Of a DNA stretch of 64,000 bases, positions 1-64,000 are shown piece after piece. The stretch spans positions 620,001 through 684,000 of the forward strand of contig NZ_CP031148.1 in assembly GCF_003342675.1 (NCBI RefSeq), read 5' to 3'. Positions within the stretch are counted from its first letter, which is position 1. Every line of letters starts with the position of its first letter. Made by a program: the position numbers and the translations under genes. Below the pieces are notes generated by a model that made no database searches, had not been told where the DNA came from, and was given only the letters and a program-made list of their open reading frames with translations. The stretch is from Haloplanus rubicundus. Its GTDB lineage: Archaea; Halobacteriota; Halobacteria; Halobacteriales; Haloferacaceae.

Positions 1-46
1 CGAATCGGCCCGCGCTCCCGGTGCTGCGTGCCTTGTTCTCGGCCAT
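1..46 (-). CDS. rpl37ae: 50S ribosomal protein L37ae, N-terminal fragment (gene runs off the window)
   Basis: Only the first 15 codons are inside the window, read leftward from an ATG at 46-44. They encode MAENKARSTGSAGRF, which I recognise as the conserved N-terminus of archaeal L37ae (eL43), a zinc-ribbon protein of the large ribosomal subunit. A TATA-like box (GGATAAAC on the plus strand, 73-80) lies about 30 bp upstream of the ATG, fitting a leaderless start. The zinc-binding cysteines are outside the window, so identification rests on the N-terminus alone. Confidence 0.8.
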   Translation of the reverse strand, partial: MAENKARSTGSAGRF

Positions 47-102
47 AGTACCGCTGAATACCGGGAGGGAACGGATAAACCCTGCGAGTTGCCCCCGTCG
101 GA

Positions 103-825
103 TCAGTGCACCATATCCAGCAGGAAAATCGAGAGGAACCCGACGAAAAACAGCGTCGTCGACACCGGCGTCTCGGGGACTTTCTGTGCTTTCACCAGCA
201 ACTCCTCGGTGACGAGATACAGCAGTGCCGCGGAGCCGAAGGCGAGGATGATCGCGATTGGTGCCCCGGTCACCCCGTCGAGAGCGAGGACGCCGACGGT
301 CACGCCGGCCGTCAGCAACGCCCCGAACGCCGCCGGCACCGCGAGTTTGCGGAGGGTCCCGATCCCCGAGGGCAGCGCGACGACGCCGGCGACACCCAGA
401 AAGAGCACCTCGATGGAAAGCGCCACGGCGATGAGGACGCCGGTCGCGGCCTCCGTGAGGAAGGTGACGCCGATGAGCACCCCGTCGATGAGCATGTCGA
501 TACCGACGGTGATGAGCAGTCCGGCGGCGCCCGCGTAACTCCCGCCAACCCCTCGCTTCTCGATGACCGTGCTCAGCCGGTGGATGCCGAGCATCGTCAC
601 GACACCGACGGCGAACCCGACGACGACCACCGTCGGCGCCCGGTCGTGGACGTCCGGCAGCAGTTCGGCGGCGACGGCGGCGATGACCACGCCGGCCGCG
701 AAATGTTGCACGTTGCTCTCCATCTGCGCCCCCGGCGGTCGGTAGACGGCGATCACGCCGCCGACCAGCGCGGCCACGACGGCCAACATCGTGTACGACA
801 GCGCCTGAATCAGAGTCCCGGCCAT
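103..825 (-). CDS. ZIP-family divalent metal transporter, divergent
   Basis: Predicted 240-residue integral membrane protein with about eight hydrophobic helices and no cytoplasmic domain, the plan of ZIP metal permeases. The second helix carries the family pattern H41, A43-G45, E54-L-L-P. The fourth and fifth helices, where classic ZIPs have HNxxD and HExP metal ligands, read DMLIDG (110-115) and SIEVLF (138-143), so the two histidines are replaced while D114 and E139 remain. Start taken at ATG 825 because the upstream extension is arginine-rich and unlike a signal or helix. It could transport a different ion from Zn/Fe or be a distant relative only. Confidence 0.65.
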   Translation of the reverse strand: MAGTLIQALSYTMLAVVAALVGGVIAVYRPPGAQMESNVQHFAAGVVIAAVAAELLPDVHDRAPTVVVVGFAVGVVTMLGIHRLSTVIEKRGVGGSYAGAAGLLITVGIDMLIDGVLIGVTFLTEAATGVLIAVALSIEVLFLGVAGVVALPSGIGTLRKLAVPAAFGALLTAGVTVGVLALDGVTGAPIAIILAFGSAALLYLVTEELLVKAQKVPETPVSTTLFFVGFLSIFLLDMVH

Positions 826-950
826 TCGCCCGGTGTTCGTGGCCGGACCCTGATTAATCCGGGCGATTCGAGCGAACCTTCGACCCGGGGATCGACCGCG
901 TTCCCGTCCGTCCAGTGGTCCCTCCACGAACGCTCGGGCCGGGCGTTCGT

Positions 951-1028
951 AGGGGTTATCGTAACTGTCCTTAGATTCTCGTCGGACCGTCCCAGCGAGA
1001 ATCTCTGCTGACTTCCGATAATCCCTAT
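951..1028. repeat. 78-bp nested stem-loop element, family 1, copy A
   Basis: An intergenic element with an outer imperfect inverted repeat (AGGGGTTATCG / CGATAATCCCT) and a perfect 9-bp inner stem (AGATTCTCG / CGAGAATCT). It aligns without gaps to 40405-40482; the inner stems differ but stay paired, so the structure is conserved. Its right end touches the stop codon of the DUF2103 gene. It may be a small mobile or structural-RNA element. Confidence 0.7.
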
Positions 1029-1750
1029 CAGTCCTGCAGGTCGGCGGCCGCCAACGCCTCGTTCAGGTCGTCGCGGACGCGTTCGCCCGTCTCCCGGTCC
1101 ATCGCCGTCGTCACGATCCGGTTCTCCTGGACGCTCGACCCGTCGCGCAGGAGGAGGCGCACGTTGCCGTTGCCGTCCGCCCGGGTCACCTTCGCCCGGA
1201 GTCCGGACTGCGATCCCGTCCCGCCGGCGTCGATCGGACCGGGAACGATCTTTTTGACGTGCGGGTGTTCGGCCACCGTCGAGATGGCGCGCCGCCCCGT
1301 CCGCCCGCCGATCAGCGTCGTGTGCCGGCCGCCGAGTTTCTCCTTCGGCGGCGTCTCCACCACCTCCAGCGCCCGGTCGCCGCGCCGCTCCAGCACCGCC
1401 GCCACCGGGTCCTCGCCGGCGACGCGGTAGAACTCGTAGTGGGTCTCCGCCCGCACCGCGCGGATGGTCTCCCGGTCGCCGGCCGCGAACACCGTCTCCG
1501 GGCGCTTCCGGCGCAGTTCGTCGGCGATCAACCCCGCGAAGTTCCGCCGTTCGATGACCCGCGCTTCCCCCTCCTCCTCCGGGCGCGTGGTGATCGTCGT
1601 TTCGCCCAACACGTCCTCCTCGTCGAGCATCGTCAGGCGAGCGCGGTCCTCCGCGATGTCGAGGACGACGGCGTCGCAGTTGGCGGTGTGACAGACCAGA
1701 CAGTAGTCGCCCGGCCGGTCTAACGGGGACCCACACCGCCCACACTCCAT
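1028..1750 (-). CDS. DUF2103 family predicted metal-binding protein
   Basis: 240 residues starting at ATG 1750. The N-terminus is a zinc ribbon with C3-x2-C6 and C17-x2-C20. The centre has the segment HTTLIGGRTGRRAI (143-156) followed by VKKIVPGPI, which I recognise as the core of the DUF2103 family of uncharacterised archaeal proteins. The C-terminal third is a small beta-rich stretch. The upstream in-frame extension (to 1825) lacks family similarity, so the ATG just before the ribbon was chosen. Molecular role unknown; the ribbon plus basic core would fit nucleic-acid binding, which is inference. Confidence 0.65.
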   Translation of the reverse strand: MECGRCGSPLDRPGDYCLVCHTANCDAVVLDIAEDRARLTMLDEEDVLGETTITTRPEEEGEARVIERRNFAGLIADELRRKRPETVFAAGDRETIRAVRAETHYEFYRVAGEDPVAAVLERRGDRALEVVETPPKEKLGGRHTTLIGGRTGRRAISTVAEHPHVKKIVPGPIDAGGTGSQSGLRAKVTRADGNGNVRLLLRDGSSVQENRIVTTAMDRETGERVRDDLNEALAAADLQD

Positions 1751-1834
1751 GGTCGTGGCAGTCGGCCCGCGCGGATAAGTGCGTCCTTCGACCCCGACAC
1801 AAGACCCATTGTATTCCGTTCGCACGGCTCACGC

Positions 1835-3187
1835 ATGGTCCCCCCTCTCTCCCTCCCCCGGACCCTCGTCGCCCTCGCCCTCGTCGGGGCGCTCCTCGGT
1901 GCCGCGTTCGCGGTCCCCGCGGCGGCCAGCCCCCGTCCCATTCAGGTGTGTTCGCCCTGTGAACGCGGGTTCACCTACGCGGCCCAGAGCCACGACGTGG
2001 ACGTGGAGATAGAACGCAGTACCGCCACCATGCGCGTCCACCGCAACGGCTCCGCGACGTGGACCGTCGAGAACCGGCTGAACGACACGGCCGCCTTCGA
2101 GAACGCGTCGCTCCGGCAGGCCGTCGCCGAGGAGGCCATCTTGGTCCACGACGCCCGCCTGTTGTCGACGAGCGTCTCGGGCGATACGGTGCGGATGCGC
2201 TACCGCACGTCCGACGCCGCGACCGAGGCATCCGGCGGCGTCCTCCGGGTCGAATACTTCCGCGACGACCCCGGTGCCATGGTCCGATCCGGCCTCGGTG
2301 CCGACCGCCTCACGCTCGTCGCCCCCGAAGGGATGGCCGTCGGCCACGCCCTCCCCGGCGCCGACGTGTCGGGCCGCGAGATGACGGTCACGTCGTTCGA
2401 CGGCGGCGGCGACGGTCCCTTCGTCACCCTCGTCCCCGAGGGCGATCCGCTCGCCCCGCTGTGGAGCCTCGTCGCCGTCACCCTCCCGCTCGTCCCCGTC
2501 GTCGGCCGGAACCTCGCCTTCCTCGTCGCGATTCCGACGCTCGTCTTCGTCGGCGGCCTCCGGGCCGTCGCGTGGGCCGTCTCGGCCGCGGGTCTCGATC
2601 CGGCGGCCGCCACCTCCGACCGCCGCGCACTCGTCGTCGTCGCCCTCGCTCTCCTCGCCCTCGCCCACCCGCTCGCCCCGGGGCTGTTCGCCCTCGGCGG
2701 CGTCGAACCGCCACTCGTCGCCGGCGCGGCCGGCGCCGTCGTGCTCGGCGGCGCCCTCGCCGTTCCCGCCGTGCGTGCCCGCCTCTCGGTCGCCCGTCTC
2801 GCCGGCCTCGTCGGCCTCGCGTTCGTCGTCGCCGTCGCCGTCGGCGTCCTCCTCCGGGCGCTGACGGACCTCCACGTCACCGAGCAGGTCGTCCGCCGGA
2901 TGCTCGTCGTCCTCCCGGTGTACGCCGTCACGCTCGTCGGGTACGCGGCGGCTCACGGCCGCCTCCGCGCGGCGCTGGCGGCCGCCGCCGGCGCGTTCGC
3001 CCTCGTCCTCGTCACCACCTTTCCGATCCTCTCGCAGGGTGGGACGCTCTACTTCCTCGGCGTCGCCGTCGCCGTCATCGGCGCTATCGGCGCCGCTATC
3101 GTCGGTATTCCGTTGTTCCTGCTCGGCCACAGCCTGCCCCGAACGGGCACGCCCCCCACCGCCGACGGCGGGACCGCGGACGACTAG
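1835..3187 (+). CDS. Exported multi-pass membrane protein of unknown function
   Basis: 450 residues. Residues 1-31 are a Sec-type signal peptide ending in an Ala-rich cleavage region. Residues 32 to about 208 form a predicted outward-facing beta-rich domain with several N-x-S/T sequons and a CxxC near the mature N-terminus (CSPC). From about 210 to the end there are seven or eight hydrophobic helices and a short acidic tail. The architecture suggests a surface sensor or a membrane complex subunit, but I recognise no family. Its stop codon interlocks with that of truD (shared CTAG, 3184-3187). Confidence 0.7.
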
Positions 3188-4518
3188 AGGTCCCGCGGGT
3201 CGACTTTCAGGAACTCCCGCAGGACGGCCGTCGCGTACGACCCCCGCGGGAGCGAAAAGGAGAGGGTGAGCGGGTCGCGGGCGACGTCGAGGTCGGTCCC
3301 GACCAGAATTGCCCGCCGGGTCCCCGTCGACTCGAAGTTGCCGGGGAGGTCGAAATCGGCGGGTGCGAGGTCCAGATCGGCCAGCACCTCGCGCGCTATC
3401 TCGCCGGGTTCGCCGTCGCCCAGACCGGTCTCGGTCCCGACGAGCGGCGCGGTGACGAACGCGCGGCCGCGCTCGCAGTGCCGGGTCACCACGTCGACCC
3501 GACCTTCGCTCACTCGTTGCAGGCGGTCGGTGTCGGGGACCGGCAAGCCCTCGGGCGCGTCGGCGTCGGCGAAGGCCACCACGTCACCGGCGACCGGGCG
3601 GTCGAAGGGGAGGCCGCGGCGCAGGCGCTTCGAGAGCATACGGTTGAACGCGTAGGACTGCGCCGCGTTGACGAAGAGCCGCTGGAGGTTCCACGGCACG
3701 GTTTCGAGCGCGGCCCGGAAGTCCGCCGGCTCCGCGCCGCCGTTCTCGACCAGCGCGTGGAGCATCGACCGCTCGTAGCCGAGGTGACCCGGCGTCGCGT
3801 CGAGGGCGACCTGCCAGTCCGGATCGGCGCTGTCCGCCACCGTATCGACCGTCGCCCGCGCCTCCTGTGTTCGGTCGGGCTCCGACTCCGCGGGGTTGCC
3901 GACGTACGCGAGCACCGCCTCGCGCCACTCCTCGCGGACGACGTGGAGTCCCACCTCGTGGGTGACGGGCCGCCGACTGCCGAAGCGCTGGTGGCCGAAG
4001 ACGTTGGGGACGGCGACGCGTCCGCCGCCGAACTCGCGGAGGGCGTCGGTGACCGCGTCCACCTCGTCGGGCCGCTCCGGGTCGGCGATCCGAATCTCGA
4101 AGGCGTTGCCCGCGAGGTCACCGAACTCCAGATTGCGGCCGATCCGGCCCAGCGCCTCGATGTCGGCGCCCGAGAGGTCGGGCAGGTCGCCGGCGTCGAC
4201 GCCTTGGACCGAGAATAGCTGCGTCGTGACCGCGCGCTTGTCCTTCGTCCCCGCCCACGACACGCGCTCGCGGCTAACCTCGAGCGCCGAGGAGAGCGCT
4301 CCCGCGAAGTCGTTGGTGTCCCAGTCGGTGAGCGTCGCGCGGACGAGGAGGTGGGGGTAGGCGCCGGGGTCGGCGTCGAGCGGCTCCGGCTCTACGCCCT
4401 CGAGTTCGCGCACCCGGAAGTCGGCCGGGGCGTCACGGAGGTGTCCCCCGACGCCGGGGCCGTCGCTCACGTAGTAGTCGATGCCGACCTGCCGTTCCAG
4501 TGGGTGTGCCTCGCGCAT
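3184..4518 (-). CDS. truD: tRNA pseudouridine(13) synthase TruD
   Basis: 444 residues; converts U13 in the D-arm of tRNA to pseudouridine. The catalytic motif GTKDKRA is at 90-96 with Asp93 as the expected nucleophile; [16 protein letters not shown] (129-144) and the [12 protein letters not shown] segment (171-182) are also characteristic. Start at ATG 4518: homologues begin with a similar MREAHPLE segment, whereas the longer open frame upstream is Arg/Pro-rich antisense of the next gene. Convergent with the membrane protein gene to its left, with interlocked stops. NicO starts a separate unit upstream, 62 bp away. Confidence 0.9.
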
Positions 4519-4580
4519 CGGGGTCGTCACCGGCGATTCGCGCCCCCGACGGGATACGCTGTCGGTTCGACGGTCGGTGC

Positions 4581-5228
4581 TCAGACGAGGCCGGCCACCT
4601 CGGCCAGCAACAGACAGCCGACGGCGACGCCGACGACGCCGGCGAGTCCCCGGAGGGTGCGCCGGGCGCCGGCGTCGAGGCTCCGCCCCCACACCGCCGA
4701 CGCGGCCGCCATCGTCAGCACCGATCCGACGCCGAAGGCAGCGAGGAAGGCGACGCCGGTCGGCAGATCCGGTGCGGCGGCGACCAGCGCGACCACCAGC
4801 GCGCCGCTCCCCGCGACGCCGTGGAGGGCGCCGACGAGAACCGAGTCGCCGTGCAGGTGGACGTGCCCGCCGCCCAGCGATAGGTCCCCGACCTGCAGGT
4901 GACCGTGGAGCGGATGCGTCCCGTGGTCGTGTTCGCGGTAGCCGAGGACGCCGGCCAGCATCCGCGCCCCGAGGTAGACGAGGACGACGCCGACGACGCC
5001 CTCGAACAGCGCGGTGACCGAAGTCGGAAGCCTGACGCCGAGGAGGAGGAACGTCACCCCGAGCGCGGCGATGGGGAGGGTGTGGCCGACGCCCCACGAG
5101 GCGCCGACGAGGCCGGGCCGGGATGGGTCGTCGTCGACGAGCGTCACGATGGCGGCGAGGTGGTCCGTTTCGAGTGCGTGGCGCGCGCCGAGGGCACCCC
5201 CGGCGACGGCGGCGGCGACGAGTGACAC
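4581..5228 (-). CDS. NicO/RcnA-type nickel-cobalt permease
   Basis: 215 residues with about six transmembrane segments. The first helix has the nickel-permease signature HALETDH (H17-x4-D22-H23), and a GHTLP motif occurs at 49-53. A histidine-rich loop lies at about 99-137 ([13 protein letters not shown]). These features mark the NicO/HupE/RcnA superfamily, which moves Ni2+ or Co2+. Direction cannot be read from sequence: the His-rich loop is typical of RcnA efflux proteins, but uptake is possible. A NikR regulator lies about 53 kb away (58101-58529). The Met-rich lipoprotein gene is transcribed divergently from the same intergenic region. Confidence 0.7.
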
Positions 5229-5420
5229 GTTCGCGGCTCGTCGCCCCCGGGCTTAATTCGCGTGGTTCGTTGGATCGCTCCGGACCGCCTCCGGCGCGGC
5301 GCCGTCTGCCCCCGACCGTGCCCGGCTCACAGTCCGGACGAACTCTAGATGGAGTTCCGACGAAGCCTGTCCGAAACTTGAAAAATCGCCTTTACCGCCG
5401 ACGTTCTCGGATCGGACGCG

Positions 5421-5756
5421 ATGTCACATCACACGACACGACGGCGGTCCCTCGGAACGGCTGGCGCACTGACCGTGACGGCGCTGGCCGGCTGTACGGA
5501 CTCCGGGTCCGGCGGCGACGGGGACGGGATGGACGAGTCGTCGATGGACGGGAGCGAAGACAGCACGATGGACGGAGGTGAAAACAGCACGATGGACGGC
5601 GGAATGACCGAGACGTCGATGGCCGGAGACGAAAACGGGACGATGGAGGACGGAACGAACGGCACGTCGATGGCCGGCGGCGAAAACAGCACGATGGACG
5701 GGACGGAGAATGGCACGATGGACGACGGAACGAACGACACGTCGATGGACGGCTGA
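5421..5756 (+). CDS. Tat-exported lipoprotein with Met-rich, sequon-rich repeats
   Basis: 111 residues. The N-terminus has arginines 7-9 and a lipobox ending LAGC (Cys25), so it is predicted to be Tat-exported and lipid-anchored. The remaining 86 residues are low-complexity: irregular 7-9-residue units such as ENSTMDGG, ENGTMEDG and TNGTSMAG, rich in Asp/Glu, with about 11 methionines and six N-x-S/T glycosylation sequons. There is no folded domain. A TTTACC box at about 5390 lies 28 bp before the ATG. Regular methionines beside acidic residues could bind soft metals, but that is inference. The repeats are also visible in the DNA. Confidence 0.75.
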   Translation: MSHHTTRRRSLGTAGALTVTALAGCTDSGSGGDGDGMDESSMDGSEDSTMDGGENSTMDGGMTETSMAGDENGTMEDGTNGTSMAGGENSTMDGTENGTMDDGTNDTSMDG

Positions 5757-5774
5757 CGGTCCCGCGGCCGGCGC

Positions 5775-6113
5775 TCAGTACAGCGACAGCTCGCCGGTCA
5801 CGCGGTCCACGTCCTCGTCGTCGCCGGGGCCGACGGCGAGCGCCGTCACCGTCCCCGGATCCAACTGGGTGTGGCCGGCGTCGCGGATGATGGCGTTCGG
5901 CAGGCCGGCCCGTTCGGCAGCGTCGGCCAGCTCGAACAGTTCGGCCTCGCCGCTCCCCTTCAGGACGACTTTCTTCTGTCCCTCCCCTTTCCACGCGCGG
6001 CGGGTGCGCTCGTCGGCGTCCTCGTACGCCGAGAGCGACGCGTGGGCGACCTGTGCAGCGAGCTTTCCCTGCCCCATGCCGAGGTCGGTCCGCGCGACGA
6101 TGGCCTGTTTCAT
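5775..6113 (-). CDS. pth2: Peptidyl-tRNA hydrolase, archaeal/eukaryotic type (Pth2)
   Basis: 112 residues, the usual length of Pth2. It releases peptides from prematurely dissociated peptidyl-tRNA. The N-terminal core [21 protein letters not shown] contains the conserved GKLAAQ(V)AHA segment with Lys17 and His24, and the [13 protein letters not shown] region follows the family pattern ending in a small-residue strand (TALAVGP). Start at ATG 6113, where homologues begin; the longer frame adds nine unrelated residues. It ends 18 bp from the lipoprotein stop, in convergent orientation. Confidence 0.92.
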
Positions 6114-6161
6114 ACCCCACCGCTGACGCGGGCGGGCCAAAGCGTCGTCGGTCCGGTGCGG

Positions 6162-6389
6162 TCAGGTGGCGCCTTCCTCCGAGGGACGGGGTCGCAACGC
6201 TCCGTAGCCGAGACTCCCGAGCAGGTAGCACAGGGACCCCACGAACAGCGGAATCGTGACGAACGTCGCGACGGAGTCCTCGCTCCCGCCGGAGTCGATT
6301 TCGTAGAGCTGGGCCGAGATGGTGCCGAACTGGAGGAGCACGAGCGCGACGCCGCGACGGACGGTCCGTTGGAGGGCCGGCGAAGCCAC
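6162..6389 (-). CDS. Small two-helix membrane protein, unknown
   Basis: 75 residues: a basic N-terminus, one hydrophobic segment (about 14-30), a short acidic Gly/Ser loop (about 31-41), a second hydrophobic segment (about 43-66) and a charged tail. Codon use matches neighbouring genes. No family recognised. It lies 48 bp downstream of pth2's start on the same strand and 36 bp after the actin-like gene, so it may be co-transcribed with the latter. Confidence 0.55.
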   Translation of the reverse strand: MASPALQRTVRRGVALVLLQFGTISAQLYEIDSGGSEDSVATFVTIPLFVGSLCYLLGSLGYGALRPRPSEEGAT

Positions 6390-6425
6390 GGCCGGTATCC
6401 CGTCCGGGCGAAAAAAGCCGTTTCC

Positions 6426-7523
6426 CTAGTACGCGTCGGCGGCGACGAGTCGCTCGGCGATGCGCTGGGCGCCGACGGCCGCGGACTCGGCCGGTTCGTC
6501 GGGTGCCACCGCCTCCACGTCCCGCTGGAGTTCCTCGCTCAGGCGCTCCTCGAACTCCTCGACGATGCCGGGGATACAGGCCATCCCGCCCGTGAGGACG
6601 ATGGGGCGGTCGAGCGCCAGCTGGTACACCTTGATGTAGTCGTTGGCGAGTTCGGGCAGGAAGGCGTTGGCGATCTCCTCGACGGCGTCGTCGACGTACT
6701 CGTCGACGGCGTCCATGACGCTGCGCTCGATGGTGAACTCGTGGGAGCCGCCGCCGGGCTGTTGGATCACGTCCGTGAACGGCTCGAAGTCCACGAAGTC
6801 GGCGTGCGCTTCTTTGTACTCGCGGGCCGTGGTGGTGTCGATGTTCACCCGTCCCTGCGTCTCCTCCTCGACGTAGTTGGCGATCATCCGATCCACCTCG
6901 TTGCCGGTGACGGCGCCGGTGGTGAAGGGGATGAGCTGCTCGCCCCGCCGGTACGCGGAGGCTTCGAGGTTCGTCGACCCCAGGTTCACGGTGACGAAGA
7001 TGTCGTCGACGGCTTCCAGCCCGTCGCCCATCGCCGGCACCGAGCCACAGAGCGATTCCGGATAGCTTCGGATGAGTGCCTCGCCGATGGAACTCCCCTC
7101 GATGACCGACTCCAGGTTCGCCAGTCCACGTTCGTTGTCGATGGTCGGAATGGCGTAGACGACGGCGCTGTTCTCGGGAACGTCGTTGGCGTCGATCACT
7201 TCCTCGAAGAACGTCGACGTGAGCTCCGCCCGCGACTCGTCTTCCGGCAGGCCCGAGCGAAGCGTGTACTGCACCCGGTCGGGATACTCCGTCGCCGCCT
7301 CCTCGCCGTAGAGTACCTTCTCCTCGCCCGTGATCACGTCCTCGTAGGTGGCGAGACAGGTCAGCGTCTTGACCGTCCGGAAGCCGTCGTCTTCGGGAAC
7401 CGTGATGACCGTCCGCGTGCTTCCGAGTTTGACGCCGATGGGAATCGGGTCGTCGCCGCCACCGCCAGTGTCGGCCTCCTCGTGCTCCGGGTCGTCGTCC
7501 ATCTCCGCGTCGGCTTCGCTCAT
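6426..7523 (-). CDS. Actin/Hsp70-superfamily ATPase (candidate haloarchaeal volactin-type cytoskeletal protein)
   Basis: 365 residues. After a disordered acidic head (1-26), residues 28-42 form a first phosphate loop (IPIGVKLGSTRTVIT), 177-189 a second (VTVNLGSTNLEAS, with Asn where most actins have Asp), and 307-320 the adenosine-binding motif (PIVLTGGMACIPGI). This is the order of actin/MreB folds. The length and lack of a substrate-binding domain exclude DnaK. The best known haloarchaeal actin homologue is volactin, a cell-shape protein; assignment to it is from memory of general features, not alignment. A FlaD/E-domain gene lies 48 bp upstream in the same orientation. Confidence 0.75.
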   Translation of the reverse strand: MSEADAEMDDDPEHEEADTGGGGDDPIPIGVKLGSTRTVITVPEDDGFRTVKTLTCLATYEDVITGEEKVLYGEEAATEYPDRVQYTLRSGLPEDESRAELTSTFFEEVIDANDVPENSAVVYAIPTIDNERGLANLESVIEGSSIGEALIRSYPESLCGSVPAMGDGLEAVDDIFVTVNLGSTNLEASAYRRGEQLIPFTTGAVTGNEVDRMIANYVEEETQGRVNIDTTTAREYKEAHADFVDFEPFTDVIQQPGGGSHEFTIERSVMDAVDEYVDDAVEEIANAFLPELANDYIKVYQLALDRPIVLTGGMACIPGIVEEFEERLSEELQRDVEAVAPDEPAESAAVGAQRIAERLVAADAY

Positions 7524-7571
7524 ACGGCCGCGGCTACTCGGGGGGATGGTAAATAATCACGCCCGCGATTC

Positions 7572-8084
7572 TCAGCGTTGCGAACAGGACGCCAGCCGAG
7601 CGATGTAGTGGAGGCTCACCCGGTGATCGTCGGCCCCGAGGCCGTTCGCGGCGTCGGCCTGCGGGTCGCCGATGCCGGCGAGATACCGGTCGAGCATCCC
7701 GGTGGTGTCGCTCCCGAGCCACCCCACCCGCTCGTAGAACTCGAGGGCGTCGGCGGCCGATTCGTGGCCCCCCTGCAGGACGAGAAACTCCAGCCACTCG
7801 AAGATCAGCGCCTCGGCGGACAGCGACGCGGGGAGGGCGGGGAGATACGGTCGCTCCACGTCCGCGCCGTCCAGCGCCGCGAGGTCACGCGTGATGGCCG
7901 TCTCGAAGGCGACGGCGGCGGCCGGCCGGTCCGTGTCGCCGTCGTCGTCGGTCGTTTCCTCGTCGTCGTCGGCCGCCGCGTCGACCCACGCCTCGGGCCA
8001 GTCGTCACGCCCGCCGAGCGACGGCTGGCCGACGCTGGCCGCCCGGAGTTCGTCGAGGTCGTAGTTTCGGGGATCGATGGCCAC
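7572..8084 (-). CDS. FlaD/E (ArlD/E) domain protein
   Basis: 170 residues. The N-terminus MAIDPRNYDLDELR resembles the start of haloarchaeal FlaD-like proteins, then comes an acidic linker (35-55). Residues 79-140 form the FlaD/FlaE domain: YLPALP, SAEALIFEWLEFLV (89-102), then a Tyr/Trp-rich helix and DRYLAGI. In the archaellum this domain belongs to the cytosolic ArlCDE complex that links the motor to chemotaxis. No other archaellum genes are nearby. It is followed after 48 bp by the actin-like gene, so an operon is likely. TATA box at 8112-8118. Confidence 0.75.
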   Translation of the reverse strand: MAIDPRNYDLDELRAASVGQPSLGGRDDWPEAWVDAAADDDEETTDDDGDTDRPAAAVAFETAITRDLAALDGADVERPYLPALPASLSAEALIFEWLEFLVLQGGHESAADALEFYERVGWLGSDTTGMLDRYLAGIGDPQADAANGLGADDHRVSLHYIARLASCSQR

Positions 8085-8110
8085 GGAACGCCGAGGCGTA
8101 CGGGCGCCCG

Positions 8111-8120
8111 GAAATTAAAC
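8111..8120 (-). promoter_or_regulatory. TATA box for the FlaD/E-actin-like operon
   Basis: The minus strand reads GTTTAATTTC here, about 28-34 bp before ATG 8084, embedded in GC-rich sequence. The spacing fits a leaderless haloarchaeal transcript. A second AT-rich spot (CTTATATT, 8145-8152) has no gene at a suitable distance. Confidence 0.55.
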
Positions 8121-8187
8121 CTTCGCGCGCGATCCGGGGCAACGCTTATATTGTCGTCCGCGTGGCTGACGCGTGGCCTCCCGGCCG

Positions 8188-9351
8188 TCAGGCCTCGATC
8201 CCCAGCGCCCGATTGGCCGCCAGCGCGCCGACCAGGACGGCGAGCAGACTCGCGACGAGACCGTAGGCCGCGACCCACCCCAGTCGACCGGCGAGCGTCC
8301 CCGTCACGCCGCTCCCGAGCGAACTCACGAGCAACACGACCGTCCGCACCAGCCCGAACCCGGTGCCGCGCTCGTCGGCGCCGAGATAGTCCATGAACCG
8401 GGAGTTGAGTACGCCCGGCCACGAGAGGCCGAGCCCCAGAAGCCCCGTCCCGGCGACGACGACCGCGAGACCGCCGTCCCCGAACAGGAAGCAGGCGTAG
8501 CCGGCGACGCCGGCGAGGAAGGCGGCGCCGAGAGTCCGGTCCCGGCCGAGCGCATCGGAGACCCACCCCAGCGACGGCGCCGCGACGAGCGTGATGGCGA
8601 AGACCACGCCGAAGAGGAAACTCGCCCGGCCGGTCCCCAGCCCGACGTGTTCGACGAGGAAGGTCGGGAAGAAGGAGGCGAAGGACTGCCAGGTGAAGAA
8701 GGCGATCATGGCCAGCAGAGTGGTGAAGGCGATGCTGGGGCGGGCGAGCATCGCCAGCAGTTCGGACGGATCGACGCCCAGTCCCGTCCGGTCGGGCTTC
8801 GTGGGCGGCGTCTCCGGCACCCGCCACGCGAACAGGACGAGCGCGACGGGGGCGACGACGGCGGGCACGAGCAGGCCGGCCCGCCAGCCGAACCGCGTGG
8901 CGACGGCGGCGCTCGCGACGGGGGCAACCAGGCCGGCACCCGACGCGCCGATTTCGTGGACGCCGAGCGCGCGACCGGTGTTCTCGAACCGGTCGGCGAG
9001 AAAGGAGGTGCCGGCGGTGAAGTAGAGGCCGGCGCTCGCACCGAGGGCGACGGCGCCGACGGCGAAGATCAGGATCCCCGTCGCGCTCGCGAGCAGGAGG
9101 CTCGTCGCCGCGATGCCGGCCATCGCGAACAGGACGACCCGTCGCTGGCCGATCCGGTCGGCGACGACGCCGCCCGGGAACTGAAACAGGGCGTAGGCGG
9201 CCCACATCCCCGAGAGCGCGAGGCCGACGGTCCCCGTCGAGACGCCGAACGCGTCGATGACGTCGGGCACCAGGGGACTCGGCGCCAGTCGGGCGACCAT
9301 CGTCACGAAGAAGGCGCCGGTCGTCACGCCGAGCAGGTCCCACCGTTTCAT
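8188..9351 (-). CDS. Major facilitator superfamily transporter
   Basis: 387 residues with about 12 transmembrane helices. MFS motif A is present between helices 2 and 3 (GGVVADRIGQRR, 60-71), with a degenerate copy in the second half (GWVSDALGRDR). Substrate cannot be inferred. It lies 18 bp downstream of a second MFS gene on the same strand, so the two are probably co-transcribed. The two proteins share only superfamily-level similarity by eye, so this is not a fresh duplication. Confidence 0.85.
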   Translation of the reverse strand: MKRWDLLGVTTGAFFVTMVARLAPSPLVPDVIDAFGVSTGTVGLALSGMWAAYALFQFPGGVVADRIGQRRVVLFAMAGIAATSLLLASATGILIFAVGAVALGASAGLYFTAGTSFLADRFENTGRALGVHEIGASGAGLVAPVASAAVATRFGWRAGLLVPAVVAPVALVLFAWRVPETPPTKPDRTGLGVDPSELLAMLARPSIAFTTLLAMIAFFTWQSFASFFPTFLVEHVGLGTGRASFLFGVVFAITLVAAPSLGWVSDALGRDRTLGAAFLAGVAGYACFLFGDGGLAVVVAGTGLLGLGLSWPGVLNSRFMDYLGADERGTGFGLVRTVVLLVSSLGSGVTGTLAGRLGWVAAYGLVASLLAVLVGALAANRALGIEA

Positions 9352-9369
9352 CGATGGGGTCGTCCCCCG

Positions 9370-10680
9370 CTACTCGCTTCGTTCTTGCGCTTGCGCTCGG
9401 TCGGAGCGCCGGGTCGTGGCCCACCAGTACCAGACCGAGCAGCCGAGCGCGACCAGCCCCATCGCCGCGGCGACGGCGAAGGCGGCCCGGTAGCCGAGCG
9501 CGGTGTACACCCGCGCGCCGTCGACGACGGCGCCCGTCCAGAAGGCGTCGAGGAGCCACCCCATCACCACCGGCAACGCCGCCACGCCGACGAACCCGAG
9601 GCTGTTGACCGCGCCGGTCGCCGACCCGCTGGCTTCGGCCGGGTGGCGGTCCTTGACCAGCGTGAGCGTGACGAAGCCCGCCCCGCCGACGAACGTCGCG
9701 CCGAAAAACACCGCCCCAGTGACGGGCAGCGGGGGGCGTCCGACGACGGCGAGCAACCCGTAGCCCGCGGCGAAACAGGCGCCCGCGGCGGCGACGATGG
9801 GAGCCCGGACGCCGAGGCGGTCCGACAGCCGCCCCATCGCGGGCGGGCCGAAGAGGAACCCGAGGTTGCCGACGAGGACGTACGTCGACGCCTGCCGGAC
9901 CGAGAGACCGTACCGGTCGACGAGAAAGGGGACGCCCCAGATGCCGAGGACGGTGAACGTCGTGCCGACAAAGGAGAGGAAGACGGCGCCGAGCACCCAC
10001 GTCAGCGGGTCGGCGAGCACCGTCTTGGCGTGGTCGGCCGCCTCCCGAAACGAGGTTTCCGATGGCGGCGAGGCTCCCTCGATGGGTGGGAGGCCGGCGT
10101 CCGCCGGGGTGTCGCGTACCCCGGCGAAGACGGCCACGGCCGAGCCGAGGCCGACGACGCCCACGGCCGCGAGCGTCGTCCGCCACCCGAATTCGGCGAC
10201 CCCGACTGCGAGCGGTGTGGTGGCCAGGATGCCGCCGATCCCCGCCATCGCCGAGGTGACGCCGGTGATCGTCGCGAACTCGTCGGTCCGGTACCAGTTC
10301 GCGCAGTACCGGAGCGTCGAGATGTAGATGACGCTCCCGCCGAGACCGATGATCGACCGCGAGGCAAAGGCGAGGACGTAGCCGTCGCTGGCGGCGAACG
10401 CGACGACGCCCGCGCTCATGAGCAGGGTCCCCACCGCCGCGACCCGGCGGGTCCCGAAGCGGTCGGCAAACACTCCCGCGGGCACCTGCAACAGCGCGTA
10501 GATGTAGAACAGCGAGGAGTGAAGTACGCCGAGTTCGGTCCCGGTGGTGTCGAACGCCCGCATCAGGTCGTCGGCGATGACCGACGTCGACACCCGGTGG
10601 AAGCTGAACAGCGCGAATCCCGTGGCGAGGACGACCCAGCCGATCCAGCGGCGCCGTCGCGGATTCGTCCATACCGACAT
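9370..10680 (-). CDS. Major facilitator superfamily transporter, nitrate/sugar-phosphate-porter-like
   Basis: 436 residues, about 12 transmembrane helices, motif A at about 69-80 (GVFADRFGTRRV), and a second-half copy GRLSDRLGVRAP. The first-helix segment FALFSFHRVSTSVIADDL resembles transporters of the anion/glycerol-3-phosphate type, but substrate is unknown. Start at ATG 10680; the in-frame extension upstream is not hydrophobic and crosses the divergent promoter. It is first in a two-gene MFS unit and diverges from the PhoU/RCK gene, sharing a 95-bp intergenic region. Confidence 0.82.
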   Translation of the reverse strand: MSVWTNPRRRRWIGWVVLATGFALFSFHRVSTSVIADDLMRAFDTTGTELGVLHSSLFYIYALLQVPAGVFADRFGTRRVAAVGTLLMSAGVVAFAASDGYVLAFASRSIIGLGGSVIYISTLRYCANWYRTDEFATITGVTSAMAGIGGILATTPLAVGVAEFGWRTTLAAVGVVGLGSAVAVFAGVRDTPADAGLPPIEGASPPSETSFREAADHAKTVLADPLTWVLGAVFLSFVGTTFTVLGIWGVPFLVDRYGLSVRQASTYVLVGNLGFLFGPPAMGRLSDRLGVRAPIVAAAGACFAAGYGLLAVVGRPPLPVTGAVFFGATFVGGAGFVTLTLVKDRHPAEASGSATGAVNSLGFVGVAALPVVMGWLLDAFWTGAVVDGARVYTALGYRAAFAVAAAMGLVALGCSVWYWWATTRRSDRAQAQERSE

Positions 10681-10775
10681 CCCTCCGGCGACGTTGCCCC
10701 GATGGCGGCAATAACCCATCGATGGGGCGACCTCGCCCCGGACGTTTTTATCGCCACGGCGCGGGAGTCCCACGT

Positions 10776-11981
10776 ATGGACCCTGGGGACGTGGAGTACG
10801 AGCCGATAAGCGTGAAGGCCGTCCTCGCGGAGATGAAGGACACGGCCGAACTCCTCATCGACCTCTCGTACTCGGCGGTACTCCACGGGAGCGACGAGGT
10901 AGCGGCGGAGGTGCTGGAACTCGAAGAGCGGATGGACGTGTTGCAGATGCAGGCACGGATGAGCCTCCTGATGGCCGCCCGGAGCCCGGAGGACGCGGAA
11001 GCGTTGGCGCCCGTCCTCGGCGTCGTCGGCGCCGCCGAGAAGATCAGCGACGCCGCCGGCGACATCGCCAAGATAGTGCTGGAGGACATCGGCATCCCCG
11101 AGGCGATGCGGACGGCGATTCCGGAGGCCGTCGAGACGGTGGTCCGGGCACAGGTCGCCTCCGACTCCGACTACCGCGACGTGTCGCTCGGCGACTGCAA
11201 CCTCGAAACGGAGACGGGCGTCCGCGTCATCGCCATCCGGCGGGCGGGTGAGTGGATCGTCAACCCCGACCGGACGACGACGTTCGAGGCCGACGACGTG
11301 GCCCTGCTCCGCGGGACGGAGACGGCGCTGTCGACGGTGTACGAGGCCGTCACCGGCGACGCGTACGACCCGCCCGAACCGGTCGACTCCTCCATCGACG
11401 ACCTGGACCGTGCCGTCGACTCCATCGTCCTGATGAAGAACATGAGCGAACTCGCGGTGGATCTGGCCTACGGCGCCGTCCTCTTCGACAGCGAGGGCGT
11501 CGCCGAGGAGGTGGTCGAACTCGAAGCCGAGGTGGACGCCCTGAAATCGCGGTTCGAGGCGTGGGTGTTGCGCGCCGCGCCGCGGGTCGAGGACCCCATC
11601 ACCCTCCGGGGGCTGGTGCATCTCGCGAGCGCGACGGAGGTGATCAGCGACGCCGCCTTAGAGATCAGCGAGGGCGTCCTCCGGGGACTCGATACCCACC
11701 CCGTCGTCGCCGCCGCGGTGGAGGAGTCCGACGAGGTGATCGTCCGCCTCACCGTCGCCGCCGGGAGCCAGTTGGCCGACGCGTCGCTCGGCGAACTCGA
11801 AGTCAAGACGGCGACGGGGATGCGCGTGATCGCCGTGCGCCGCGGCGACGGGGACTGGGTCGTCTCGCCCGGCCCGGAGACGGCGGTCCGCGACGGCGAC
11901 GTGCTCATCGCGAAGGGGACACGTGCGGGTGCGGGCCGGCTCGCCGACCTCGCGGGCGCAGACGATCCGATCGACGCCTGA
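10776..11981 (+). CDS. Tandemly duplicated PhoU-like / RCK-C (TrkA-C) protein
   Basis: 401 residues made of two copies of the same unit. PhoU-like helical segments lie at about 13-105 and 214-305 (compare DLSYSAVLHGSDEVAAEVLELE with DLAYGAVLFDSEGVAEEVVELE), each followed by an RCK-C/TrkA-C fold ending TGVRVIAIRR (147-156) and TGMRVIAVRR (347-356). RCK-C domains bind cyclic dinucleotides or other ligands and gate potassium transport; PhoU-type helices bind membrane transporters. There is no membrane segment, so it is likely a soluble regulator of a transporter encoded elsewhere. Start at ATG 10776; TTTTTATC box about 28 bp upstream. Confidence 0.8.
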   Translation: MDPGDVEYEPISVKAVLAEMKDTAELLIDLSYSAVLHGSDEVAAEVLELEERMDVLQMQARMSLLMAARSPEDAEALAPVLGVVGAAEKISDAAGDIAKIVLEDIGIPEAMRTAIPEAVETVVRAQVASDSDYRDVSLGDCNLETETGVRVIAIRRAGEWIVNPDRTTTFEADDVALLRGTETALSTVYEAVTGDAYDPPEPVDSSIDDLDRAVDSIVLMKNMSELAVDLAYGAVLFDSEGVAEEVVELEAEVDALKSRFEAWVLRAAPRVEDPITLRGLVHLASATEVISDAALEISEGVLRGLDTHPVVAAAVEESDEVIVRLTVAAGSQLADASLGELEVKTATGMRVIAVRRGDGDWVVSPGPETAVRDGDVLIAKGTRAGAGRLADLAGADDPIDA

Positions 11982-12272
11982 TTACAGTTCCCGCGTGACC
12001 CGATACGCCGTCACGAGCGTCAGGGCCGCGGCCACGAGCAGCGCCGTCGCCGACGCGAGAACGAACCCGAGGAGCAGAAACCAGCCCTCGGGGCCGATTC
12101 CGGGATACCGCTGTGTCCCGCCCACCGGGCCGACCAACTCGAAGACGCGGACGAGGTAGACGGAAACGGCGAGGGCGACACCGGCGACGACGCCGACGAG
12201 TGCGTTTCGGCGCACCTCCAGGGCGTCGAGGAGCCCCGCCGACGGAGGGCGCGCAGGTGTCTCGTCGCTCAC
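11982..12272 (-). CDS. Small two-helix membrane protein, haloarchaeal, unknown
   Basis: 96 residues from a GTG start (VSDETPARPP), with hydrophobic helices at about 23-47 and 63-90 joined by a Gly/Pro loop. GTG 12272 was chosen because a TTTGATC box sits about 25 bp upstream and no ATG lies nearby in frame. The stop abuts the stop of the convergent PhoU/RCK gene with no spacer. I recall similar short proteins in haloarchaea but no function. Confidence 0.6.
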   Translation of the reverse strand: MSDETPARPPSAGLLDALEVRRNALVGVVAGVALAVSVYLVRVFELVGPVGGTQRYPGIGPEGWFLLLGFVLASATALLVAAALTLVTAYRVTREL

Positions 12273-12398
12273 GACCACCCCTTCGGGGGCCACGATCAAA
12301 GGCGCGTCGTTGTGTCGCCGGGCATCCGTCCGGCGTCGGGCGAGTACGCGCCACTCGCGACCGAACCGCTCAAAGGGGACGAGTTCGTGGGTCGAACA

Positions 12399-13355
12399 AT
12401 GACTTCGGTGGGAACCGCGGACGCGTCGCCGGGGACGGTCGATACGGGCCGTCTCGAGGTCGGCGAGACCCGCGACGGCAGTACGTTCGGCCTCCCCGTC
12501 GCCGTCGTGGAGGGGGCCCGCGACGGCAAGACGCTCTACATCCAGGCGGCCAGCGACGGCGACGAACTCAACGGCGTCGGCGTCGTTCAGCGCGTCGTCC
12601 CGCGGATCGACCCCGACGAACTCGCGGGGACGGTGATCGTCGTCGGCGTCGTCAACTACCACGCGTTCCAGGTGGCCGAACACCGGAACCCCATCGACGA
12701 CACGAAGATGAACCGGGCCTACCCCGGCGACGAGAACGGCACGTCGAGCGAGCGTATCGCCGCTGCCACCTACGACGTGGCGCGGGACGCGGACCTCGTG
12801 CTCGACCTCCATCAGGGATCGACCAGCCGGATGATCGACGAGGTGCGTGTCCGGTGTGGCCGCCGCCATCGCCTCCACTCCAAGTGTCTCGACCTCGCGA
12901 AGACGTTCGGCTGTGGCTACGTCCTCGACCAGAAGGGGCCGGACGGCCAACTCGCCCGCGTCGCCCCCTCCGACGGCGTGCCGGCGGTCGACCCCGAACT
13001 CGGCGGTGCCGTCGGCTGGGACGAGGAGAGCATCGCCAAGGGCGTCGAGGGCGTGTTCAACGTCCTCCGCGGCTACGATTTCCTCCCCGGAGATGCGGGG
13101 CTCGAACCCCAGACGCGCGCGAAGGCGTTCGACCAGTACGGCTCGCCGGTCGGCGGCCTCGTCCGGTTCCACCACGACCTCGGCGACCGCGTGAGCGCCG
13201 ACGAGACGCTGTTCGAGGTGACCGACGTGTTCGGCGAGCTGAAAGCCCGGATCACCGCCGACAACGACGGCATCTTCTGGCGGAGTCGTCGCCTCCCGCA
13301 GGTCGCCACCGGCGAGTACGTCTGCTCGGTGGGCAAGACCGTCGACACGTACTAG
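12399..13355 (+). CDS. Succinylglutamate desuccinylase/aspartoacylase-family metallo-hydrolase, variant site
   Basis: 318 residues. The family is a zinc carboxypeptidase-fold hydrolase that deacylates amino acids. The first zinc motif, usually HGxE, reads SDGDE (52-56) so His is replaced by Asp53, while Glu56 and the third ligand in DLHQG (His138) are intact, as is the MNRAYPGD substrate motif (104-111). The C-terminal 90 residues form a beta-barrel domain (GGLVRFHHDLGDRV). The threonine-synthase-like gene starts 3 bp after the stop, so the pair is an operon. Start at ATG 12399 after a poorly conserved extension. Confidence 0.75.
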   Translation: MTSVGTADASPGTVDTGRLEVGETRDGSTFGLPVAVVEGARDGKTLYIQAASDGDELNGVGVVQRVVPRIDPDELAGTVIVVGVVNYHAFQVAEHRNPIDDTKMNRAYPGDENGTSSERIAAATYDVARDADLVLDLHQGSTSRMIDEVRVRCGRRHRLHSKCLDLAKTFGCGYVLDQKGPDGQLARVAPSDGVPAVDPELGGAVGWDEESIAKGVEGVFNVLRGYDFLPGDAGLEPQTRAKAFDQYGSPVGGLVRFHHDLGDRVSADETLFEVTDVFGELKARITADNDGIFWRSRRLPQVATGEYVCSVGKTVDTY

Positions 13356-13357
13356 CC

Positions 13358-14437
13358 GTGTCCGCCGACCTCGTCTGCTCCGTCTGTGACCGCACCTACG
13401 CCGACCGCTGGCGCTGCAGCTGTGGCGCGCCACTGGAGTTCGCGTCCGAACCGCGTCCCGACGGGCCGGCGCCCGACTTCTCGGCGTTCGACTCCCGGCG
13501 CGGCCTGTGGGCGTTCTCCGAGTTCCTCCCAGTCGCCCGGCACGTCACGCTGGGGGAGGGGTTCACCCCGCTGGTCGACGCCCCCGAGTGGGACGCGACG
13601 TTCAAACTGGAGTACGTCTCGCCCACGGGGAGTTTCAAGGACCGCGGTGCGGCGACCGTCGTCTCGCGGGCGGTCGAACGCGGCGCCGACCGAGTCGTCG
13701 AGGACTCCTCCGGCAACGCGGGCGCGGCCATCGCTGCCTACGCCGCTCGCGCGGGCCTCGATGCCGACATCTACGTCCCGGTGTCCGTCACGGCCGCGAA
13801 GCGGCGGGCCATCGAGGCCGTCGGGGCACGCGTCGTCGAGGTGGCAGGGGACCGCGAGACGGTGGCCGCGGCCTGTCGGAACGTCGTCGAGGCGAGCGAG
13901 GAACGGCGTTCCTCGCTCGCCTGGTACGCTAGCCACGCCTGGAACCCCGCCTTCTTCGCGGGGACGGCGACGTTCGGCATCGAACTCGCCGCCCAGCGCG
14001 ACTGGTCGGTCCCGGACGCCGTCGTCGTCCCCCTCGGTCACGGTACGTTGCTTCTCGGAGCCTATCGGGGGTTCCGAGCGCTCGTCGAGGCCGGCTGGAC
14101 CGACCGGATGCCCCGACTGCTGGCGGTGCAGGCGGCGGGGTACGCGCCGGTCGCGGGTCACCTGGGGCCGGAGACCAACGACCTCGCGGACGGGATTCAG
14201 GTACGCGAGCCGGTGCGCCGTGAGGCCGTCGTGGACGCCATCGACGCGACCGACGGCGACGCCGTCGCGGTGTCGAGCGACGCCGTTGCCCGGGCACGCG
14301 ACGCGCTTCTGGCGCGCGGTTTCGACGTGGAACCGACCGCCGCGGCGGCCGTCGCGGGGCTCCGGGAGTATCGCGACCGGGGCGTCCTCGAAGGCGGGAC
14401 CGATGTCGTCGTTCCGCTCACCGGCCGCGGGAAGTAG
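13358..14437 (+). CDS. Threonine synthase-like PLP enzyme with N-terminal zinc ribbon
   Basis: 359 residues from GTG 13358, two bases after the stop of the AstE-like gene. An N-terminal ribbon (C7, C10, C20, C22) precedes the fold-type II PLP domain. Lys94 in SPTGSFKDRG is the expected Schiff-base lysine, SSGNAG (118-123) binds the cofactor side, and PLGHGTLLLGAYRGF is the glycine-rich phosphate loop. Archaeal threonine synthases have this layout; a related beta-eliminating enzyme is also possible. Coupling to an amino-acid deacylase suggests a shared amino-acid substrate pathway, which is inference. Confidence 0.75.
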   Translation: MSADLVCSVCDRTYADRWRCSCGAPLEFASEPRPDGPAPDFSAFDSRRGLWAFSEFLPVARHVTLGEGFTPLVDAPEWDATFKLEYVSPTGSFKDRGAATVVSRAVERGADRVVEDSSGNAGAAIAAYAARAGLDADIYVPVSVTAAKRRAIEAVGARVVEVAGDRETVAAACRNVVEASEERRSSLAWYASHAWNPAFFAGTATFGIELAAQRDWSVPDAVVVPLGHGTLLLGAYRGFRALVEAGWTDRMPRLLAVQAAGYAPVAGHLGPETNDLADGIQVREPVRREAVVDAIDATDGDAVAVSSDAVARARDALLARGFDVEPTAAAAVAGLREYRDRGVLEGGTDVVVPLTGRGK

Positions 14438-14653
14438 TCATCTGATCTCGTCGATGGCGACGAAGGCGTCGTCGCTCGCCGTGATCCACGCCGTGAGCCG
14501 CTCTCCGTCGTCGACTACGGAGGGAAAGATCGTACACTGTTCGCCGTCGCTACCGACGGCTTCGATGGTGTGGTCGAGCGTGTACGTCGGCCAGCGGTCG
14601 AGCGCGGAGGTGTCCGCCGCGACGGGTGGCTCCCCCTCGTCGGCCGAACTCAC
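14438..14653 (-). CDS. Short haloarchaeal protein (DUF7511-like)
   Basis: 71 residues, acidic, ending TAWITASDDAFVAIDEIR, a pattern I recall from the short haloarchaeal DUF7511 group. It has no membrane segment or metal motif. Its stop directly abuts the stop of the convergent threonine-synthase-like gene. It lies 129 bp downstream of tiaS on the same strand, separated by competing hairpins (14740-14765). Family name is from memory. Confidence 0.55.
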   Translation of the reverse strand: MSSADEGEPPVAADTSALDRWPTYTLDHTIEAVGSDGEQCTIFPSVVDDGERLTAWITASDDAFVAIDEIR

Positions 14654-14739
14654 GGCACTGCCCTCCCGGTCCGTGCGGGTCGATCACACATCACAGTCGA
14701 CGCGAGGCGCGCATCCGGCTTGGCTATTCACTGATTACT

Positions 14740-14765
14740 ACGGGTTAACGACCCGTTGAACGGGT
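14740..14765 (-). other. Three-arm alternating hairpin between tiaS and the DUF7511-like gene
   Basis: Arms ACGGGT (14740-14745), ACCCGT (14751-14756) and ACGGGT (14760-14765) allow the middle arm to pair with either flank through perfect 6-bp stems with 5- and 3-nt loops. It sits 18 bp past the tiaS stop on the minus strand. It may aid termination or RNA processing; there is no adjacent T-tract. Confidence 0.4.
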
Positions 14766-14782
14766 TCAGTCGTGGCCTACCG

Positions 14783-16033
14783 TCACCGTTCGGGGTGGGT
14801 CGGTGCGTCGAAACCGCCGCGAACGAGCGGTTGGGCGACGTGTCGGCGGGCACACGGCGGCACCTCGTACCACCCCGGATCGAGCGTCCGGTCGAGCGGT
14901 CGCTCCACGCGGCCGGGGGCCGTCGTCCCGCAGTCGCGACACCGGTAGCCTTGCTCGCGGCCAGCGCTCTCCATCGACCGGCCGCAGTCGGGGCAGGTCG
15001 GAACGACCCGTTCGGTCCGCACCAGTTCTCTGAGGACGAACTTCTCCAGCTTGAGCGTCCCGTTGCCAACCTCGCCACAGACCGTCACGCGGTCGCCGGG
15101 GCGGAGACGCCGCACCCGGTCCCGGAACCGTTTGGTCGGCTCGAACGCCACACACGGGAGGGTCGCGTCGCCGTCGCGGATCGACAGGTGGACGTGCCCG
15201 CCCGCCCGCGTCTCCGGCGCGTCGTCGACGACGCCGTCGACCCGGTACGCGCGGCCGTCCTCGACGGACGCTGCGGTCCCCGGGCGGAGGTGGGCGTCCG
15301 TTCCCTGGTTGGTGCGGTACGTGACCGCCCGTGCGACGGGTTCGCTCTCGATATTCGCCGCTACCGCGCGGACCGTCGCGGGGTCGTCGCCGCGGATCCC
15401 GTAGAGGATCGGTCCCGGTGCCGCCGGCACGCAGACGAGTTCGTCCTCGACCCGGTCCACCGTGTCCCAGGCGTCGGGGTAGGCCGCCTCGGCCGCCGCG
15501 AACGCACTCTCGCGGTCCACGTCGCGGGGCGTCCCGCACCGTTCTAGGTCCCGGTAGGCGATCCGTTCGTAGGTCCAGTCGTCGAAGGCGCGGTCGGCGC
15601 CGACGGCCGCGAGGGCGCCGATCCGGCCCCGGCCGCCGTGGTGGCGGTAACCCAGCCGATCCAGGAGGGCGCGCGTCTCGTCGACCCCGAGTTTCTCGTG
15701 GAGCGCCCGGCGGGCGAAGTCGGCGACGGCGTCCGGCACCGACGCGTCCGCGACGACGACACCCGGGTCCGTCCGCGGGTCGTCGGTTTCGGCCAGCCGG
15801 TCGACGGCCGCGACGGCGAGGGCGAACGCCCGGTCCGGGTCGAGGTCCGTCTCGATGCAGAGGGCGGCGTTGCCCCGCGTCTTGTACTCGACGGCGGGGT
15901 TGAGACGGATCAGGAGGCGGCGCTCGACGGTCCCGCCGGCCGCCTCGATGGCGTCGGCCACGCGGGCCGCCACGTACGTCGTACACATCCCGTGCTCGCG
16001 GGAGTCGGTGTCGTCGAGGCCGACGAGGGTCAC
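14783..16033 (-). CDS. tiaS: tRNA(Ile2) 2-agmatinylcytidine synthetase TiaS
   Basis: 416 residues, the family's usual size. TiaS attaches agmatine to C34 of tRNA-Ile2 so that it reads AUA. The N-terminal VGLDDTDS (4-11) motif and MCTTY are diagnostic; the central part carries the TiaS kinase-like and FLD regions (RIGALAAVGA, DDWTYE). An OB-fold follows (about 255-340), and a C-terminal zinc ribbon has CPDC and CRDC. Start is GTG 16033 directly before the LDDTDS strand; no ATG is suitably placed. No obvious operon partner. Confidence 0.9.
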   Translation of the reverse strand: MTLVGLDDTDSREHGMCTTYVAARVADAIEAAGGTVERRLLIRLNPAVEYKTRGNAALCIETDLDPDRAFALAVAAVDRLAETDDPRTDPGVVVADASVPDAVADFARRALHEKLGVDETRALLDRLGYRHHGGRGRIGALAAVGADRAFDDWTYERIAYRDLERCGTPRDVDRESAFAAAEAAYPDAWDTVDRVEDELVCVPAAPGPILYGIRGDDPATVRAVAANIESEPVARAVTYRTNQGTDAHLRPGTAASVEDGRAYRVDGVVDDAPETRAGGHVHLSIRDGDATLPCVAFEPTKRFRDRVRRLRPGDRVTVCGEVGNGTLKLEKFVLRELVRTERVVPTCPDCGRSMESAGREQGYRCRDCGTTAPGRVERPLDRTLDPGWYEVPPCARRHVAQPLVRGGFDAPTHPER

Positions 16034-16185
16034 AGGGGGTGTAGGCGGACGGCCGGTGATAAGCGCTGTCGTCGCCCCCGTCTCGCGGTGGGGTCGCGCC
16101 GGCGTGGGTCGTCTCCGCCAATCGACGGACGTGATACGGATGCCCGACACAACTTATATATGTGACGGAGCGCTTACCTCCCGCT

Positions 16186-17157
16186 ATGTCACGGTCAGCA
16201 CTGGTCGGAAACGTCACTGCGATGCTGCAGGACGCGGGCTTCGTGGTGAGCGACCGGTGTTCGATCCGCCCCAAGAGCTTCGACCTGGCGGCCCGGCGCG
16301 GCGACGACCTGCTGTTGGTGAAGATTCTCGCCAACGTCGATAGCCTCGACGCCGAAACCGGGACCGAGATGCGCCGCCTCGGCTCCTACCTCTCGGCGAC
16401 GCCGCTGGTCATCGGCCTGCGCACCCGCGACGAGGACCTGAAACCAGAGGTGGTCTACTTCCGCCACGGCGTGCCCGCGATCAACCCCGACACCGCCTTC
16501 GACCTGTTCGTCGAGAACGTCCCGCCGCTCATCTACGCGGCGCCCGGCGGCCTCTACGTCAACATCGACGGCGACTTGCTCGCGGACGAACGCGAGGAGC
16601 GCGGCTGGAGCCTCGGTCGGCTGGCGACCGAACTCGGCGTCTCCCGGCGCACCGTCTCGAAGTACGAGGACGGCATGAACGCCAGCATCGAGGTGGCGAT
16701 CAAGCTCGAGGAGCTGTTCGACCAGCCCTTCAGCGACCCCGTGAACGTGCTGGAGGGCGCCGATGCGGTGCGGGACGCGGAGCCGACGCCCCAGGACCCC
16801 GCCCTCGACCCCGAGGAGGATCACGTCCTCGCCGTCCTCGCCCGCGTCGGCTTCACCGTCCACCCGACGAACCGCGCGCCCTTCACCGCCGTCAGCGAGG
16901 ACGGCGACCACGAGATCGAGAACCTGCTCACCGGCCACTCGGCCTTCACCCGGAGCGCGGAGAAACGCGCCCGGATCATGTCCTCGCTCGGCGAAGTCAC
17001 CCGCACGCGGTCGGTCTATGTCACCGAAGAACGCGAGAAGCGGGACGCCATCGAGGGGACGGCGCTCGTGAGCCAGGAGGAACTCGCGGCGCTCCGGGAC
17101 GCCGACGACCTGCGCGACCTGATCCTCGAACGCGCACGGGCGCCCGCCGAGAGCTAA
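16186..17157 (+). CDS. Archaeal XRE-type HTH transcriptional regulator (HTH cro/C1 with N-terminal domain)
   Basis: 323 residues. Residues 1 to about 115 form an alpha/beta domain with a nuclease-like look ([19 protein letters not shown], 32-50). A cro/C1 helix-turn-helix follows (about 133-178; [20 protein letters not shown]), and the C-terminal third is unique. This order and length match the conserved archaeal 'putative HTH-type transcriptional regulatory protein' family; targets are unknown. Start at ATG 16186 with a clear CTTATATA box at about 16153-16160, 26-33 bp upstream, fitting a leaderless mRNA. Confidence 0.85.
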
Positions 17158-17200
17158 CCGAAGACGAAAGATTTTGCGCGCCCGCGCCGACACCCCGTCC

Positions 17201-17584
17201 ATGACGGACGGCTACAGCATCGTCCACCCCGCCGACGTACCGGCCGAACAGTTCAACACGTGTGAGACGACGGTCCGGAAGCTGACGGCGCCGCTCGGGG
17301 CGACCGAACTCCGGGTGAATCAGGTCGTCGTCGAGCCGGGGGAGGTGACGACGCCCCACACCCACGAGGGACAGGAGGAGGTGTTCGTCTCGATGGACGG
17401 CGGACAGATATCGCTCGCCGGCGAGGTACACGACGTGCCCGCCGGCGGCGTCGTCCGCGTCGCCCCGGAGACGGTTCGGAACCTCTGTAATCACACCGAC
17501 GAGACCCACGTCTGGCTGGCGTTCGGCGCGCCGCCGGTCGGCACCGTCGAGAACTTCGGATCGTACGTCGTCGAGGAGTCTTAA
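17201..17584 (+). CDS. Cupin-domain protein
   Basis: 127 residues forming one small beta-barrel. Metal-ligand candidates are His53, His55 and Glu60 (TPHTHEGQEE), the first cupin motif; the second motif region holds His98 and His103. It lacks a fused catalytic domain, so substrate is unknown. Start at ATG 17201, 43 bp after the HTH gene, with an AT-rich ATTTT stretch about 28 bp upstream. Its TAA interlocks with the stop of the convergent glutaredoxin (TTAA, 17581-17584). Confidence 0.75.
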   Translation: MTDGYSIVHPADVPAEQFNTCETTVRKLTAPLGATELRVNQVVVEPGEVTTPHTHEGQEEVFVSMDGGQISLAGEVHDVPAGGVVRVAPETVRNLCNHTDETHVWLAFGAPPVGTVENFGSYVVEES

Positions 17585-17829
17585 GCGCCGTACGTCTGCT
17601 CCAGATACGCGACGATGTCGTCGCTCTCGGACATCCCCTCGACGTCGTGGTCCGGATCGACGAGGACGGGGACGCCCGTCTGCCCGCTCACTTCCTCCAC
17701 TTCCGTTCGCTCGGGGTGCGAGCGCGGCACCTCGTGGGAGACGTACTCCAGCCCGAGTTCGTCGAGTTTGGTCTTTACCTTCGCGCAGTAGGGACAGCCG
17801 GGGAGTTCGTAGAGTTCCAGGTTCGGCAT
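17581..17829 (-). CDS. Glutaredoxin-like thioredoxin-fold protein
   Basis: 82 residues, a minimal glutaredoxin. The dithiol active site CPYC is at 12-15, TGVPVLVD (cis-Pro region) at about 51-58, and a MSESDDIVAYL C-terminal helix follows. It would reduce disulfides or carry thiol redox equivalents in the cytoplasm; haloarchaea use gamma-glutamylcysteine rather than glutathione. Start at ATG 17829. Overlaps the cupin stop by 4 bp. Confidence 0.88.
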   Translation of the reverse strand: MPNLELYELPGCPYCAKVKTKLDELGLEYVSHEVPRSHPERTEVEEVSGQTGVPVLVDPDHDVEGMSESDDIVAYLEQTYGA

Positions 17830-17909
17830 CGAGTGGGCGTACAGGCTCCGCGAACTTGAGGCCGACGGACGTGTGCGCTGCGGGCGCGAGGCCGGTGGAC
17901 GCCCAGGGC

Positions 17910-19310
17910 CTACGCCAGCGTGTTCGTCCGCACCACGTAGTACATGACGAACGCGCCCGCGAGCACCCAGTGGCCGGGGCGCACGTCGCCCCACTCGCCG
18001 CGCGCCGCCTTCACGATGGGGTAGGTGACGATGCCCGCCGCGATGCCCGTCGCGATGGAGTAGGTCAGCGGCATCACGAGGATGGTCATGCCCGCCGGAA
18101 TCGCATAAGAGAGGTCGTCCCACGCGATGTCGACGACGTTGCCGAGCATCACGACGCCGATGACGACGAGGGCGATGTGGGAGGCGTAGAGGGGGATGGC
18201 GGCGGCGAGGGGGACGACGGCCAGCGACGCGAGAAAGAGCAGGGCGACGACGAGGGCGGTCATCCCCGTCCGGCCGCCCTCCTCGACGCCGGAGGCCGAC
18301 TCGATGTAGGTCGTGACGGTGGAGGTGCCGAGCATCCCGCCGACCGTCGTCCCGACGGCGTCGGCCATCAGCGGCTTGTCGATGTCCGGGAGGTTCCCCT
18401 TCTCGTCGAGAAAGCCCGCAATCTGGGCGACGCCGGTGAGCGTCCCCGCGGTGTCGAAGAAGTCGACGAAAAAGAAGGTGAACACGACCAGCGCGAAGGT
18501 GAACGCCTCGATGTCGGCGAGGCCGACGACGAACGCCCCTGCGAGGGGCGTGATGTCGTAGGTGGCGCCGGGGGCGCCGGCGACGAGGCGACCGGCCGCG
18601 TCGCCGCCCACGAGGCCCGCGTTGGCGACGATCCAGCCGAGCGCCGTCGTCCCGACGATGCCGAGGATGATCGATCCGCGAATCCCGCGGGCGTAGAGCG
18701 CGAACGTAAAGAGGAGGCCGACGACGGAGACGATGGCGACCGGATCGGACGCGACGGCGCCGAGCGTGATCAGCGTCGCCGGGTCGTCGACGACGATGCC
18801 CATGGCCTGTAAGCCGATGATGGCGAGAAAGAGTCCGATCCCGGTACCGACGGCGAACTTGACGGGCTCCGGAAACGCTCGGATGATGTACTCGCGGGCG
18901 CCGATGGCGGTGAGGACGATGAAGACGATGCCCTCGACGACGACGGCGGCGAGCGCCGTCTGCCAGGGGATGCCGAGCGCCCCGACGACGGTGAAGGCGA
19001 AGAAGGCGTTCAGGCCGAGGCCGGGCGCCTGTCCGAACGGGCGGTTGGCGTACAGCGCCATGATCAGCGTCGCCGTCGCCGCCGCGACGATGGTGACGAC
19101 GGCGAGCATCGACTGTACCTCGCCGGGACCGTATCCCGCCACGACGATGCCTGGTTTCTCGCCCGGAATCCCGACGAGAATGCTCGGGTTCACGACGACG
19201 ATGTACGACATCGTCAGGAACGTCGTGAGTCCCGCGAGCACCTCCGTCCGGAGCGTCGTCCCGTGCTCCTCGAAGCCGAAGTAGTTCGCCAGCGAGTCAC
19301 TCAACGCCAT
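17910..19310 (-). CDS. NCS2-family purine permease (AzgA-like)
   Basis: 466 residues with about 12-14 membrane helices. The opening (FGFEEHGTTLRTEVLAGLTTFLTMSYI) and FFFVDFFDTAGTLTGVA motif are those of AzgA adenine/guanine/hypoxanthine:proton symporters. It probably imports nucleobases across the cell membrane. It is a single-gene unit: 80 bp from the glutaredoxin start and 101 bp from the aconitase stop. A GTTAAG box lies about 28 bp upstream of ATG 19310, and an imperfect GATATGCAGCGTATATG dyad covers the start region. Confidence 0.85.
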   Translation of the reverse strand: MALSDSLANYFGFEEHGTTLRTEVLAGLTTFLTMSYIVVVNPSILVGIPGEKPGIVVAGYGPGEVQSMLAVVTIVAAATATLIMALYANRPFGQAPGLGLNAFFAFTVVGALGIPWQTALAAVVVEGIVFIVLTAIGAREYIIRAFPEPVKFAVGTGIGLFLAIIGLQAMGIVVDDPATLITLGAVASDPVAIVSVVGLLFTFALYARGIRGSIILGIVGTTALGWIVANAGLVGGDAAGRLVAGAPGATYDITPLAGAFVVGLADIEAFTFALVVFTFFFVDFFDTAGTLTGVAQIAGFLDEKGNLPDIDKPLMADAVGTTVGGMLGTSTVTTYIESASGVEEGGRTGMTALVVALLFLASLAVVPLAAAIPLYASHIALVVIGVVMLGNVVDIAWDDLSYAIPAGMTILVMPLTYSIATGIAAGIVTYPIVKAARGEWGDVRPGHWVLAGAFVMYYVVRTNTLA

Positions 19311-19411
19311 ATACGCTGCATATCAGCAATCCGGCACTTAACGGTTGGCATGCGATTCGGCGGCCGCATCTCGACGTTCCGATTCGAGGCGGGATCTTTC
19401 GGTGGCCCCGC

Positions 19412-21379
19412 CTACGCCTCCTCGTCGACGCCGTCCGCGAACTCCCGGCGCGTGTGCGGAAGTTTTCCGCCCGCCGCGAGCAGTTCACGTTCGCGCTCGT
19501 TGGCGTCGAGGTGAGCCGTCGCCTCCCAGTCGTCGTTCACGCGGATAGTGAGCGTCTCCTGCCCGCTCTCGACCGCTTCGACCGCGTCGTCGACGAGTTC
19601 GACGTCGTCGCCCTGCTCGATGCGGTCGTACGTCTCCGCGTCGATGCTCAGCGGCAGGAGGCCGAAGTTGATCAGGTTGGACTTGTGGATGCGGGCGAAC
19701 GACTGCGCGAGGACGCCGTGGATGCCGAGGTACATCGGACAGAGCGCGGCGTGTTCCCGTGAGGAGCCCTGGCCGTAGTTCTCGCCGGCGACGAGGAAGC
19801 CGCCGTCGGCCTCGGCGGCCCGCCCCGCGAACGTCTCGTCGACCCGCTTGAGCGTGAACTCGGAGAGCTTGGGCACGTTCGAGCGGTAGACCGACACCTC
19901 CTGGGTCGCCGGGATGATGTGGTCGGTCGTGATGTTGTCGGGCATCTTCAGGAGCGCCGGTCCCGTCAGCTCACTGCCGAGCGGTTCTTTCAGGGGCACT
20001 TCGTCGATGTTCGGTCCCTTGACGAGGCCGTCGTCGACGGCCTGGTCCGGCATGATGATGTCCGACTCGCTGGCGCCGATGTAGCGTTCGGGGTACTCGA
20101 AGCCGGGCGCCTCCAGGTCGTCGAGTTCGTCGGCCAGGTCACGCGGATCGGTGATCTCGCCGGTCAGCGCCGTCGCCGCGGCGACTTCGGGCGAGCAGAG
20201 ATAGACCGCGTCGTCTTCCATCCCGGAGCGTCCCTCGAAGTTGCGGTTGAAGGTGCGGACGCTCACGGAGTCGGAGGCGGGGACGTGGCCGGCGCCGATG
20301 CAGGCGCCACACGTCGCCTCGGAGATGTTGACGCCGGCGGCCATCAGTTCCGCGGTGAGACCGTTCCGCGCCGCCATCTCGGCGGCCTGTTTCGATCCCG
20401 GTGCGACGATCATCTCGGTTCGCTTCGCCACCTCGCGGTCGCGGAGCATCTTCGCCACGGGGAGGATGTCCTCGTAGGCGCCGTTGGTACAGGAGCCGAC
20501 GAGCACCTGATCGGTCTCGGTGCCCGCCACTTCCCGGACCGGCACCACGTTGTCCGGCATCGACGGACACGCGATCAGGGGTTCGATGTCGGAGAGGTCG
20601 ACGACGATTTCGTCGTCGTACTCCGCGTCGGGGTCGGGCGAGAGTTCGACGAAGTCCTCCGGCCGGCCGAGGCGCTCGAAGAACTCCTTCGTGCGCTCGT
20701 CGGTCGGGAAGATGGAGGTGGTGGCGCCGAGTTCCGTCCCCATGTTCGTGATGACGGTGCGCTCGTGGGCCGAGAGCGTCTCGACGCCGGGGCCGGTGTA
20801 CTCGAACACCTTGCCGACGCCCTCCTTGACCGAGAACCGCCGGAGGAGTTCGAGGATGACGTCTTTCGCGGTGGACCACTCGGGGAGTGCCCCTTCGAGG
20901 CGGACGTTGACGATTTCGGGCACGTCGAGGTAGTAGGGCGCGCCGCCCATCGCGGTGGCCACGTCGAGGCCGCCGGTGCCGATGCCGAGACAGCCGAGGC
21001 CACCCGCCGTCGGGGTGTGCGAATCCGCACCGATGAGGGTCTTGCCCGGCGCCGTGAAGTTCTCCTTGTGGACCTGGTGGAGGATGCCGGTGCCCGGCCG
21101 CGCGAAGTAGGCGCCGTAGGTGCCCGCGGCCGACCGGAGGAAGCGGTGGTCGTCGGACACCTTGAAGTCCGGCTGGTAGGTCTGGTGGTCGCAGTGCTGG
21201 CCGGCCACCTCGACCTGTACCTCGTCGAGGCCGAGCGCCTCGAACTGGAGCCACGCCATCGTTCCCGTCAGGTCGTGGGCGATGGTCTGATCGACCGCGA
21301 TGCCGACCTCCTCGCCCGTCGCTATCTCGCCGTCGACGAGGTGATCCTCCAGAATCTTCTCCGTGAGTGTCTGTCCCAT
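19412..21379 (-). CDS. acn: Aconitate hydratase, paralogue 1
   Basis: 655 residues; isomerises citrate to isocitrate through a 4Fe-4S cluster in the TCA cycle. Cluster cysteines are C297 (GSCTNG), C357 and C360 (TCGACIG). ADSHTPTAGGLG (119-130) and the C-terminal swivel domain with GQGSSREHAA are complete. It aligns without gaps to paralogue 2 (30290-32266) over the first 360 residues. ACIG rather than PCIG follows the second cluster motif. A CCGTTATGTG stretch about 35 bp upstream of ATG 21379 may be its TATA box. A related substrate (methylcitrate pathway) is possible for one paralogue. Confidence 0.88.
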   Translation of the reverse strand: MGQTLTEKILEDHLVDGEIATGEEVGIAVDQTIAHDLTGTMAWLQFEALGLDEVQVEVAGQHCDHQTYQPDFKVSDDHRFLRSAAGTYGAYFARPGTGILHQVHKENFTAPGKTLIGADSHTPTAGGLGCLGIGTGGLDVATAMGGAPYYLDVPEIVNVRLEGALPEWSTAKDVILELLRRFSVKEGVGKVFEYTGPGVETLSAHERTVITNMGTELGATTSIFPTDERTKEFFERLGRPEDFVELSPDPDAEYDDEIVVDLSDIEPLIACPSMPDNVVPVREVAGTETDQVLVGSCTNGAYEDILPVAKMLRDREVAKRTEMIVAPGSKQAAEMAARNGLTAELMAAGVNISEATCGACIGAGHVPASDSVSVRTFNRNFEGRSGMEDDAVYLCSPEVAAATALTGEITDPRDLADELDDLEAPGFEYPERYIGASESDIIMPDQAVDDGLVKGPNIDEVPLKEPLGSELTGPALLKMPDNITTDHIIPATQEVSVYRSNVPKLSEFTLKRVDETFAGRAAEADGGFLVAGENYGQGSSREHAALCPMYLGIHGVLAQSFARIHKSNLINFGLLPLSIDAETYDRIEQGDDVELVDDAVEAVESGQETLTIRVNDDWEATAHLDANERERELLAAGGKLPHTRREFADGVDEEA

Positions 21380-21442
21380 AACTACCGGGGCTTGCGCGGT
21401 GGTTCACATAACGGTTTCCCACGCCGTCGAGCGCCGAATTCG

Positions 21443-21520
21443 TACTGTCGGCTGTAACCGTTTCAAGATATTCGCCATCTCGGGATGGCAAATATCTCGA
21501 TCGACTTACAGCCGGCAGTA
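21443..21520. repeat. 78-bp nested stem-loop element, family 2, copy 1
   Basis: Ends are TACTGTCGGCTGTAA and TTACAGCCGGCAGTA (14 of 15 complementary). An inner stem pairs AGATATTCGCCAT (21466-21478) with ATGGCAAATATCT (21485-21497) at 12 of 13 positions. The right end touches the stop codon of the ABC permease gene. Second copy at 42787-42863. Confidence 0.72.
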
Positions 21521-22645
21521 TCAGCCCCGCAGCACCTCGACCGGGTTCGCCGTCGACGCCTTCCACGCGGGGTAGAGGCCGCTGACCGTGCTCGCGATCA
21601 CCGCGAACCCGAAGCCGAGCGCGAGGAACTCCAGGTTGCGCGGCTGGAAGACAAGCCCCGGCTGGCCGTTGAGCTGTCCGTTGACGGTGTAGCCGATCAG
21701 TATCGAGAGGACGACGCCGACGGCGCCGCCGACGACGCCGAGGAGCGCAGCTTCCGCGACGATCATCCGCATCACCTCCCGTCGTCGGATGCCCACGGCC
21801 CGGAAGACTCCGATTTCGGCGCGGCGCTCGACCACGCTCATCAGCATGACGTTCAGGATGCTGACGCCGGCGACGACCAGCGAGATGGAGCCGACGCCGA
21901 GGAGCGCGGCGTTCAGCGTGGCGAAGAAGCCGCTGACGGTCTCCTGGATGTCGGCGGGGGTGAACGTCCCCACCACCTCCTCGCGCTGGTTCAGTTCCGC
22001 CGGTATCTCCGCGGCCAGGCGCTGGGCGTCCTCGCCGTCCGCCGCGACGACGGTCACCTGGTCGTAGCCGTCCCCGTCGACGTCGTCGAGGGGGACGACG
22101 ACCGAGACGCCCTGCCCGAAGCCGCCGGGTTCGTCGAGGATGGCGATGATGCGATACGAGCGGCCGCCGATGGAGACGGTCTGCCCGAGTTCCACCCCGA
22201 GCTCGGCGGCGAGTTCGGCGTTGAGCAAGGCGCCGCTCCGCATCGGCGACGGGATGGTGCCCTCCGCGGCGTCGTAGAGCGCCGCGGGCCGGGACATCGC
22301 CTGCACGTTCACCTGCCGGCGTTCGGACCGGGAGGCCACCGTCAGCGTCTCCGTGCGCCGCGGGACGACCACGGCACCGGTCGCCACCCGCTCTATCGAG
22401 TCGACCTGCGCGTCGGTGACGACGCCCGCCTCGTTCTCCTCGCCGGGAAACACCGTCACCGTGTTCGACAGCCCGCCGAGTTCCTGGGTGGCGCCGTACT
22501 GGAGCGCCGTTCCCGTGATGCCGATGGCCGCGATAGCGACGACGCCGATGACGATGCCGAGGGTCGCCAGCCCGGTTCGGAGCCGGTTGCGCTGGAGGTT
22601 GAGCCACGCCATCCGAAGCGCCGGCGCGTCGAGCGGTCCCCTCAC
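21521..22645 (-). CDS. MacB/FtsX-type ABC transporter permease
   Basis: 374 residues from GTG 22645, which overlaps the ATPase stop (GTGA), so translation is probably coupled. One helix near the N-terminus (about 26-48), a large extracytoplasmic MacB-PCD domain (about 50-240), then three helices (about 245-360) in the FtsX pattern, with the ERRAEIGVFRAVGIRRREV coupling motif. MacB-type systems transmit force across the membrane rather than pumping through it. Third gene of an operon with the ATPase and the CARDB surface protein. The stop codon is followed at once by stem-loop element 21443-21520. Confidence 0.85.
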   Translation of the reverse strand: MRGPLDAPALRMAWLNLQRNRLRTGLATLGIVIGVVAIAAIGITGTALQYGATQELGGLSNTVTVFPGEENEAGVVTDAQVDSIERVATGAVVVPRRTETLTVASRSERRQVNVQAMSRPAALYDAAEGTIPSPMRSGALLNAELAAELGVELGQTVSIGGRSYRIIAILDEPGGFGQGVSVVVPLDDVDGDGYDQVTVVAADGEDAQRLAAEIPAELNQREEVVGTFTPADIQETVSGFFATLNAALLGVGSISLVVAGVSILNVMLMSVVERRAEIGVFRAVGIRRREVMRMIVAEAALLGVVGGAVGVVLSILIGYTVNGQLNGQPGLVFQPRNLEFLALGFGFAVIASTVSGLYPAWKASTANPVEVLRG

Positions 22646-23358
22646 TGGATCACCCCGTCGACGAGTTCGACCGTCCGGTCGGTGAACTCGGTCACCAGTT
22701 CGTCGTGGGTGACCGCCACCACGCCCACCTCCGCCTCCGTGCTGATGCGCTCGAACTCCTCCAAAATGTTGCGTCCAGTGTCCCGGTCCAGGTTCCCGGT
22801 CGGTTCGTCCGCGAGCAGGAGCCGCGGCTCGTTCACCAGCGCGCGGGCGATGGCGACGCGCTGACGCTGGCCGCCCGAGAGCTGGTCCGGCCGGTGGTCG
22901 AGTCGGTCGTCGAGGCCCATCCGTTCCAGCAGCGCCCGCGCCCGTGGCGTCTGATCCCCCTGCACGAACATCGTGGGCACGAGGACGTTCTCGACGGCGG
23001 TCAGCATGGGGACGAGGTGGAACGACTGGAAGACGAAGCCGATGGTCCGACGGCGGGCCATCGTCCGCGCCTCGTCGTCGTAGTCGGTCACGTCGTCGCC
23101 GTCGAGACGCACCGTCCCCGAGGTGGGCACGTCGAGGAGACCCAGCACGTTCAACAGCGTGCTCTTGCCGGAGCCGCTGGGGCCGATGACGGCGACCATC
23201 TCGCCGGGTTCGACCGCGAAGTCGACGTCGGCGAGGGCGGCGATGGTCTCGCCGCCGCTCCGGTACTCCTTGGTCACGTCGTCGAGTTCGGCGACGGGGT
23301 GACGGGTGGTCGCCGGGTCGGCGTCGGCCGCGGCGCCGGAATCGCGTCCCGTCATCAT
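22642..23358 (-). CDS. ABC transporter ATP-binding protein, LolD/MacB type
   Basis: 238 residues. Walker A GPSGSGKS (59-66), Q-loop FQSFHLVP, signature LSGGQRQR, Walker B LLLADEPTGNLD and switch His (VTHDE) are all present. This is the LolD/MacB class that partners FtsX-like permeases. Start at ATG 23358, overlapping the stop of the CARDB gene (ATGA); a second ATG follows directly. The acidic head (about 5-20) is a haloarchaeal addition. Confidence 0.9.
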   Translation of the reverse strand: MMTGRDSGAAADADPATTRHPVAELDDVTKEYRSGGETIAALADVDFAVEPGEMVAVIGPSGSGKSTLLNVLGLLDVPTSGTVRLDGDDVTDYDDEARTMARRRTIGFVFQSFHLVPMLTAVENVLVPTMFVQGDQTPRARALLERMGLDDRLDHRPDQLSGGQRQRVAIARALVNEPRLLLADEPTGNLDRDTGRNILEEFERISTEAEVGVVAVTHDELVTEFTDRTVELVDGVIQ

Positions 23359-24866
23359 TCGTCGGTACCGCGGCGTTGCCACCAGTAGAACGCGCCGCCG
23401 CCCACGGCAACGACGAGGGCGAGGCGGAGGAGGAGGCCGACCACGTCGATGCGGCCGAGACCGAGGAAGCCGCCCCCACCGGGGGGACCGTCCGGCTCCG
23501 GGCCGCCCTGCGACGCCCCGACGGCACCGTCGGTTATCGTCACGTCGACGACCCGGGTGTACCCCTCGCCGTCGGCGATGTAGCTGATCCGGATGGGCAC
23601 CGTGTCGGTCCGGTTGCCCGCCAGTCGCGCCGTCAACTCGAACGACGTGAACTCGCCCGCCGGCACGTTGCCGACGAAGTAGTTTTTCGCCGGCGACACC
23701 GGCGTCACGCGCTCGGTGCCGACGACGCTCACGACGGCACCGGTCACGGCCGTCTCGCCGGTGTTCGAGGCGCTGCCGGCGAGTCTGATCGCCCCGCCGG
23801 CCGGAATCACTTCGATCCCCGTCAGCGAGATGTTGCCGTCGGTCGTCGGCGCGAAGTCGACGGTCGTCGTCGTCTCGTAGCGCTCGCCGGCGGCCTCGTA
23901 GCTCGCGATCAGGGTCACGTCGCCGGCCGGCAGACTCGACTCGCCGATGGACAGTTCGCGGGTCGACTCCGTCCCCACGTCCGCGACGAGTTTTCGCGCG
24001 ACCGTCTCGCCGTCCGCGTCGGCGCGGAGGCGCACCCCTTCCAGGGGGACGTTCCCGAAGTTGGTGAGTTCGGCGTCGATGCGGGCGGTGCCGTTTTCCC
24101 GGACCACCTCCGCGTCGAGTTCGGCGTCCACGTCGGGCGGGTCGACGTCGAACGTGCGCGATTCGACGACCGTCCGCCGGTCGCCGTCGGCGTCGCGGTA
24201 CGACAGCGACGCGGTGAGCGGCTGGGCGCCGGGACCGTCGAAGGTCACGTCGAACTCGACGCGGCGCTCGCGGCCGCTTCCCAGCGACGCGTTCACGCGG
24301 CTGGCGTCGTCGACGGTGGCGTTCGGTCCCGACAGCGTGAGTCGGAGGTTGGAGACGTTGGATGGGGCGCCGTTGGCGACGGTGACGTTCACCTGCCCCT
24401 CGGTCGAGGGGTCGTTCGGCGTCTCCAGGGAGAGCTGGACGTCGCTGTCGCGTTCGTTGACCGACACTGACACGGGATACTGGACGTTGAAGATGCCGCC
24501 GCCGATGCCCTGCCCGTAGACGTGGAGGGTGAGATCCTTCCGCCCCGGCGTCTCGAAGTCCGTGGTGAGCGGGAGTTCGACCGTGCCGCCGGAACCGAGC
24601 GTCCCGAGATCCCTGGCGGTCGCGAGGGTTCGACTCCCGGCGCGGAGCGACACCTGGTTGATCCGTGCCGCGTCGCTGCTGCTCTCGAAGTTCCGTATCG
24701 TCGCGGTGACGGTCACGTCCTCGCCGACGCGGGGCGTCGACGGGTCGACGGCGACCGACTGGACGACGACCTGACTCTCCGCCGACGCGACGCCGGCGCC
24801 GAGCGGCACCGCACTCGTCGCCAGGACGACGGCGACGGCGAGGACGACGAGCGCCCGATCAGACAT
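23355..24866 (-). CDS. Secreted CARDB/Ig-like domain protein with C-terminal membrane anchor
   Basis: 503 residues: a signal peptide (about 1-29), then three or four beta-sandwich repeats of CARDB/NEW3 type (for example ATIRNFESSSDAARINQVSL and AELTNFGNVPLEGVRLRA), several N-x-S/T sequons, a Gly/Pro hinge, one C-terminal helix (about 470-493) and a basic stop-transfer end. It is surface-exposed and membrane-tethered. As first gene of an overlapping operon with a MacB-type ATPase and permease, it is probably the extracellular partner of that transporter. No enzymatic motif seen. Confidence 0.75.
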   Translation of the reverse strand: MSDRALVVLAVAVVLATSAVPLGAGVASAESQVVVQSVAVDPSTPRVGEDVTVTATIRNFESSSDAARINQVSLRAGSRTLATARDLGTLGSGGTVELPLTTDFETPGRKDLTLHVYGQGIGGGIFNVQYPVSVSVNERDSDVQLSLETPNDPSTEGQVNVTVANGAPSNVSNLRLTLSGPNATVDDASRVNASLGSGRERRVEFDVTFDGPGAQPLTASLSYRDADGDRRTVVESRTFDVDPPDVDAELDAEVVRENGTARIDAELTNFGNVPLEGVRLRADADGETVARKLVADVGTESTRELSIGESSLPAGDVTLIASYEAAGERYETTTTVDFAPTTDGNISLTGIEVIPAGGAIRLAGSASNTGETAVTGAVVSVVGTERVTPVSPAKNYFVGNVPAGEFTSFELTARLAGNRTDTVPIRISYIADGEGYTRVVDVTITDGAVGASQGGPEPDGPPGGGGFLGLGRIDVVGLLLRLALVVAVGGGAFYWWQRRGTDE

Positions 24867-25017
24867 GCCGAGACCACCGCGGACGGACGGGGTGCCGGAC
24901 GACGGGGACGGTTCTGTTGCTGCGAGGCGCGAACGCGGGATCCATTACCGATCCATCGACTCCAGCCGAACTTACGTTATCGGATTGGAACAATCTCGAT
25001 TTTGGTCACGCGAACGG

Positions 25018-25875
25018 TCACTCGTCGTCCGTCGCCGACTCCCCGTCCCCGTCGTCGGTTCGGATCGACTCCCGCCAGTCGAGGTCGGTGACGCGCTTGA
25101 GGTCGTCCATCGTGAGTTGTGTCGACTCTTCGACCCCTCGTCCGGTGGCGACGCCGCTCGTGAGGATGCTCCGGACCCCCTCCTCGACGGTCATGTCGAT
25201 GTCGTAGACGTCCTTCTCGGGGACGTAGGTGAGGAGGCCACCGGTGACCGGGTTCGGCGCCAGCGGGAGAAACATCGACACCATGTCGTCGTGGCCGGTC
25301 GACGTTTCGATGGTCTCCGGCGACTCGCTCGTCACGAATCCCAGGACGTAGACGTCCTCCTCGAAACACTGGACGAGTTTGATGTCCTGAAAGTTCTCGC
25401 CGCCCTCGTCGAGCATCACGTCGCCCATCCGTCGGAAGCTCTTGTACACCGTCCCGACGCCCGGAATCGACGTGATGGCGAAATCGAAGACGTCGATGAG
25501 GCGCTCGCCGTAGCGGTTGCGCCCGACCGTCCCGATGGTCGTGACGAGCAAGAAGAGGACGATCAGCGCGACGAATTCGGTGAAGAAGTCGACGACGTAC
25601 GGGTAGACTCCCACCTCGATCAGGAGGCTGACGAAGCGGACGCGCTCGAACTGTTCGATGATCCCGAACCACCGCAACAGGGCGATGAAGGGGTCGAGCG
25701 CGCCGGAGATGAAATCGAGGACGACGGTGAGAATGTACAGCGTCACGATCACCGGAATCGTGATGGCGATGCCCGTCAGCAACGTCTGTTGGGTGCGGTC
25801 GTAGATCGACCCACCCGTCTCGCGGGCGGTGGAGGCCAGCCGGCGTGATCGGTCGCGGGGGTCCGGGCCGGACAT
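25018..25875 (-). CDS. DUF502 family membrane protein
   Basis: 285 residues. Two hydrophobic helices (about 32-58 and 95-120) flank a short loop, followed by a conserved soluble domain with SIPGVGTVYKSFRRM and the LVTSES / PLAPNPVTGGLL segments typical of DUF502. Function of the family is unknown. The 150-bp gap to the CARDB gene contains an AT-rich stretch (TTATCGGATTGGAACAATC, around 24977-24996) and no other gene. Acidic, disordered C-terminus. Confidence 0.8.
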   Translation of the reverse strand: MSGPDPRDRSRRLASTARETGGSIYDRTQQTLLTGIAITIPVIVTLYILTVVLDFISGALDPFIALLRWFGIIEQFERVRFVSLLIEVGVYPYVVDFFTEFVALIVLFLLVTTIGTVGRNRYGERLIDVFDFAITSIPGVGTVYKSFRRMGDVMLDEGGENFQDIKLVQCFEEDVYVLGFVTSESPETIETSTGHDDMVSMFLPLAPNPVTGGLLTYVPEKDVYDIDMTVEEGVRSILTSGVATGRGVEESTQLTMDDLKRVTDLDWRESIRTDDGDGESATDDE

Positions 25876-25929
25876 ACCCTCCCTTGAGCGCCGGGGTCAC
25901 AAAAATTGTCAGTCGAGCGTCGTTCTTGC

Positions 25930-26463
25930 CTACAACAGGCCTTCCTCGCGTGCGAGCAACACGCCCTCGATGGTGGCGTCGTTGGTCGGCGGGGCGCGGG
26001 CCACGTCGAGGGCGTCGGCGACGGGGACGGTTCGAACGGTGAGAAACTCGTTGCCGTCGAGGTCGCGGGCGGCGGGGGTCAGGCCCTCGGCGAAGACGAT
26101 GCCGCGGCGGTGCCGCAGGACGCCGGTGCAGGTCCAGAAGTCGTCGAGCAGCGCCGTCGAGTCCGGAGCGAAGCCCGTCTCCTCCTGCAGTTCTCGCGCC
26201 GCGGCCGTCGTGAACGATTCGCCGTCCTCGACGATGCCCGCCGGGAGTTCGAGTTGCGTCTCCCTGATGGTCGGCCGGAACTGCTCGACGAAGAGGAGTC
26301 GGTCGTCGACGACGGCGACCACCACCGCCGCCGGCGGGAGCTCCGCCCAGTAGTAGCGCTTCGTCGACCCGTCGGGCTGTTCGACCAGATCGTACCCCCC
26401 GGTGTACCAGCCGGTTTCGTACTCCGTCACCGACTCGATTACCGGCCAGTCGTGATCGGTCAT
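25930..26463 (-). CDS. NUDIX hydrolase, ADP-ribose pyrophosphatase-like
   Basis: 177 residues with a perfect Nudix box at 76-98 (G-x5-E-x7-REL-x-EE-x-GF). The preceding LELPAG and following PGxx-like loop match ADP-ribose/nucleoside-diphosphate-sugar hydrolases, which split the diphosphate using Mg2+. Start ATG 26463 overlaps the stop of the upstream membrane protein gene (ATGA), so the two are translationally coupled. Confidence 0.85.
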   Translation of the reverse strand: MTDHDWPVIESVTEYETGWYTGGYDLVEQPDGSTKRYYWAELPPAAVVVAVVDDRLLFVEQFRPTIRETQLELPAGIVEDGESFTTAAARELQEETGFAPDSTALLDDFWTCTGVLRHRRGIVFAEGLTPAARDLDGNEFLTVRTVPVADALDVARAPPTNDATIEGVLLAREEGLL

Positions 26464-26843
26464 CCGCGACTCACCGCCACCAGATACCGGTCGTCGCCGT
26501 CCTCGACGAGGACGCCCCCGTCGCGTCGGGCGTCGGGATTCCGGGCCACCAGTCCGTCCCGCTCGTCGAACGGCGAGTGGGCGAACGACTCCTTCAGGCC
26601 GAACGGGCCGCGGCGATAGGGGTCGGAGCGCCCCGACGCCGACTCGATGGCGCTCGTGAGGTAGGGGTAGCGACGCTCCGAGAGGCCGGTGACGTTCACC
26701 GCCTCCCCGTCGGCGTCGGTGGGCGTCGCCGTCAGGTAGTACGGCTCGCCGGCGCCCAGGAAGGAGGGGAGGGCGCCGAGGGCGAGGAGGGCGAGACAGA
26801 CGAGGGCGAAGCCGATGATCGCACGGCGGGTGATCGGTCGCAC
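26460..26843 (-). CDS. Single-pass membrane-anchored protein, unknown
   Basis: 127 residues from GTG 26843 (VRPITRRA). A basic N-terminus precedes one hydrophobic helix (about 9-29) and a soluble, outward-facing domain of about 95 residues containing GEPYYLTATP and ERRYPYLTSAI. The longer reading frame upstream is Arg-rich and overlaps the neighbouring gene, so it was rejected. Coupled to the NUDIX gene by a 4-bp overlap. No family recognised. Confidence 0.6.
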   Translation of the reverse strand: MRPITRRAIIGFALVCLALLALGALPSFLGAGEPYYLTATPTDADGEAVNVTGLSERRYPYLTSAIESASGRSDPYRRGPFGLKESFAHSPFDERDGLVARNPDARRDGGVLVEDGDDRYLVAVSRG

Positions 26844-26883
26844 GGCGGCCGTTGGCGCGCGGCGGGCAAACGCCTTTCGGCGC

Positions 26884-27297
26884 CTACAGCGCGTCGCGGT
26901 AGAGCCGCCCGAACGCCGACCGCCGACACGTCGCGGCCGCCGCGTCGCGTTCGTTCTGGTAGGTGGCTGCCACCGCCGCATCCGCGAAGGGCGCGACGTG
27001 CCAGACGACGTTGTCCACGTCCTCGCTGCCGAGCAGCGTCACCTCGACCGCGGCGTCGGCACGCCAGTCCGCGAACGACTCGAAGTCCCCGACGTGGACG
27101 ACCAGCAACGAGGCAAAGAGCGCGTCCCGCGCCGTCTCCACCACGTCGCTCGTCACACGCTCCCGGTACTCCTCGCTGTCGAAGTCCATCGCCGTCGCCG
27201 TCTCGCGGACGACCGTCTGTGCCGCCGGGCCGACCGACTCGTAGGCCTCGCGGGCGTCTTCGAGCGTCTCGGGGGCGAACACACCTTCGGTCTCCAT
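26884..27297 (-). CDS. DUF5809 family protein
   Basis: 137 residues, mostly helical and acidic. The segment AAQTVVRETATAMDFDSEEY and the C-terminal WHVAPFADAAVAATYQNERDAA are what I remember of the haloarchaeal DUF5809 family. No metal or nucleotide motif. It begins 24 bp after the DUF5810 gene on the same strand; the two families are commonly adjacent, which suggests a shared but unknown task. Confidence 0.6.
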   Translation of the reverse strand: METEGVFAPETLEDAREAYESVGPAAQTVVRETATAMDFDSEEYRERVTSDVVETARDALFASLLVVHVGDFESFADWRADAAVEVTLLGSEDVDNVVWHVAPFADAAVAATYQNERDAAAATCRRSAFGRLYRDAL

Positions 27298-27321
27298 ACG
27301 TCCCCGTCCGCCGGCGACGGC

Positions 27322-27720
27322 TTACGACTTGTTATCGTCGTCCGCGGCGTCGCCGTCCTCGTCGTCCAGCATCGCCCGCGTCAGCTCGCGGGCCTCCGCG
27401 AGGACGCGCTGGGTGTCGGCGTCGGCGTCGGCGTCGCCGGCGTCGAACGCGGCGCCGGTCGGGGGGTGCCCGTGGTCGTGGTCGTGCCCGTCGCCCTCGG
27501 GCACCGTATCCTCGAACACCTCGTCGTACTCGACCGTCTCGGCGTACTCGACGACGACCGGCGCGAGTTCGGCGACGCCCTCCGACTCCCACCCCGGGGC
27601 GTGTTCGTCCAGCCACGCCTCGTGGGCGTCGCCGTGGAGCATGGCGGTAAAGGCGAGGTGGTTCGCGAGATGCTCGGCGTCGCGCTGGGGCGTCGCACAG
27701 ACCGGGCAGGCGTGTCCCAT
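27322..27720 (-). CDS. DUF5810 family zinc-finger protein
   Basis: 132 residues. The N-terminus MGHACPVCATPQRDAEHLANH provides a C5-x2-C8...H-x3-H arrangement, a compact C2H2-type zinc site. The middle is acidic, with a His/Asp stretch (GHDHDHGH, about 77-84) that might bind metal, and an acidic tail. I recall this as DUF5810, neighbour of DUF5809. Start at ATG 27720; 26 bp after the rimI stop. Confidence 0.65.
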   Translation of the reverse strand: MGHACPVCATPQRDAEHLANHLAFTAMLHGDAHEAWLDEHAPGWESEGVAELAPVVVEYAETVEYDEVFEDTVPEGDGHDHDHGHPPTGAAFDAGDADADADTQRVLAEARELTRAMLDDEDGDAADDDNKS

Positions 27721-27746
27721 GCCCGGAAAACGGGGCCTGAGGGGCA

Positions 27747-28277
27747 TTAGGGTTCGGCTTCCCCGGCGTCCGACCCCCGCCACGCCGCCACGTCGAGCAC
27801 CATCACGAGGGCGTCCTCGCCGTCCCGGTAGTATCGCGAGACGCGTCTGGCGACGTCGAAGCCGACGTCGCGATACAGCGTCCGGGCGGGGTCGTTGCTC
27901 TCGCGCACCTCCAGTTTCACCACCTCGGCGCCGTCGACGGCGAGGGCGGCGAGCGACTGGACGAGCAGCGAGCGACCGATGCCGCACCGGCGGGCCGCGT
28001 CGGCGACGGCGAGGTCCTTCACGTGCCCGATGTCGCGGCCGAAGTTGGGCGTCACGTCGCCGACGACGTAGCCGACCACGGTGTCGGTGCGTGGTCGATG
28101 TCCCACCTCGCGGTCTTTTACGGCCACCAGGAAGCCGGACTCGCCGAGAAAGCGCTCGAAGGCGGTGTAGGGCCACGGCTGATCGAAGGCAGCGCGTTCG
28201 ATGGCCACGACCGACTCCAGGTCCGACCGCTCGGCGTCGCGGATGGTCACGTCGGCGGATTCGGGGGGAGTGGCCAC
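27747..28277 (-). CDS. rimI: Ribosomal protein S18-alanine N-acetyltransferase-like GNAT (RimI)
   Basis: 176 residues from GTG 28277. GNAT fold with the acetyl-CoA loop in ARRCGIGRSLL and the RimI hallmark segments IERAAFDQPW, VKDLAVA and LEVRESNDPARTLYRDVGF. It acetylates protein N-termini in the cytoplasm; archaeal RimI has broad Ala/Ser/Met specificity. The upstream frame to 28445 is Arg-rich antisense of the kinase gene, so GTG is preferred. It heads a likely three-gene unit with DUF5810 and DUF5809. Confidence 0.8.
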   Translation of the reverse strand: MATPPESADVTIRDAERSDLESVVAIERAAFDQPWPYTAFERFLGESGFLVAVKDREVGHRPRTDTVVGYVVGDVTPNFGRDIGHVKDLAVADAARRCGIGRSLLVQSLAALAVDGAEVVKLEVRESNDPARTLYRDVGFDVARRVSRYYRDGEDALVMVLDVAAWRGSDAGEAEP

Positions 28278-28317
28278 ACGCTCGGGTACGGACGACGGGA
28301 GCAAAAGCCCTCGGGCA

Positions 28318-29493
28318 TCACGTCGCCGCGGTCTTCCGACCCTCTGCAGTCTCCGGATTCGGGCAGTCGGGCGCCTCCGCCGCGTCGAGTCGCATCGAGA
28401 ACGCCGTGCCGTCGGGTCCGGTCTCGTCGAGTTCGAGACGGCCACCGTACAGTTCGACGAGGTGCTGACTCAAAAAGAGGCCGTAGCCGTGGTCACCGGC
28501 TTCCGGCGGGTCGAACAGCGTCTCGCGCGCGTCGTCGGGGATGCCCGGGCCGTCGTCGCGGACGCTGACTGTGACGCTGTCGCCCTGGGAGCGGACGGTG
28601 ATCCGGACGCTCGGATCGGCGCAGTGCTCGACGGCGTTCTCGACGAGGTTGACGAACACCCGGTCGAGCAGGTCGCCGGCCGCGGCGTACACCGGACCGG
28701 GCGCGTCGACGACGACGTCCGTGCCGTCGCCGGTCGTCCGCACCCGATCGGCCGTCGTCTCGGCGACGGCGGTTACGTCGGTTGGGCGGATGTGGAGGTT
28801 CTCGGTGTCGTCGGTCATGATCGACCGGATCGACGCGATGAACGTGCCAACCTCGGCGCTCGACTGTTCGATTACCTCGACCCACTCGCGGGCGTCGTCG
28901 TCGTCCAGACGGGCCGCCACCAGATCCGCGTAACCGTTGATCTTGTTCACCTCGTTCAACACCTCGTGGCGCAGATACTGGTTCAGATACTCGAGTCGCC
29001 GCTGTTCGCGCCGACGGCGACGAGCCTCGACCCGGGCGCGCTCCTGGGCCCGCCCGTAGTGAACCGACCGCGCCTCGACGATGCCAGTCACCGCGCCCAT
29101 CGACGCCCCGAATCCCGCCGACATCAACAGCATGAGCAGATGTTCGCCGCGGTCGTACTGCGGGTCGAGGACGAACAGCGCCGTCGTCACCGCCACCAGA
29201 AACAACACCGAGACGCCGACGGTCCACACTACGACCCGGTAGTGAAGCGATCGATCCACGTCCGACTCGGACATCCAGACGGTCGCGGCGAACGTGACCA
29301 TCAGCGGTATCCCGAGCAGGATCACCTCGAGGTAGCCGTCGAGCTCCGCGTCCGCGATCTCCCGGGCGTCGTTGTACAGGTAGAAGAAGACGATGTAGGC
29401 GCTCGTGAACGCCGTCCACAGCACCCACATGCCGACGCGTCCGGGATCGCGCCGGAGCCACTTGGCGGCGATGCTCATCGTGACGAGACCCAT
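28318..29493 (-). CDS. Membrane-bound sensor histidine kinase
   Basis: 391 residues. Four N-terminal helices (about 22-40, 54-73, 88-108, 117-138) without a large sensor loop, then a coiled basic linker and a HisKA-like helix with His176 in LRHEVLNEVN. The ATPase domain has N-box VNLVENAVEHC, G1 DDGPGIPD and G2 GYGLFLSQH. It likely senses a membrane or intracellular cue; no response regulator is adjacent. ATG 29493 is preferred to 29514 because the CTATATAG box (29526-29533) is 33-40 bp upstream. A dyad lies between box and start. Confidence 0.85.
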   Translation of the reverse strand: MGLVTMSIAAKWLRRDPGRVGMWVLWTAFTSAYIVFFYLYNDAREIADAELDGYLEVILLGIPLMVTFAATVWMSESDVDRSLHYRVVVWTVGVSVLFLVAVTTALFVLDPQYDRGEHLLMLLMSAGFGASMGAVTGIVEARSVHYGRAQERARVEARRRRREQRRLEYLNQYLRHEVLNEVNKINGYADLVAARLDDDDAREWVEVIEQSSAEVGTFIASIRSIMTDDTENLHIRPTDVTAVAETTADRVRTTGDGTDVVVDAPGPVYAAAGDLLDRVFVNLVENAVEHCADPSVRITVRSQGDSVTVSVRDDGPGIPDDARETLFDPPEAGDHGYGLFLSQHLVELYGGRLELDETGPDGTAFSMRLDAAEAPDCPNPETAEGRKTAAT

Positions 29494-29511
29494 ACGACAC
29501 ACGACAATGAA

Positions 29512-29534
29512 CACTCGTATGAGTGCTATATAGT
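29512..29534 (-). promoter_or_regulatory. TATA box and dyad upstream of the histidine kinase
   Basis: CACTC-GTAT-GAGTG (29512-29525) is a near-perfect dyad directly adjoining CTATATAG (29526-29533). On the minus strand the box comes first and the dyad covers the probable transcription start, where a bound regulator would block initiation. Confidence 0.45.
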
Positions 29535-29605
29535 GCTCTTGTGGTGGTCTCTCGGCTGATAATCGGCACCGGAGTATTTTACGTTAGTTCGACAAGAATC
29601 GATCG

Positions 29606-30211
29606 ATGCTCGGGGACTCGCCGACCGAGGCGGATGGAATCGATGCCCCCAGTCGGGGGGGAAACCCGCTCCGAATGATCGGTATCGGCGTCCTGAGTTG
29701 CCTGTTGTTTGCCGCCGGACTGCTGGTCACGGAGGCGCCGGGAGAGATCGCCACGGACGTGGATCTGAAGCCGTTCTTCTTGGTCTATCTCCTCGTCGCA
29801 GTCTGTCGGTTCGGATTCCCCACGCTCTCGGCCGGGCTCGGTGCGGCGGTCGGCGAGGGCATCCTCGACGTCTTCGAGGGGTACGAACTGGACGATCCGA
29901 TCGGATTCATCGGCTACGTTGTCGGCTTCACCGTGTTCGGCTGGTACCTCCACCGGGTCGCCGGGGACCCGTCCGACAGGCGCGCACAGGTGGTGGCCGC
30001 CGTCCTCGGCGCGTTCGCCCAAGCCTTCGCCGAGGGGCTAGCGTTCCTGGCGATCGACGCCGACGCCGGCGTGGTGGCGGCCGCCGTCAGCGTCGGCGGC
30101 AACACGGTCACACACGGCGTCGTGCTCGGGGCGGTTCCGCTCGTCCTGCTCTACCCGACGGTCGCGGGCTACGTCGGGACGGAAGCGAACGATCGGACGA
30201 CCGCGGACTGA
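29606..30211 (+). CDS. Five- to six-helix membrane protein, possible ECF S-component-like
   Basis: 201 residues. After a short soluble head, hydrophobic helices run from about 24 to 192. The stretch FGFPTLSAGLGAAVGEGILDVFEGYELDD with GFIGYVVGF resembles small substrate-binding membrane subunits of ECF transporters, but no energising module is nearby, so this is a guess. Transcribed divergently from the histidine kinase; a TATTTTACG box lies about 28 bp before ATG 29606. The kinase could regulate it. Confidence 0.6.
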   Translation: MLGDSPTEADGIDAPSRGGNPLRMIGIGVLSCLLFAAGLLVTEAPGEIATDVDLKPFFLVYLLVAVCRFGFPTLSAGLGAAVGEGILDVFEGYELDDPIGFIGYVVGFTVFGWYLHRVAGDPSDRRAQVVAAVLGAFAQAFAEGLAFLAIDADAGVVAAAVSVGGNTVTHGVVLGAVPLVLLYPTVAGYVGTEANDRTTAD

Positions 30212-30289
30212 GGGTGGCACCCTCCGGATGCAGTCCATCGCTCGCCATTCGGAGCCGCGAATCCGCCGGGTGCGGTGGAGCCGATGGAT

Positions 30290-32266
30290 TCAGTCGTCGG
30301 CGGGCGTCGCGCCGTCGGCGTCCTCTTGGTACTGCTGTTTCGTGAGGGTGAGCTTGCCGCCGGCCGCGAGGATTTCGCGCTCGCGCTCGGAGGCGTCGAA
30401 CTGCGCGGTCGCCTCCCAGTCGTCGTTGACGCGGATGGTGAACTCCTCCGCGCCGGACTCCACCGCGGCAGCCACGTCGTCGACGACTTCGACGTGGTCG
30501 CCCTGGTCGATGCGGTCGTACGTCTCCGCGTCGATGGTCAGCGGCAGGAGGCCGAAGTTGAACAGGTTCGCCTTGTGGATGCGGGCGAACGACTGCGCGA
30601 GAACGGCCTCGACGCCGAGATACATCGGACACATCGCCGCGTGCTCGCGGGAGGAGCCCTGGCCGTAGTTCTCGCCGGCGACGAGGACGCCGTGATCCGA
30701 CGCCTTCGCGCGCTCCGCGAACGTCTCGTCGACGCGGGAGAGCGTGAACTCGGACAGCCGCTCGATGTTCGAACGGAACTTGAGGATGTCCGAGGTGGCG
30801 GGGATGATGTGGTCGGTAGTGATGTTGTCCTCCATCTTGAGGAGGGTCTCACCGCCGATGTCGGCCCCGAGCGGGTCCTTCAGCGGCACGTCGCCGATGT
30901 TCGGCCCCTTGATCAGGTCGTCGTCGACGGCCTCGTCGGGCTCGATGATGTCGGCTTTCGAGCCGTCGTACTTCTCGGGGAGTTCGACGCCCGGCGACTC
31001 CAGGTCGCCGAGTTCCTCGGCCAGGTCGCGCGGGTCGACGATTTCGCCTTTGAGCGCGGCCGCGGCGGCCACCTGCGGCGAGCAGAGGAACACCGAGTCG
31101 TTCTCGATGCCGGACCGCCCCTCGAAGTTGCGGTTGAAGGTCCGCATGGAGACGGAGTCGGAGGCTGGGACGTGGCCGATGCCGATGCAGGGGCCACACG
31201 TCGATTCGGAGACGTTGACGCCGGCCGCCATCATCTCCGCGGTCCAGCCCTGACGGGCGAGGAGTTCGCCGGCCTGCTTCGAGCCGGGGGCGACGATCAT
31301 CTCGAGGTCCTTCTGGATCTCGCGGCCCTCGAGCATCTTCGCGGCGGGCAGGATGTCCGCGTAGCCGCCGTTGGTACAGGAGCCGACGATGACCTGTTCG
31401 ACGTCGGTGCCGGCGACCTCGCGGACGGGCACGACGTTGTCCGGCATCGACGGCGTGGAGACGAGCGGCTCCAGCTCCGAGAGGTCGACGACGATTTCGT
31501 CGGCGTACTCCGCGTCTTCGTCGGGTGAGAGTTCGACGTACTCGTCGCCACGACCCTGCCGGTCGAGGTAGTTTTTGGTGCGCTCGTCGGTCGGGAAGAT
31601 GGAGGTGGTCGCACCGAGTTCCGTCCCCATGTTCGTGACGGTGGTCCGTTCGGGCACCGAGAGGCTCTCGACGCCGGGGCCGGAGTACTCGAACACCTTG
31701 CCGACGCCGCCCTTGACCGAGAGGCGCCGCAGCATCTCGAGGATGAGGTCCTTCGCGGTCGCCCAGTCGGGGAGTTCGCCCTCCAGTCGGACGTTCACGA
31801 CTTCGGGCATCTCGACGAAGTAGGGGCCGCCGCCCATGGCGACGGCCACGTCGAGGCCGCCCGCGCCGATGGCGAGTTCGCCCAGGCCGCCGGGCGTCGG
31901 CGTGTGGGAGTCGGAGCCGAGCATCGTCTTCCCGGGCGCCGCGAAGTTCTCCTTGTGGACGTTGTGGCAGATGCCGTTGCCCGGGCGGGAGAAGTACGCG
32001 CCGTACGTGCCCGCGGCGGAGCGGAGGAAGCGGTGGTCGTCGGTGTTCTTGAAGTCGAACTGGTACGTCTGGTGGTCACAGTACTGCGCGGCGAGTTCCG
32101 TCTGCACTTCGTCGAGTTCGAGCGCCTCGAACTGCAGCCAGACCATCGTGCCGGTCGTGTCCTGTGTCAGCACCTGATCGATCTCGATCCCGATCTCCTC
32201 GCCGGGTTCCAGATCTCCCTCGACGAGGTGGTCGTCGAGAATTTTTTCCGTGAGCGTCTGTCCCAT
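30290..32266 (-). CDS. acn: Aconitate hydratase, paralogue 2
   Basis: 658 residues. Cluster cysteines C297, C357 and C360 occupy the same positions as in paralogue 1, with TCGPCIG at the second site. SDSHTPTPGGLG and the swivel-domain GQGSSREHAAMCP are intact, so both enzymes should be active. Similarity to paralogue 1 is high over the whole length, with differences at LGELAIGAGG versus LGCLGIGTGG and at the C-terminal tail. ATG 32266 was chosen because ATATAAAA (32293-32300) lies 27-34 bp upstream. The 78-bp gap to the left-hand gene holds nothing obvious. Confidence 0.88.
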   Translation of the reverse strand: MGQTLTEKILDDHLVEGDLEPGEEIGIEIDQVLTQDTTGTMVWLQFEALELDEVQTELAAQYCDHQTYQFDFKNTDDHRFLRSAAGTYGAYFSRPGNGICHNVHKENFAAPGKTMLGSDSHTPTPGGLGELAIGAGGLDVAVAMGGGPYFVEMPEVVNVRLEGELPDWATAKDLILEMLRRLSVKGGVGKVFEYSGPGVESLSVPERTTVTNMGTELGATTSIFPTDERTKNYLDRQGRGDEYVELSPDEDAEYADEIVVDLSELEPLVSTPSMPDNVVPVREVAGTDVEQVIVGSCTNGGYADILPAAKMLEGREIQKDLEMIVAPGSKQAGELLARQGWTAEMMAAGVNVSESTCGPCIGIGHVPASDSVSMRTFNRNFEGRSGIENDSVFLCSPQVAAAAALKGEIVDPRDLAEELGDLESPGVELPEKYDGSKADIIEPDEAVDDDLIKGPNIGDVPLKDPLGADIGGETLLKMEDNITTDHIIPATSDILKFRSNIERLSEFTLSRVDETFAERAKASDHGVLVAGENYGQGSSREHAAMCPMYLGVEAVLAQSFARIHKANLFNFGLLPLTIDAETYDRIDQGDHVEVVDDVAAAVESGAEEFTIRVNDDWEATAQFDASEREREILAAGGKLTLTKQQYQEDADGATPADD

Positions 32267-32431
32267 AACGTCCGGCCATCGACCGCCGATGGATATAAAA
32301 CCCGCGTTGACGCTCTCTAACACTCTCCACGGGCGGCTCTATCACGAATTTTCGCCGCGTTTGCGCCCGCTCGGCGGATCGTCTATCGACCCGACCGCCA
32401 CGGTTTTGTCCTCACTCGGCGACCCCCCGGT
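32267..32431. promoter_or_regulatory. Divergent promoter region, aconitase 2 / dut
   Basis: 165 bp without a gene. For aconitase 2 the minus strand has TTTTATAT (32293-32300). For dut, GGTTTTGTCC (about 32402-32411) lies 21-30 bp before ATG 32432. Both spacings fit leaderless transcripts. No convincing operator is visible. Confidence 0.5.
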
Positions 32432-32899
32432 ATGTTCCGTGCCGGTTCGTTCGTCGCCGACCACGTCACGCCCGTCGCGCCCGAACAGGTCCAGCCGAAC
32501 GGCGTCGACCTGACCGTAGAGGCGGTCCTCGAACCGACCGAGCGCGGCCGGATCGGCCGCGACGGCAAACACGTCGCGGCCCGCGAGCCGATCGACCCCG
32601 ACGCCGACGCGTACGTCCTCTCCCCCGGCGGCTACGTCGCCCGCTACGGCGAGACGATCCGGATTCCCGAGGGCCACGTCGGCTTCGTCTACCCGCGCTC
32701 GTCGCTCATGCGCAACGCCTGCATGCTCCATACGGCCGTCTGGGACGCCGGCTACGAGGGCCGCGGCGAGGGACTGCTGGCCGTCCACCGGCCCGTGGAA
32801 ATCGAACCCGACGCTCGGATCGCGCAGTTGGTCTTCGCCGAGGCGAACCACGACGGCACCTACGACGGGAGCTATCAGGGCGAGCGATTGGACGGTTAA
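32432..32899 (+). CDS. dut: Deoxyuridine 5'-triphosphate nucleotidohydrolase, archaeal type
   Basis: 155 residues, the length of archaeal dUTPases related to dCTP deaminase. It hydrolyses dUTP to dUMP, keeping uracil out of DNA. Family motifs are QPNGVDLTV near the start, YPRSSLMRN (about 88-96), TAVWDAGYEGRGEG (about 101-114) with the catalytic Asp, and the C-terminal DGSYQGE arm. The dCTP-deaminase activity of the sister family cannot be excluded by eye. Confidence 0.82.
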   Translation: MFRAGSFVADHVTPVAPEQVQPNGVDLTVEAVLEPTERGRIGRDGKHVAAREPIDPDADAYVLSPGGYVARYGETIRIPEGHVGFVYPRSSLMRNACMLHTAVWDAGYEGRGEGLLAVHRPVEIEPDARIAQLVFAEANHDGTYDGSYQGERLDG

Positions 32900-32960
32900 T
32901 CGTCGATTAGGGCCACACACGAACCGATTACTGACGACCACGGAGGGGCATTCGTCGACC

Positions 32961-33542
32961 GTGCCCCCTCGAAACTGGCGACGGCAACCGCCCCGGACGA
33001 CGCTCGAACGGCTCGTGACGCGGCCGCCGCCACGGGTTCGGGACCGTACGTTCGACGGCGACGGACCCACGACCGCACCGGCGGACGGCCTCGGCCCCCC
33101 GTCGCCACGGTCGGACACCGTCGACGTGGCCTGCTGGACGCCCGTCGGCGACGGCCCGGTCGCGCCGTCCGACCTGCGGACGACGCTCCTCGCGGACCCG
33201 TCGCTCCCCGGCGCGGCCGACACGCCGGTCGCGCACACGCTCGTCCTCGAAGTCGACGTGCCGACGCGCTCCGTCGTCGTCGACTACCGGGACCTCGATA
33301 CGGCGGTGCTGCCGGAGCGTGGCGTCCGGGTCCGGACCGACGACGCCGATACCGTCGCCGTCGCCGAGGCGCACGTCACCGACGACGGCCGGTTCCACGT
33401 GACGCTCGCCGAGCCCCGGACCAACGGTGCGCTGTTCGTCGAGTACGCCGTGGCCCGGAACCCGTCCGGCGGGAACCACGCCGTCGACGTGGTGGTGGAC
33501 GGGGTGCGTGAGACGGAGGCGCGGCTGGTGGTGATGGGGTAG
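32961..33542 (+). CDS. Hypothetical protein with beta-rich C-terminal domain
   Basis: 193 residues from GTG 32961. Residues 1-55 are basic and Pro-rich, probably disordered; from about 56 the chain alternates strands (HTLVLEVDVPTRSVVVDY, FHVTLAEP, ALFVEYAVARNP) like an Ig or jelly-roll domain. Codon bias is that of a real haloarchaeal gene. A TTACTGA stretch lies about 30 bp upstream of the GTG. No family recognised, no signal peptide. Confidence 0.5.
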   Translation: MPPRNWRRQPPRTTLERLVTRPPPRVRDRTFDGDGPTTAPADGLGPPSPRSDTVDVACWTPVGDGPVAPSDLRTTLLADPSLPGAADTPVAHTLVLEVDVPTRSVVVDYRDLDTAVLPERGVRVRTDDADTVAVAEAHVTDDGRFHVTLAEPRTNGALFVEYAVARNPSGGNHAVDVVVDGVRETEARLVVMG

Positions 33543-33556
33543 TGGCGGTGCACGAA

Positions 33557-33632
33557 ACGGGCCGGGAGGGAGTTGACCCCGATTGCGAGACTCACTACGT
33601 TCGTCTCGCGTGGTTCAACTCCTTCCTGCCGG
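33557..33632. repeat. Duplicated tRNA-Lys tail with inverted copy and internal hairpin
   Basis: The 20-bp ACGGGCCGGGAGGGAGTTGA at 33557-33576 exactly repeats 33670-33689, the 3' end of the adjacent tRNA gene. An imperfect inverted copy (GTTCAACTCCTTCCTGCCGG) lies at 33613-33632. Between them GCGAGAC/GTCTCGC (33585-33591 and 33603-33609) forms a 7-bp stem. The whole segment can fold into a long hairpin. Direct repeats of a tRNA tail are the usual scar of integrase-mediated insertion. Confidence 0.65.
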
Positions 33633-33670
33633 TTCACTCGACGGTTCGCTCCGCTCACCGTCTCGTTGCA

Positions 33671-33781
33671 CGGGCCGGGAGGGAGTTGAACCCCCGACCG
33701 TCTGGTCACTTCCGCACCCGCCCGTTCGACCGGGCGACCACGTTAAAAGCCAGACGCTCTGCCTGACTGAGCTACCGGCCC
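33671..33781 (-). tRNA. tRNA-Lys(UUU) with a 37-nt intron
   Basis: Read on the minus strand from 33781. Mature parts give 74 nt: acceptor GGGCCGG/CCGGCCC, D-stem GCTC/GAGC, anticodon stem TCTGG/CCAGA with loop CTTTTAA (anticodon UUU), and T-arm GGGGG-TTCAACT-CCCTC. Exon 1 is 33781-33744, the intron 33743-33707, exon 2 33706-33671. The junctions form a canonical bulge-helix-bulge: bulges TA^A and TG^A around a 4-bp helix CTTT/GAAG, and the intron carries its own CGCCCG/CGGGCG hairpin. The site is the canonical 37/38 position. CGTTTATACC (about 33806-33815) is the TATA box. CCA is not encoded. Confidence 0.9.
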
Positions 33782-33818
33782 TCACCGAGTCGTATCCGAC
33801 GCTACGGTATAAACGTTT

Positions 33819-34508
33819 TCAGCTACCGCCGTCCGCTGAAAGCTCCAGAAACTCGTCCAGCGCCTCCGCCACCAGCCCGTCCGGGTCGCGGTTCTCGACC
33901 GACGCCCGGCGCCGGAGTTCGATGTACTGATCCGGCGGCAGGATCACGCCCATGCGACCGAAGGTGAGGTCGCGGTCCGAGAGAGCGTCCTCGACGGACG
34001 CGCCGTTGCCCACCTCGCTGGCGAGGCGGCGAATCTCGCGGACGGTGAGGTCGTGTTCGAGCGTCGCCCACGCCAGCGCGTAGCGGTCGTCGCCCGAGAC
34101 GCGCGCGAGGTGTTTGGCGGCGGTGGGGGCGATGGTGCCGCGGGCGACGTGCCGGCGGATCGCCTGCGGCAGGTCGTGGACCCGCGCCCACTTGCGAATG
34201 AAGGCGACCGACACGTCGCCGCCGGCACGCTCCGCGGCCGCCTTGTAGGAGCCGACGCCCCGCACCAGTGCCGCACACGCTGCCGCCCCCCGGAGCATGT
34301 AGACGTGGTCCTCCGAGCCGACGGTGTTCTCCGCGAACGAACGCACCGTGTCGGCGGCGAGCTGGACGCTCTCGGGGTCGTCGGGGTCGAAGCCGACGGC
34401 GTCGGTCGCCCGCTCGCCCGTCACCGCGGGGTCGGCGCGGACGACGGGCTGGCCGACCGGCGACTCGCGGTCGGCTGGGCGCTCCGGTGCGTCCGGGTCG
34501 TCGCTCAT
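33819..34508 (-). CDS. ParB-like HTH-domain protein, haloarchaeal
   Basis: 229 residues. An acidic head (1-50) precedes a helical central region (about 85-170) where VSVAFIRKWARVHDLPQAIRRHVARG and TAAKHLARVSGDDRYALAWATL resemble the helix-turn-helix of ParB/KorB proteins. The C-terminal part (FGRMGVILPPDQYIELRRRA) looks like a ribbon-helix-helix or dimer segment. No ParB CTPase box is visible, and no ParA lies nearby, so it is more likely a transcriptional regulator. A CTTTTGAATC box lies about 28 bp before ATG 34508. Confidence 0.6.
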   Translation of the reverse strand: MSDDPDAPERPADRESPVGQPVVRADPAVTGERATDAVGFDPDDPESVQLAADTVRSFAENTVGSEDHVYMLRGAAACAALVRGVGSYKAAAERAGGDVSVAFIRKWARVHDLPQAIRRHVARGTIAPTAAKHLARVSGDDRYALAWATLEHDLTVREIRRLASEVGNGASVEDALSDRDLTFGRMGVILPPDQYIELRRRASVENRDPDGLVAEALDEFLELSADGGS

Positions 34509-34606
34509 CGCCCCATCGTTGGTGCAGGGGATTCAAAAGCTACCGGTGGGCGTGTACGGTTCCCACCGAACTGGTCGTCCCGCCGGCGGTCCGTCGTCCG
34601 TCTCGG

Positions 34607-35422
34607 TCACTTCCGGCCGACGGACACGGTGATCCGCTCGCCGACGGCGAAGTCGTGGCCCGGGCAGACGAGCTTCGCGCCGAAGGCGGCGTCGCGGGCG
34701 ATAAAGAGCGACACCCCCCTGATCGGTTCCCCGTTCGCCGAAAGCGTCACGTCGTCCCACGTCACGTCGCGCCCGTCGGCGGCGCCGACGCGTGCCCCCA
34801 CGAGCGAGACGGGACCGTCGGCGCCCGGCAGGACGCCGCCGCCGTCGTAGTGGGGACAGCCGCCGTCGAGGACGACCCCCGGACCGGCGGCCAGCCCCGC
34901 CCACGTCCCCGGGTCCGGATGCTTCGGTTCGTCGAGGACGACGGACGTCTCGCCGACGTCGCGGACGACGCCCGTTCCGTCCCAGCCGAGGGGGTGTACG
35001 TCCACGTCCACCTCGACGGGGAGCGATCCCGCGGCGCGATAGGGGTTCGCGTCCGGGTCGCGGAAGCCGAGGTGGACGTGGTTGTCGACCCACTGGCCGA
35101 AGAAGCCGGAGCGAACCATCTCGCCGAGCGAGTCGCCGACTGCGACCCGATCACCGGGCGACACCGCGGGGTCGACGTGGAGGACGCGGGCGACGTACGC
35201 GCCGGTGTCGATCAGGATCAGGTGATCTTCGGTGACGGCGTACGGTCGGTCGGGAACCCGAACCGTCTGGGTGTCGACTACCTCGCCCGCGACGGGCGAG
35301 CGCCCGCGGTCGTCCTCGGGATACAGGTCGATGGCACAGCCGTGGTCGTGGGCGGCGTACGGCGAGTTGTAGAGCGAAAAGCGCCGGTAGTTCGCGAGCG
35401 TCGACGCCGGAACCGTGACCAT
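34607..35422 (-). CDS. M23/LytM-fold protein
   Basis: 271 residues without a signal peptide. Residues 25-33 (HDHGCAIDL) and 115-118 (HVHL) supply the H-x(n)-D and H-x-H metal ligands of the LytM/M23 metallopeptidase fold, with AGEVV and ILIDTGAYVARVLHVDP between them as in that barrel. The C-terminal 140 residues form a second beta-rich domain. Haloarchaea lack murein, so a peptidoglycan substrate is unlikely; the target is unknown. A GTATAAG box lies about 28 bp upstream of the start codon. Confidence 0.65.
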   Translation of the reverse strand: MVTVPASTLANYRRFSLYNSPYAAHDHGCAIDLYPEDDRGRSPVAGEVVDTQTVRVPDRPYAVTEDHLILIDTGAYVARVLHVDPAVSPGDRVAVGDSLGEMVRSGFFGQWVDNHVHLGFRDPDANPYRAAGSLPVEVDVDVHPLGWDGTGVVRDVGETSVVLDEPKHPDPGTWAGLAAGPGVVLDGGCPHYDGGGVLPGADGPVSLVGARVGAADGRDVTWDDVTLSANGEPIRGVSLFIARDAAFGAKLVCPGHDFAVGERITVSVGRK

Positions 35423-35457
35423 AGCGGGGGTTGGGGCGGGGCGGCTTATACGCTCGC

Positions 35458-35892
35458 CTATCCGACGAGGCCGTCCGGAGTCGCGCCGAACGCCCGGCCC
35501 GAGAGTTCGTCGGGGTCGAGGCGGTAGAAGGCGAACTGCACGTCGCCGTCGGGGCTGACGTTCACGTTCGGAATCGTCGCGTTCCCGGCGAGCGCCGCCG
35601 CGGCCCGGTCGTCGGCCGGGTCGGAGACTGGCTCGACCGGACCACGGGCGACGACGCTACGCGCGGGGTCGACGGTGTAGGCGGTGAACGTCGCCACGTC
35701 GGTCGTCGAGAGATACGAGAGTTTGTTGCTGTCGTCGCCGTAGCCGAACTGGAAGTAGAGCGTCCCGTCGTCGTAGCCGAACGACTCGGGGATGGCGTAC
35801 GTCTCGGCGCCGTCGGTCAGCGACAACACGCCGGTACCGATGTCACGGAGGAACGCGTCGATTTCGTCGCGACGCATGTCGTGGGCGGTCAT
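35458..35892 (-). CDS. Pyridoxamine 5'-phosphate oxidase-family flavin-binding protein
   Basis: 144 residues, a split-barrel flavoprotein of the nitroimidazole-resistance/PNPOx type: MRRDEIDAFLRDIGTGVLSLTDG at the N-terminus, YAIPESFGYDDGTLYFQF, and KLSYLSTTDVATFTAY in the middle. Probably binds FMN or F420 and reduces small molecules; substrate unknown. A CTATAAC box is about 28 bp upstream. It lies 35 bp upstream of the M23-like gene on the same strand. Confidence 0.75.
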   Translation of the reverse strand: MTAHDMRRDEIDAFLRDIGTGVLSLTDGAETYAIPESFGYDDGTLYFQFGYGDDSNKLSYLSTTDVATFTAYTVDPARSVVARGPVEPVSDPADDRAAAALAGNATIPNVNVSPDGDVQFAFYRLDPDELSGRAFGATPDGLVG

Positions 35893-36017
35893 GGGCCGAA
35901 CTGCGCGCCGCGCCGGTGTTATAGCTCACGTTACCACCCGCTGGGAACGGCACCCGACAGCTAAACCCCCGGTCCGCTAGCCACACGGTTTTCACCGTCC
36001 GGCGCCTGCGGCGACCC

Positions 36018-36707
36018 ATGCGTGTCCTCCGCGGCCGGGCGGCGACCATCGCGGCCGACCGGGAGCGAACCCGGACGATGCTCGCCCGGACGGGCGAGAC
36101 GGGTGAGCCGGCGGTCCGGGTGTGGGCGCCACACCGCCAGGTGGCGTTCGGGCGGCGCGAGGCGGCCGAGCCGGGGTACGACCGCGCCGTCGCGGCCGCC
36201 CGCGAACGCGGCTTCGACCCGGTCGAGCGGTCGGTCGGCGGTCGGGCCGTCGCCTACACGGGGTCGACCGTCGCGTTCGCCCACGCCGTGCCCGTCGCGG
36301 ACCCGCGGGTCGGCCTCGACGACCGCTACGACGCGGCGGTCGGGAGCCTCCGGCGCGCGCTCGCGAGCCTCGGCGTCGACGCCGTCCCCGGCGAACCGCC
36401 CGACGCGTTCTGTCCGGGCAGTCACTCGCTCCAGTGTGAGGGGAAGGTCGTGGGTATCGCTCAGCGGGTCCGCACCGACGCCACCCTCGTCGCCGGCTGT
36501 GTCGTCGTCGCCGACCGCGGGGCGTTCGCGGACGTGGTCGACGCGGTGTACGGCGCCCTCGAACAGCCCTTCGACCCGGCGAGCGTCGGGAGCGTCGCGG
36601 CCGCGGGCGGGCCGAGCGACCCCGACCCGGTGATCGACGCGGTCGAACGGCAACTCGTGGGCGACGCGGCGACGACCGTCAGCCGGATCGGGAACGGGCA
36701 CACTTAG
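36018..36707 (+). CDS. Lipoate/biotin protein ligase-family protein (LplA-like N domain)
   Basis: 229 residues, the catalytic half of lipoate-protein ligase A without its C-terminal domain. RSVGGRAVAY (71-80) is the substrate loop and Lys143 in CEGKVVGIAQR the conserved active-site lysine; CPGSHSL precedes it. It may attach lipoate to 2-oxoacid dehydrogenase or GcvH subunits, or need a separate LplB partner that is not in the window. It ends 24 bp before pyrC on the same strand. Confidence 0.75.
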   Translation: MRVLRGRAATIAADRERTRTMLARTGETGEPAVRVWAPHRQVAFGRREAAEPGYDRAVAAARERGFDPVERSVGGRAVAYTGSTVAFAHAVPVADPRVGLDDRYDAAVGSLRRALASLGVDAVPGEPPDAFCPGSHSLQCEGKVVGIAQRVRTDATLVAGCVVVADRGAFADVVDAVYGALEQPFDPASVGSVAAAGGPSDPDPVIDAVERQLVGDAATTVSRIGNGHT

Positions 36708-36731
36708 GGCACCGCGGGAACAGGGATCGGT

Positions 36732-38030
36732 ATGCTCGTACGGAACGCGACGCTGGCCGACGGCCGCGTTCGCGACGTTCGGATCGAGGGGGAGCGCATC
36801 GACGCCGTTGGCCGTGATCTGACGGGGGCGGGCGAAGTCGTCGACGCCGCCGAGCGACTCCTGCTTCCCGGCGCCGTCGACGCTCACGTCCACTTCCGGG
36901 AGCCCGGCGCCCCGCACAAGGAGACGTGGCGAACCGGCTCCCGGAGCGCCGCCGCGGGCGGGGTCACGACCGTCGTCGACCAGCCCAACACCGACCCGCC
37001 GACGACGACGGGCGCGGCGTACGACCAGAAGGAACTCTGTGCCGACGACTCGCTGGTCGACTACGGCATCAACGGCGGCGTCACGCCCGACTGGGACCCC
37101 GAGACGCTGTTCGACCGCCCCGTCTTCGCGCTCGGGGAAGTCTTCCTCGCCGACTCGACGGGCGAGATGGGCATCGACGGCGACCTGTTCGAGGACGCGG
37201 TCCATCGCGCGAGCGAGGCGGGCGTCCCCGTCACCGTCCACGCCGAGGACGCGACGCTGTTCGACGAGAGCGCGCGGGACCGGGCGGGCGAGGGGACGGG
37301 TCGGGGAGCAAACGCCGACGCGTGGAGCGCCTACCGCGCCGCCGAGGCGGAAATCGCCGCCGTCGAACGTGCCGTCGAAATCGGCGTCGACGCGGGCGCA
37401 CGACTCCACATCGCCCACACCAGCACGCCCGAGGCCGTCAATATCGTCGCCGATGCCCCCGACACCGTGACCTGCGAAGTGACGCCGCACCACTGCCTGC
37501 TCTCCCGTGACGACCTGCGTGATCTGGGCACGTTCGGGCGGATGAACCCGCCGCTCCGGAGCGAGAAGCGCCGTGTGGCCCTCTACGACCGCGTCGTCCG
37601 CGGGCGGGTCGACCTGATCGCCACGGACCACGCTCCGCACGCGCGCGCCGAGAAGGAGACGACACTACTCGACGCGCCGAGCGGCGTGCCCGGTGTCGAG
37701 ACGATGGTGCCCTTGCTCCTCGCGGAGACGCTCGACGGCCCGCTGACGGCCGAGCGCGTCCGGGACCTGACGGCGGCGACGCCGGCGGAGACGTTCGGTC
37801 TCGACCGGAAAGGGCGCGTCGAGGCGGGGATGGACGCCGACCTGGCGCTGTACGATCTCGATAGCCCGCGGACGGTCCGGGGGAGTCGGCTCCACTCGAA
37901 ATGTGGGTGGACGCCGTTCGAGGGGCGACCGGGCGTCTTCCCCGAGTGGACGCTGGTGCGCGGCGAACGCGTCTACGACGGCGCGATGGACACCTTCGGA
38001 TCGACCGACGGCGCTAACGTCAGGCGCTAA
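36732..38030 (+). CDS. pyrC: Dihydroorotase
   Basis: 432 residues; cyclises N-carbamoyl-aspartate to dihydroorotate in pyrimidine synthesis. Metal ligands are His52 and His54 (DAHVHFREPG), HIAHTSTPEA carries a later histidine, and IATDHAPH holds the catalytic aspartate. ETWRTGSRSAAAGGVTTVVDQPNT is typical of the AllB/PyrC class I enzymes. The stop interlocks with that of the convergent DUF5806 gene (CTAA, 38027-38030). Confidence 0.92.
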   Translation: MLVRNATLADGRVRDVRIEGERIDAVGRDLTGAGEVVDAAERLLLPGAVDAHVHFREPGAPHKETWRTGSRSAAAGGVTTVVDQPNTDPPTTTGAAYDQKELCADDSLVDYGINGGVTPDWDPETLFDRPVFALGEVFLADSTGEMGIDGDLFEDAVHRASEAGVPVTVHAEDATLFDESARDRAGEGTGRGANADAWSAYRAAEAEIAAVERAVEIGVDAGARLHIAHTSTPEAVNIVADAPDTVTCEVTPHHCLLSRDDLRDLGTFGRMNPPLRSEKRRVALYDRVVRGRVDLIATDHAPHARAEKETTLLDAPSGVPGVETMVPLLLAETLDGPLTAERVRDLTAATPAETFGLDRKGRVEAGMDADLALYDLDSPRTVRGSRLHSKCGWTPFEGRPGVFPEWTLVRGERVYDGAMDTFGSTDGANVRR

Positions 38031-38614
38031 TCGAGGTCGTCTCGGAGCGTTTCGCTCGACTCGCGCACCTCGCGCATGACCTCCGAGACGCGGTCCTCGG
38101 CGTCGAGTTCCTCGGCGACCGAGAGGTCGACGCCCTCCACCTCCAACAGGAACTTCGCCACCTCGGTCACCTCGTACATCATCTCGTCCAACTCCTCGGC
38201 GGTGAAGAAGCCGGACATGGCGCCGTAGAGGAAGGTCGCGCCGGCCTTCTGGACTTTCTCCTCGAAGGACGCCCGGGCTTGGTTGACCGCCTGCGGCGAG
38301 TAGGTGTCGGTCATGAAGGGGACGAGTTCGGGCAGGTTCTCGCCGATTTTCGTCATCTCCACGCCCGTCTCGGTGCGGAAGTCGACACAGAGGCGGGCGA
38401 TGGCCCACTCGCGGGCGGTGACGTACGTCCGGTCGCGGAGGAAGTCGTTGACGCGCTCGTACTGGGCGCCGTCCATCTTCTTGAAGCGCTCGTACTTGCG
38501 CACGTCGGGCGGCACGTCGGCGTCGGTCGACGGCCCGGCATCCGACGCCGACGGAGCGGCCCCGGCTCCGGAGTCGTCGTCTACGGACCCGTCGGCCTGC
38601 GCGTCGTCGCTCAT
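38027..38614 (-). CDS. DUF5806 family protein
   Basis: 195 residues. The first 40 are acidic and disordered; the rest is helical and highly conserved in my recollection of DUF5806 (RDRTYVTAREWAIARLC, TKIGENLPELVPFMTDTYSP, AGATFLYGAMSGFFTAEELD). Function unknown. The probable promoter (CCTTTTCC on the minus strand, about 38641-38648) lies 27-34 bp upstream of ATG 38614, and the IS6 element starts 49 bp upstream of it, just beyond the promoter core. Confidence 0.65.
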   Translation of the reverse strand: MSDDAQADGSVDDDSGAGAAPSASDAGPSTDADVPPDVRKYERFKKMDGAQYERVNDFLRDRTYVTAREWAIARLCVDFRTETGVEMTKIGENLPELVPFMTDTYSPQAVNQARASFEEKVQKAGATFLYGAMSGFFTAEELDEMMYEVTEVAKFLLEVEGVDLSVAEELDAEDRVSEVMREVRESSETLRDDLD

Positions 38615-38662
38615 GCGCCCGGATTTCGAGCGCCGGTGGAAAAGGGTTCCGTCGGCGTCTGC

Positions 38663-39359
38663 CTTCGTGTTTAGTTAACGATGAAGAGTGAGGCGAGTGA
38701 ATTTCTTGCTGGTCTATGGCAGAAATCACACGCCTCAGCGGGAATAACGACTGGATTGATTTGGATTTTGTGGAGCGAGAGCGGACACCCGAGCCGGCGA
38801 TGAAGCTCGGTATTCAGATGCATCTGGCTGGACTATCACTTTCGAATACCGTCTCTGCTCTTGATAGTTTGGGTGTCGAACGTTCTCGAAAAGCGGTTCA
38901 CGATTGGGTACAGAAGGCCGATCTACAGCCGGTCAGCGGAAAGGCTCCGAATCAGGTTGCGGTTGACGAAACCGTGATTCGAATCAACGATCAGCAGTTC
39001 TGGCTGTACGCCGCCGCGGATCCACAGACGAACGAATTACTCCATCTACGGCTGTTTTCGACCACTACAATCGGTCTCACCGAACTCTTTCTCAACGAAC
39101 TGCGGGAGAAACACGATGTCGAATCCGCCCTGTTTCTCGTCGATGGCGCCAAACATCTCCAAACTGCACTCGACCGATCGGGGCTCCGATTTCAGACAGA
39201 ACGCCACGGAAATCGGAATGCCATTGAACGTATCTTTAGAGAAGTAAAACGACGAACCTCTTCGTTTTCAAACTGTTTTAGCCACGTCGAACCAGCAACA
39301 GCTGAAAACTGGTTGCAGAGTTTCGCTCGCTGGCACAATGCTCCAAACTAAACACGAAG
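38663..39359. mobile_element. Intact IS6-family insertion sequence, 697 bp
   Basis: Terminal inverted repeats CTTCGTGTTTAGTT (38663-38676) and AACTAAACACGAAG (39346-39359) match over 14 bp. The flanking 8-bp GCGTCTGC (38655-38662 and 39360-39367) is the target duplication, the size typical of IS6. The element is visibly AT-richer than its surroundings, carries one full-length transposase, and lies in the intergenic region between the divergent DUF5806 and UspA genes. The perfect duplication and intact ends suggest recent insertion. Confidence 0.92.
38716..39351 (+). CDS. IS6-family transposase
   Basis: 211 residues, full length for haloarchaeal IS6 transposases. DDE candidates are Asp84 (VAVDETVIRI), Asp143 (LFLVDGA) and Glu171 (NAIERIFREVKRR) with Lys178 seven residues later. 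An HTH-like region (LSLSNTVSALDSLGVERSRKAV) precedes the core. The stop codon lies inside the right inverted repeat. Codon use is AT-richer than that of neighbouring genes. Confidence 0.92.
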   Translation: MAEITRLSGNNDWIDLDFVERERTPEPAMKLGIQMHLAGLSLSNTVSALDSLGVERSRKAVHDWVQKADLQPVSGKAPNQVAVDETVIRINDQQFWLYAAADPQTNELLHLRLFSTTTIGLTELFLNELREKHDVESALFLVDGAKHLQTALDRSGLRFQTERHGNRNAIERIFREVKRRTSSFSNCFSHVEPATAENWLQSFARWHNAPN

Positions 39360-39507
39360 GCGTCTGCCGGCCGTCAGACGGGTCGACGTCCCCGCTTCCG
39401 GGTCGCCGCCGGCCGTGGCGGTGGCGATGGCTGGAACCGACGGACGTCGGTCCACATCGGGCCGCACGTCGCGTACCTTTTTCACTCGCGCCCCCGACGC
39501 CTCGGGC

Positions 39508-39876
39508 ATGAAGCTACTGCTGGGCATCGGCGGAAGCGACGACTCGATCCGCGCGCTGGAGCGCGCGGTCGACCGCGTCGCCGAAACGGGCGACGACCTG
39601 ACGGTCGCGATCCTCCGAAACCCGGCGACCGAGGTCGATCCCGCGGCCATCGAGGAGCGGGTGCGGGCGGTCCTCGACGACGCGGGCGTGTCGGCCCCGA
39701 TCCGACAGCTAGAGGGTGACCCCGGGAGCCGACTGGTCGACCTGGCCGAGCGCGAGGACTTCGACCGGATCGTCCTCGGTGGCGGCGAGACCAGTCCGAT
39801 GGGCAAGATCAAACTGGGCGGTATCGCCGAGTTCGTCCTGTTGAACTCTCACGTCTCGGTGACGCTCGTCCGATGA
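39508..39876 (+). CDS. Universal stress protein (UspA) domain protein, short
   Basis: 122 residues, a compact Usp alpha/beta fold: LLLGIGGSDDSIRALERAV at the start and VLGGGETSPMGKIKLGGIAEFVLLNSHVSVTLVR at the end. The C-terminal glycine pattern is close to, but not exactly, the ATP-binding G-2x-G-9x-G. ATG 39508 has an ACCTTTTTC box about 30 bp upstream. The stop overlaps the start of the GNAT gene (ATGA). The IS6 element ends 149 bp upstream. Confidence 0.8.
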   Translation: MKLLLGIGGSDDSIRALERAVDRVAETGDDLTVAILRNPATEVDPAAIEERVRAVLDDAGVSAPIRQLEGDPGSRLVDLAEREDFDRIVLGGGETSPMGKIKLGGIAEFVLLNSHVSVTLVR

Positions 39877-40406
39877 GCGGTGACGACGCCTTCCCCGACG
39901 AGCCGGCCGGTCCCTTCCCCGAGCCGCCGACGACGTTCGACGACCGCGAGGGGCGGCCGATCACGGTGCGTCGGTACGACGAGGCGCTGGATCGAGACGC
40001 CCTGGAGGCGATGTACGAGGCGTTCGACCCCGCGGACCGGGCACAGGGCATCCCGCCGACTGGCGAGGAGCGCATCGCCGACTGGCTGGACGCGATCACC
40101 GGCCCGGAGACGGTGAACGTCGTCGCGAACCACGGCGACGCCGTCGTCGGGCACGCGACGCTCGTCCCCGACGAACCCGAGGCGACCGCCGAACTCGCCA
40201 TCTTCGTCCTGCAGGACTACCAGGGTGCGGGCATCGGCACTACCCTGATCGAGACGCTCCTCGGCGCCGGGCGCGAGGCGGGGGTCGAACGCGTCTGGCT
40301 CTCGGTCGAGCGCTGGAACGACCCGGCCATCTCGCTGTACGAGAAGGTGGGGTTCGTCGCCAGCGACACCGAGAGCTTCGAACACGAGATGGCGATCCGT
40401 CTATAG
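39873..40406 (+). CDS. GNAT-family N-acetyltransferase
   Basis: 177 residues. A disordered head (1-25) precedes the GNAT core with the acetyl-CoA loop LQDYQGAGIGTTLIETLL (about 112-129) and the C-terminal WNDPAISLYEKVGF. Substrate unknown; association with stress proteins hints at protein or small-molecule modification under stress, which is inference. Translationally coupled to the upstream uspA gene. Its stop codon overlaps the first bases of the stem-loop element 40405-40482. Confidence 0.8.
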   Translation: MSGDDAFPDEPAGPFPEPPTTFDDREGRPITVRRYDEALDRDALEAMYEAFDPADRAQGIPPTGEERIADWLDAITGPETVNVVANHGDAVVGHATLVPDEPEATAELAIFVLQDYQGAGIGTTLIETLLGAGREAGVERVWLSVERWNDPAISLYEKVGFVASDTESFEHEMAIRL

Positions 40407-40482
40407 AGGGTCTCGTAACTGTTCGTCGATTCCCGCCGTCACGGGCCGGCGGGAATCTACGATGACTTCCGATACACCCTAT
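40405..40482. repeat. 78-bp nested stem-loop element, family 1, copy B
   Basis: Same length as copy A (951-1028) and collinear with it, sharing TCGTAACTGT near the left and TGACTTCCGATA near the right end. The inner stem is GATTCCCGCCG/CGGCGGGAATC, an 11-bp perfect pairing with compensating changes relative to copy A. It fills almost the whole gap between the convergent GNAT and UspA stop codons. Confidence 0.7.
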
Positions 40483-40934
40483 TACACTGAGAGGACCGGC
40501 TGGCTCGCGTAGAGGAGGACGTACTCCGCGGCCTTCGCGAGCACCTCGTCGGGGTCGCCGGAGACGGGTTCCCGCGGGACGACCACGAAGTCGGCACCGA
40601 GTTCCTCCGCGGTGTCGAGGACGACGCTGCCCGGATGCCGCGAGAGTTGGCGGGTCGAGAAGCCGTAGGCCATCGACGTCGAGAGCGGCACGCCCGCGCC
40701 GTCGACGACGTCGACGACGGCTTCGAGGAAGGCCTCGGTGTCGGCCGCGAGCGACGCGTCGTCGACGGCGCCGGTGTCGATGGCGCGCGCGAGGTCCTCG
40801 CTGACGACGTAGAGCGCGTGGACTGCAGCGTCGTACTCGGCGGCGATGGCGGTGGCGTACTCGACGGCCGAGAGCGACTCCTCGCTCCCGTCGACGGGGA
40901 CGAGCACGAGCGAGGGCGAGAGCGGAACGGTCAT
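40482..40934 (-). CDS. Universal stress protein family, lacking the ATP-binding glycines
   Basis: 150 residues. SLVLVPVDGSEESLSAVEYATAIA and AAVHALYVV are typical UspA strands and helices. The C-terminal ATP motif is replaced by PREPVSGDPDEVLAKAAEYV, so it probably does not bind ATP in the usual way. Start at ATG 40934; diverges from the next uspA gene across a 79-bp promoter region with a GTTTTTGCC box about 28 bp upstream. Confidence 0.8.
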   Translation of the reverse strand: MTVPLSPSLVLVPVDGSEESLSAVEYATAIAAEYDAAVHALYVVSEDLARAIDTGAVDDASLAADTEAFLEAVVDVVDGAGVPLSTSMAYGFSTRQLSRHPGSVVLDTAEELGADFVVVPREPVSGDPDEVLAKAAEYVLLYASQPVLSV

Positions 40935-41013
40935 GCCGGGGCGTGCGCGGGCCACGGGCAAAAACGCTCCCCCATCGGGACGTTTTATGCACCGACCGGC
41001 CGAACGCTCAGGT

Positions 41014-41481
41014 ATGCTACCCGCATTCGACCGGATCGTCATCGCCACCGACGGCTCCGAGAGCGTCCGCCGGGCCGTCCACGTCGCCCTCGATTTCGCC
41101 GACCGGTTCGACGCGACGGTCCACGCGCTCTACGTCGTCGACGAGGGCGAGGTCGAATCCTCGCCCGAACGAGTGCGCGAGGAGATGCGCGCCGCCCTCG
41201 ACGATTCGGGGGAGGAAGCGTTGGCGGAGGTGGCCGCCGCGACCGACCGCCCGGTGACGACCGCCGTCCGCGAGGGGCGCCCGGCGACCGTGATTCGCGA
41301 GTACGCGGTCGAACACGACGCCGACGTGGTGGCGATGGGGACCCGCGGGCGCCACGGCGAGAACCGCTTTCTCATCGGGAGCGTCGCCGAGCGGGTCGTC
41401 CGCACCTGTCCCGTTCCCGTGCTGACGGTGCGACAGCTCGACGAGAGCGAGCGCGGCGGGGACGGTAGCGCCGCGGCCTGA
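41014..41481 (+). CDS. Universal stress protein UspA, ATP-binding type
   Basis: 155 residues with the complete Usp ATP motif G-2x-G-9x-GS (GTRGRHGENRFLIGS) and the opening DRIVIATDGSESVRRAVHVALDFA. Binds and slowly turns over ATP in characterised relatives. A CGTTTTATGC box (about 40981-40990) is 25-33 bp upstream of ATG 41014. Third Usp gene within 2 kb, and the only one with a perfect ATP motif. Confidence 0.88.
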   Translation: MLPAFDRIVIATDGSESVRRAVHVALDFADRFDATVHALYVVDEGEVESSPERVREEMRAALDDSGEEALAEVAAATDRPVTTAVREGRPATVIREYAVEHDADVVAMGTRGRHGENRFLIGSVAERVVRTCPVPVLTVRQLDESERGGDGSAAA

Positions 41482-41530
41482 AACGCCCACGGACCGCGGA
41501 ATACTTCCCCCCGCCTCCCATCCGGACGGT

Positions 41531-42706
41531 ATGGACGACGACCTTATCGATTCGGACGCGCTCTCGCTCTCGCGGAAGTCGCGGCTCCCCGGTGCCGGCT
41601 TCTTCTACCCCGACTCGCTCGACGAGGAGTACGCCGACCGTCGCGCCCGCGAGGCCATCGAGGGCGCCGAGGCGGTGGTCGTGGCCGACGGCGACGCCGA
41701 CGGTCTCGGCTGTGTCGCCCTCCTCCGCGAAGTCTACGACGCCGCCCTCGACGTGGCGCCGTTCGAGGCGTCGCTGGCGGCCCGCGCCGACTCGAGCCTG
41801 ACGGACGACGAGGACGACGAGGACGATGACGACCGCGAGGACTCCCCGGTCGGTCTCGTCACCGCCAGCCCCCACTCCCTCGACGACGCCCTCGAACGCG
41901 TCGCGGAGTACGCCGACCCCGACGTCGACGTCTTCGTCTGTGACCTCTGTCCCGACGACGAGTCGGTGATCGAGGTGGTGGAGGCGGTCGTCGCCCGTGC
42001 CGAGACGGTGCGGTGGTTCGACCACCACCAGTGGGACGACGACGTCGCCGCGGCGGTCCGCGGGGCCGGCGTCGACCTCGTCGTCGGGGAGAGCGACGAG
42101 GAGTGTACTGCCGACGTGGCGCTTCGCTCCCTCGACTACGACTTCCCCGACCACCTCGCCGACCTCGCGGCGGTCACGCGGGACCACGACCTCTGGATCA
42201 AGGAGGACCCCCGGAGCGACGACCTGGCCGACTACAGCCACTGGGCGAGCGCCGAGGAGTACGTGACCGTCGTCGGACGCTACGGTCCCGCCCTGCCGGA
42301 GCCGGTGGTCGATTACCTCGATCACCGTCGCGTCGAGAAGGAGCGACTGATCGAGGCGGCCGTCGACCGCGCCGAGATGGAATCCGTGGGACCGTGGACC
42401 GTCGGCGTCACCTACGGCCGGTGTTCGCAAAACGAGGTGGCCGAGGCCCTTCGGGAGCAGGGCGCCGACGCCGCGGTGATCGTCAAGCCCGCCGGGAGCG
42501 CGAGCATCCGCGGGAGCGAGGGGTTCGAGCGTGCCCACGAGGTGGCGGGGCTGGTGAACGGCGGCGGGCACCCCCGCGCCGCGGGCTGTAAGCCCGACAT
42601 CTACGACGACATGCTGGACTACGCCTACCACTGGACGACGGAGGGGGCGACGACGAAACAGGTGATTCTGGCGGCGTTCGAGCGGGTGGCAAGCGAGGCC
42701 GAGTGA
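41531..42706 (+). CDS. DHH-family phosphoesterase (RecJ-like)
   Basis: 391 residues. The DHH domain has VADGDADG (51-58; Asp53, 55, 57), CDLCPDD and FDHHQWDD; the DHHA1 domain near the end has NGGGHPRAAGCK, which grips the substrate. An acidic insertion (DDEDDEDDDD, about 91-101) interrupts the first domain. RecJ-like archaeal members act as 5' exonucleases or cyclic-dinucleotide/pAp phosphatases; which applies here cannot be told. A TAA-terminated 26-codon frame overlaps its stop, judged doubtful. Confidence 0.85.
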   Translation: MDDDLIDSDALSLSRKSRLPGAGFFYPDSLDEEYADRRAREAIEGAEAVVVADGDADGLGCVALLREVYDAALDVAPFEASLAARADSSLTDDEDDEDDDDREDSPVGLVTASPHSLDDALERVAEYADPDVDVFVCDLCPDDESVIEVVEAVVARAETVRWFDHHQWDDDVAAAVRGAGVDLVVGESDEECTADVALRSLDYDFPDHLADLAAVTRDHDLWIKEDPRSDDLADYSHWASAEEYVTVVGRYGPALPEPVVDYLDHRRVEKERLIEAAVDRAEMESVGPWTVGVTYGRCSQNEVAEALREQGADAAVIVKPAGSASIRGSEGFERAHEVAGLVNGGGHPRAAGCKPDIYDDMLDYAYHWTTEGATTKQVILAAFERVASEAE

Positions 42707-42786
42707 AACGAGGCCTCGAAGCGGAGCGGGGAGGCACGACCCGCGGAGCCGAGGATGCGGACGACGGCGAGACCGACGAGTAACGA

Positions 42787-42863
42787 TACTGTCGGCTGTA
42801 CGTCGATGCGGATAGTCGCCACCCTCGGCGGCACCTATCGTGAAACAGGAACGGCCGACAGTA
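42787..42863. repeat. 77-bp nested stem-loop element, family 2, copy 2
   Basis: Outer arms TACTGTCGGCTGT (42787-42799) and ACGGCCGACAGTA (42851-42863) pair at 12 of 13 positions. The inner stem GATAGTCGCC.../...GGCACCTATC is imperfect. It shares both ends and the TGGCGA-x-TATC core with copy 1 (21443-21520). Its right end touches the stop codon of the DUF5807 gene. Confidence 0.7.
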
Positions 42864-43286
42864 TTACGCCTCGTCCACGATCCACCGATCCGAGAACGCG
42901 GTGCCGTCGGGACAGGCGGCGTAGGCGTGGATCACGTCGCCCTCGGCGTAGATGCCGCCGACCTCCTCGTTCTGTGCTTCGGCGAACGCGAGGATGTAGG
43001 CCGCGCCCTCGCCGCAGTCGGGACAGGTGCCCCCCTGCAGGTCGCGGTCGATGTCGCCCTCGCTCCCCATCGCCTGTTTCGCGAACTCCATGGCGTCCAT
43101 GCCGGTGCCGGCCGAGAAGAGCCGGCGGCCCTTCTCGCCGGGGACGACGAGGACGACGCCGCCGTCGACTTCCGTGCCGTAGTCGGCGATGGTCCCCTCG
43201 TCGTCGAGGAAGTCGTCGGTGAGATAGAGGACGACGTGATCGAGACGGTCGCCCGCGAGGAACGCGTCGAGGTCGGAGTCGGTCAT
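42864..43286 (-). CDS. DUF5807 family protein
   Basis: 140 residues. DYGTEVDGGVVLVVPGEKG and SAGTGMDAMEFAKQAMG match my memory of the haloarchaeal DUF5807 family. A CPDC pair (about 93-96) with a later single Cys could hold a metal. Function unknown. Start at ATG 43286; the upstream in-frame stretch is antisense to the next gene. The stop codon is followed directly by the stem-loop element 42787-42863. Confidence 0.65.
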   Translation of the reverse strand: MTDSDLDAFLAGDRLDHVVLYLTDDFLDDEGTIADYGTEVDGGVVLVVPGEKGRRLFSAGTGMDAMEFAKQAMGSEGDIDRDLQGGTCPDCGEGAAYILAFAEAQNEEVGGIYAEGDVIHAYAACPDGTAFSDRWIVDEA

Positions 43287-43374
43287 ACCGAGCGATGAGG
43301 GTCGAGCGGTAAAGAACGGTCGTTTCGGACGCGACGGCGACGGGGTTTTGCCCCTGGTCCCCGTGGTCGGGACC

Positions 43375-43653
43375 GTGGATCGAACGCGTTTCACCCGGCT
43401 GACGTACCTCCTGTTCGGCCTCGCGCTGCTGTCGAGCAACGCCCTCTCCCTGCGGTCCTCGATCGATATTCTCCCCGTCGTGGCGGTCGTGATGAGCCTC
43501 CTGGTCGTCGTCGCGGCGGCCGCCGGACTCGTGCGACCGGACGCGGCCCCGTTCGGCGTGAGCGTCGACATCGGCGCCCAGCCGACGTGGGTGCTGGCCT
43601 TACTGTGGTTCGGGAGCGCGCTGTTGCTCGCTGGGGTCGTGCTCCAGCTCTAG
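43375..43653 (+). CDS. Small three-helix membrane protein, unknown
   Basis: 92 residues with helices at about 8-26, 33-55 and 68-89. GTG 43375 is preferred over earlier TTG/GTG codons because GGTTTTGC (43345-43351) lies 24-30 bp upstream, fitting a leaderless transcript. Stop interlocks with that of the convergent gene (CTAG, 43650-43653). No family recognised. Confidence 0.55.
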   Translation: MDRTRFTRLTYLLFGLALLSSNALSLRSSIDILPVVAVVMSLLVVVAAAAGLVRPDAAPFGVSVDIGAQPTWVLALLWFGSALLLAGVVLQL

Positions 43654-44084
43654 CGGTCGCCGTCCAGCCCCTCCGCAATCGAGGAGAGCGAGGAGTCGGG
43701 CTGGCGGGTGACGGTGTACACCGCCCGCCGACCGGGGACGCGAACGCCGTAGAGATAGCCCGGCGTCACCTCGTCGAGGTCGACGCTCTGTCCCGTCTCG
43801 CGGTCGGTGCCGCGGACCCACTCGACGAGGCGGTTCGCACCCTCGCCGTCGGCCCGTGCGAGGCGGCGGTTGTCGGCGGCGCCGCGAATCAGGGCACCCT
43901 CCGCGTCGCCCTCCACCTTGGCGTGATACTCGGTGCCGTCGAGGACGAGACGGATCAGGTCGCCCGATTCCACGGCGGCCTCGTCGGGGAGGCGAAGACA
44001 GGGCCGGCGAGTGCCGCCGCTCCGGGCGAGTCGAGCGCGATACGTGGTCACCGCATCCCCGTCGCTGGCGACGCGGTCGGACAC
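43650..44084 (-). CDS. Conserved haloarchaeal protein, unknown
   Basis: 144 residues, beta-rich, no membrane segment or metal motif. It has RRPCLRLPDEAAVESGDLIRLVLDGTEY and GYLYGVRVPGRRAVYTV, suggestive of a small barrel. It begins 2 bp after the rps6e stop on the same strand, so it is co-transcribed with S6e and may have a translation-related role; that is inference. I recall similar haloarchaeal proteins (possibly DUF7112) but not with certainty. Confidence 0.55.
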   Translation of the reverse strand: MSDRVASDGDAVTTYRARLARSGGTRRPCLRLPDEAAVESGDLIRLVLDGTEYHAKVEGDAEGALIRGAADNRRLARADGEGANRLVEWVRGTDRETGQSVDLDEVTPGYLYGVRVPGRRAVYTVTRQPDSSLSSIAEGLDGDR

Positions 44085-44086
44085 GG

Positions 44087-44467
44087 TTACTCGTCGTCGG
44101 TCAGGGCGTCGAAGTCGGCGTCGCCGTCGACCACCGTCGCGTTGATCTGGGCGACTTCGTCGCTAACCTCTCGCCCGCGGACGGTCACGCGCTTTCGCTC
44201 GCCGTCGCGCGAGGGCTCGAAGCCGACGCCGCCCTCGAGGAGGAGTTCCTTCAGCGCGGGGCCGGCCACGTCCGACCGCAGGGGGCGCCCGGCGTTGTCG
44301 GAGCCACCCGTCAGTTCGAGCGTGGTCCCGTCGAGGCCGACGGCGCCGCCGTCGACCTCGTCGCCGAGTTCGCGTCCGAGGAATCGGTTCGCGTCCTGTC
44401 CGTCGACCTCGACCTGTACCGTCCGCCCCGTCTCGGGGTCCGAAACGACGACCTTGAAGTCTGCCAT
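44087..44467 (-). CDS. rps6e: 30S ribosomal protein S6e
   Basis: 126 residues, the archaeal length (no eukaryotic phosphorylated tail). [37 protein letters not shown] and [16 protein letters not shown] are the conserved S6e core. Start at ATG 44467, where all homologues begin. A CTTTTTATC box lies about 28 bp upstream. Followed after 2 bp by a conserved gene of unknown function. Confidence 0.92.
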
Positions 44468-44564
44468 GCCCGGATTCAGACGGTCGCCGATAAAAAGCAC
44501 GTCGAAACCGAGCGTCGTCTCGGCGGACGCCCCGCTCGGCCGAATCGGGGCGACCGTGGCGGAT

Positions 44565-44638
44565 ATTATTAACTCAGACGGATTCAGTTATGAATAATTG
44601 GGGTTCAAAACCGGGATCGATGGTAGTGGGATTAATAC
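44565..44638 (+). promoter_or_regulatory. Promoter and candidate operator of the metal P-type ATPase
   Basis: GGATTAATAC (44629-44638) is a TATA box 25-34 bp before ATG 44663. Upstream, ATTATTAACT (44565-44574) and AGTTATGAATAAT (44586-44598) form an interrupted inverted repeat in otherwise GC-rich DNA, about 30 bp before the box. This could be the site of a metal-responsive repressor or activator. Confidence 0.4.
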
Positions 44639-44662
44639 TCTTCCGCCGACTAGGCCCGACCG

Positions 44663-47260
44663 ATGAACGGTGGGAACGGGTGTGACGAGGACGCTGGCCA
44701 CGACCACGATCACGAGTCGTCGGGCGACGCCGACGGGGCGACTGCGCCGGACGGCGCGTCGTTTCGCGCTTCGGTGCCGTCGATGGACTGTGCGTCGTGT
44801 GCGAGCAAGGTCGAGCGGAGCGTCGACTCGCTCCCCGGGGTCACGGCGGTCGATCCGCGCCCCGCGACCGGGACGCTCGTCGTCGGCTACGATCCCGACG
44901 CGACGAGCGACGCGGCGATCCGCGAGCGGGTCGAGGCGGCGGGCTACGACGTGGCCGAGGCGGAGACGGAGACGTTCGCGGTGCCGTCGATGGACTGCTC
45001 GTCGTGTGCCGGCACGGTCGAGTCGGCGCTGTCGCGGATCGAGGGCGTCGTCGACTACGACGCCCGGCCCGCCTCGGGCCGGGTCGCGGTGACGTACGAC
45101 CCCGCGCGGGCGACCCGCGGCGACGTGGTGGCCGGCATCGAGAACGCCGGCTACGAGGTGATCGAGGGCGACCGGGAGACGGATTCGATCTGGCGGAGTC
45201 GGCGCGCGGTGAAGACGGGCGCCGGCGCCGCCCTCCTCCTCGCGGGAATCGTCGTCGAGTATCTGGGCGTCCCGAACCCCACCCTGACGAGCGTGCTGGG
45301 CCGAACGATCACCCTCGACTGGGCGCTGTACGTCCTCGCCGCGGCGGTTGCGGGACAGGCCATCCTGCGCAACGGGTGGTACTCGGCGCGAAACCGGAGC
45401 CTCGACATCGACTTCCTGATGAGCGCCGGGGTGCTGGGCGCCGTCGCGGTCGACCTCCCCTTCGAGGCGGCGACGCTCGCGGTCCTCTTTTCGATTTCCG
45501 AACTCCTCGAGCGCTACTCGATGGACCGTGCCCGCACGTCGATGTCGGAGCTGATGGACCTCTCGCCCGACACGGCGACGGTGGTGCGCGGAGCGTCGGA
45601 GACGCCCGGGGACGGCGGCGCAACCGCCGACACCGAGGAGACCGTCGCCGTCGAGGACGTGGCCGTCGGCGACGTGGTCGTGGTCCGACCGGGCGAGCGC
45701 ATTCCGGTCGACGGCGTCGTCCGCGAGGGAACGAGCGCGGTGGACGAGTCCCCGATCACGGGCGAGAGCGTCCCCGTCGACGTCACCGAGGGCGACGAGG
45801 TGTACGCGGGTAGCATCGTCGAGGAGGGGTATCTGGAGGTGGAGACGACGGCGCCGGCGGGCGAGTCGACGCTGTCGAAGGTTATCGACCTCGTCGAGGA
45901 GGCGGAACGCGACAAGTCCGAGCGCGAGCGGTTCATCGACCGCTTCGCGGACTACTACACGCCAGCGGTGGTGGCGCTGGCGGTCGTGACCGCCGTCGGG
46001 CCGCCGCTGTTCGGCGCGCCCCTCGAAACGTGGTTCACGCGCGGGCTGACGCTCCTGGTGATCGCCTGTCCCTGCGCGTTCGTCATCAGCACCCCCGTCA
46101 GCGTCGTCTCGGGCATCACGAGCGCGGCACGCAACGGCGTCCTGATCAAGGGCGGCGACCGCCTGGAGGCGATGGGCGAGGTGGACGCCGTCGCCCTCGA
46201 CAAGACGGGGACGATCACGACGGGCGAACTCGGCGTCACCGACGTGGTGGCGCTGAACGGGACGAGCGAGGACGACGTGCTGCGGTGTGCGGCGGCGCTG
46301 GAGCGCCGGAGCGAACACCCAATCGCGGGCGCCATCGTGGAGTACGCATCGGACCGTGGCGTCGGCGGCCGCGACGTGACCGACTTCCAGTCGATCACGG
46401 GTGAGGGCGTTCGCGCCGACCTCGACGGCGTCACCCACTACGCGGGCAAGCCGGGGCTGTTCGCGGACCTCGGCTTCGACCTCGAACACACGCACGTCGA
46501 GACGGACGGCGGCGCGGCCGTCGGCGACCTCGCCCCCGCGACCTGCGATCACGGTACCTACCTCGACCTCGTCAACGACGTGTTGCCGCGCCTGCAGGCC
46601 GCAGGCAAGACGGCGGTCCTCGTCGGTACCGAGGACGAACTCGAGGGCGTGATCGCCGTGGCCGATACGGTGCGCCCCGAGGCGGAGCGGTCCATCGCCC
46701 ACCTGCGCGAGGCGGGCATCGACCGCGTCGTCATGCTGACCGGCGACAACGAGCGGACGGCCCGCGCTATCGCGGCGCAGGTCGGTATCGACGAGGCGGA
46801 CGTGTACGCCGACCTCCTGCCCGCGGAGAAAGTCGACGTGGTGCGGGAGCTAGCCGCCGACTCGGCGGCGAAGGAAGACGCCCGCCTCCCGTGGAACCGT
46901 ACCGCCGGCGGCGTGGCGATGGTGGGCGACGGCGTCAACGACGCCCCCGCGCTCGCGGCGGCGACGGTGGGCGTCGCCATGGGCGCCGCGGGCACCGACA
47001 CCGCCATCGAGACGGCCGACGTGGCACTGATGGGCGACGACCTCACCCGCCTCCCCTACCTCGTCACCCTCGCCCGTCGCGCCAACCGCGTCATCGAGAC
47101 GAACGTCTGGTCGTCGCTGGGCGTGAAGGCCGTCCTCGCGGCCGGCGCGCCGCTCGGGCTGGTGAGCGTCGTCCACGCCGTCGTCATCGGCGACATGGGG
47201 ATGAGCCTCGCGGTGACGGGCAACGCGATGCGGCTGGCGAACGTCGAACCGGAGGAGTGA
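44663..47260 (+). CDS. Zn2+/Cd2+/Pb2+-type P1B ATPase (ZntA-like) with two HMA domains
   Basis: 865 residues. A His/Asp-rich head (HDHDHE, 13-18) leads to two metal-binding HMA domains (MDCASC at 41-46, MDCSSC at 110-115). The core has TGES, CPC (469-471), the phosphorylated Asp513 in DKTGT, HP in SEHPIAG and GDGVNDAPAL. The last helix carries Asp844-Met-Gly, the D-x-G signature of the Zn/Cd group (P1B-2), not the Asn/Met pattern of copper exporters. It would pump toxic divalent metals out. An extra acidic insertion (about 640-665) lies in the nucleotide domain. Monocistronic, with a T-rich terminator. Confidence 0.85.
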   Translation: MNGGNGCDEDAGHDHDHESSGDADGATAPDGASFRASVPSMDCASCASKVERSVDSLPGVTAVDPRPATGTLVVGYDPDATSDAAIRERVEAAGYDVAEAETETFAVPSMDCSSCAGTVESALSRIEGVVDYDARPASGRVAVTYDPARATRGDVVAGIENAGYEVIEGDRETDSIWRSRRAVKTGAGAALLLAGIVVEYLGVPNPTLTSVLGRTITLDWALYVLAAAVAGQAILRNGWYSARNRSLDIDFLMSAGVLGAVAVDLPFEAATLAVLFSISELLERYSMDRARTSMSELMDLSPDTATVVRGASETPGDGGATADTEETVAVEDVAVGDVVVVRPGERIPVDGVVREGTSAVDESPITGESVPVDVTEGDEVYAGSIVEEGYLEVETTAPAGESTLSKVIDLVEEAERDKSERERFIDRFADYYTPAVVALAVVTAVGPPLFGAPLETWFTRGLTLLVIACPCAFVISTPVSVVSGITSAARNGVLIKGGDRLEAMGEVDAVALDKTGTITTGELGVTDVVALNGTSEDDVLRCAAALERRSEHPIAGAIVEYASDRGVGGRDVTDFQSITGEGVRADLDGVTHYAGKPGLFADLGFDLEHTHVETDGGAAVGDLAPATCDHGTYLDLVNDVLPRLQAAGKTAVLVGTEDELEGVIAVADTVRPEAERSIAHLREAGIDRVVMLTGDNERTARAIAAQVGIDEADVYADLLPAEKVDVVRELAADSAAKEDARLPWNRTAGGVAMVGDGVNDAPALAAATVGVAMGAAGTDTAIETADVALMGDDLTRLPYLVTLARRANRVIETNVWSSLGVKAVLAAGAPLGLVSVVHAVVIGDMGMSLAVTGNAMRLANVEPEE

Positions 47261-47298
47261 GTGAGCGGCGCGAAGCCGGATACCGGCACCCCGTCCGC

Positions 47299-47320
47299 CG
47301 TTTTCGGCACCACTTTTTTC
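47299..47320 (+). terminator. T-tract terminator after the P1B ATPase
   Basis: Two T-runs, CCGTTTTCGG and CACTTTTTTC, lie 40-60 bp past the ATPase stop in a GC-rich context. Poly-T tracts are the usual archaeal termination signal. They lie 110 bp before the next gene. Confidence 0.5.
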
Positions 47321-47428
47321 AGACTCGAACTGGTGGCCAGTGGATATGTGGGGGAGCCCATCGAGTGACAGCGGCCCGATCAGTAGTGACATTTTTCTAA
47401 TAGTATCGTCGGCTGGGATTACAGCTCG

Positions 47429-50400
47429 ATGACCGGTGGGACAGGGACACGCCTCACGGCGGTAGCGATGGCCATCCTGCTCGTCACGAGCGGTCTCGGG
47501 GCGTTCGGCGGGACCGTCGCCGCCAGTTCCGGTGGCAATCCGTCCCCGACCGCCGATCCCGGGGACCTCGCCGTCTCGCTGACCGACGGCGACGGCACCG
47601 TCAACGCGACGTATCGGGTCAACACCACCTCGGGGACGATCAACGCCTCCTACGCCGGCGACAAGCCGGACGTGAACGTCTCCTACACCGACAGCGCGAC
47701 GGCCATCCAGTTCGCGCTGGACAACGCGACGGCGACGTACGACACCGTCGTCGTCGGCGGCGGGACGTTCGACGGGAGCGTCGACGTCGATTCGACGGCT
47801 GGAATCGTGCTCGACGGCGGGTACAGCCGACTCGACGGTGGCGGTGTTTCACTCGGATATCCCGCCGTCAACGTGACTGTCGACGGGGCGACGGTGCGGA
47901 ACCTCACCGTCGTCGACTCCGGAGGCGACGGAATCGGCAGCCTGAGCGCCGCCGACGTGACGCTCCGGAACGTCGAAGTCATCGACAGCAACAACCACGG
48001 CATCGACTTCGCCAACGGGACCATCCGGAACACGACGGTCGAGGGAGGAAGCGTCGGCCTCTACCAAGGGATATCGAACGGCTCGACCATCGCGGGGGTG
48101 ACGATCCGACAGGCTTCGTCCACCGGCCTCGAGATCGACAGCGCGAACCACACGATCCGGGACGTGACGGTGAACAACACCACCAGCGGTAGTGGAATCC
48201 TCGAATCCGGCGTGAACAACACCTACGAGAACGTCACGGTCACCAACAGCAGCACCGAAGGGTTCGAAATCGGGGTGTCGGAGTCCGTCAGCACGAACGC
48301 GACGCTACGGAACGTGACCGTCGAGGACAACGCGGCGGACGGGATCATCGCCAACGAGGGCGACGGCGTCCTGCTGTCGAACGTCACCGCCGTCGACAAC
48401 GGGGAACACGGCGTCCGGCTGGAAATCCCGGAGACGGTCCGGGATCTCACCGCGACCGACAACGACGGGGACGGGATCAAGGTCACGGCCGACGCCGACG
48501 GCGCGACGATCACCGACGTGACCGCCAAGCGCAACGACGACGGGATCGAAGTCAGCGTCGCCAACGCAACCGTTCGGGACGCGGTCGTGACGAACAACCG
48601 CGACTACGGAGTGAGCGCGATCGGTGTCGTGAACAACACGTTCGACGACGTGACGATCACCCGGCACGGTAGTGCTGGAATCAGACTCGGCGAAGGGGGG
48701 ACGCTGGTCGACAGCGTCGTCCGGAATAACACGCAGGAATACGGCATCGGCTACAATGGACCGGGCATCTCCGTGGAAGGAAAGAACGCCACCGTCCGAA
48801 ACGTCACGGTCGCGGAAAACGACGATGGCATCGAGATAGACGGCTCGAAGAACGTCGTGGTGCGCAACACGACGGTCACGAACAACACTAGGTGGGGTGT
48901 CTGGATCACCACCGACTCGACGAACGCGACACTCCGGAACGTGACGGCGGCGAACAACAGCAAGGGGGTGTTCACCGAGCCGAGAGCCGGAGAGAACCTC
49001 ACGCTCACCGGCGTGACGGTGCGGAACAACCGGGATGTCGGGATCAGCCTCGCGCCCCGGTCCGGCACCCGCGTCGTCGACACCGTGACCGAGAACAATA
49101 CGAACGCGGAACTGCTCGCGCGGTCGAGCACGTCGGGCCTCGCGCCGCCGGTGGGAACGCTGAACGGTACGAACGTCACCGTCGGGGCGACGACGTTCGA
49201 GACGGTCGAACTGAAAAACACTTCCGTGGAAGGGAACCTCACGTCGCCGCCATCGCCGGCGGGCGAATCGGAAACCGTCCGGACCGTCGGGAACCTCAGT
49301 CGGCTGGACGCCGGTGCGTTCGCCGACGTGACGGTCGAGTACGCGGACACGGACGCGCTGGGACTGAACGAATCGAGCTTCGAAATCGCCCGATACGACT
49401 CGGCGTCCGGGTCGTACGCGACGGCCACGAGCACGCCCGATTCGGCGGCCAACACCGTCACGGCTAACCTCACCAGCTTCGGACAGGTCGTCGTCCTCGG
49501 CGACCCCGAGAGCGGCGAAGGGGGGACCGTCGTCGACGGCACCTCGACGGGGACGCTCGACGTCAACGGCACGGAGGTCGTCGACGCGAGCATCGACTAC
49601 ACGGCGGGGCAGAGCGGCACGGCGACGGTCAGCGACCTGTCGTCGAAGCCGTCGAGCGTGCCGAACGCGACGACGAGCGGCGGCGTGGACGTGAACCGCG
49701 TGGCGTCGTACGTCGAGATCACGGCGCCGGAGCCGACGGACGGCGCGAACGCGACGGTCGAACTCGTCGTCGACCGGAGTCGGATCGACGATCCGGACGA
49801 CACGCAGGTGTGGCGGTACGTGGGCGGCGGGAACGGCTACCAGCCGCTCGCGACGCAGGTCCAGAGCGTGACCGAAAGTCGCGTTCGCCTGACCTTCGAG
49901 ACGCCCGGGTTCTCCGTCTTCGTGGTCGGTGATCCGGTCACGGCGACCGCCGGCGGCAGCGGGGGCGACGCCGGCATCGGGGCGTCGATCCTCACCGCCG
50001 AGCGCTCCGTGACCCAGCGGCTGTACGACGGGACCGCACGGCGAGCGACCGTCGCGTTCGACCGGGCGACGACCGGCACCGTCGCCGTCGAGGCGGTGGG
50101 CGGGCTTCCGGCCGCGGCCCCCGAGCCGAACGGGCGGACCGTCGCGGCCGTCGACGTGTCGGTGCCTGACGACGCCGTCGACCGATCGGCGACCGTCGAG
50201 GTCACGGTCCCGCGGTCCGCCGTCGAGAGCGCGGGCGTCGAGCCGTCGGCGCTGCGCGCCGTCCGGTTCGACGGCGGGGACGAACTCCACCGCCTCGACG
50301 CCGACGTCCTCGCGGCCGACGACGAGACGGTCGTCGTCGCGGCGGGGACGCCCGGCTTCTCTACGTTCGCGGTGATCGCGCCGAACCAGCCGGCGGCGCG

Positions 50401-50623
50401 GACGACCGGGGCGGCACCGACGGCGACGCCGGCCGCCTCACCGACACCCACTGCGACGCCCGCTTCGACGGCCACGCCCACCGCGACGGCCGCGCCGACT
50501 GACGGGGCCGAGTCGACGGCGACGCCCGAACCGACCGCCAGCGACGGCGCCGGGTTCGGACCGGTGATCGCAGTCGTCGCACTCCTGACTGCGGCGGCAG
50601 CGGCGACGGCGCGACGGCGGTAA
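47429..50623 (+). CDS. Large parallel beta-helix surface glycoprotein with PGF-CTERM-like anchor
   Basis: 1064 residues. Signal peptide 1-32; then about 550 residues of right-handed beta-helix (PbH1/NosD-type) repeats, visible as recurring NVTV, TVRDVTV and NNTxxG units with dozens of N-x-S/T sequons. A PGF-pre-PGF type domain follows (WRYVGGGNGYQPLATQ ... TFETPGFSVFVVGD), then an Ig-like region, a Thr/Pro linker of about 45 residues and a C-terminal GAGFG-hydrophobic-RRR sorting signal with Ala in place of the usual Pro. It should be cell-surface anchored by archaeosortase. Beta-helices of this kind bind or cut polysaccharides. Confidence 0.82.
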   Translation: MTGGTGTRLTAVAMAILLVTSGLGAFGGTVAASSGGNPSPTADPGDLAVSLTDGDGTVNATYRVNTTSGTINASYAGDKPDVNVSYTDSATAIQFALDNATATYDTVVVGGGTFDGSVDVDSTAGIVLDGGYSRLDGGGVSLGYPAVNVTVDGATVRNLTVVDSGGDGIGSLSAADVTLRNVEVIDSNNHGIDFANGTIRNTTVEGGSVGLYQGISNGSTIAGVTIRQASSTGLEIDSANHTIRDVTVNNTTSGSGILESGVNNTYENVTVTNSSTEGFEIGVSESVSTNATLRNVTVEDNAADGIIANEGDGVLLSNVTAVDNGEHGVRLEIPETVRDLTATDNDGDGIKVTADADGATITDVTAKRNDDGIEVSVANATVRDAVVTNNRDYGVSAIGVVNNTFDDVTITRHGSAGIRLGEGGTLVDSVVRNNTQEYGIGYNGPGISVEGKNATVRNVTVAENDDGIEIDGSKNVVVRNTTVTNNTRWGVWITTDSTNATLRNVTAANNSKGVFTEPRAGENLTLTGVTVRNNRDVGISLAPRSGTRVVDTVTENNTNAELLARSSTSGLAPPVGTLNGTNVTVGATTFETVELKNTSVEGNLTSPPSPAGESETVRTVGNLSRLDAGAFADVTVEYADTDALGLNESSFEIARYDSASGSYATATSTPDSAANTVTANLTSFGQVVVLGDPESGEGGTVVDGTSTGTLDVNGTEVVDASIDYTAGQSGTATVSDLSSKPSSVPNATTSGGVDVNRVASYVEITAPEPTDGANATVELVVDRSRIDDPDDTQVWRYVGGGNGYQPLATQVQSVTESRVRLTFETPGFSVFVVGDPVTATAGGSGGDAGIGASILTAERSVTQRLYDGTARRATVAFDRATTGTVAVEAVGGLPAAAPEPNGRTVAAVDVSVPDDAVDRSATVEVTVPRSAVESAGVEPSALRAVRFDGGDELHRLDADVLAADDETVVVAAGTPGFSTFAVIAPNQPAARTTGAAPTATPAASPTPTATPASTATPTATAAPTDGAESTATPEPTASDGAGFGPVIAVVALLTAAAAATARRR

Positions 50624-50698
50624 CGCCGGTCGTCTCGGGAAACCGGCCGTTTCGGACGGAGGGAAACGGCTTTTGAGTGCCCGCCACCGAAGGCGAGT

Positions 50699-51748
50699 AT
50701 GGCGACCCGCACGCTCGCCCTCGCCTGCCTCCTGGTTCTCGCGGGCTGTACGACGCCGCTCGATCCGACGGCGGGGACGCCGACGGCGGTGCCGGCCGAC
50801 GGCCCAGTGTCGACGGCCGGGACGACGCCGACGGCCTCGACGCCGACCGACCGTCCCCCGACCGCGACGCCGAGCGCGAACCCGTGGGGGGACGAGCCTA
50901 TCGTCGTCGCCGTCCGGAACGAGGGGTCGCGTGACCGCGACTTCGCCGCCCTCGTCCGTGAGGCGACGGCCTTCTGGGAGGAGGGATCACGGTATCTCGG
51001 CTTCGACGTCGAGTACGAGGTGCGCCCGGACGCCGAGGACCCCGACCTGATCGTCGCGTTCACCGACGAGATACCGGACTGCGGCGACGTGAGCGACGCG
51101 GTGGGGTGTGCGCCCCTGCTCACGGACTCGCGGCAGGTCGACCGCCCGGAGACGGCGTGGGTAAAGACCGACCTCTCCGACGAGTCGACGGTGCTCGTGA
51201 CCGAACACGAACTCGGGCACACGCTGGGGTTGACCCACGACGACCCGCCGCGGGACGTGATGCGGGCGCGGTCGGTGCTCTACACCGAACCACAGCCGAA
51301 CGCGACGGAGCGGGCGTTCCCGTGGGCCGACGCGGACTTCACGGTACGCGTCGACGCGGCGAACGCGTCCGACCCCGCGGGAGCGCGGTCACAGGTCGAC
51401 CACGCGCTGACGTACTACGAGGACGACCCGCCGGGGATGCCGACGAACCTGACCTTCGAGCGTACTGACGCGGACGCGGAGGTACTGATCCGGTTCGGGC
51501 CGACGGCGGACTGCCGGGCGTCGAGCGGGTCCTGCATCGGCACGTACGGCACCGATCCGGACGGCGACGGCGCCATCGAGACGTACACACGGGTCGAAAT
51601 CACGCTCGTCGGTCTCGACACCGAGGCGGTGGGCTGGCACGTCGGGTACTGGCTGGCCCACGCCTTTGGAGCCGAGGAGGACGAAGAAAAGCCGCCGCCG
51701 TTCCGCGACGCGAGCGGGCGCGACCGACGGAGCGCGTGGTGGGCGTAG
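50699..51748 (+). CDS. Lipoprotein with metzincin-like zinc protease motif
   Basis: 349 residues. A short signal peptide ends in LVLAGC (lipobox Cys17), followed by a Thr/Pro-rich stalk (about 18-62). The catalytic domain has the metzincin zinc motif HELGHTLGLTH (170-180; ligands His170, His174, His180, base Glu171) and a downstream Met (DVM, about 187-189) that could be the Met-turn. C-terminal domain of about 150 residues is unknown and has a disulfide-like CRASSGSC. Predicted to be an extracellular protease. No Tat twin-arginine, so Sec export. Follows the beta-helix gene by 75 bp. Confidence 0.8.
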   Translation: MATRTLALACLLVLAGCTTPLDPTAGTPTAVPADGPVSTAGTTPTASTPTDRPPTATPSANPWGDEPIVVAVRNEGSRDRDFAALVREATAFWEEGSRYLGFDVEYEVRPDAEDPDLIVAFTDEIPDCGDVSDAVGCAPLLTDSRQVDRPETAWVKTDLSDESTVLVTEHELGHTLGLTHDDPPRDVMRARSVLYTEPQPNATERAFPWADADFTVRVDAANASDPAGARSQVDHALTYYEDDPPGMPTNLTFERTDADAEVLIRFGPTADCRASSGSCIGTYGTDPDGDGAIETYTRVEITLVGLDTEAVGWHVGYWLAHAFGAEEDEEKPPPFRDASGRDRRSAWWA

Positions 51749-51749
51749 C

Positions 51750-52037
51750 GTGAGTGGGATCGACCGCGAACGTCTCGACCGCGCGCTCGAACGCGCCTTC
51801 GACGGCGGCGAGGGGGAGCGCCGTGCCGTGGTCCGGGCGGCGGGGGACCTGGCCGACAGCGGTCGCCTCGCCGCCGACCGCGGGGCGGCACTCACCGTCG
51901 AGACGGTCGTGCGGGAACTCGACGACGCGCCCGAGGGGTCGTCGGTCTCGGAGCGCTGGAACTGGTGGGTCGGGGCGCTCGCGGTGGCTCACGGCGACGC
52001 GTACGCCCAGTTCGGGGTGCGGCGCTACGAGGAGTGA
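51750..52037 (+). CDS. Small acidic helical protein, unknown
   Basis: 95 residues from GTG 51750 (VSGIDRERLDRALERAFDGG), starting one base after the protease stop, so co-transcribed and probably coupled. Mostly helical with Trp-rich ERWNWWVGALAVAHGDAYAQFG near the end. No metal or nucleotide motif, no export signal. Possibly a cytoplasmic partner of the neighbouring genes; no family recognised. Confidence 0.55.
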   Translation: MSGIDRERLDRALERAFDGGEGERRAVVRAAGDLADSGRLAADRGAALTVETVVRELDDAPEGSSVSERWNWWVGALAVAHGDAYAQFGVRRYEE

Positions 52038-52073
52038 GGCGCGATTTATCCGTTCGCGGCGCGTAGCGAACGT

Positions 52074-52403
52074 ATGGCGTACCGATTCGTACGGGCGCGG
52101 CCGAGGGTCGACCGGATGCCCGAGTTACGCGAGCGACTCGACGACGGCGACATCGCCGAGATGGAGCCGTTCGGTCGGGCGATGACGCGGTCGCTGACCG
52201 ACGCCAAGTTCGACCCGAAGACCGGCGAGGCCGTGTGGGTCGAGGAGGACTACTGTTCGCCGCCGCTGGCGATGGAGCGTGCGGTCCTCGAGGAATACTT
52301 CGACTCCGTGACCGTCGTCGAGGAGAACGTCGACGAGGCGGCCGGGTGGGCACGCATCGACGACCTGCCGTCGCTGTGGGAACGCGTCCCGAGCGGCGCG
52401 TAG
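52074..52403 (+). CDS. Haloarchaeal protein of unknown function
   Basis: 109 residues, mixed alpha/beta, with MEPFGRAMTRSLTDAKFDPKTGEAVWVEEDYCSPPLAMERAVLEEYF as its conserved-looking centre. No export signal. Downstream of the small acidic gene by 36 bp on the same strand. Its stop lies 1 bp from that of the convergent OsmC gene. Codon usage is typical of real genes in the window. Confidence 0.55.
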   Translation: MAYRFVRARPRVDRMPELRERLDDGDIAEMEPFGRAMTRSLTDAKFDPKTGEAVWVEEDYCSPPLAMERAVLEEYFDSVTVVEENVDEAAGWARIDDLPSLWERVPSGA

Positions 52404-52404
52404 G

Positions 52405-52935
52405 TTAGCGGTCGAGCGGGGTGCCGTTCACCACCGTCGTTCCGTCCAGATCGACCGCCTGCGAGAGCGTACCGTGGACGTAACAGCAGGACTCGGCCGT
52501 CTCGACCAACTCGCGCACGTCGGAGTCGGGGGCGTCGGTCCGCAGGGTCGTCGTGTACGCGATGGACTCGAAGTCGGCCGGCTCGTCGCGGAAGCCGAGG
52601 CCACCCCGCCGGTCGATTTCGCTCTCCACGTCGACGGCGAGTTCGTCGAGTTCGATCCCCATCCGGATGGCGTTGCGGACGTACTGAGCCTGCAGACAGA
52701 AGGCGAAGCCGGCGAGGAAGTACCGAAGCGGGCGTGGGGCGGTCCCGGTGCCGCCCACCTTCGAGACGGGTTCGTCGGCGTCGAAAGTGAACCCGTCCGC
52801 GTGCGCCCGAGCGTGGTAGTTGCTGAGTGTCTCCGTCTCGACGCTCGGGTGCCCCGGCTTGATCTCGCGGGCGTCCCGAAGGCCCTCGATGCGGCGGTCG
52901 AGTCGCTCCCGAAGCGTCGTGTCGATCAGTGACAT
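52405..52935 (-). CDS. OsmC-family peroxiredoxin-like protein
   Basis: 176 residues. OsmC/Ohr fold with the first conserved cysteine in FAFCLQAQYVRNAIRMG (about 76) and the second region AESCCYVHGTL, where a Cys pair (about 151-152) supplies the resolving residue. GGTGTAPRPLRYFLAGF is a family motif. It probably reduces organic hydroperoxides. Start at ATG 52935; the divergent winged-helix regulator gene begins 202 bp away and might control it. Confidence 0.8.
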   Translation of the reverse strand: MSLIDTTLRERLDRRIEGLRDAREIKPGHPSVETETLSNYHARAHADGFTFDADEPVSKVGGTGTAPRPLRYFLAGFAFCLQAQYVRNAIRMGIELDELAVDVESEIDRRGGLGFRDEPADFESIAYTTTLRTDAPDSDVRELVETAESCCYVHGTLSQAVDLDGTTVVNGTPLDR

Positions 52936-53001
52936 GCGGTGGCGGACGGCCGTGGGTCAGTTAGGGGTTGCGACGCCGCGTCACGACCGTCCGGCGGTCC
53001 G

Positions 53002-53054
53002 ATTGTGCAACTCACGTGGGGCACAATTCACGTGGAATTTGCCTTAGTAATATC
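53002..53054 (+). promoter_or_regulatory. Candidate operator and promoter region before the winged-helix regulator
   Basis: ATTGTGC (53002-53008) and GCACAAT (53021-53027) are a perfect 7-bp inverted repeat. Two CA(A/T)-TCACGTGG units centre on palindromes CACGTG at 53013-53018 and 53029-53034, 16 bp apart. TTAGTAATATCC (53044-53055) could be a TATA box. The region lies between osmC and the regulator. Confidence 0.5.
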
Positions 53055-53136
53055 CATTTGTTCAATCTGCCGAAAAAAGACAATCGAACCCGCATTATGG
53101 CAAAATTACTTGTGGACCGACCACGGAGCGAACGTG

Positions 53137-53937
53137 ATGGCAGAGAACGCCGACGAGGGCGTCCTCCGGAGCAAGCGCTCGGCGACCCGGTATCAGATTC
53201 TGGTGGGGATCGCGGAGCGCCAACCGGCAGTCAGTCAGCGGGAGATCGCCGACGACATCGGCATCACGGCACAGGCAGTGAGCGACTACCTGCAGGGGCT
53301 GATCGAGGAGGGGTACGTCCGGAGTCCCGGCCGTGGGCGCTACGAGGTGACCAAAGAGGGGGTGGACTGGCTCATCGGCCGGACGGACGAACTCCACGAG
53401 TTCGTGACCCACGTCTCGGAGGACGTGATCGGGCAGGTGGAGATCGAGACGGCTATCGCCACCGCCGACGTCGCCGAGGGCGACGCCGTCTCGCTGTCGA
53501 TGCGCGACGGCGTCCTCCGGGCGACCCCCGGCACCGCGGGGAGCACAACTGCGGTTGCGGTCACGGCCGCCGAGGCGGGGCGCGACGTGGGCGTCACCGA
53601 CTTCGAGGGCGTCCTCGACTACGATCTGGGCCGGGTGACCGCCGTCTCGATTCCGCGGGTGCAGGACGGCGGCAGCGTCGCCGTGGCGAGCGAGACGCTC
53701 CTCGCTCACGCCGACGACTGCGACCTGGTGGCGACGGCGGGAACCGAGGCGCTAGTGGCCGCGCGGGCGGCCGGCCTCGACCCCGACGTGCGCTTCGGCA
53801 CGCCGCAGGCGGTGAACGAGGCGGCGGTCCGGGGACTCGACGTCCTCCTCCTCGCCGTCGCGGACGAACTCTCGACGCATCTGGACCGTCTCCGCGAGGG
53901 GACGATCAGCTACGAAGTCGTCGACACTGCGGAGTGA
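53137..53937 (+). CDS. Winged-helix transcriptional regulator with C-terminal ligand-like domain
   Basis: 266 residues. The N-terminus (about 10-70) is a winged helix: RYQILVGIAERQPAVSQREIADDIGITAQAVSDYLQGLIEEGYV. The remainder is an alpha/beta domain of about 190 residues with repeating TAxVAEGDAVSL and VRFGTPQAVNEAAVRGLD segments, probably a ligand-binding or dimer domain. MarR/TrmB-like in design, with no recognised specificity. ATG 53137 is kept although a leader of 80-100 bp may precede it; the longer frame has atypical Cys-rich sequence. Probably autoregulated through the 53002-53034 repeats. Confidence 0.7.
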   Translation: MAENADEGVLRSKRSATRYQILVGIAERQPAVSQREIADDIGITAQAVSDYLQGLIEEGYVRSPGRGRYEVTKEGVDWLIGRTDELHEFVTHVSEDVIGQVEIETAIATADVAEGDAVSLSMRDGVLRATPGTAGSTTAVAVTAAEAGRDVGVTDFEGVLDYDLGRVTAVSIPRVQDGGSVAVASETLLAHADDCDLVATAGTEALVAARAAGLDPDVRFGTPQAVNEAAVRGLDVLLLAVADELSTHLDRLREGTISYEVVDTAE

Positions 53938-53946
53938 CGGGCGCGC

Positions 53947-55233
53947 TCAGGCCTGCCGCTCCAGCGTCGCGGGGCCGACCGACACCGTCTCGCCGACCGC
54001 CGGCGCGACGGCCCGGTAGCCGTCGGCGGTCAGGTCGTCGGCGAAGGCCACACACCGGTCGCCGTGGTTGACGAGCACCGTCGCGTCGCGGTAGGAATCG
54101 AGGAAGGTTCGGAGTCCGTCGGCGTCGGCGTGCGCGGAGAAGTCGTAGGATTCGACCCGTGCGGCGACGGGCATCACCCGACCGTCGAGTTCGGCGCTGC
54201 CGGTGTCCAGCAGGTCGCGCCCGGGCGTCCCTTCCACCTGGTAGCCGGTGAGGGTGATCTTGTTCACGGGGTGGTCCCGCACCTCGGGGATGTACGTCAT
54301 CGCGGGACCACCCGAGAGCATCCCGCTGGTCGTGACGATGGCGACGTTCTGGTCCGCGATCCGTCGGCGCTGGCCGTCCCGTCCGGTGACGAAGCGGGCG
54401 TGTGACTTCGCGCGGCCGAGCGCGTCGGCGTCGCGGACGAACTCCGGATGCCGGCGGAGCATCTCGGTCACCCGCTTGCCCATGCCGTCGACGTAACACG
54501 GGATGTCGTACGCCTCGCAGACGAGAAGCAGCTCCTGCGTGCGGCCGATGGCGAAGGCGGGGACGACGACGGTGCCGCCCTCCCAGAGGGTCGTCCGCAC
54601 GCTCTCGGCGAAGCGCTCCTCCAGTTCCGCCCGGTCCCCGTGTTCCACGTCCGAGTAGGTGCTCTCGCAGACGACGACGTCGGCGTCGGGGCGGGCGGTC
54701 GTTCCCGCGACGAGTCGCTGACCGCCGGGGTGGTCGGCCGCGGACGCGTCGTCGAGGTGGAAATCGCCCGTATACAGCAGGCGCGTCTCGCCGTCGTCGA
54801 CGAGGACGTGCGCGCTCCCGGGAATGTGGCCGGCGTTGTAGAAGGTGATTTCGTGACCCGCGGCCGTGAACGTCTCGCGGTAGCCGTGGGTCTCCGACAC
54901 CTGCGTGACGCGGCGCACCTCCTCCTCGGTGAACGGGCAGTCGTACGTGCCCCCGTGGAGTTTGAGCGTGTCGCGGGCGAGCGTCAGCGCCAGTTCGCGG
55001 GTCGGCGGCGTCCAGTGGATCGGCGGGCGGCGGTCGCCGGAGAGCAAGGACGGAATGGAGCCGACGTGATCGAGGTGCCCGTGGCTGACGACGACCGCCT
55101 CGGGGTCTGGTGCCGCCACCGGGAACTGCGGCGGGTTCCCGGTCAGCGTGCCGTAATCGAGGAGGAGGCGGTCGTTGACGAGGATGGCGCTCCGGCCGAC
55201 CTCGCGGGCGCCGCCGAGAAACCGAACGTCCAT
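53947..55233 (-). CDS. Beta-CASP metallo-beta-lactamase nuclease (archaeal CPSF/RNase J type)
   Basis: 428 residues. Metallo-beta-lactamase motif SHGHLDH (50-56), AGHIPGSAH, YTGDF and later conserved aspartate/histidine (SAHADADGL) in the beta-CASP core. These enzymes cut or chew RNA at 3' ends or from 5' ends. There is no N-terminal KH domain, so it is aCPSF2-like rather than aCPSF1. It ends 10 bp past the stop of the regulator gene, in convergent orientation. Zinc ligands appear complete. Confidence 0.82.
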   Translation of the reverse strand: MDVRFLGGAREVGRSAILVNDRLLLDYGTLTGNPPQFPVAAPDPEAVVVSHGHLDHVGSIPSLLSGDRRPPIHWTPPTRELALTLARDTLKLHGGTYDCPFTEEEVRRVTQVSETHGYRETFTAAGHEITFYNAGHIPGSAHVLVDDGETRLLYTGDFHLDDASAADHPGGQRLVAGTTARPDADVVVCESTYSDVEHGDRAELEERFAESVRTTLWEGGTVVVPAFAIGRTQELLLVCEAYDIPCYVDGMGKRVTEMLRRHPEFVRDADALGRAKSHARFVTGRDGQRRRIADQNVAIVTTSGMLSGGPAMTYIPEVRDHPVNKITLTGYQVEGTPGRDLLDTGSAELDGRVMPVAARVESYDFSAHADADGLRTFLDSYRDATVLVNHGDRCVAFADDLTADGYRAVAPAVGETVSVGPATLERQA

Positions 55234-55278
55234 TGGAGACCCGTAGCGCGGCGGGGCGTTTGGATGCGTCGCTTTCGA

Positions 55279-56280
55279 TCAGCGTCCCCGGAGCCGTCGC
55301 CGGCGGCCGTCCGCGCCGTCGTCGGGGTCCGGTCGCGCCTCCAGTCGGACGCGCTCGCTCGTCTCACGGCCGCCGCGGACGACCCGCAGTTCGACCGTCT
55401 CGCCCGGCTCCGTCTCGGTGATGAGATAGCGGACCAGCGCCTCGTGGGAGTCGATCCGCGTCCCCTCGATCCCCACTATGACGTCGCCGCCGACGGGCAC
55501 CTCCCGACCCCGGACCCGCGTCGTCCGGTCGCTGGGCGCGAGGACGGTGCCGGCCGGCCCGTACCACGCGTCGACGACGAGGACGCCCCGTGGCTCGTCG
55601 AGGCCGTTCGCCTCGGCCACCGTGGGCGAGACGTCGACGGTCCGGACCCGCATGTAGGGGTGGCTGACGTGGCCGTCCGCGATCAGCCGGGGGACGACCC
55701 GTCGGAGCAGGAGCGGCGACACCGCGAAGCCGATGTTCTCGCCCGCAGTCGCGCGGTTGACGCCGACGACGACGCCGTCGAGGGTGACGAGCGGTCCCCC
55801 ACTGTTGCCGGGGTTGATCGGCGCGTCGGTCTGGACGGTGTCGGGGATGGCAAAGCCCCGGCCCGTCGGCATCGAGCGGTTCGTCCCGCTGACGATGCCG
55901 GCCGAAATCGTCCCGTCGAGGCCGAGGGGGTTGCCGAGGGCGGCGACCGGCCGGCCCGGTGGCGGCGCCCGTTCGGCGACGGGGAGCGGCGTCGCGTACG
56001 CCGGCAGGTCGTCGACGCGGATCACCGCGAGGTCGGTGTAGGCGTCGGCTCCGACGACGCGGCCGACCCGCCAGTCGCCCTCGGCGAACCGGAGGTCAAC
56101 CTCGCTCGCTCCCCCGACGACGTGTTGATTCGTGACGAGGTGACCGTCGGCGTCGTAGACGAACCCCGACCCGGCGCCGCCGCCGTGGTTCGTGTCGGGG
56201 TACGAGACGTAAATCGACGTCACCGACGGCATCGCCGCGCGATACACCGCTTCGTACCCTCCGTCGCTGTCCGCTTCCAT
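55279..56280 (-). CDS. HtrA/DegP-like serine protease with one PDZ domain
   Basis: 333 residues from ATG 56280. Trypsin-like catalytic triad His53 (TNQHVVG), Asp83 (YTDLAVI) and Ser160 (PGNSGGPL), then a PDZ domain (about 225-320) ending in VELRVVRGG. The oxyanion loop DAPINPGNSGGP is canonical. No signal peptide is visible, unlike most bacterial HtrA, so it may act in the cytoplasm or have an unrecognised export route. A GTG-start extension to 56307 would add nine Ala/Thr-rich residues; ATG is preferred. Confidence 0.82.
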   Translation of the reverse strand: MEADSDGGYEAVYRAAMPSVTSIYVSYPDTNHGGGAGSGFVYDADGHLVTNQHVVGGASEVDLRFAEGDWRVGRVVGADAYTDLAVIRVDDLPAYATPLPVAERAPPPGRPVAALGNPLGLDGTISAGIVSGTNRSMPTGRGFAIPDTVQTDAPINPGNSGGPLVTLDGVVVGVNRATAGENIGFAVSPLLLRRVVPRLIADGHVSHPYMRVRTVDVSPTVAEANGLDEPRGVLVVDAWYGPAGTVLAPSDRTTRVRGREVPVGGDVIVGIEGTRIDSHEALVRYLITETEPGETVELRVVRGGRETSERVRLEARPDPDDGADGRRRRLRGR

Positions 56281-56403
56281 GGTAGTCGTCGCCGGCGCCG
56301 TCGCCACCGGCGACGTATGATCCGGCGTCTACCGTGGGTACGCGCCCGACGCACAAGCGATCGGGGGGCCTGGGCGCGGTCCGTGCCGAACCGTCCGCGG
56401 GCG

Positions 56404-57117
56404 TTAGGCTACCACGTCGAATTCGATCCGCACGGCACCGTCCGCGGTCGACGACCCCGTGATCCGGACGGTTCCGATCTCGCCGAGGGCGTCGACGTGC
56501 GTGCCGCCGCAGGGACAGACGTCGAAGCCCTCGATTTCGACGACGCGCATCGGATCGACGTGATCGGGGATCAGATCGAGCTGTGCCCGCCCCTCCGGCA
56601 CCGCGTCCTCGACGGCCGCGCGGGGGCGTTCGGCTTTCTGCACTGCGAGGTCGTGGTCGATAGCGGCGTTCGTCAGGTGTTCGATCTCGGCCACGTCGCC
56701 GACGTCGTCGCCCTCGAACTCGACCCACCCGCCGTCGACGCTCAGGCCGTTGCCGACCGTCGCCGCCCCGTACTCGTCGAGGACGACCCGCGAGACGACG
56801 TGCTGGGCGGTGTGGAGGCGGGTGAGGCGGTCGCGGCGCTCGGCGTCGATCCGGCCGGTGACGGTCGTCCCGGTTTCGGGGAGTCCCCCCGTCACGTCCT
56901 CGACGTAGTGTCGCACGTCGCCGTGGTTCTTCCGGGCGTCGACGACGGCCGCCTCGCCGCCGGGCCACGAGAGTGTCCCGCGGTCGGCCGGCTGTCCGCC
57001 GCCGCCGGGGTAGAAGTGGGTCCCGTCGAGGATCACGTAGTCGTCGGCCGTCTCGACGACCGTCGCTTCGAACTCGGTCACGTCGTCGTCGTCGGGGAGA
57101 TAGCGGAGTTCGGTCAT
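56404..57117 (-). CDS. alaX: Alanyl-tRNA editing protein AlaX
   Basis: 237 residues. AlaX removes Ser (or Gly) mischarged on tRNA-Ala. THFYPGGGGQPAD (33-45), LHTAQHVV (101-108; His102, His106), and CPCGGTHV (201-208; Cys203, His207) provide the zinc site and editing pocket. Medium-length (M-type) without the C-terminal domain of full AlaRS. Start at ATG 57117; the upstream frame encodes unrelated residues. Divergent from the cupredoxin gene across 125 bp. Confidence 0.88.
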   Translation of the reverse strand: MTELRYLPDDDDVTEFEATVVETADDYVILDGTHFYPGGGGQPADRGTLSWPGGEAAVVDARKNHGDVRHYVEDVTGGLPETGTTVTGRIDAERRDRLTRLHTAQHVVSRVVLDEYGAATVGNGLSVDGGWVEFEGDDVGDVAEIEHLTNAAIDHDLAVQKAERPRAAVEDAVPEGRAQLDLIPDHVDPMRVVEIEGFDVCPCGGTHVDALGEIGTVRITGSSTADGAVRIEFDVVA

Positions 57118-57242
57118 GCGGGTGGATGGCGAGCGGGACACAAAAACCGTCCGGGGGTGGTTTCGGCGATTCCCGGCGTCCGGGAACACGGGACGGGGTC
57201 GATCCTCCTTCGGCGGACAGTTCGAGGGGAGGTGTGAACCCG

Positions 57243-58085
57243 ATGCACGATCCGTCCGATTGGTCCCGGCGCGAGTTCGTGACCACCGCCCTCGTCGGCA
57301 CCGGCGCCCTCGCCGGCTGTCTGGCACGAGGTGAAGAACCCTCCGCGACGAACGAGCACGCGGACGCGGCCTGTCTCGACGACTGGCTGGCGGACGCGAA
57401 CGGCTACGAGGGGGTGATCGAGCGCTACGGTCCCGACGACACGCCCACGGTGACGGTCGGCGAGTATCGCGGCACCCACCACGAGGGCGCGGCGTTCGAT
57501 CCGGCAGGCATCCGCGTCCCGCCGGGAACGACCGTCCGGTGGGAGTGGAGCGACCACGACGACCCGGCGAACGTCGTCGCCGTCGACGGCGCGTTCGACA
57601 GCGGTGGCCCCGTCTCCGCCCACGGAACGACGTTCTCGCACACGTTCGAGGACCGCGGGACGTACCGGTACGTCTCGGAGCCGTCGCGGGACGACGGCAT
57701 GTACGGCGCCGTCGTCGTCGCGGACCCGCCGTCGAGCGACTACCCGGCCGTCGACGACTGGCTGGCGGACGTGAACATCTACGACGGCACCGTCGTCGAC
57801 TGGCGGGACTACCCCTCGCCCGTCGTCACCGTCGGCTCCGCCGAGGGCGAGAGCGAGTTCACCTTCTCGCCGCCCGCGGCCCGGGTGTCGGCGGGGACGA
57901 CGGTCCGCTGGGTGTGGACCGGCGGCCCCCACCAGATTTCGTTCGAGGACGCCGACATCGGGAGCGCGGTGGAGACGGACCCCGGCGTGCGGTTCGAACA
58001 CACGTTCGAGGAGCCGGGGGTCTACCGCTACGCCTGTGCGCCCCACCACTCGCTCGGCGCGAAGGGTGCCCTCGTGGTTGAGTAG
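57243..58085 (+). CDS. Two-domain halocyanin-like cupredoxin lipoprotein with split copper ligands
   Basis: 280 residues. Tat lipoprotein signal: RR (9-10) and lipobox ending AGC (Cys26). Two tandem cupredoxin domains (about 45-160 and 170-280) share a DDWLADxNxY opening and VxVG/VRWxW strands. In domain 1 the Cys and both His sites are changed (Ala109, Ser145, Ser148) while Met153 stays; in domain 2 His230, Cys265 and His268 remain but the axial Met is Ala273. Only domain 2 could bind type-1 copper. Halocyanins carry electrons at the outer membrane face. NikR is convergent, 15 bp away. Confidence 0.85.
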   Translation: MHDPSDWSRREFVTTALVGTGALAGCLARGEEPSATNEHADAACLDDWLADANGYEGVIERYGPDDTPTVTVGEYRGTHHEGAAFDPAGIRVPPGTTVRWEWSDHDDPANVVAVDGAFDSGGPVSAHGTTFSHTFEDRGTYRYVSEPSRDDGMYGAVVVADPPSSDYPAVDDWLADVNIYDGTVVDWRDYPSPVVTVGSAEGESEFTFSPPAARVSAGTTVRWVWTGGPHQISFEDADIGSAVETDPGVRFEHTFEEPGVYRYACAPHHSLGAKGALVVE

Positions 58086-58100
58086 ACGGCCGAGACACCC

Positions 58101-58529
58101 CTACTCGGGCGACGCGAACGGCCCGAACTCGTCGACCGGCATCACCGAGTAGTCGACGCTGAGGGTGTCTTTCGTCGCCCGAATCTTGCCGACGAACGTC
58201 GAGATTGTCTCCAACTGCCCTTCGAGGACGAACAGCTCCATGCAGTAGTGGGAGCCGACGTGGCTGTGGAAGTTGGCGACGACGAGCCCCTCGTAGTCGT
58301 GTCGGAGGCCCATCATCCGCTCCTCGACGCTCGTCGTCTCGTAGTCGAAGATGACGGTGACGACGGCCATGAGGTCGCGGTCCTCCAGTCGTTTGTCCTC
58401 GAACTCGCCGAGCAGGTTCCGCGACGCCTCGCGGACGACTTCGCTCCGGCCGGTGTAGCCGTGTTCGTCCGCGAACGCATCGATTCGCTCGACCAACTCC
58501 TCGGGCATCGAGATACTGACGACGGTCAT
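58101..58529 (-). CDS. nikR: Nickel-responsive regulator NikR
   Basis: 142 residues: N-terminal ribbon-helix-helix DNA-binding domain (1-45; [18 protein letters not shown]) and C-terminal ACT-like nickel domain (50-140). The nickel ligands His77, His88, His90 and Cys96 match the spacing of E. coli NikR (76/87/89/95). When nickel binds, NikR represses nickel uptake genes. The paired TATTAAC sites upstream suggest autoregulation. The only obvious nickel transporter in the window is the NicO gene 53 kb away. Confidence 0.9.
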
Positions 58530-58530
58530 G

Positions 58531-58559
58531 TATTAACTCAACACCGCTCGAATATTAAC
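58531..58559 (-). promoter_or_regulatory. Paired TATTAAC sites over the nikR promoter
   Basis: TATTAAC at 58531-58537 and 58553-58559 lie 22 bp apart, two helical turns, as expected for a NikR tetramer. The distal copy overlaps the probable TATA box (minus strand TTAATATT, about 28 bp before ATG 58529); the proximal one lies directly before the start codon. Confidence 0.5.
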
Positions 58560-58573
58560 AATTACTAAAACGC

Positions 58574-59155
58574 TCAGCAGGTCGGCAGGAAGTCGACGGC
58601 GTCGCGGGTCGTCGTCTCGCCGAACAGCCAGTCGGCGTGGGCGAGGGCGTACTCGTGGTCGTCCTCTTCGAGATAGCCGATGGCGTCCGCGACGAGGACG
58701 GGCCGATAGTCCCGGAGACCGGCGCTGCCGGCCGTGTGGAGGACACAGACGTTGGCGAGGGTGCCACAGATGAGCAGGTCGTCGATACCCCTCGCCGAGA
58801 GCCAGCCGTCGAGTTCCGTCTCGTGGAAGGCGTCGTAGGTGTGTTTCTCGACGACGTGGTCGCCGGGACGTACGTCGAGTTCGTCGACGAGTCGGGCTTC
58901 CCACGAGCCTTCGAGGACGTGGTCGCCCCAGCGCTCGAACTCGTCGTAGTAGTGGGCGTCGTCGAACTGTTCGGGGGGATGCACGTCGCGGGTGTAGACG
59001 ACGCGGGCGCCCGCGTCGTGAGCGCGATCGACGAGCGCTGCCACGTCGTCGATGGCCGCCTCGCTCGCGGGGGCGTAGAGGCTCCCGTCGGGGTGACAGA
59101 ACCCGTTCTGCATGTCGACGACGACGACCGCCGTGGAATCGGGATCGTACGGCAT
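58574..59155 (-). CDS. Isochorismatase-family hydrolase (nicotinamidase-like)
   Basis: 193 residues. Catalytic triad Asp14 (VDMQNGF), Lys104 (EKHTYDAF) and Cys137 (GTLANVCV) are complete. DVHPPEQFDD provides a metal- or substrate-binding loop near 57-66 resembling nicotinamidases (DxHP), which convert nicotinamide to nicotinate for NAD recycling. Other isochorismatase-fold amidases cannot be excluded. Start at ATG 59155. Divergent from the radical SAM gene across 90 bp. Confidence 0.8.
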   Translation of the reverse strand: MPYDPDSTAVVVVDMQNGFCHPDGSLYAPASEAAIDDVAALVDRAHDAGARVVYTRDVHPPEQFDDAHYYDEFERWGDHVLEGSWEARLVDELDVRPGDHVVEKHTYDAFHETELDGWLSARGIDDLLICGTLANVCVLHTAGSAGLRDYRPVLVADAIGYLEEDDHEYALAHADWLFGETTTRDAVDFLPTC

Positions 59156-59245
59156 GGCTCCCGGTATGCGAGCGACGACCCTAAACGGTTGGTTCGATCC
59201 GTACCGACGGCTTTTCCCACCTCGGGGACGATTTCCCGACAACGA

Positions 59246-60241
59246 ATGATCTCGAAGGGCTGTGAACAGTGCGCCAAGGGCGGGAAGATGGTGCTGTTCG
59301 TCTACGGCTACTGCGACCAGCGTGACTGTTTCTACTGCCCGCTCGGGGAGAACCGCAAGAACGTCGACACCGTCTACGCCAACGAACGGCAAGTCGAGAG
59401 CGACGAGGACGTGTTGACCGAGGCCCATCGGATGGACGCCCTCGGTACGTCCATCACGGGCGGCGAACCCCAGGAGGCCCTCGACCGGACCTGTCACTAC
59501 CTCTCCCTCCTGAAAGACGAGTTCGGCGAGGACCACCACACCCACCTCTACACCGGCATCACGGGCGGTCGAGAGAACATGCGCCGCCTCTCCGAAGCGG
59601 GTCTGGACGAGATTCGCTTCCACCCGCCGCTCGACCTGTGGGGGGACCTCCACGGCACCGAGTGGGAGGACATCCTCCACATCGCCCGCGAGGAAGGACT
59701 GACGCCGGCGTTCGAGATTCCCGGCATCCGTGCCGAACCCGAATTTCTGGAGTTCCTCGACGAGGGCGCCGCCGACTTCTGTAACATCAACGAGTTCGAG
59801 ATGTCCGACGGCAACTACCGCCGGATGCAGGCGGAGGGCTACGACCTCCGCGAGGGCCACATGAGCGCCGTCGAGTCGCCCAAAGAGGAGATTCTCGACG
59901 TGATGGGCGACCACGACCGGGTCTACTTCTGTACCTCGGTGTTCAAAGACGCCGCCCAGCACCGCCGTCGCCTGAAGCGGATGGCCCGGAAGATTCGTCG
60001 GGAGTTCGACGAGGTGACCGACGACGGCACCCTCGTCTACGGCAAGACGTGGGTCACCGAGGAGCGCCTGCGCGAACTCGGCGTGCCCGAGGAGTTCTAC
60101 ACCGTCAAATCCGACCACGTCGAACTCGCGTGGTGGCTCCTAGAGGAGATGGTCGACGAGGGCGACGTGGGCGAGGGCGAAATCGTCGAGCAGTATCCGA
60201 CGGTCGACGGCACTGTGGTGGAACGGACGCCGCTGGCGTAG
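59246..60241 (+). CDS. Radical SAM protein with CX4CX2C cluster motif (COG2108-like)
   Basis: 331 residues. The 4Fe-4S motif is C23-x4-C28-x2-C31 (GYCDQRDCFYCPL), one residue longer than the usual CX3CX2C; LGTSITGGEP (about 68-77) is the SAM-binding GGE-like motif. An N-terminal C6-x2-C9 pair could bind a second metal. The later DEIRFHPPL and DFCNINEFE segments suit a pyruvate-formate-lyase-activase-like barrel. I associate it with the archaeal COG2108 group of unknown function. Start at ATG 59246; no genetic neighbours point to a pathway. Confidence 0.8.
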   Translation: MISKGCEQCAKGGKMVLFVYGYCDQRDCFYCPLGENRKNVDTVYANERQVESDEDVLTEAHRMDALGTSITGGEPQEALDRTCHYLSLLKDEFGEDHHTHLYTGITGGRENMRRLSEAGLDEIRFHPPLDLWGDLHGTEWEDILHIAREEGLTPAFEIPGIRAEPEFLEFLDEGAADFCNINEFEMSDGNYRRMQAEGYDLREGHMSAVESPKEEILDVMGDHDRVYFCTSVFKDAAQHRRRLKRMARKIRREFDEVTDDGTLVYGKTWVTEERLRELGVPEEFYTVKSDHVELAWWLLEEMVDEGDVGEGEIVEQYPTVDGTVVERTPLA

Positions 60242-60335
60242 GTTTTGGTCCAGCTTTTGCGAGCGAGGGAAGCGAGCGAGTAAAAGGTGGGAGTAGCGAG
60301 TAGCGCGGCACCGGTAGACTCCGATCCCCGGCCGC

Positions 60336-60587
60336 TCAGTCCGCCAGTTGCTTCCGCACCGCCGCCAGTTTCGGCTGGAACTTGTCGGTGCTCATGAGGT
60401 AGGCGAAGTAGAAGGCCATCGCGCCCACGAACGCCATCCACGCGCCGAGTTTGACCTGCCCGCTCTCGGCGGTGGCGAGCGCGAAGCGTTCGACGTAGAG
60501 ACCGAACACGGAGAGCCCGACGCTCCCGACGCCGAACGCCAGGAGTTCGAGCAGTTGGGGGAGCAGTTCGAGGAGTGTGGTGGTCAT
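60336..60587 (-). CDS. Small two-helix membrane protein, unknown
   Basis: 83 residues from ATG 60587. Hydrophobic segments at about 5-30 and 45-67, then a short basic, lysine-containing tail (KFQPKLAAVRKQLAD). No family recognised. It lies between the radical SAM gene (convergent) and the next small membrane gene (divergent). Confidence 0.6.
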   Translation of the reverse strand: MTTTLLELLPQLLELLAFGVGSVGLSVFGLYVERFALATAESGQVKLGAWMAFVGAMAFYFAYLMSTDKFQPKLAAVRKQLAD

Positions 60588-60674
60588 GGGGTTCGCAGGT
60601 CGGCAGCGGTTGTGGCTCTTTCGGTTCGCCGAAGCGAAAGGCTCTTGCGTCGAGTCGGCCGATCCGAAGCCGAT

Positions 60675-60905
60675 ATGACCGGACGCTACGGCGACTTGGA
60701 CTACCCGACGCTGGCGAAACGCGGGACGCTCCTCGGCCTCTGTCTGTTCGCGGTGGGCGCCGCGGGCGAACTCGGCGCCCACGCCATGGGTCTGCAACTC
60801 CCGGCGTGGGAGGCGACGTTGCTGTTCGACGCCGAAGTCCTCGGCGTCGCCCTCTTCTTGCTCTCGCCGCTCGTGTTCGGGGTTGCCCTCCCGCTGACGG
60901 AGTGA
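60675..60905 (+). CDS. Small membrane protein, haloarchaeal (GRYGDLDYPTLAKRG-type)
   Basis: 76 residues: a conserved cytoplasmic-looking head (MTGRYGDLDYPTLAKRG) followed by two hydrophobic helices (about 18-38 and 48-72). The head is familiar to me from a widespread short haloarchaeal family. Role unknown. It lies 76 bp before the ATP synthase operon, on the same strand, but the TATA box of atpH falls in between, so it is likely a separate unit. Confidence 0.6.
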   Translation: MTGRYGDLDYPTLAKRGTLLGLCLFAVGAAGELGAHAMGLQLPAWEATLLFDAEVLGVALFLLSPLVFGVALPLTE

Positions 60906-60981
60906 GGTCGGCGCCGATCCGGCAGCACCGTTCCGCAAACACCTTATATGCCGATTGCGCAAGTTTCCAACGATCAGTAGT

Positions 60982-61314
60982 ATGCCGAGACCAGAGGTTC
61001 TCGAACGAATCAAGGCGGCCGAGGAGGAGGCCGAGGAGATCGTCGCGGAGGCGGAACGGGACCGCGACGATCGGATCGCGGAGGCGCGTGAGCGCGCCGA
61101 CGAGATTCGCGCCGAGGCCGAGGAGGAGGCCGAGGAGATGGCCGAACGCCGCCTCGAGGAAGCCGAATCGGAGACCGAAGCCGAGGCGACGGAGCTTCGC
61201 GAGGAGGGGCAGGCGGCCCGCGAGGAACTCATCGCCCAGGCCGAGGCACAGATGGACGAGGCCGTCGAGTACGCCATCACACAGTTCGAGGAGGCGGTGC
61301 ATGCTCAGACCTGA
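60982..61314 (+). CDS. atpH: A-type ATP synthase subunit H (peripheral stalk)
   Basis: 110 residues, almost entirely a charged coiled coil (EEAEEIVAEAERDRDDRIAE and onward), as expected of the A-ATPase peripheral-stalk H/G subunit. Start at ATG 60982, where MPRPEVLERI begins the family. A CTTATATG box (60943-60950) lies 32-39 bp upstream. The next gene, atpI, starts inside this one (14-bp overlap), so translation is coupled. First gene of the ATP synthase operon. Confidence 0.85.
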   Translation: MPRPEVLERIKAAEEEAEEIVAEAERDRDDRIAEARERADEIRAEAEEEAEEMAERRLEEAESETEAEATELREEGQAAREELIAQAEAQMDEAVEYAITQFEEAVHAQT

Positions 61315-63541
61315 GCAAATGAGCAAGGTCTCGGTGACGGGATCGAAGGGAGTCATGGACGACGTCGTCGAGACGGTCCACGACTGCAACCTGCTCCACG
61401 TCACCGAGTACGACGGGTCCTGGGACGGCTTCCAACCGGGCAACCCGATCGACGGCGCCGAGACGGCCTCCGAGAAGTTGGTGACGGTCCGCTCCATCGA
61501 GAGCATCCTCGACGTCGACGCCGAGGACGCCGGCCCGACGCGCATCGTCACCGACGAGGCGTTGGAGGAGGAACTCGGCGAGATCCGGGAACGCGTCAAC
61601 GAACTCGAGGATCGCCGCGACGAGATCCGCACGGAACTCGGCGACGTCGAGGAGCAGATAGCGGCCGTCGAGCCGTTCGCCACGCTCGGCATCGACCTGG
61701 ATCTGCTCTCGGGCTACGACACGCTCGACGTGATCGTCGGCGAGGGCAAACGCGAGGCCGTCGAGCGCGCCGTCGTCGACGCCGACGGCATCGACGCCGT
61801 CGGGATATTCTCCGAGGACGACATCGTCGCGGTGTTCGCCCGCCCGGCGGAGACGGCGGACGACGACGTGCTCACCGACGCGCTGGTCGGCGTCGACTTC
61901 ACCGCGCTGGAGGTGCCCGACGCCGAGGGCGCCCCGGAGGAGTACGTCACCGAGCTCGAACACCGACAACAGCAGCTCGAAAACAAACGCCGTACCGTCG
62001 AGAACGAACTGGAGGAAGTGAAACTCGACGCGGCCGGCTTCCTGCTGGCCGCCGAGGAGAAACTCTCGATAGACGTCCAGAAACGGGAGGCGCCGCTCTC
62101 TTTCGCGACGACCGACAACGCGTTCGTCGCGGAGGGGTGGATCCCGACCGAGGAGTACACCGACTTCGCGGCGGCCATCACCGACGCCGTCGGCGATCAC
62201 GCCGAGGTCGAGGAGCTGGAGCGCGCGGCGTTCAAGTCCGACGGCAGCGAGGTCCACGAGGACGTCTCGGCCGGGAGCGCCGAGGGCACCGCGGCCACCG
62301 ACGGCGGGGACGAGATCCGCGCCGACGGCGGCGGCAACGTCGTCATGCGCGACGACTCGCCGCCGGTCATCCCGAACAACCCCGGCGTCGTCAAGCCGTT
62401 CGAGATCCTGACCCAGGCCGTCAGCCGGCCGAAGTACGACGAGTTCGACCCCACGGTCGTGCTCTTCCTGACGTTCCCGGCCTTCTTCGGGTTCATGATC
62501 GGCGACTTGGGCTACGGCGCGCTCTACACCCTGATCGGGTACTACCTCTACTCCAACTTCGAGGGTGACGCGTTCAAGAGCATGGGCGGTGTCACGATCT
62601 TCGCCGGGCTGTTTACGATGCTCTTTGGCATCCTCTACGGCGAATTCTTCGGCCTGCACTTGATCGCGACGTACTTCTGGGAGGGTGCGCTCGGCCTCTC
62701 GCACCCGCCGATGGAGAAGGGCCTCTCGCCCGCAGGGCAGTCCTACGCCCTGACGTGGCTCGTCGTGAGCATCCTGGTGGGCATCCTCCACCTCAACGTG
62801 GGCTACGTCTTCGACTTCGTCGAGAACCTCGAACTCCACGACGCGAAACACGCGCTCTTCGAGAGCGGGTCGTGGATCCTGATGTTGAACGGGCTCTGGA
62901 TCGCCATCCTCTCGCCCGACCTCGTCGGCGCCACGCCCGACTTCGTGTTCACCATCTTCGACGGCACGGGCGCCGCGCCGGAGGGCGCCGAGGCGATTCA
63001 CGCCACCTACGCGCTCGGGTTCAACGGGTTCCCACAGATCGTCGGCTTGCTCGCCCTCGGGGCCTTCTTCCTGGGGTTGATCCTGCTCGTCGTGGGCGAA
63101 CCCGTCGAGGCCATCGAGTTCCTGAACGTGCTGGTGAACGCGCTGTCGTACACCCGGATCGCCGCGGTGTTGCTGGCGAAGGCGGGGATGGCCTTCACGG
63201 TCAACCTGCTGTTCTTCGGCGTGTACGTCACCGGCGAGGGACCCGAAGCGGCGTTCCACTTCGGGCTCGGCCACATGCCCGAAGTCGGGTCGATGTACCA
63301 CGGCCACGAAGTGACCGAGATCATGTTCGGCGGGCTGGTTCACTCCGGCCCGGCGATGCTGATCGTCGGCCTCCTCGTGCTCGTCCTCGGCCACGCGCTC
63401 GTCCTCGCGCTCGGCGTGACGAGCGCTGGCCTGCAGGCGGTGCGTCTCGAGTACGTGGAGTTCTTCGGGAAGTTCTACGGCGGCGGCGGTCGGGAGTACG
63501 AGCCGTTCGGCTACGAGCGGCGGTATACGACCGAAGACTGA
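61301..63541 (+). CDS. atpI: A-type ATP synthase subunit I (a-subunit)
   Basis: 746 residues. An N-terminal cytoplasmic half (1-360) contains long coiled coils (LEDRRDEIRTELGDVEEQIAAVE), and the C-terminal half has seven to eight helices including the conserved arginine region (FLNVLVNALSYTRIAAVLLAKAGMA) that faces the c-ring. Start MLRPEQMSKV at ATG 61301 overlaps atpH by 14 bp; MSKV 18 bases later is the alternative. A Glu/Asp/Gly linker rich in haloarchaeal acidity (about 320-345) separates the halves. It forms the proton path with AtpK. Confidence 0.92.
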   Translation: MLRPEQMSKVSVTGSKGVMDDVVETVHDCNLLHVTEYDGSWDGFQPGNPIDGAETASEKLVTVRSIESILDVDAEDAGPTRIVTDEALEEELGEIRERVNELEDRRDEIRTELGDVEEQIAAVEPFATLGIDLDLLSGYDTLDVIVGEGKREAVERAVVDADGIDAVGIFSEDDIVAVFARPAETADDDVLTDALVGVDFTALEVPDAEGAPEEYVTELEHRQQQLENKRRTVENELEEVKLDAAGFLLAAEEKLSIDVQKREAPLSFATTDNAFVAEGWIPTEEYTDFAAAITDAVGDHAEVEELERAAFKSDGSEVHEDVSAGSAEGTAATDGGDEIRADGGGNVVMRDDSPPVIPNNPGVVKPFEILTQAVSRPKYDEFDPTVVLFLTFPAFFGFMIGDLGYGALYTLIGYYLYSNFEGDAFKSMGGVTIFAGLFTMLFGILYGEFFGLHLIATYFWEGALGLSHPPMEKGLSPAGQSYALTWLVVSILVGILHLNVGYVFDFVENLELHDAKHALFESGSWILMLNGLWIAILSPDLVGATPDFVFTIFDGTGAAPEGAEAIHATYALGFNGFPQIVGLLALGAFFLGLILLVVGEPVEAIEFLNVLVNALSYTRIAAVLLAKAGMAFTVNLLFFGVYVTGEGPEAAFHFGLGHMPEVGSMYHGHEVTEIMFGGLVHSGPAMLIVGLLVLVLGHALVLALGVTSAGLQAVRLEYVEFFGKFYGGGGREYEPFGYERRYTTED

Positions 63542-63660
63542 GCGCCGCGGGGGCCTCCCCCCGTGATCCGCTCCCCCGTGTCACGCCGTACCGGACGACG
63601 ACCCAGTAGACGCCGGTTTCGCTCCCGTATTCGGCAATTTTCGCGGATCGGTTTGGGAAG

Positions 63661-63732
63661 CTTTATGACGGTCGTAGAGGCAACTACGGGATGTTCGGAG
63701 ACGACTAAACGGACTCCACACCACTATACACA
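63661..63732 (+). promoter_or_regulatory. Probable promoter and leader of atpK
   Basis: AGCTTTATGACG (about 63659-63670) resembles a TATA box. That would give a leader of about 35-45 nt before ATG 63733, including ACTATACACA just before the start. The 191-bp atpI-atpK gap holds no gene. Separate initiation would let the ring subunit be made in excess. Confidence 0.4.
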
Positions 63733-63993
63733 ATGTACGAACTCGCAACGCAGCTGGCATCCGTCGTACTGCAGGCAGAAGGGGCAGCGGCACCGGCCAT
63801 TCCGCCCACCGCCGCCGCGGCACTGGCCGTCGGGCTGGCCGCATTCGGCGCGGGGTACGCCGAGCGCGGTATCGGCGCGGCCGCCGTCGGCGCCGTCGCC
63901 GAGGACCAGGATCTCTTCGTTCAGGGGCTGATTTTCACAGTCCTGCCGGAGACCCTCGTGATCCTCGCGCTGGTCGTCGTGTTCCTGGTCTGA
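63733..63993 (+). CDS. atpK: A-type ATP synthase subunit K (c-ring proteolipid)
   Basis: 86 residues, two hydrophobic helices with a short polar loop (AEDQDLF). The second helix has the ion-binding Glu73 in LPETLVIL; GYAERGIGAAAVGAV marks the inner helix face. Preceded by a short hydrophobic, possibly cleaved segment (1-20) as in other haloarchaeal subunits. Forms the rotating membrane ring. The operon presumably continues past the window end. Confidence 0.92.
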   Translation: MYELATQLASVVLQAEGAAAPAIPPTAAAALAVGLAAFGAGYAERGIGAAAVGAVAEDQDLFVQGLIFTVLPETLVILALVVVFLV

Positions 63994-64000
63994 ACACACC

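Follow-up and report, generated by a model that had tools for sequence, protein, structure and literature searches.

A haloarchaeal family of 78- to 82-bp palindromes inserted with 3-bp target duplication and with a preference for stop codons

The two palindromes of the window and their adjoining genes

The window (the whole 64,000-bp stretch of Haloplanus rubicundus DNA analysed here) harbored two copies of a 78-bp palindrome, each abutting a stop codon on the minus strand as the first-pass annotation had described; the stops were TGA of a DUF2103 gene for copy 1 and TAA of a universal stress protein (Usp) gene for copy 2. The gapless end-to-end alignment reported there held as well, with 58/78 positions identical; the elements were real, but their borders, placed at 951-1028 and 40405-40482, truly lay one base to the left. 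The features of the two loci were as follows:

950-1027, minus strand: copy 1 of the palindrome, 78 bp, recognised by core pattern and covariance model
1028-1825, minus strand: DUF2103 gene, coding for a predicted metal-binding protein; copy 1 targeted its stop codon
1028-1030, minus strand: one duplication copy of copy 1, serving as the TGA stop of the DUF2103 gene
947-949, minus strand: distal duplication copy of copy 1, in which T to C has turned TGA into CGA
962-968, plus strand: conserved internal-loop strand TAACTGT of copy 1 (ACAGTTA on the minus strand)
1009-1015, plus strand: conserved internal-loop strand TGACTTC of copy 1 (GAAGTCA on the minus strand)
973-981, plus strand: left arm of the inner stem of copy 1, AGATTCTCG
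996-1004, plus strand: right arm of the inner stem of copy 1, CGAGAATCT
40404-40481, minus strand: copy 2 of the palindrome, 78 bp, recognised by core pattern and covariance model
40482-41048, minus strand: Usp gene, its end abutting copy 2
40482-40484, minus strand: one duplication copy of copy 2, serving as the TAA stop of the Usp gene
40401-40403, minus strand: distal duplication copy of copy 2, now TAG on the minus strand
40416-40422, plus strand: conserved internal-loop strand TAACTGT of copy 2
40463-40469, plus strand: conserved internal-loop strand TGACTTC of copy 2
39873-40406, plus strand: GNAT acetyltransferase gene, convergent, its TAG stop codon (40404-40406) formed by the opening three bases of copy 2

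The core pattern CGTAACTGT-N20..50-TGACTTCCGA occurred twice in the window and in none of 100 shuffles, and the fold of both strands of the window copies beat all 200 shuffles (z -3.0 to -5.8); a strict search by structure gave no additional TNA-TA..TA-TNA palindrome in the window. The stop codon of the GNAT gene, located inside copy 2, exemplified the gene-end annotation errors of which the family is a likely source.

Two further features of the window were recorded: (i) a short transposase-like ORF (38716-39351, 1 kb from copy 2) with a weak DDE_Tnp_IS240 match below the cut-off and with no sign of relation to the palindrome and (ii) an Rfam tRNA match on the minus strand (33671-33781; 111 bases vs. 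a 71-position model), which was absent from the ARAGORN output (bacterial setting) and was probably an intron-containing tRNA.

Copy number, distribution, and pairing of the arms

The exact core was found seven times in the 3.77-Mb genome to which the window belongs (G000), compared to zero for the reversed control. The first covariance model, built from these seven exact-core copies, gave at least many tens of further matches in G000, and a left-end pattern search added full copies beyond the model matches. Altogether, 84 copies plus a dozen more were collected, a few weak ones of which may be chance matches; roughly 90 to 100 copies were recognisable on the main chromosome. All of them were located on main contig C2, and none was found on contigs C1 and C3 (~10% of the genome); in relative G005, copies were present on its 409-kb contig C3. 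Copies 1 and 2 were thus two members of a family spread about a hundredfold, and the initial observation was real and understated.

The second covariance model was diversified, being built from a 20-copy multi-genus alignment; it matched the family in 140/292 Halobacteria genomes (nearly half of those sampled) and in 45/77 genera, with rough E-values and with per-genome counts to be read as "at least," while an even draw of the phylum yielded only one marginal match outside the order. A covariance-model scan of haloarchaeal genomes had been proposed on the basis of the two copies, and the present models, built on more copies, showed the family to be widespread; further copies, conservation in relatives, and scores better than shuffles were all found, the reverse of the three outcomes named beforehand as speaking against the element. 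The carriers included Haloplanus ruber, and copies on plasmids were found in Natrinema, Haloterrigena turkmenica, Natrialba magadii, Natronorubrum, Natronococcus, Natribaculum, Halomontanus, and Halococcus; in plasmid pNMAG01 of N. magadii, an annotated FAD-dependent oxidoreductase gene ended on the element. In viral contigs, the strict pattern had no match and the loose pattern had chance-level matches only.

The family members were 78 to 82 bp in length, non-coding, and made up of complementary arms, and they displayed (on the minus strand in the case of the two window copies) the layout TA-[outer stem]-AAGTCA-[inner stem]-apical loop-[inner stem]-ACAGTT-[outer stem]-TA. The AAGTCA/ACAGTT internal loop was conserved, asymmetric, and unpaired, while the arms covaried along the rest of the palindrome: stem sequences were free to vary with the complementarity kept, and at least three subfamilies in G000 differed in stem sequence while sharing layout and internal loop. 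The compensatory stem changes pointed out in the first-pass annotation were weak evidence when drawn from two copies but were borne out with seven and 20 copies. In the 20-copy alignment from several genera, both sides changed in 22/29 pairs (101 cells), and covariation was 0.458 compared to 0.187 after shuffling, with slid versions reaching no more than 0.116.

Within the stems, G-T mismatches were as frequent as A-C mismatches (33:41 and 26:29), which is expected of a DNA palindrome rather than of selection on an RNA strand. Since the internal loop was conserved although unpaired, plain palindrome correction was not the cause either, and the loop is probably a recognition site that gives the element its direction. 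It did not choose the target, because the internal loops of G301 and G017 were different while duplication and target were unchanged; the idea of an RNA guide, which drew on the complementarity of loop strands AGTC and CAGT with the GACTGA target, was rejected on the basis of the same two genomes. Loci L048 and L061 of G040, belonging to another family, had a mid-stem that was mismatched in L048 but fully paired in its sister copy L061, a pair suited to the study of loop gain or loss.

Insertion with 3-bp target duplication and the stop-codon preference

Insertion into T-S-A trinucleotides with duplication of the 3 bp was shown by empty sites, a nested copy, and fresh copies, which were three independent proofs. 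Among the 71 full-length copies of G000, 35 had identical 3-bp flanks (shuffled mean 13.8, maximum 25 in 10,000), the leading combinations being TGA/TGA (19 copies) and TCA/TCA (14 copies). Perfect TGA or TCA duplications flanked 15/15 best copies in relative G006, where eight copies at eight loci were identical over all 80 bp, showing recent amplification in at least one relative, and perfect duplications were found for 17/18 copies in G129 and G301 from two other genera. At locus L105, a single TGA was common to two overlapping genes (ATGA/GTGA) in six relatives (CTATGACCC, CTGTGACCC), while G000 and G009 carried TGA-element-TGA there and the copy in G002 was decayed. The site of copy 1 was empty in the nearest relative G005 (gene 94% identical) and in G009, the orthologous gene ending with GACTGA. 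The nested copy (C2:2207.2 kb of G000) was a subfamily-3 member inserted, with TCA duplicated, in the internal loop of another copy; taking it out restored the consensus over the remaining left half.

Where the two duplication copies differed, the non-stop one was mostly CGA for TGA (13/71), other single changes being rare; the commonest departures TCG/TCA and TGA/CGA amounted to a single type of change, T to C in the non-stop copy, which possibly removed a spurious ATG (TATGA).

The stop-codon preference was assessed with empty sites rebuilt by joining the flanks and with genes called by a simple home-made codon-usage caller. In G000, 53/75 TNA-edge copies (~70%) were located exactly on a stop codon, compared to 16% of non-coding TSA sites and to an expected 23% if TSA sites were flanked by G/C; the same was true for 31/45 copies with identical duplications (p ~6e-11). 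Both orientations relative to the gene were found (28 vs. 25). The bias was present in every GC bin and was kept in convergent intergenic regions (19:3 among used vs. 54:70 among available sites, p 8e-6), so that neither GC content nor promoter avoidance was its sole cause. Recent copies from three genomes of three genera gave 16:16 for used vs. 47:626 for free sites (odds ratio 13, p 5e-10), while only 3/8 of the youngest, identical G006 copies were on a clear stop codon, which left room for selection.

The non-stop insertions displayed a weak target motif G(A/T)C-TGA-G (GWC-TSA-G), and the stop insertions of G000 likewise favored GAC downstream, suggesting a degenerate, roughly two-fold symmetric target site GWC-TSA-GWC. 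Because many haloarchaeal genes end with (G)AC-TGA (Asp-TGA), this motif explained part of the stop bias: the stop-codon odds ratio, 16.7 at first, was reduced to 9.0 once the motif score was included and to 2.4 among GWC sites. The residual bias may be due to harmless insertions having survived, to an additional cue in targeting, or to genes missed by the caller.

The duplicated TGA restores the stop codon and leaves the protein unchanged; a strong hairpin has been placed directly behind many tens of coding sequences in one genome with the proteins unaltered, and the copies constitute a natural 3' UTR mutagenesis series. Landing on stop codons through a motif coinciding with Asp-TGA offers a simple, testable explanation of how the gene-dense host is spared.

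Mobilisation, rival explanations, and comparison with known elements

The family was very probably one of 78- to 82-bp MITE-like, non-autonomous mobile palindromes of haloarchaea that are moved in trans. A transposase supplied in trans would use the internal-loop motif to recognise the ends, in folded or paired form, and would make a 3-bp staggered cut at the weak, roughly two-fold symmetric site; haloarchaeal gene ends of the type (G)AC-TGA would be its natural targets, and insertions at stop codons would survive because they are harmless. The enzyme would most likely be a DDE-type transposase making 3-bp duplications, to judge from the stagger of the duplicated 3 bp and from the rough two-fold symmetry of the target. 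DDE transposases normally need less than whole-length pairing of the arms, which counts against such a reading. A search for an autonomous parent showed that the DDE_Tnp_1 loci of G000, G002, G006, G129, and G301 had unrelated ends, and in G000 the left-end pattern gave no longer, autonomous copy among the extra matches examined, all of which were full-size, nested, or truncated palindromes. The enzyme search covered the DDE_Tnp_1 and Y1_Tnp families, and the elements are therefore called MITE-like rather than MITEs of a named IS family; they provide a handle on the transposition enzyme.

The first-pass annotation had left the choice between a MITE-like element and a small structured RNA, and the former was borne out by the 3-bp duplications, the empty sites, the nested copy, and the fresh identical copies. 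That the hairpin instead acts in mRNA as a 3' UTR element (stability, termination, or protein binding) and owes its conservation to that role would fit its stable fold on both strands, its strong covariation, and its position directly after stop codons, but the 3-bp duplications and identical fresh copies count against it, and G-U was not in excess over A-C on either strand, both orientations relative to the gene were used, presence at orthologous genes was lineage-specific, and the Rfam scan of the window matched a tRNA only; this account is highly improbable, and the family is a likely source of misread RNA motifs. Movement of a single-stranded hairpin by a Y1/HUH or tyrosine recombinase, with the folded strand and its unpaired loop as the substrate as in REPIN/RAYT systems or integron attC, is considerably less improbable though still quite unlikely. 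In integrons, IntI recombines the folded attC strand at a conserved GTT triplet, and the resemblance to the present family is one of layout only. The clean 3-bp target duplication is at odds with this mode of movement, as known Y1 transposases do not yield one, and the target motif was roughly two-fold symmetric. Y1_Tnp (PF01797) was not matched in G003, G004, and G011, all of which carried copies, so that a Y1/RAYT mobiliser was rejected. In favor of a folded strand are the structure kept while the stem sequence drifts, the asymmetric unpaired loop, and the same architecture with compensatory changes in REPINs (PMC3116915).

Two further accounts concern how stop codons come to be occupied. 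Random insertion at TSA with only harmless insertions remaining, which addresses the targeting step alone and is otherwise compatible with MITE-like palindromes moved in trans, agrees with the lower share of stop codons among the youngest G006 copies than among all G000 copies; nevertheless, selective survival as the whole cause is rather doubtful, as convergent intergenic regions, which lack promoters, also showed the preference, as did the recent copies from the three genomes taken together, and non-stop insertions had a sequence motif of their own. Target sequence plus tolerance may in turn not be the whole story, because the stop bias outlasted the motif correction; a class-wide element recognised as a folded palindrome with an unpaired loop, and moved by a novel enzyme that prefers stop codons beyond local sequence, e.g., through transcription or translation-termination context, is conceivable but unlikely.

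The MITE-like palindromes were also compared with known systems. MITEs with 3-bp TNA duplications are known from Tourist/PIF-Harbinger and IS5/IS1031-type elements; the present family was likewise short, non-coding, palindromic with inverted repeats, multicopy, and non-autonomous, with a fixed-length duplication having T and A at its ends (3 bp, T[G/C]A), but it differed in three respects: (i) no parent transposase was found among the DDE_Tnp_1 loci, (ii) the subterminal unpaired motif, instead of the terminal sequence, was conserved between subfamilies, and (iii) stop codons were preferred. Of the elements described, SMR-A and SMR-B of Haloquadratum walsbyi came nearest in size, host, and puzzling mobilisation; they are non-coding, high-copy small mobile repeats of 80 to 110 bp with terminal inverted repeats, without a known mobiliser, and with a strong target preference, SMR-A targeting IS605/PATE palindromes; they were reported without target duplication (PMC3119063), and the present family, duplicating a 3-bp TSA and favoring stop codons, is set apart by that description. 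PATEs and IS200-IS605 elements of haloarchaea share with it palindromes and transposase-free copies but have neither terminal inverted repeats nor target duplication (PMC3119063). The term stop codon was absent from a 2024 review of prokaryotic MITEs (PMC10969869), and no description of the family was found in the open-access literature.

REPINs of Pseudomonas, with their RAYT transposases also among the closest systems described, are likewise non-autonomous palindromes of ~70 to 110 bp, with a hairpin, compensatory changes in the spacer, and several subfamilies per genome (PMC3116915), but they keep conserved ends and go with Y1-type RAYTs, while the present family had a target duplication and occurred in genomes without any Y1_Tnp match. 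At L020 (1501-1668) and L027 (1417-1583), adjacent inverted pairs were found in which one copy was inserted in the duplicated TGA of the other, and these tandem arrays resembled BIMEs.
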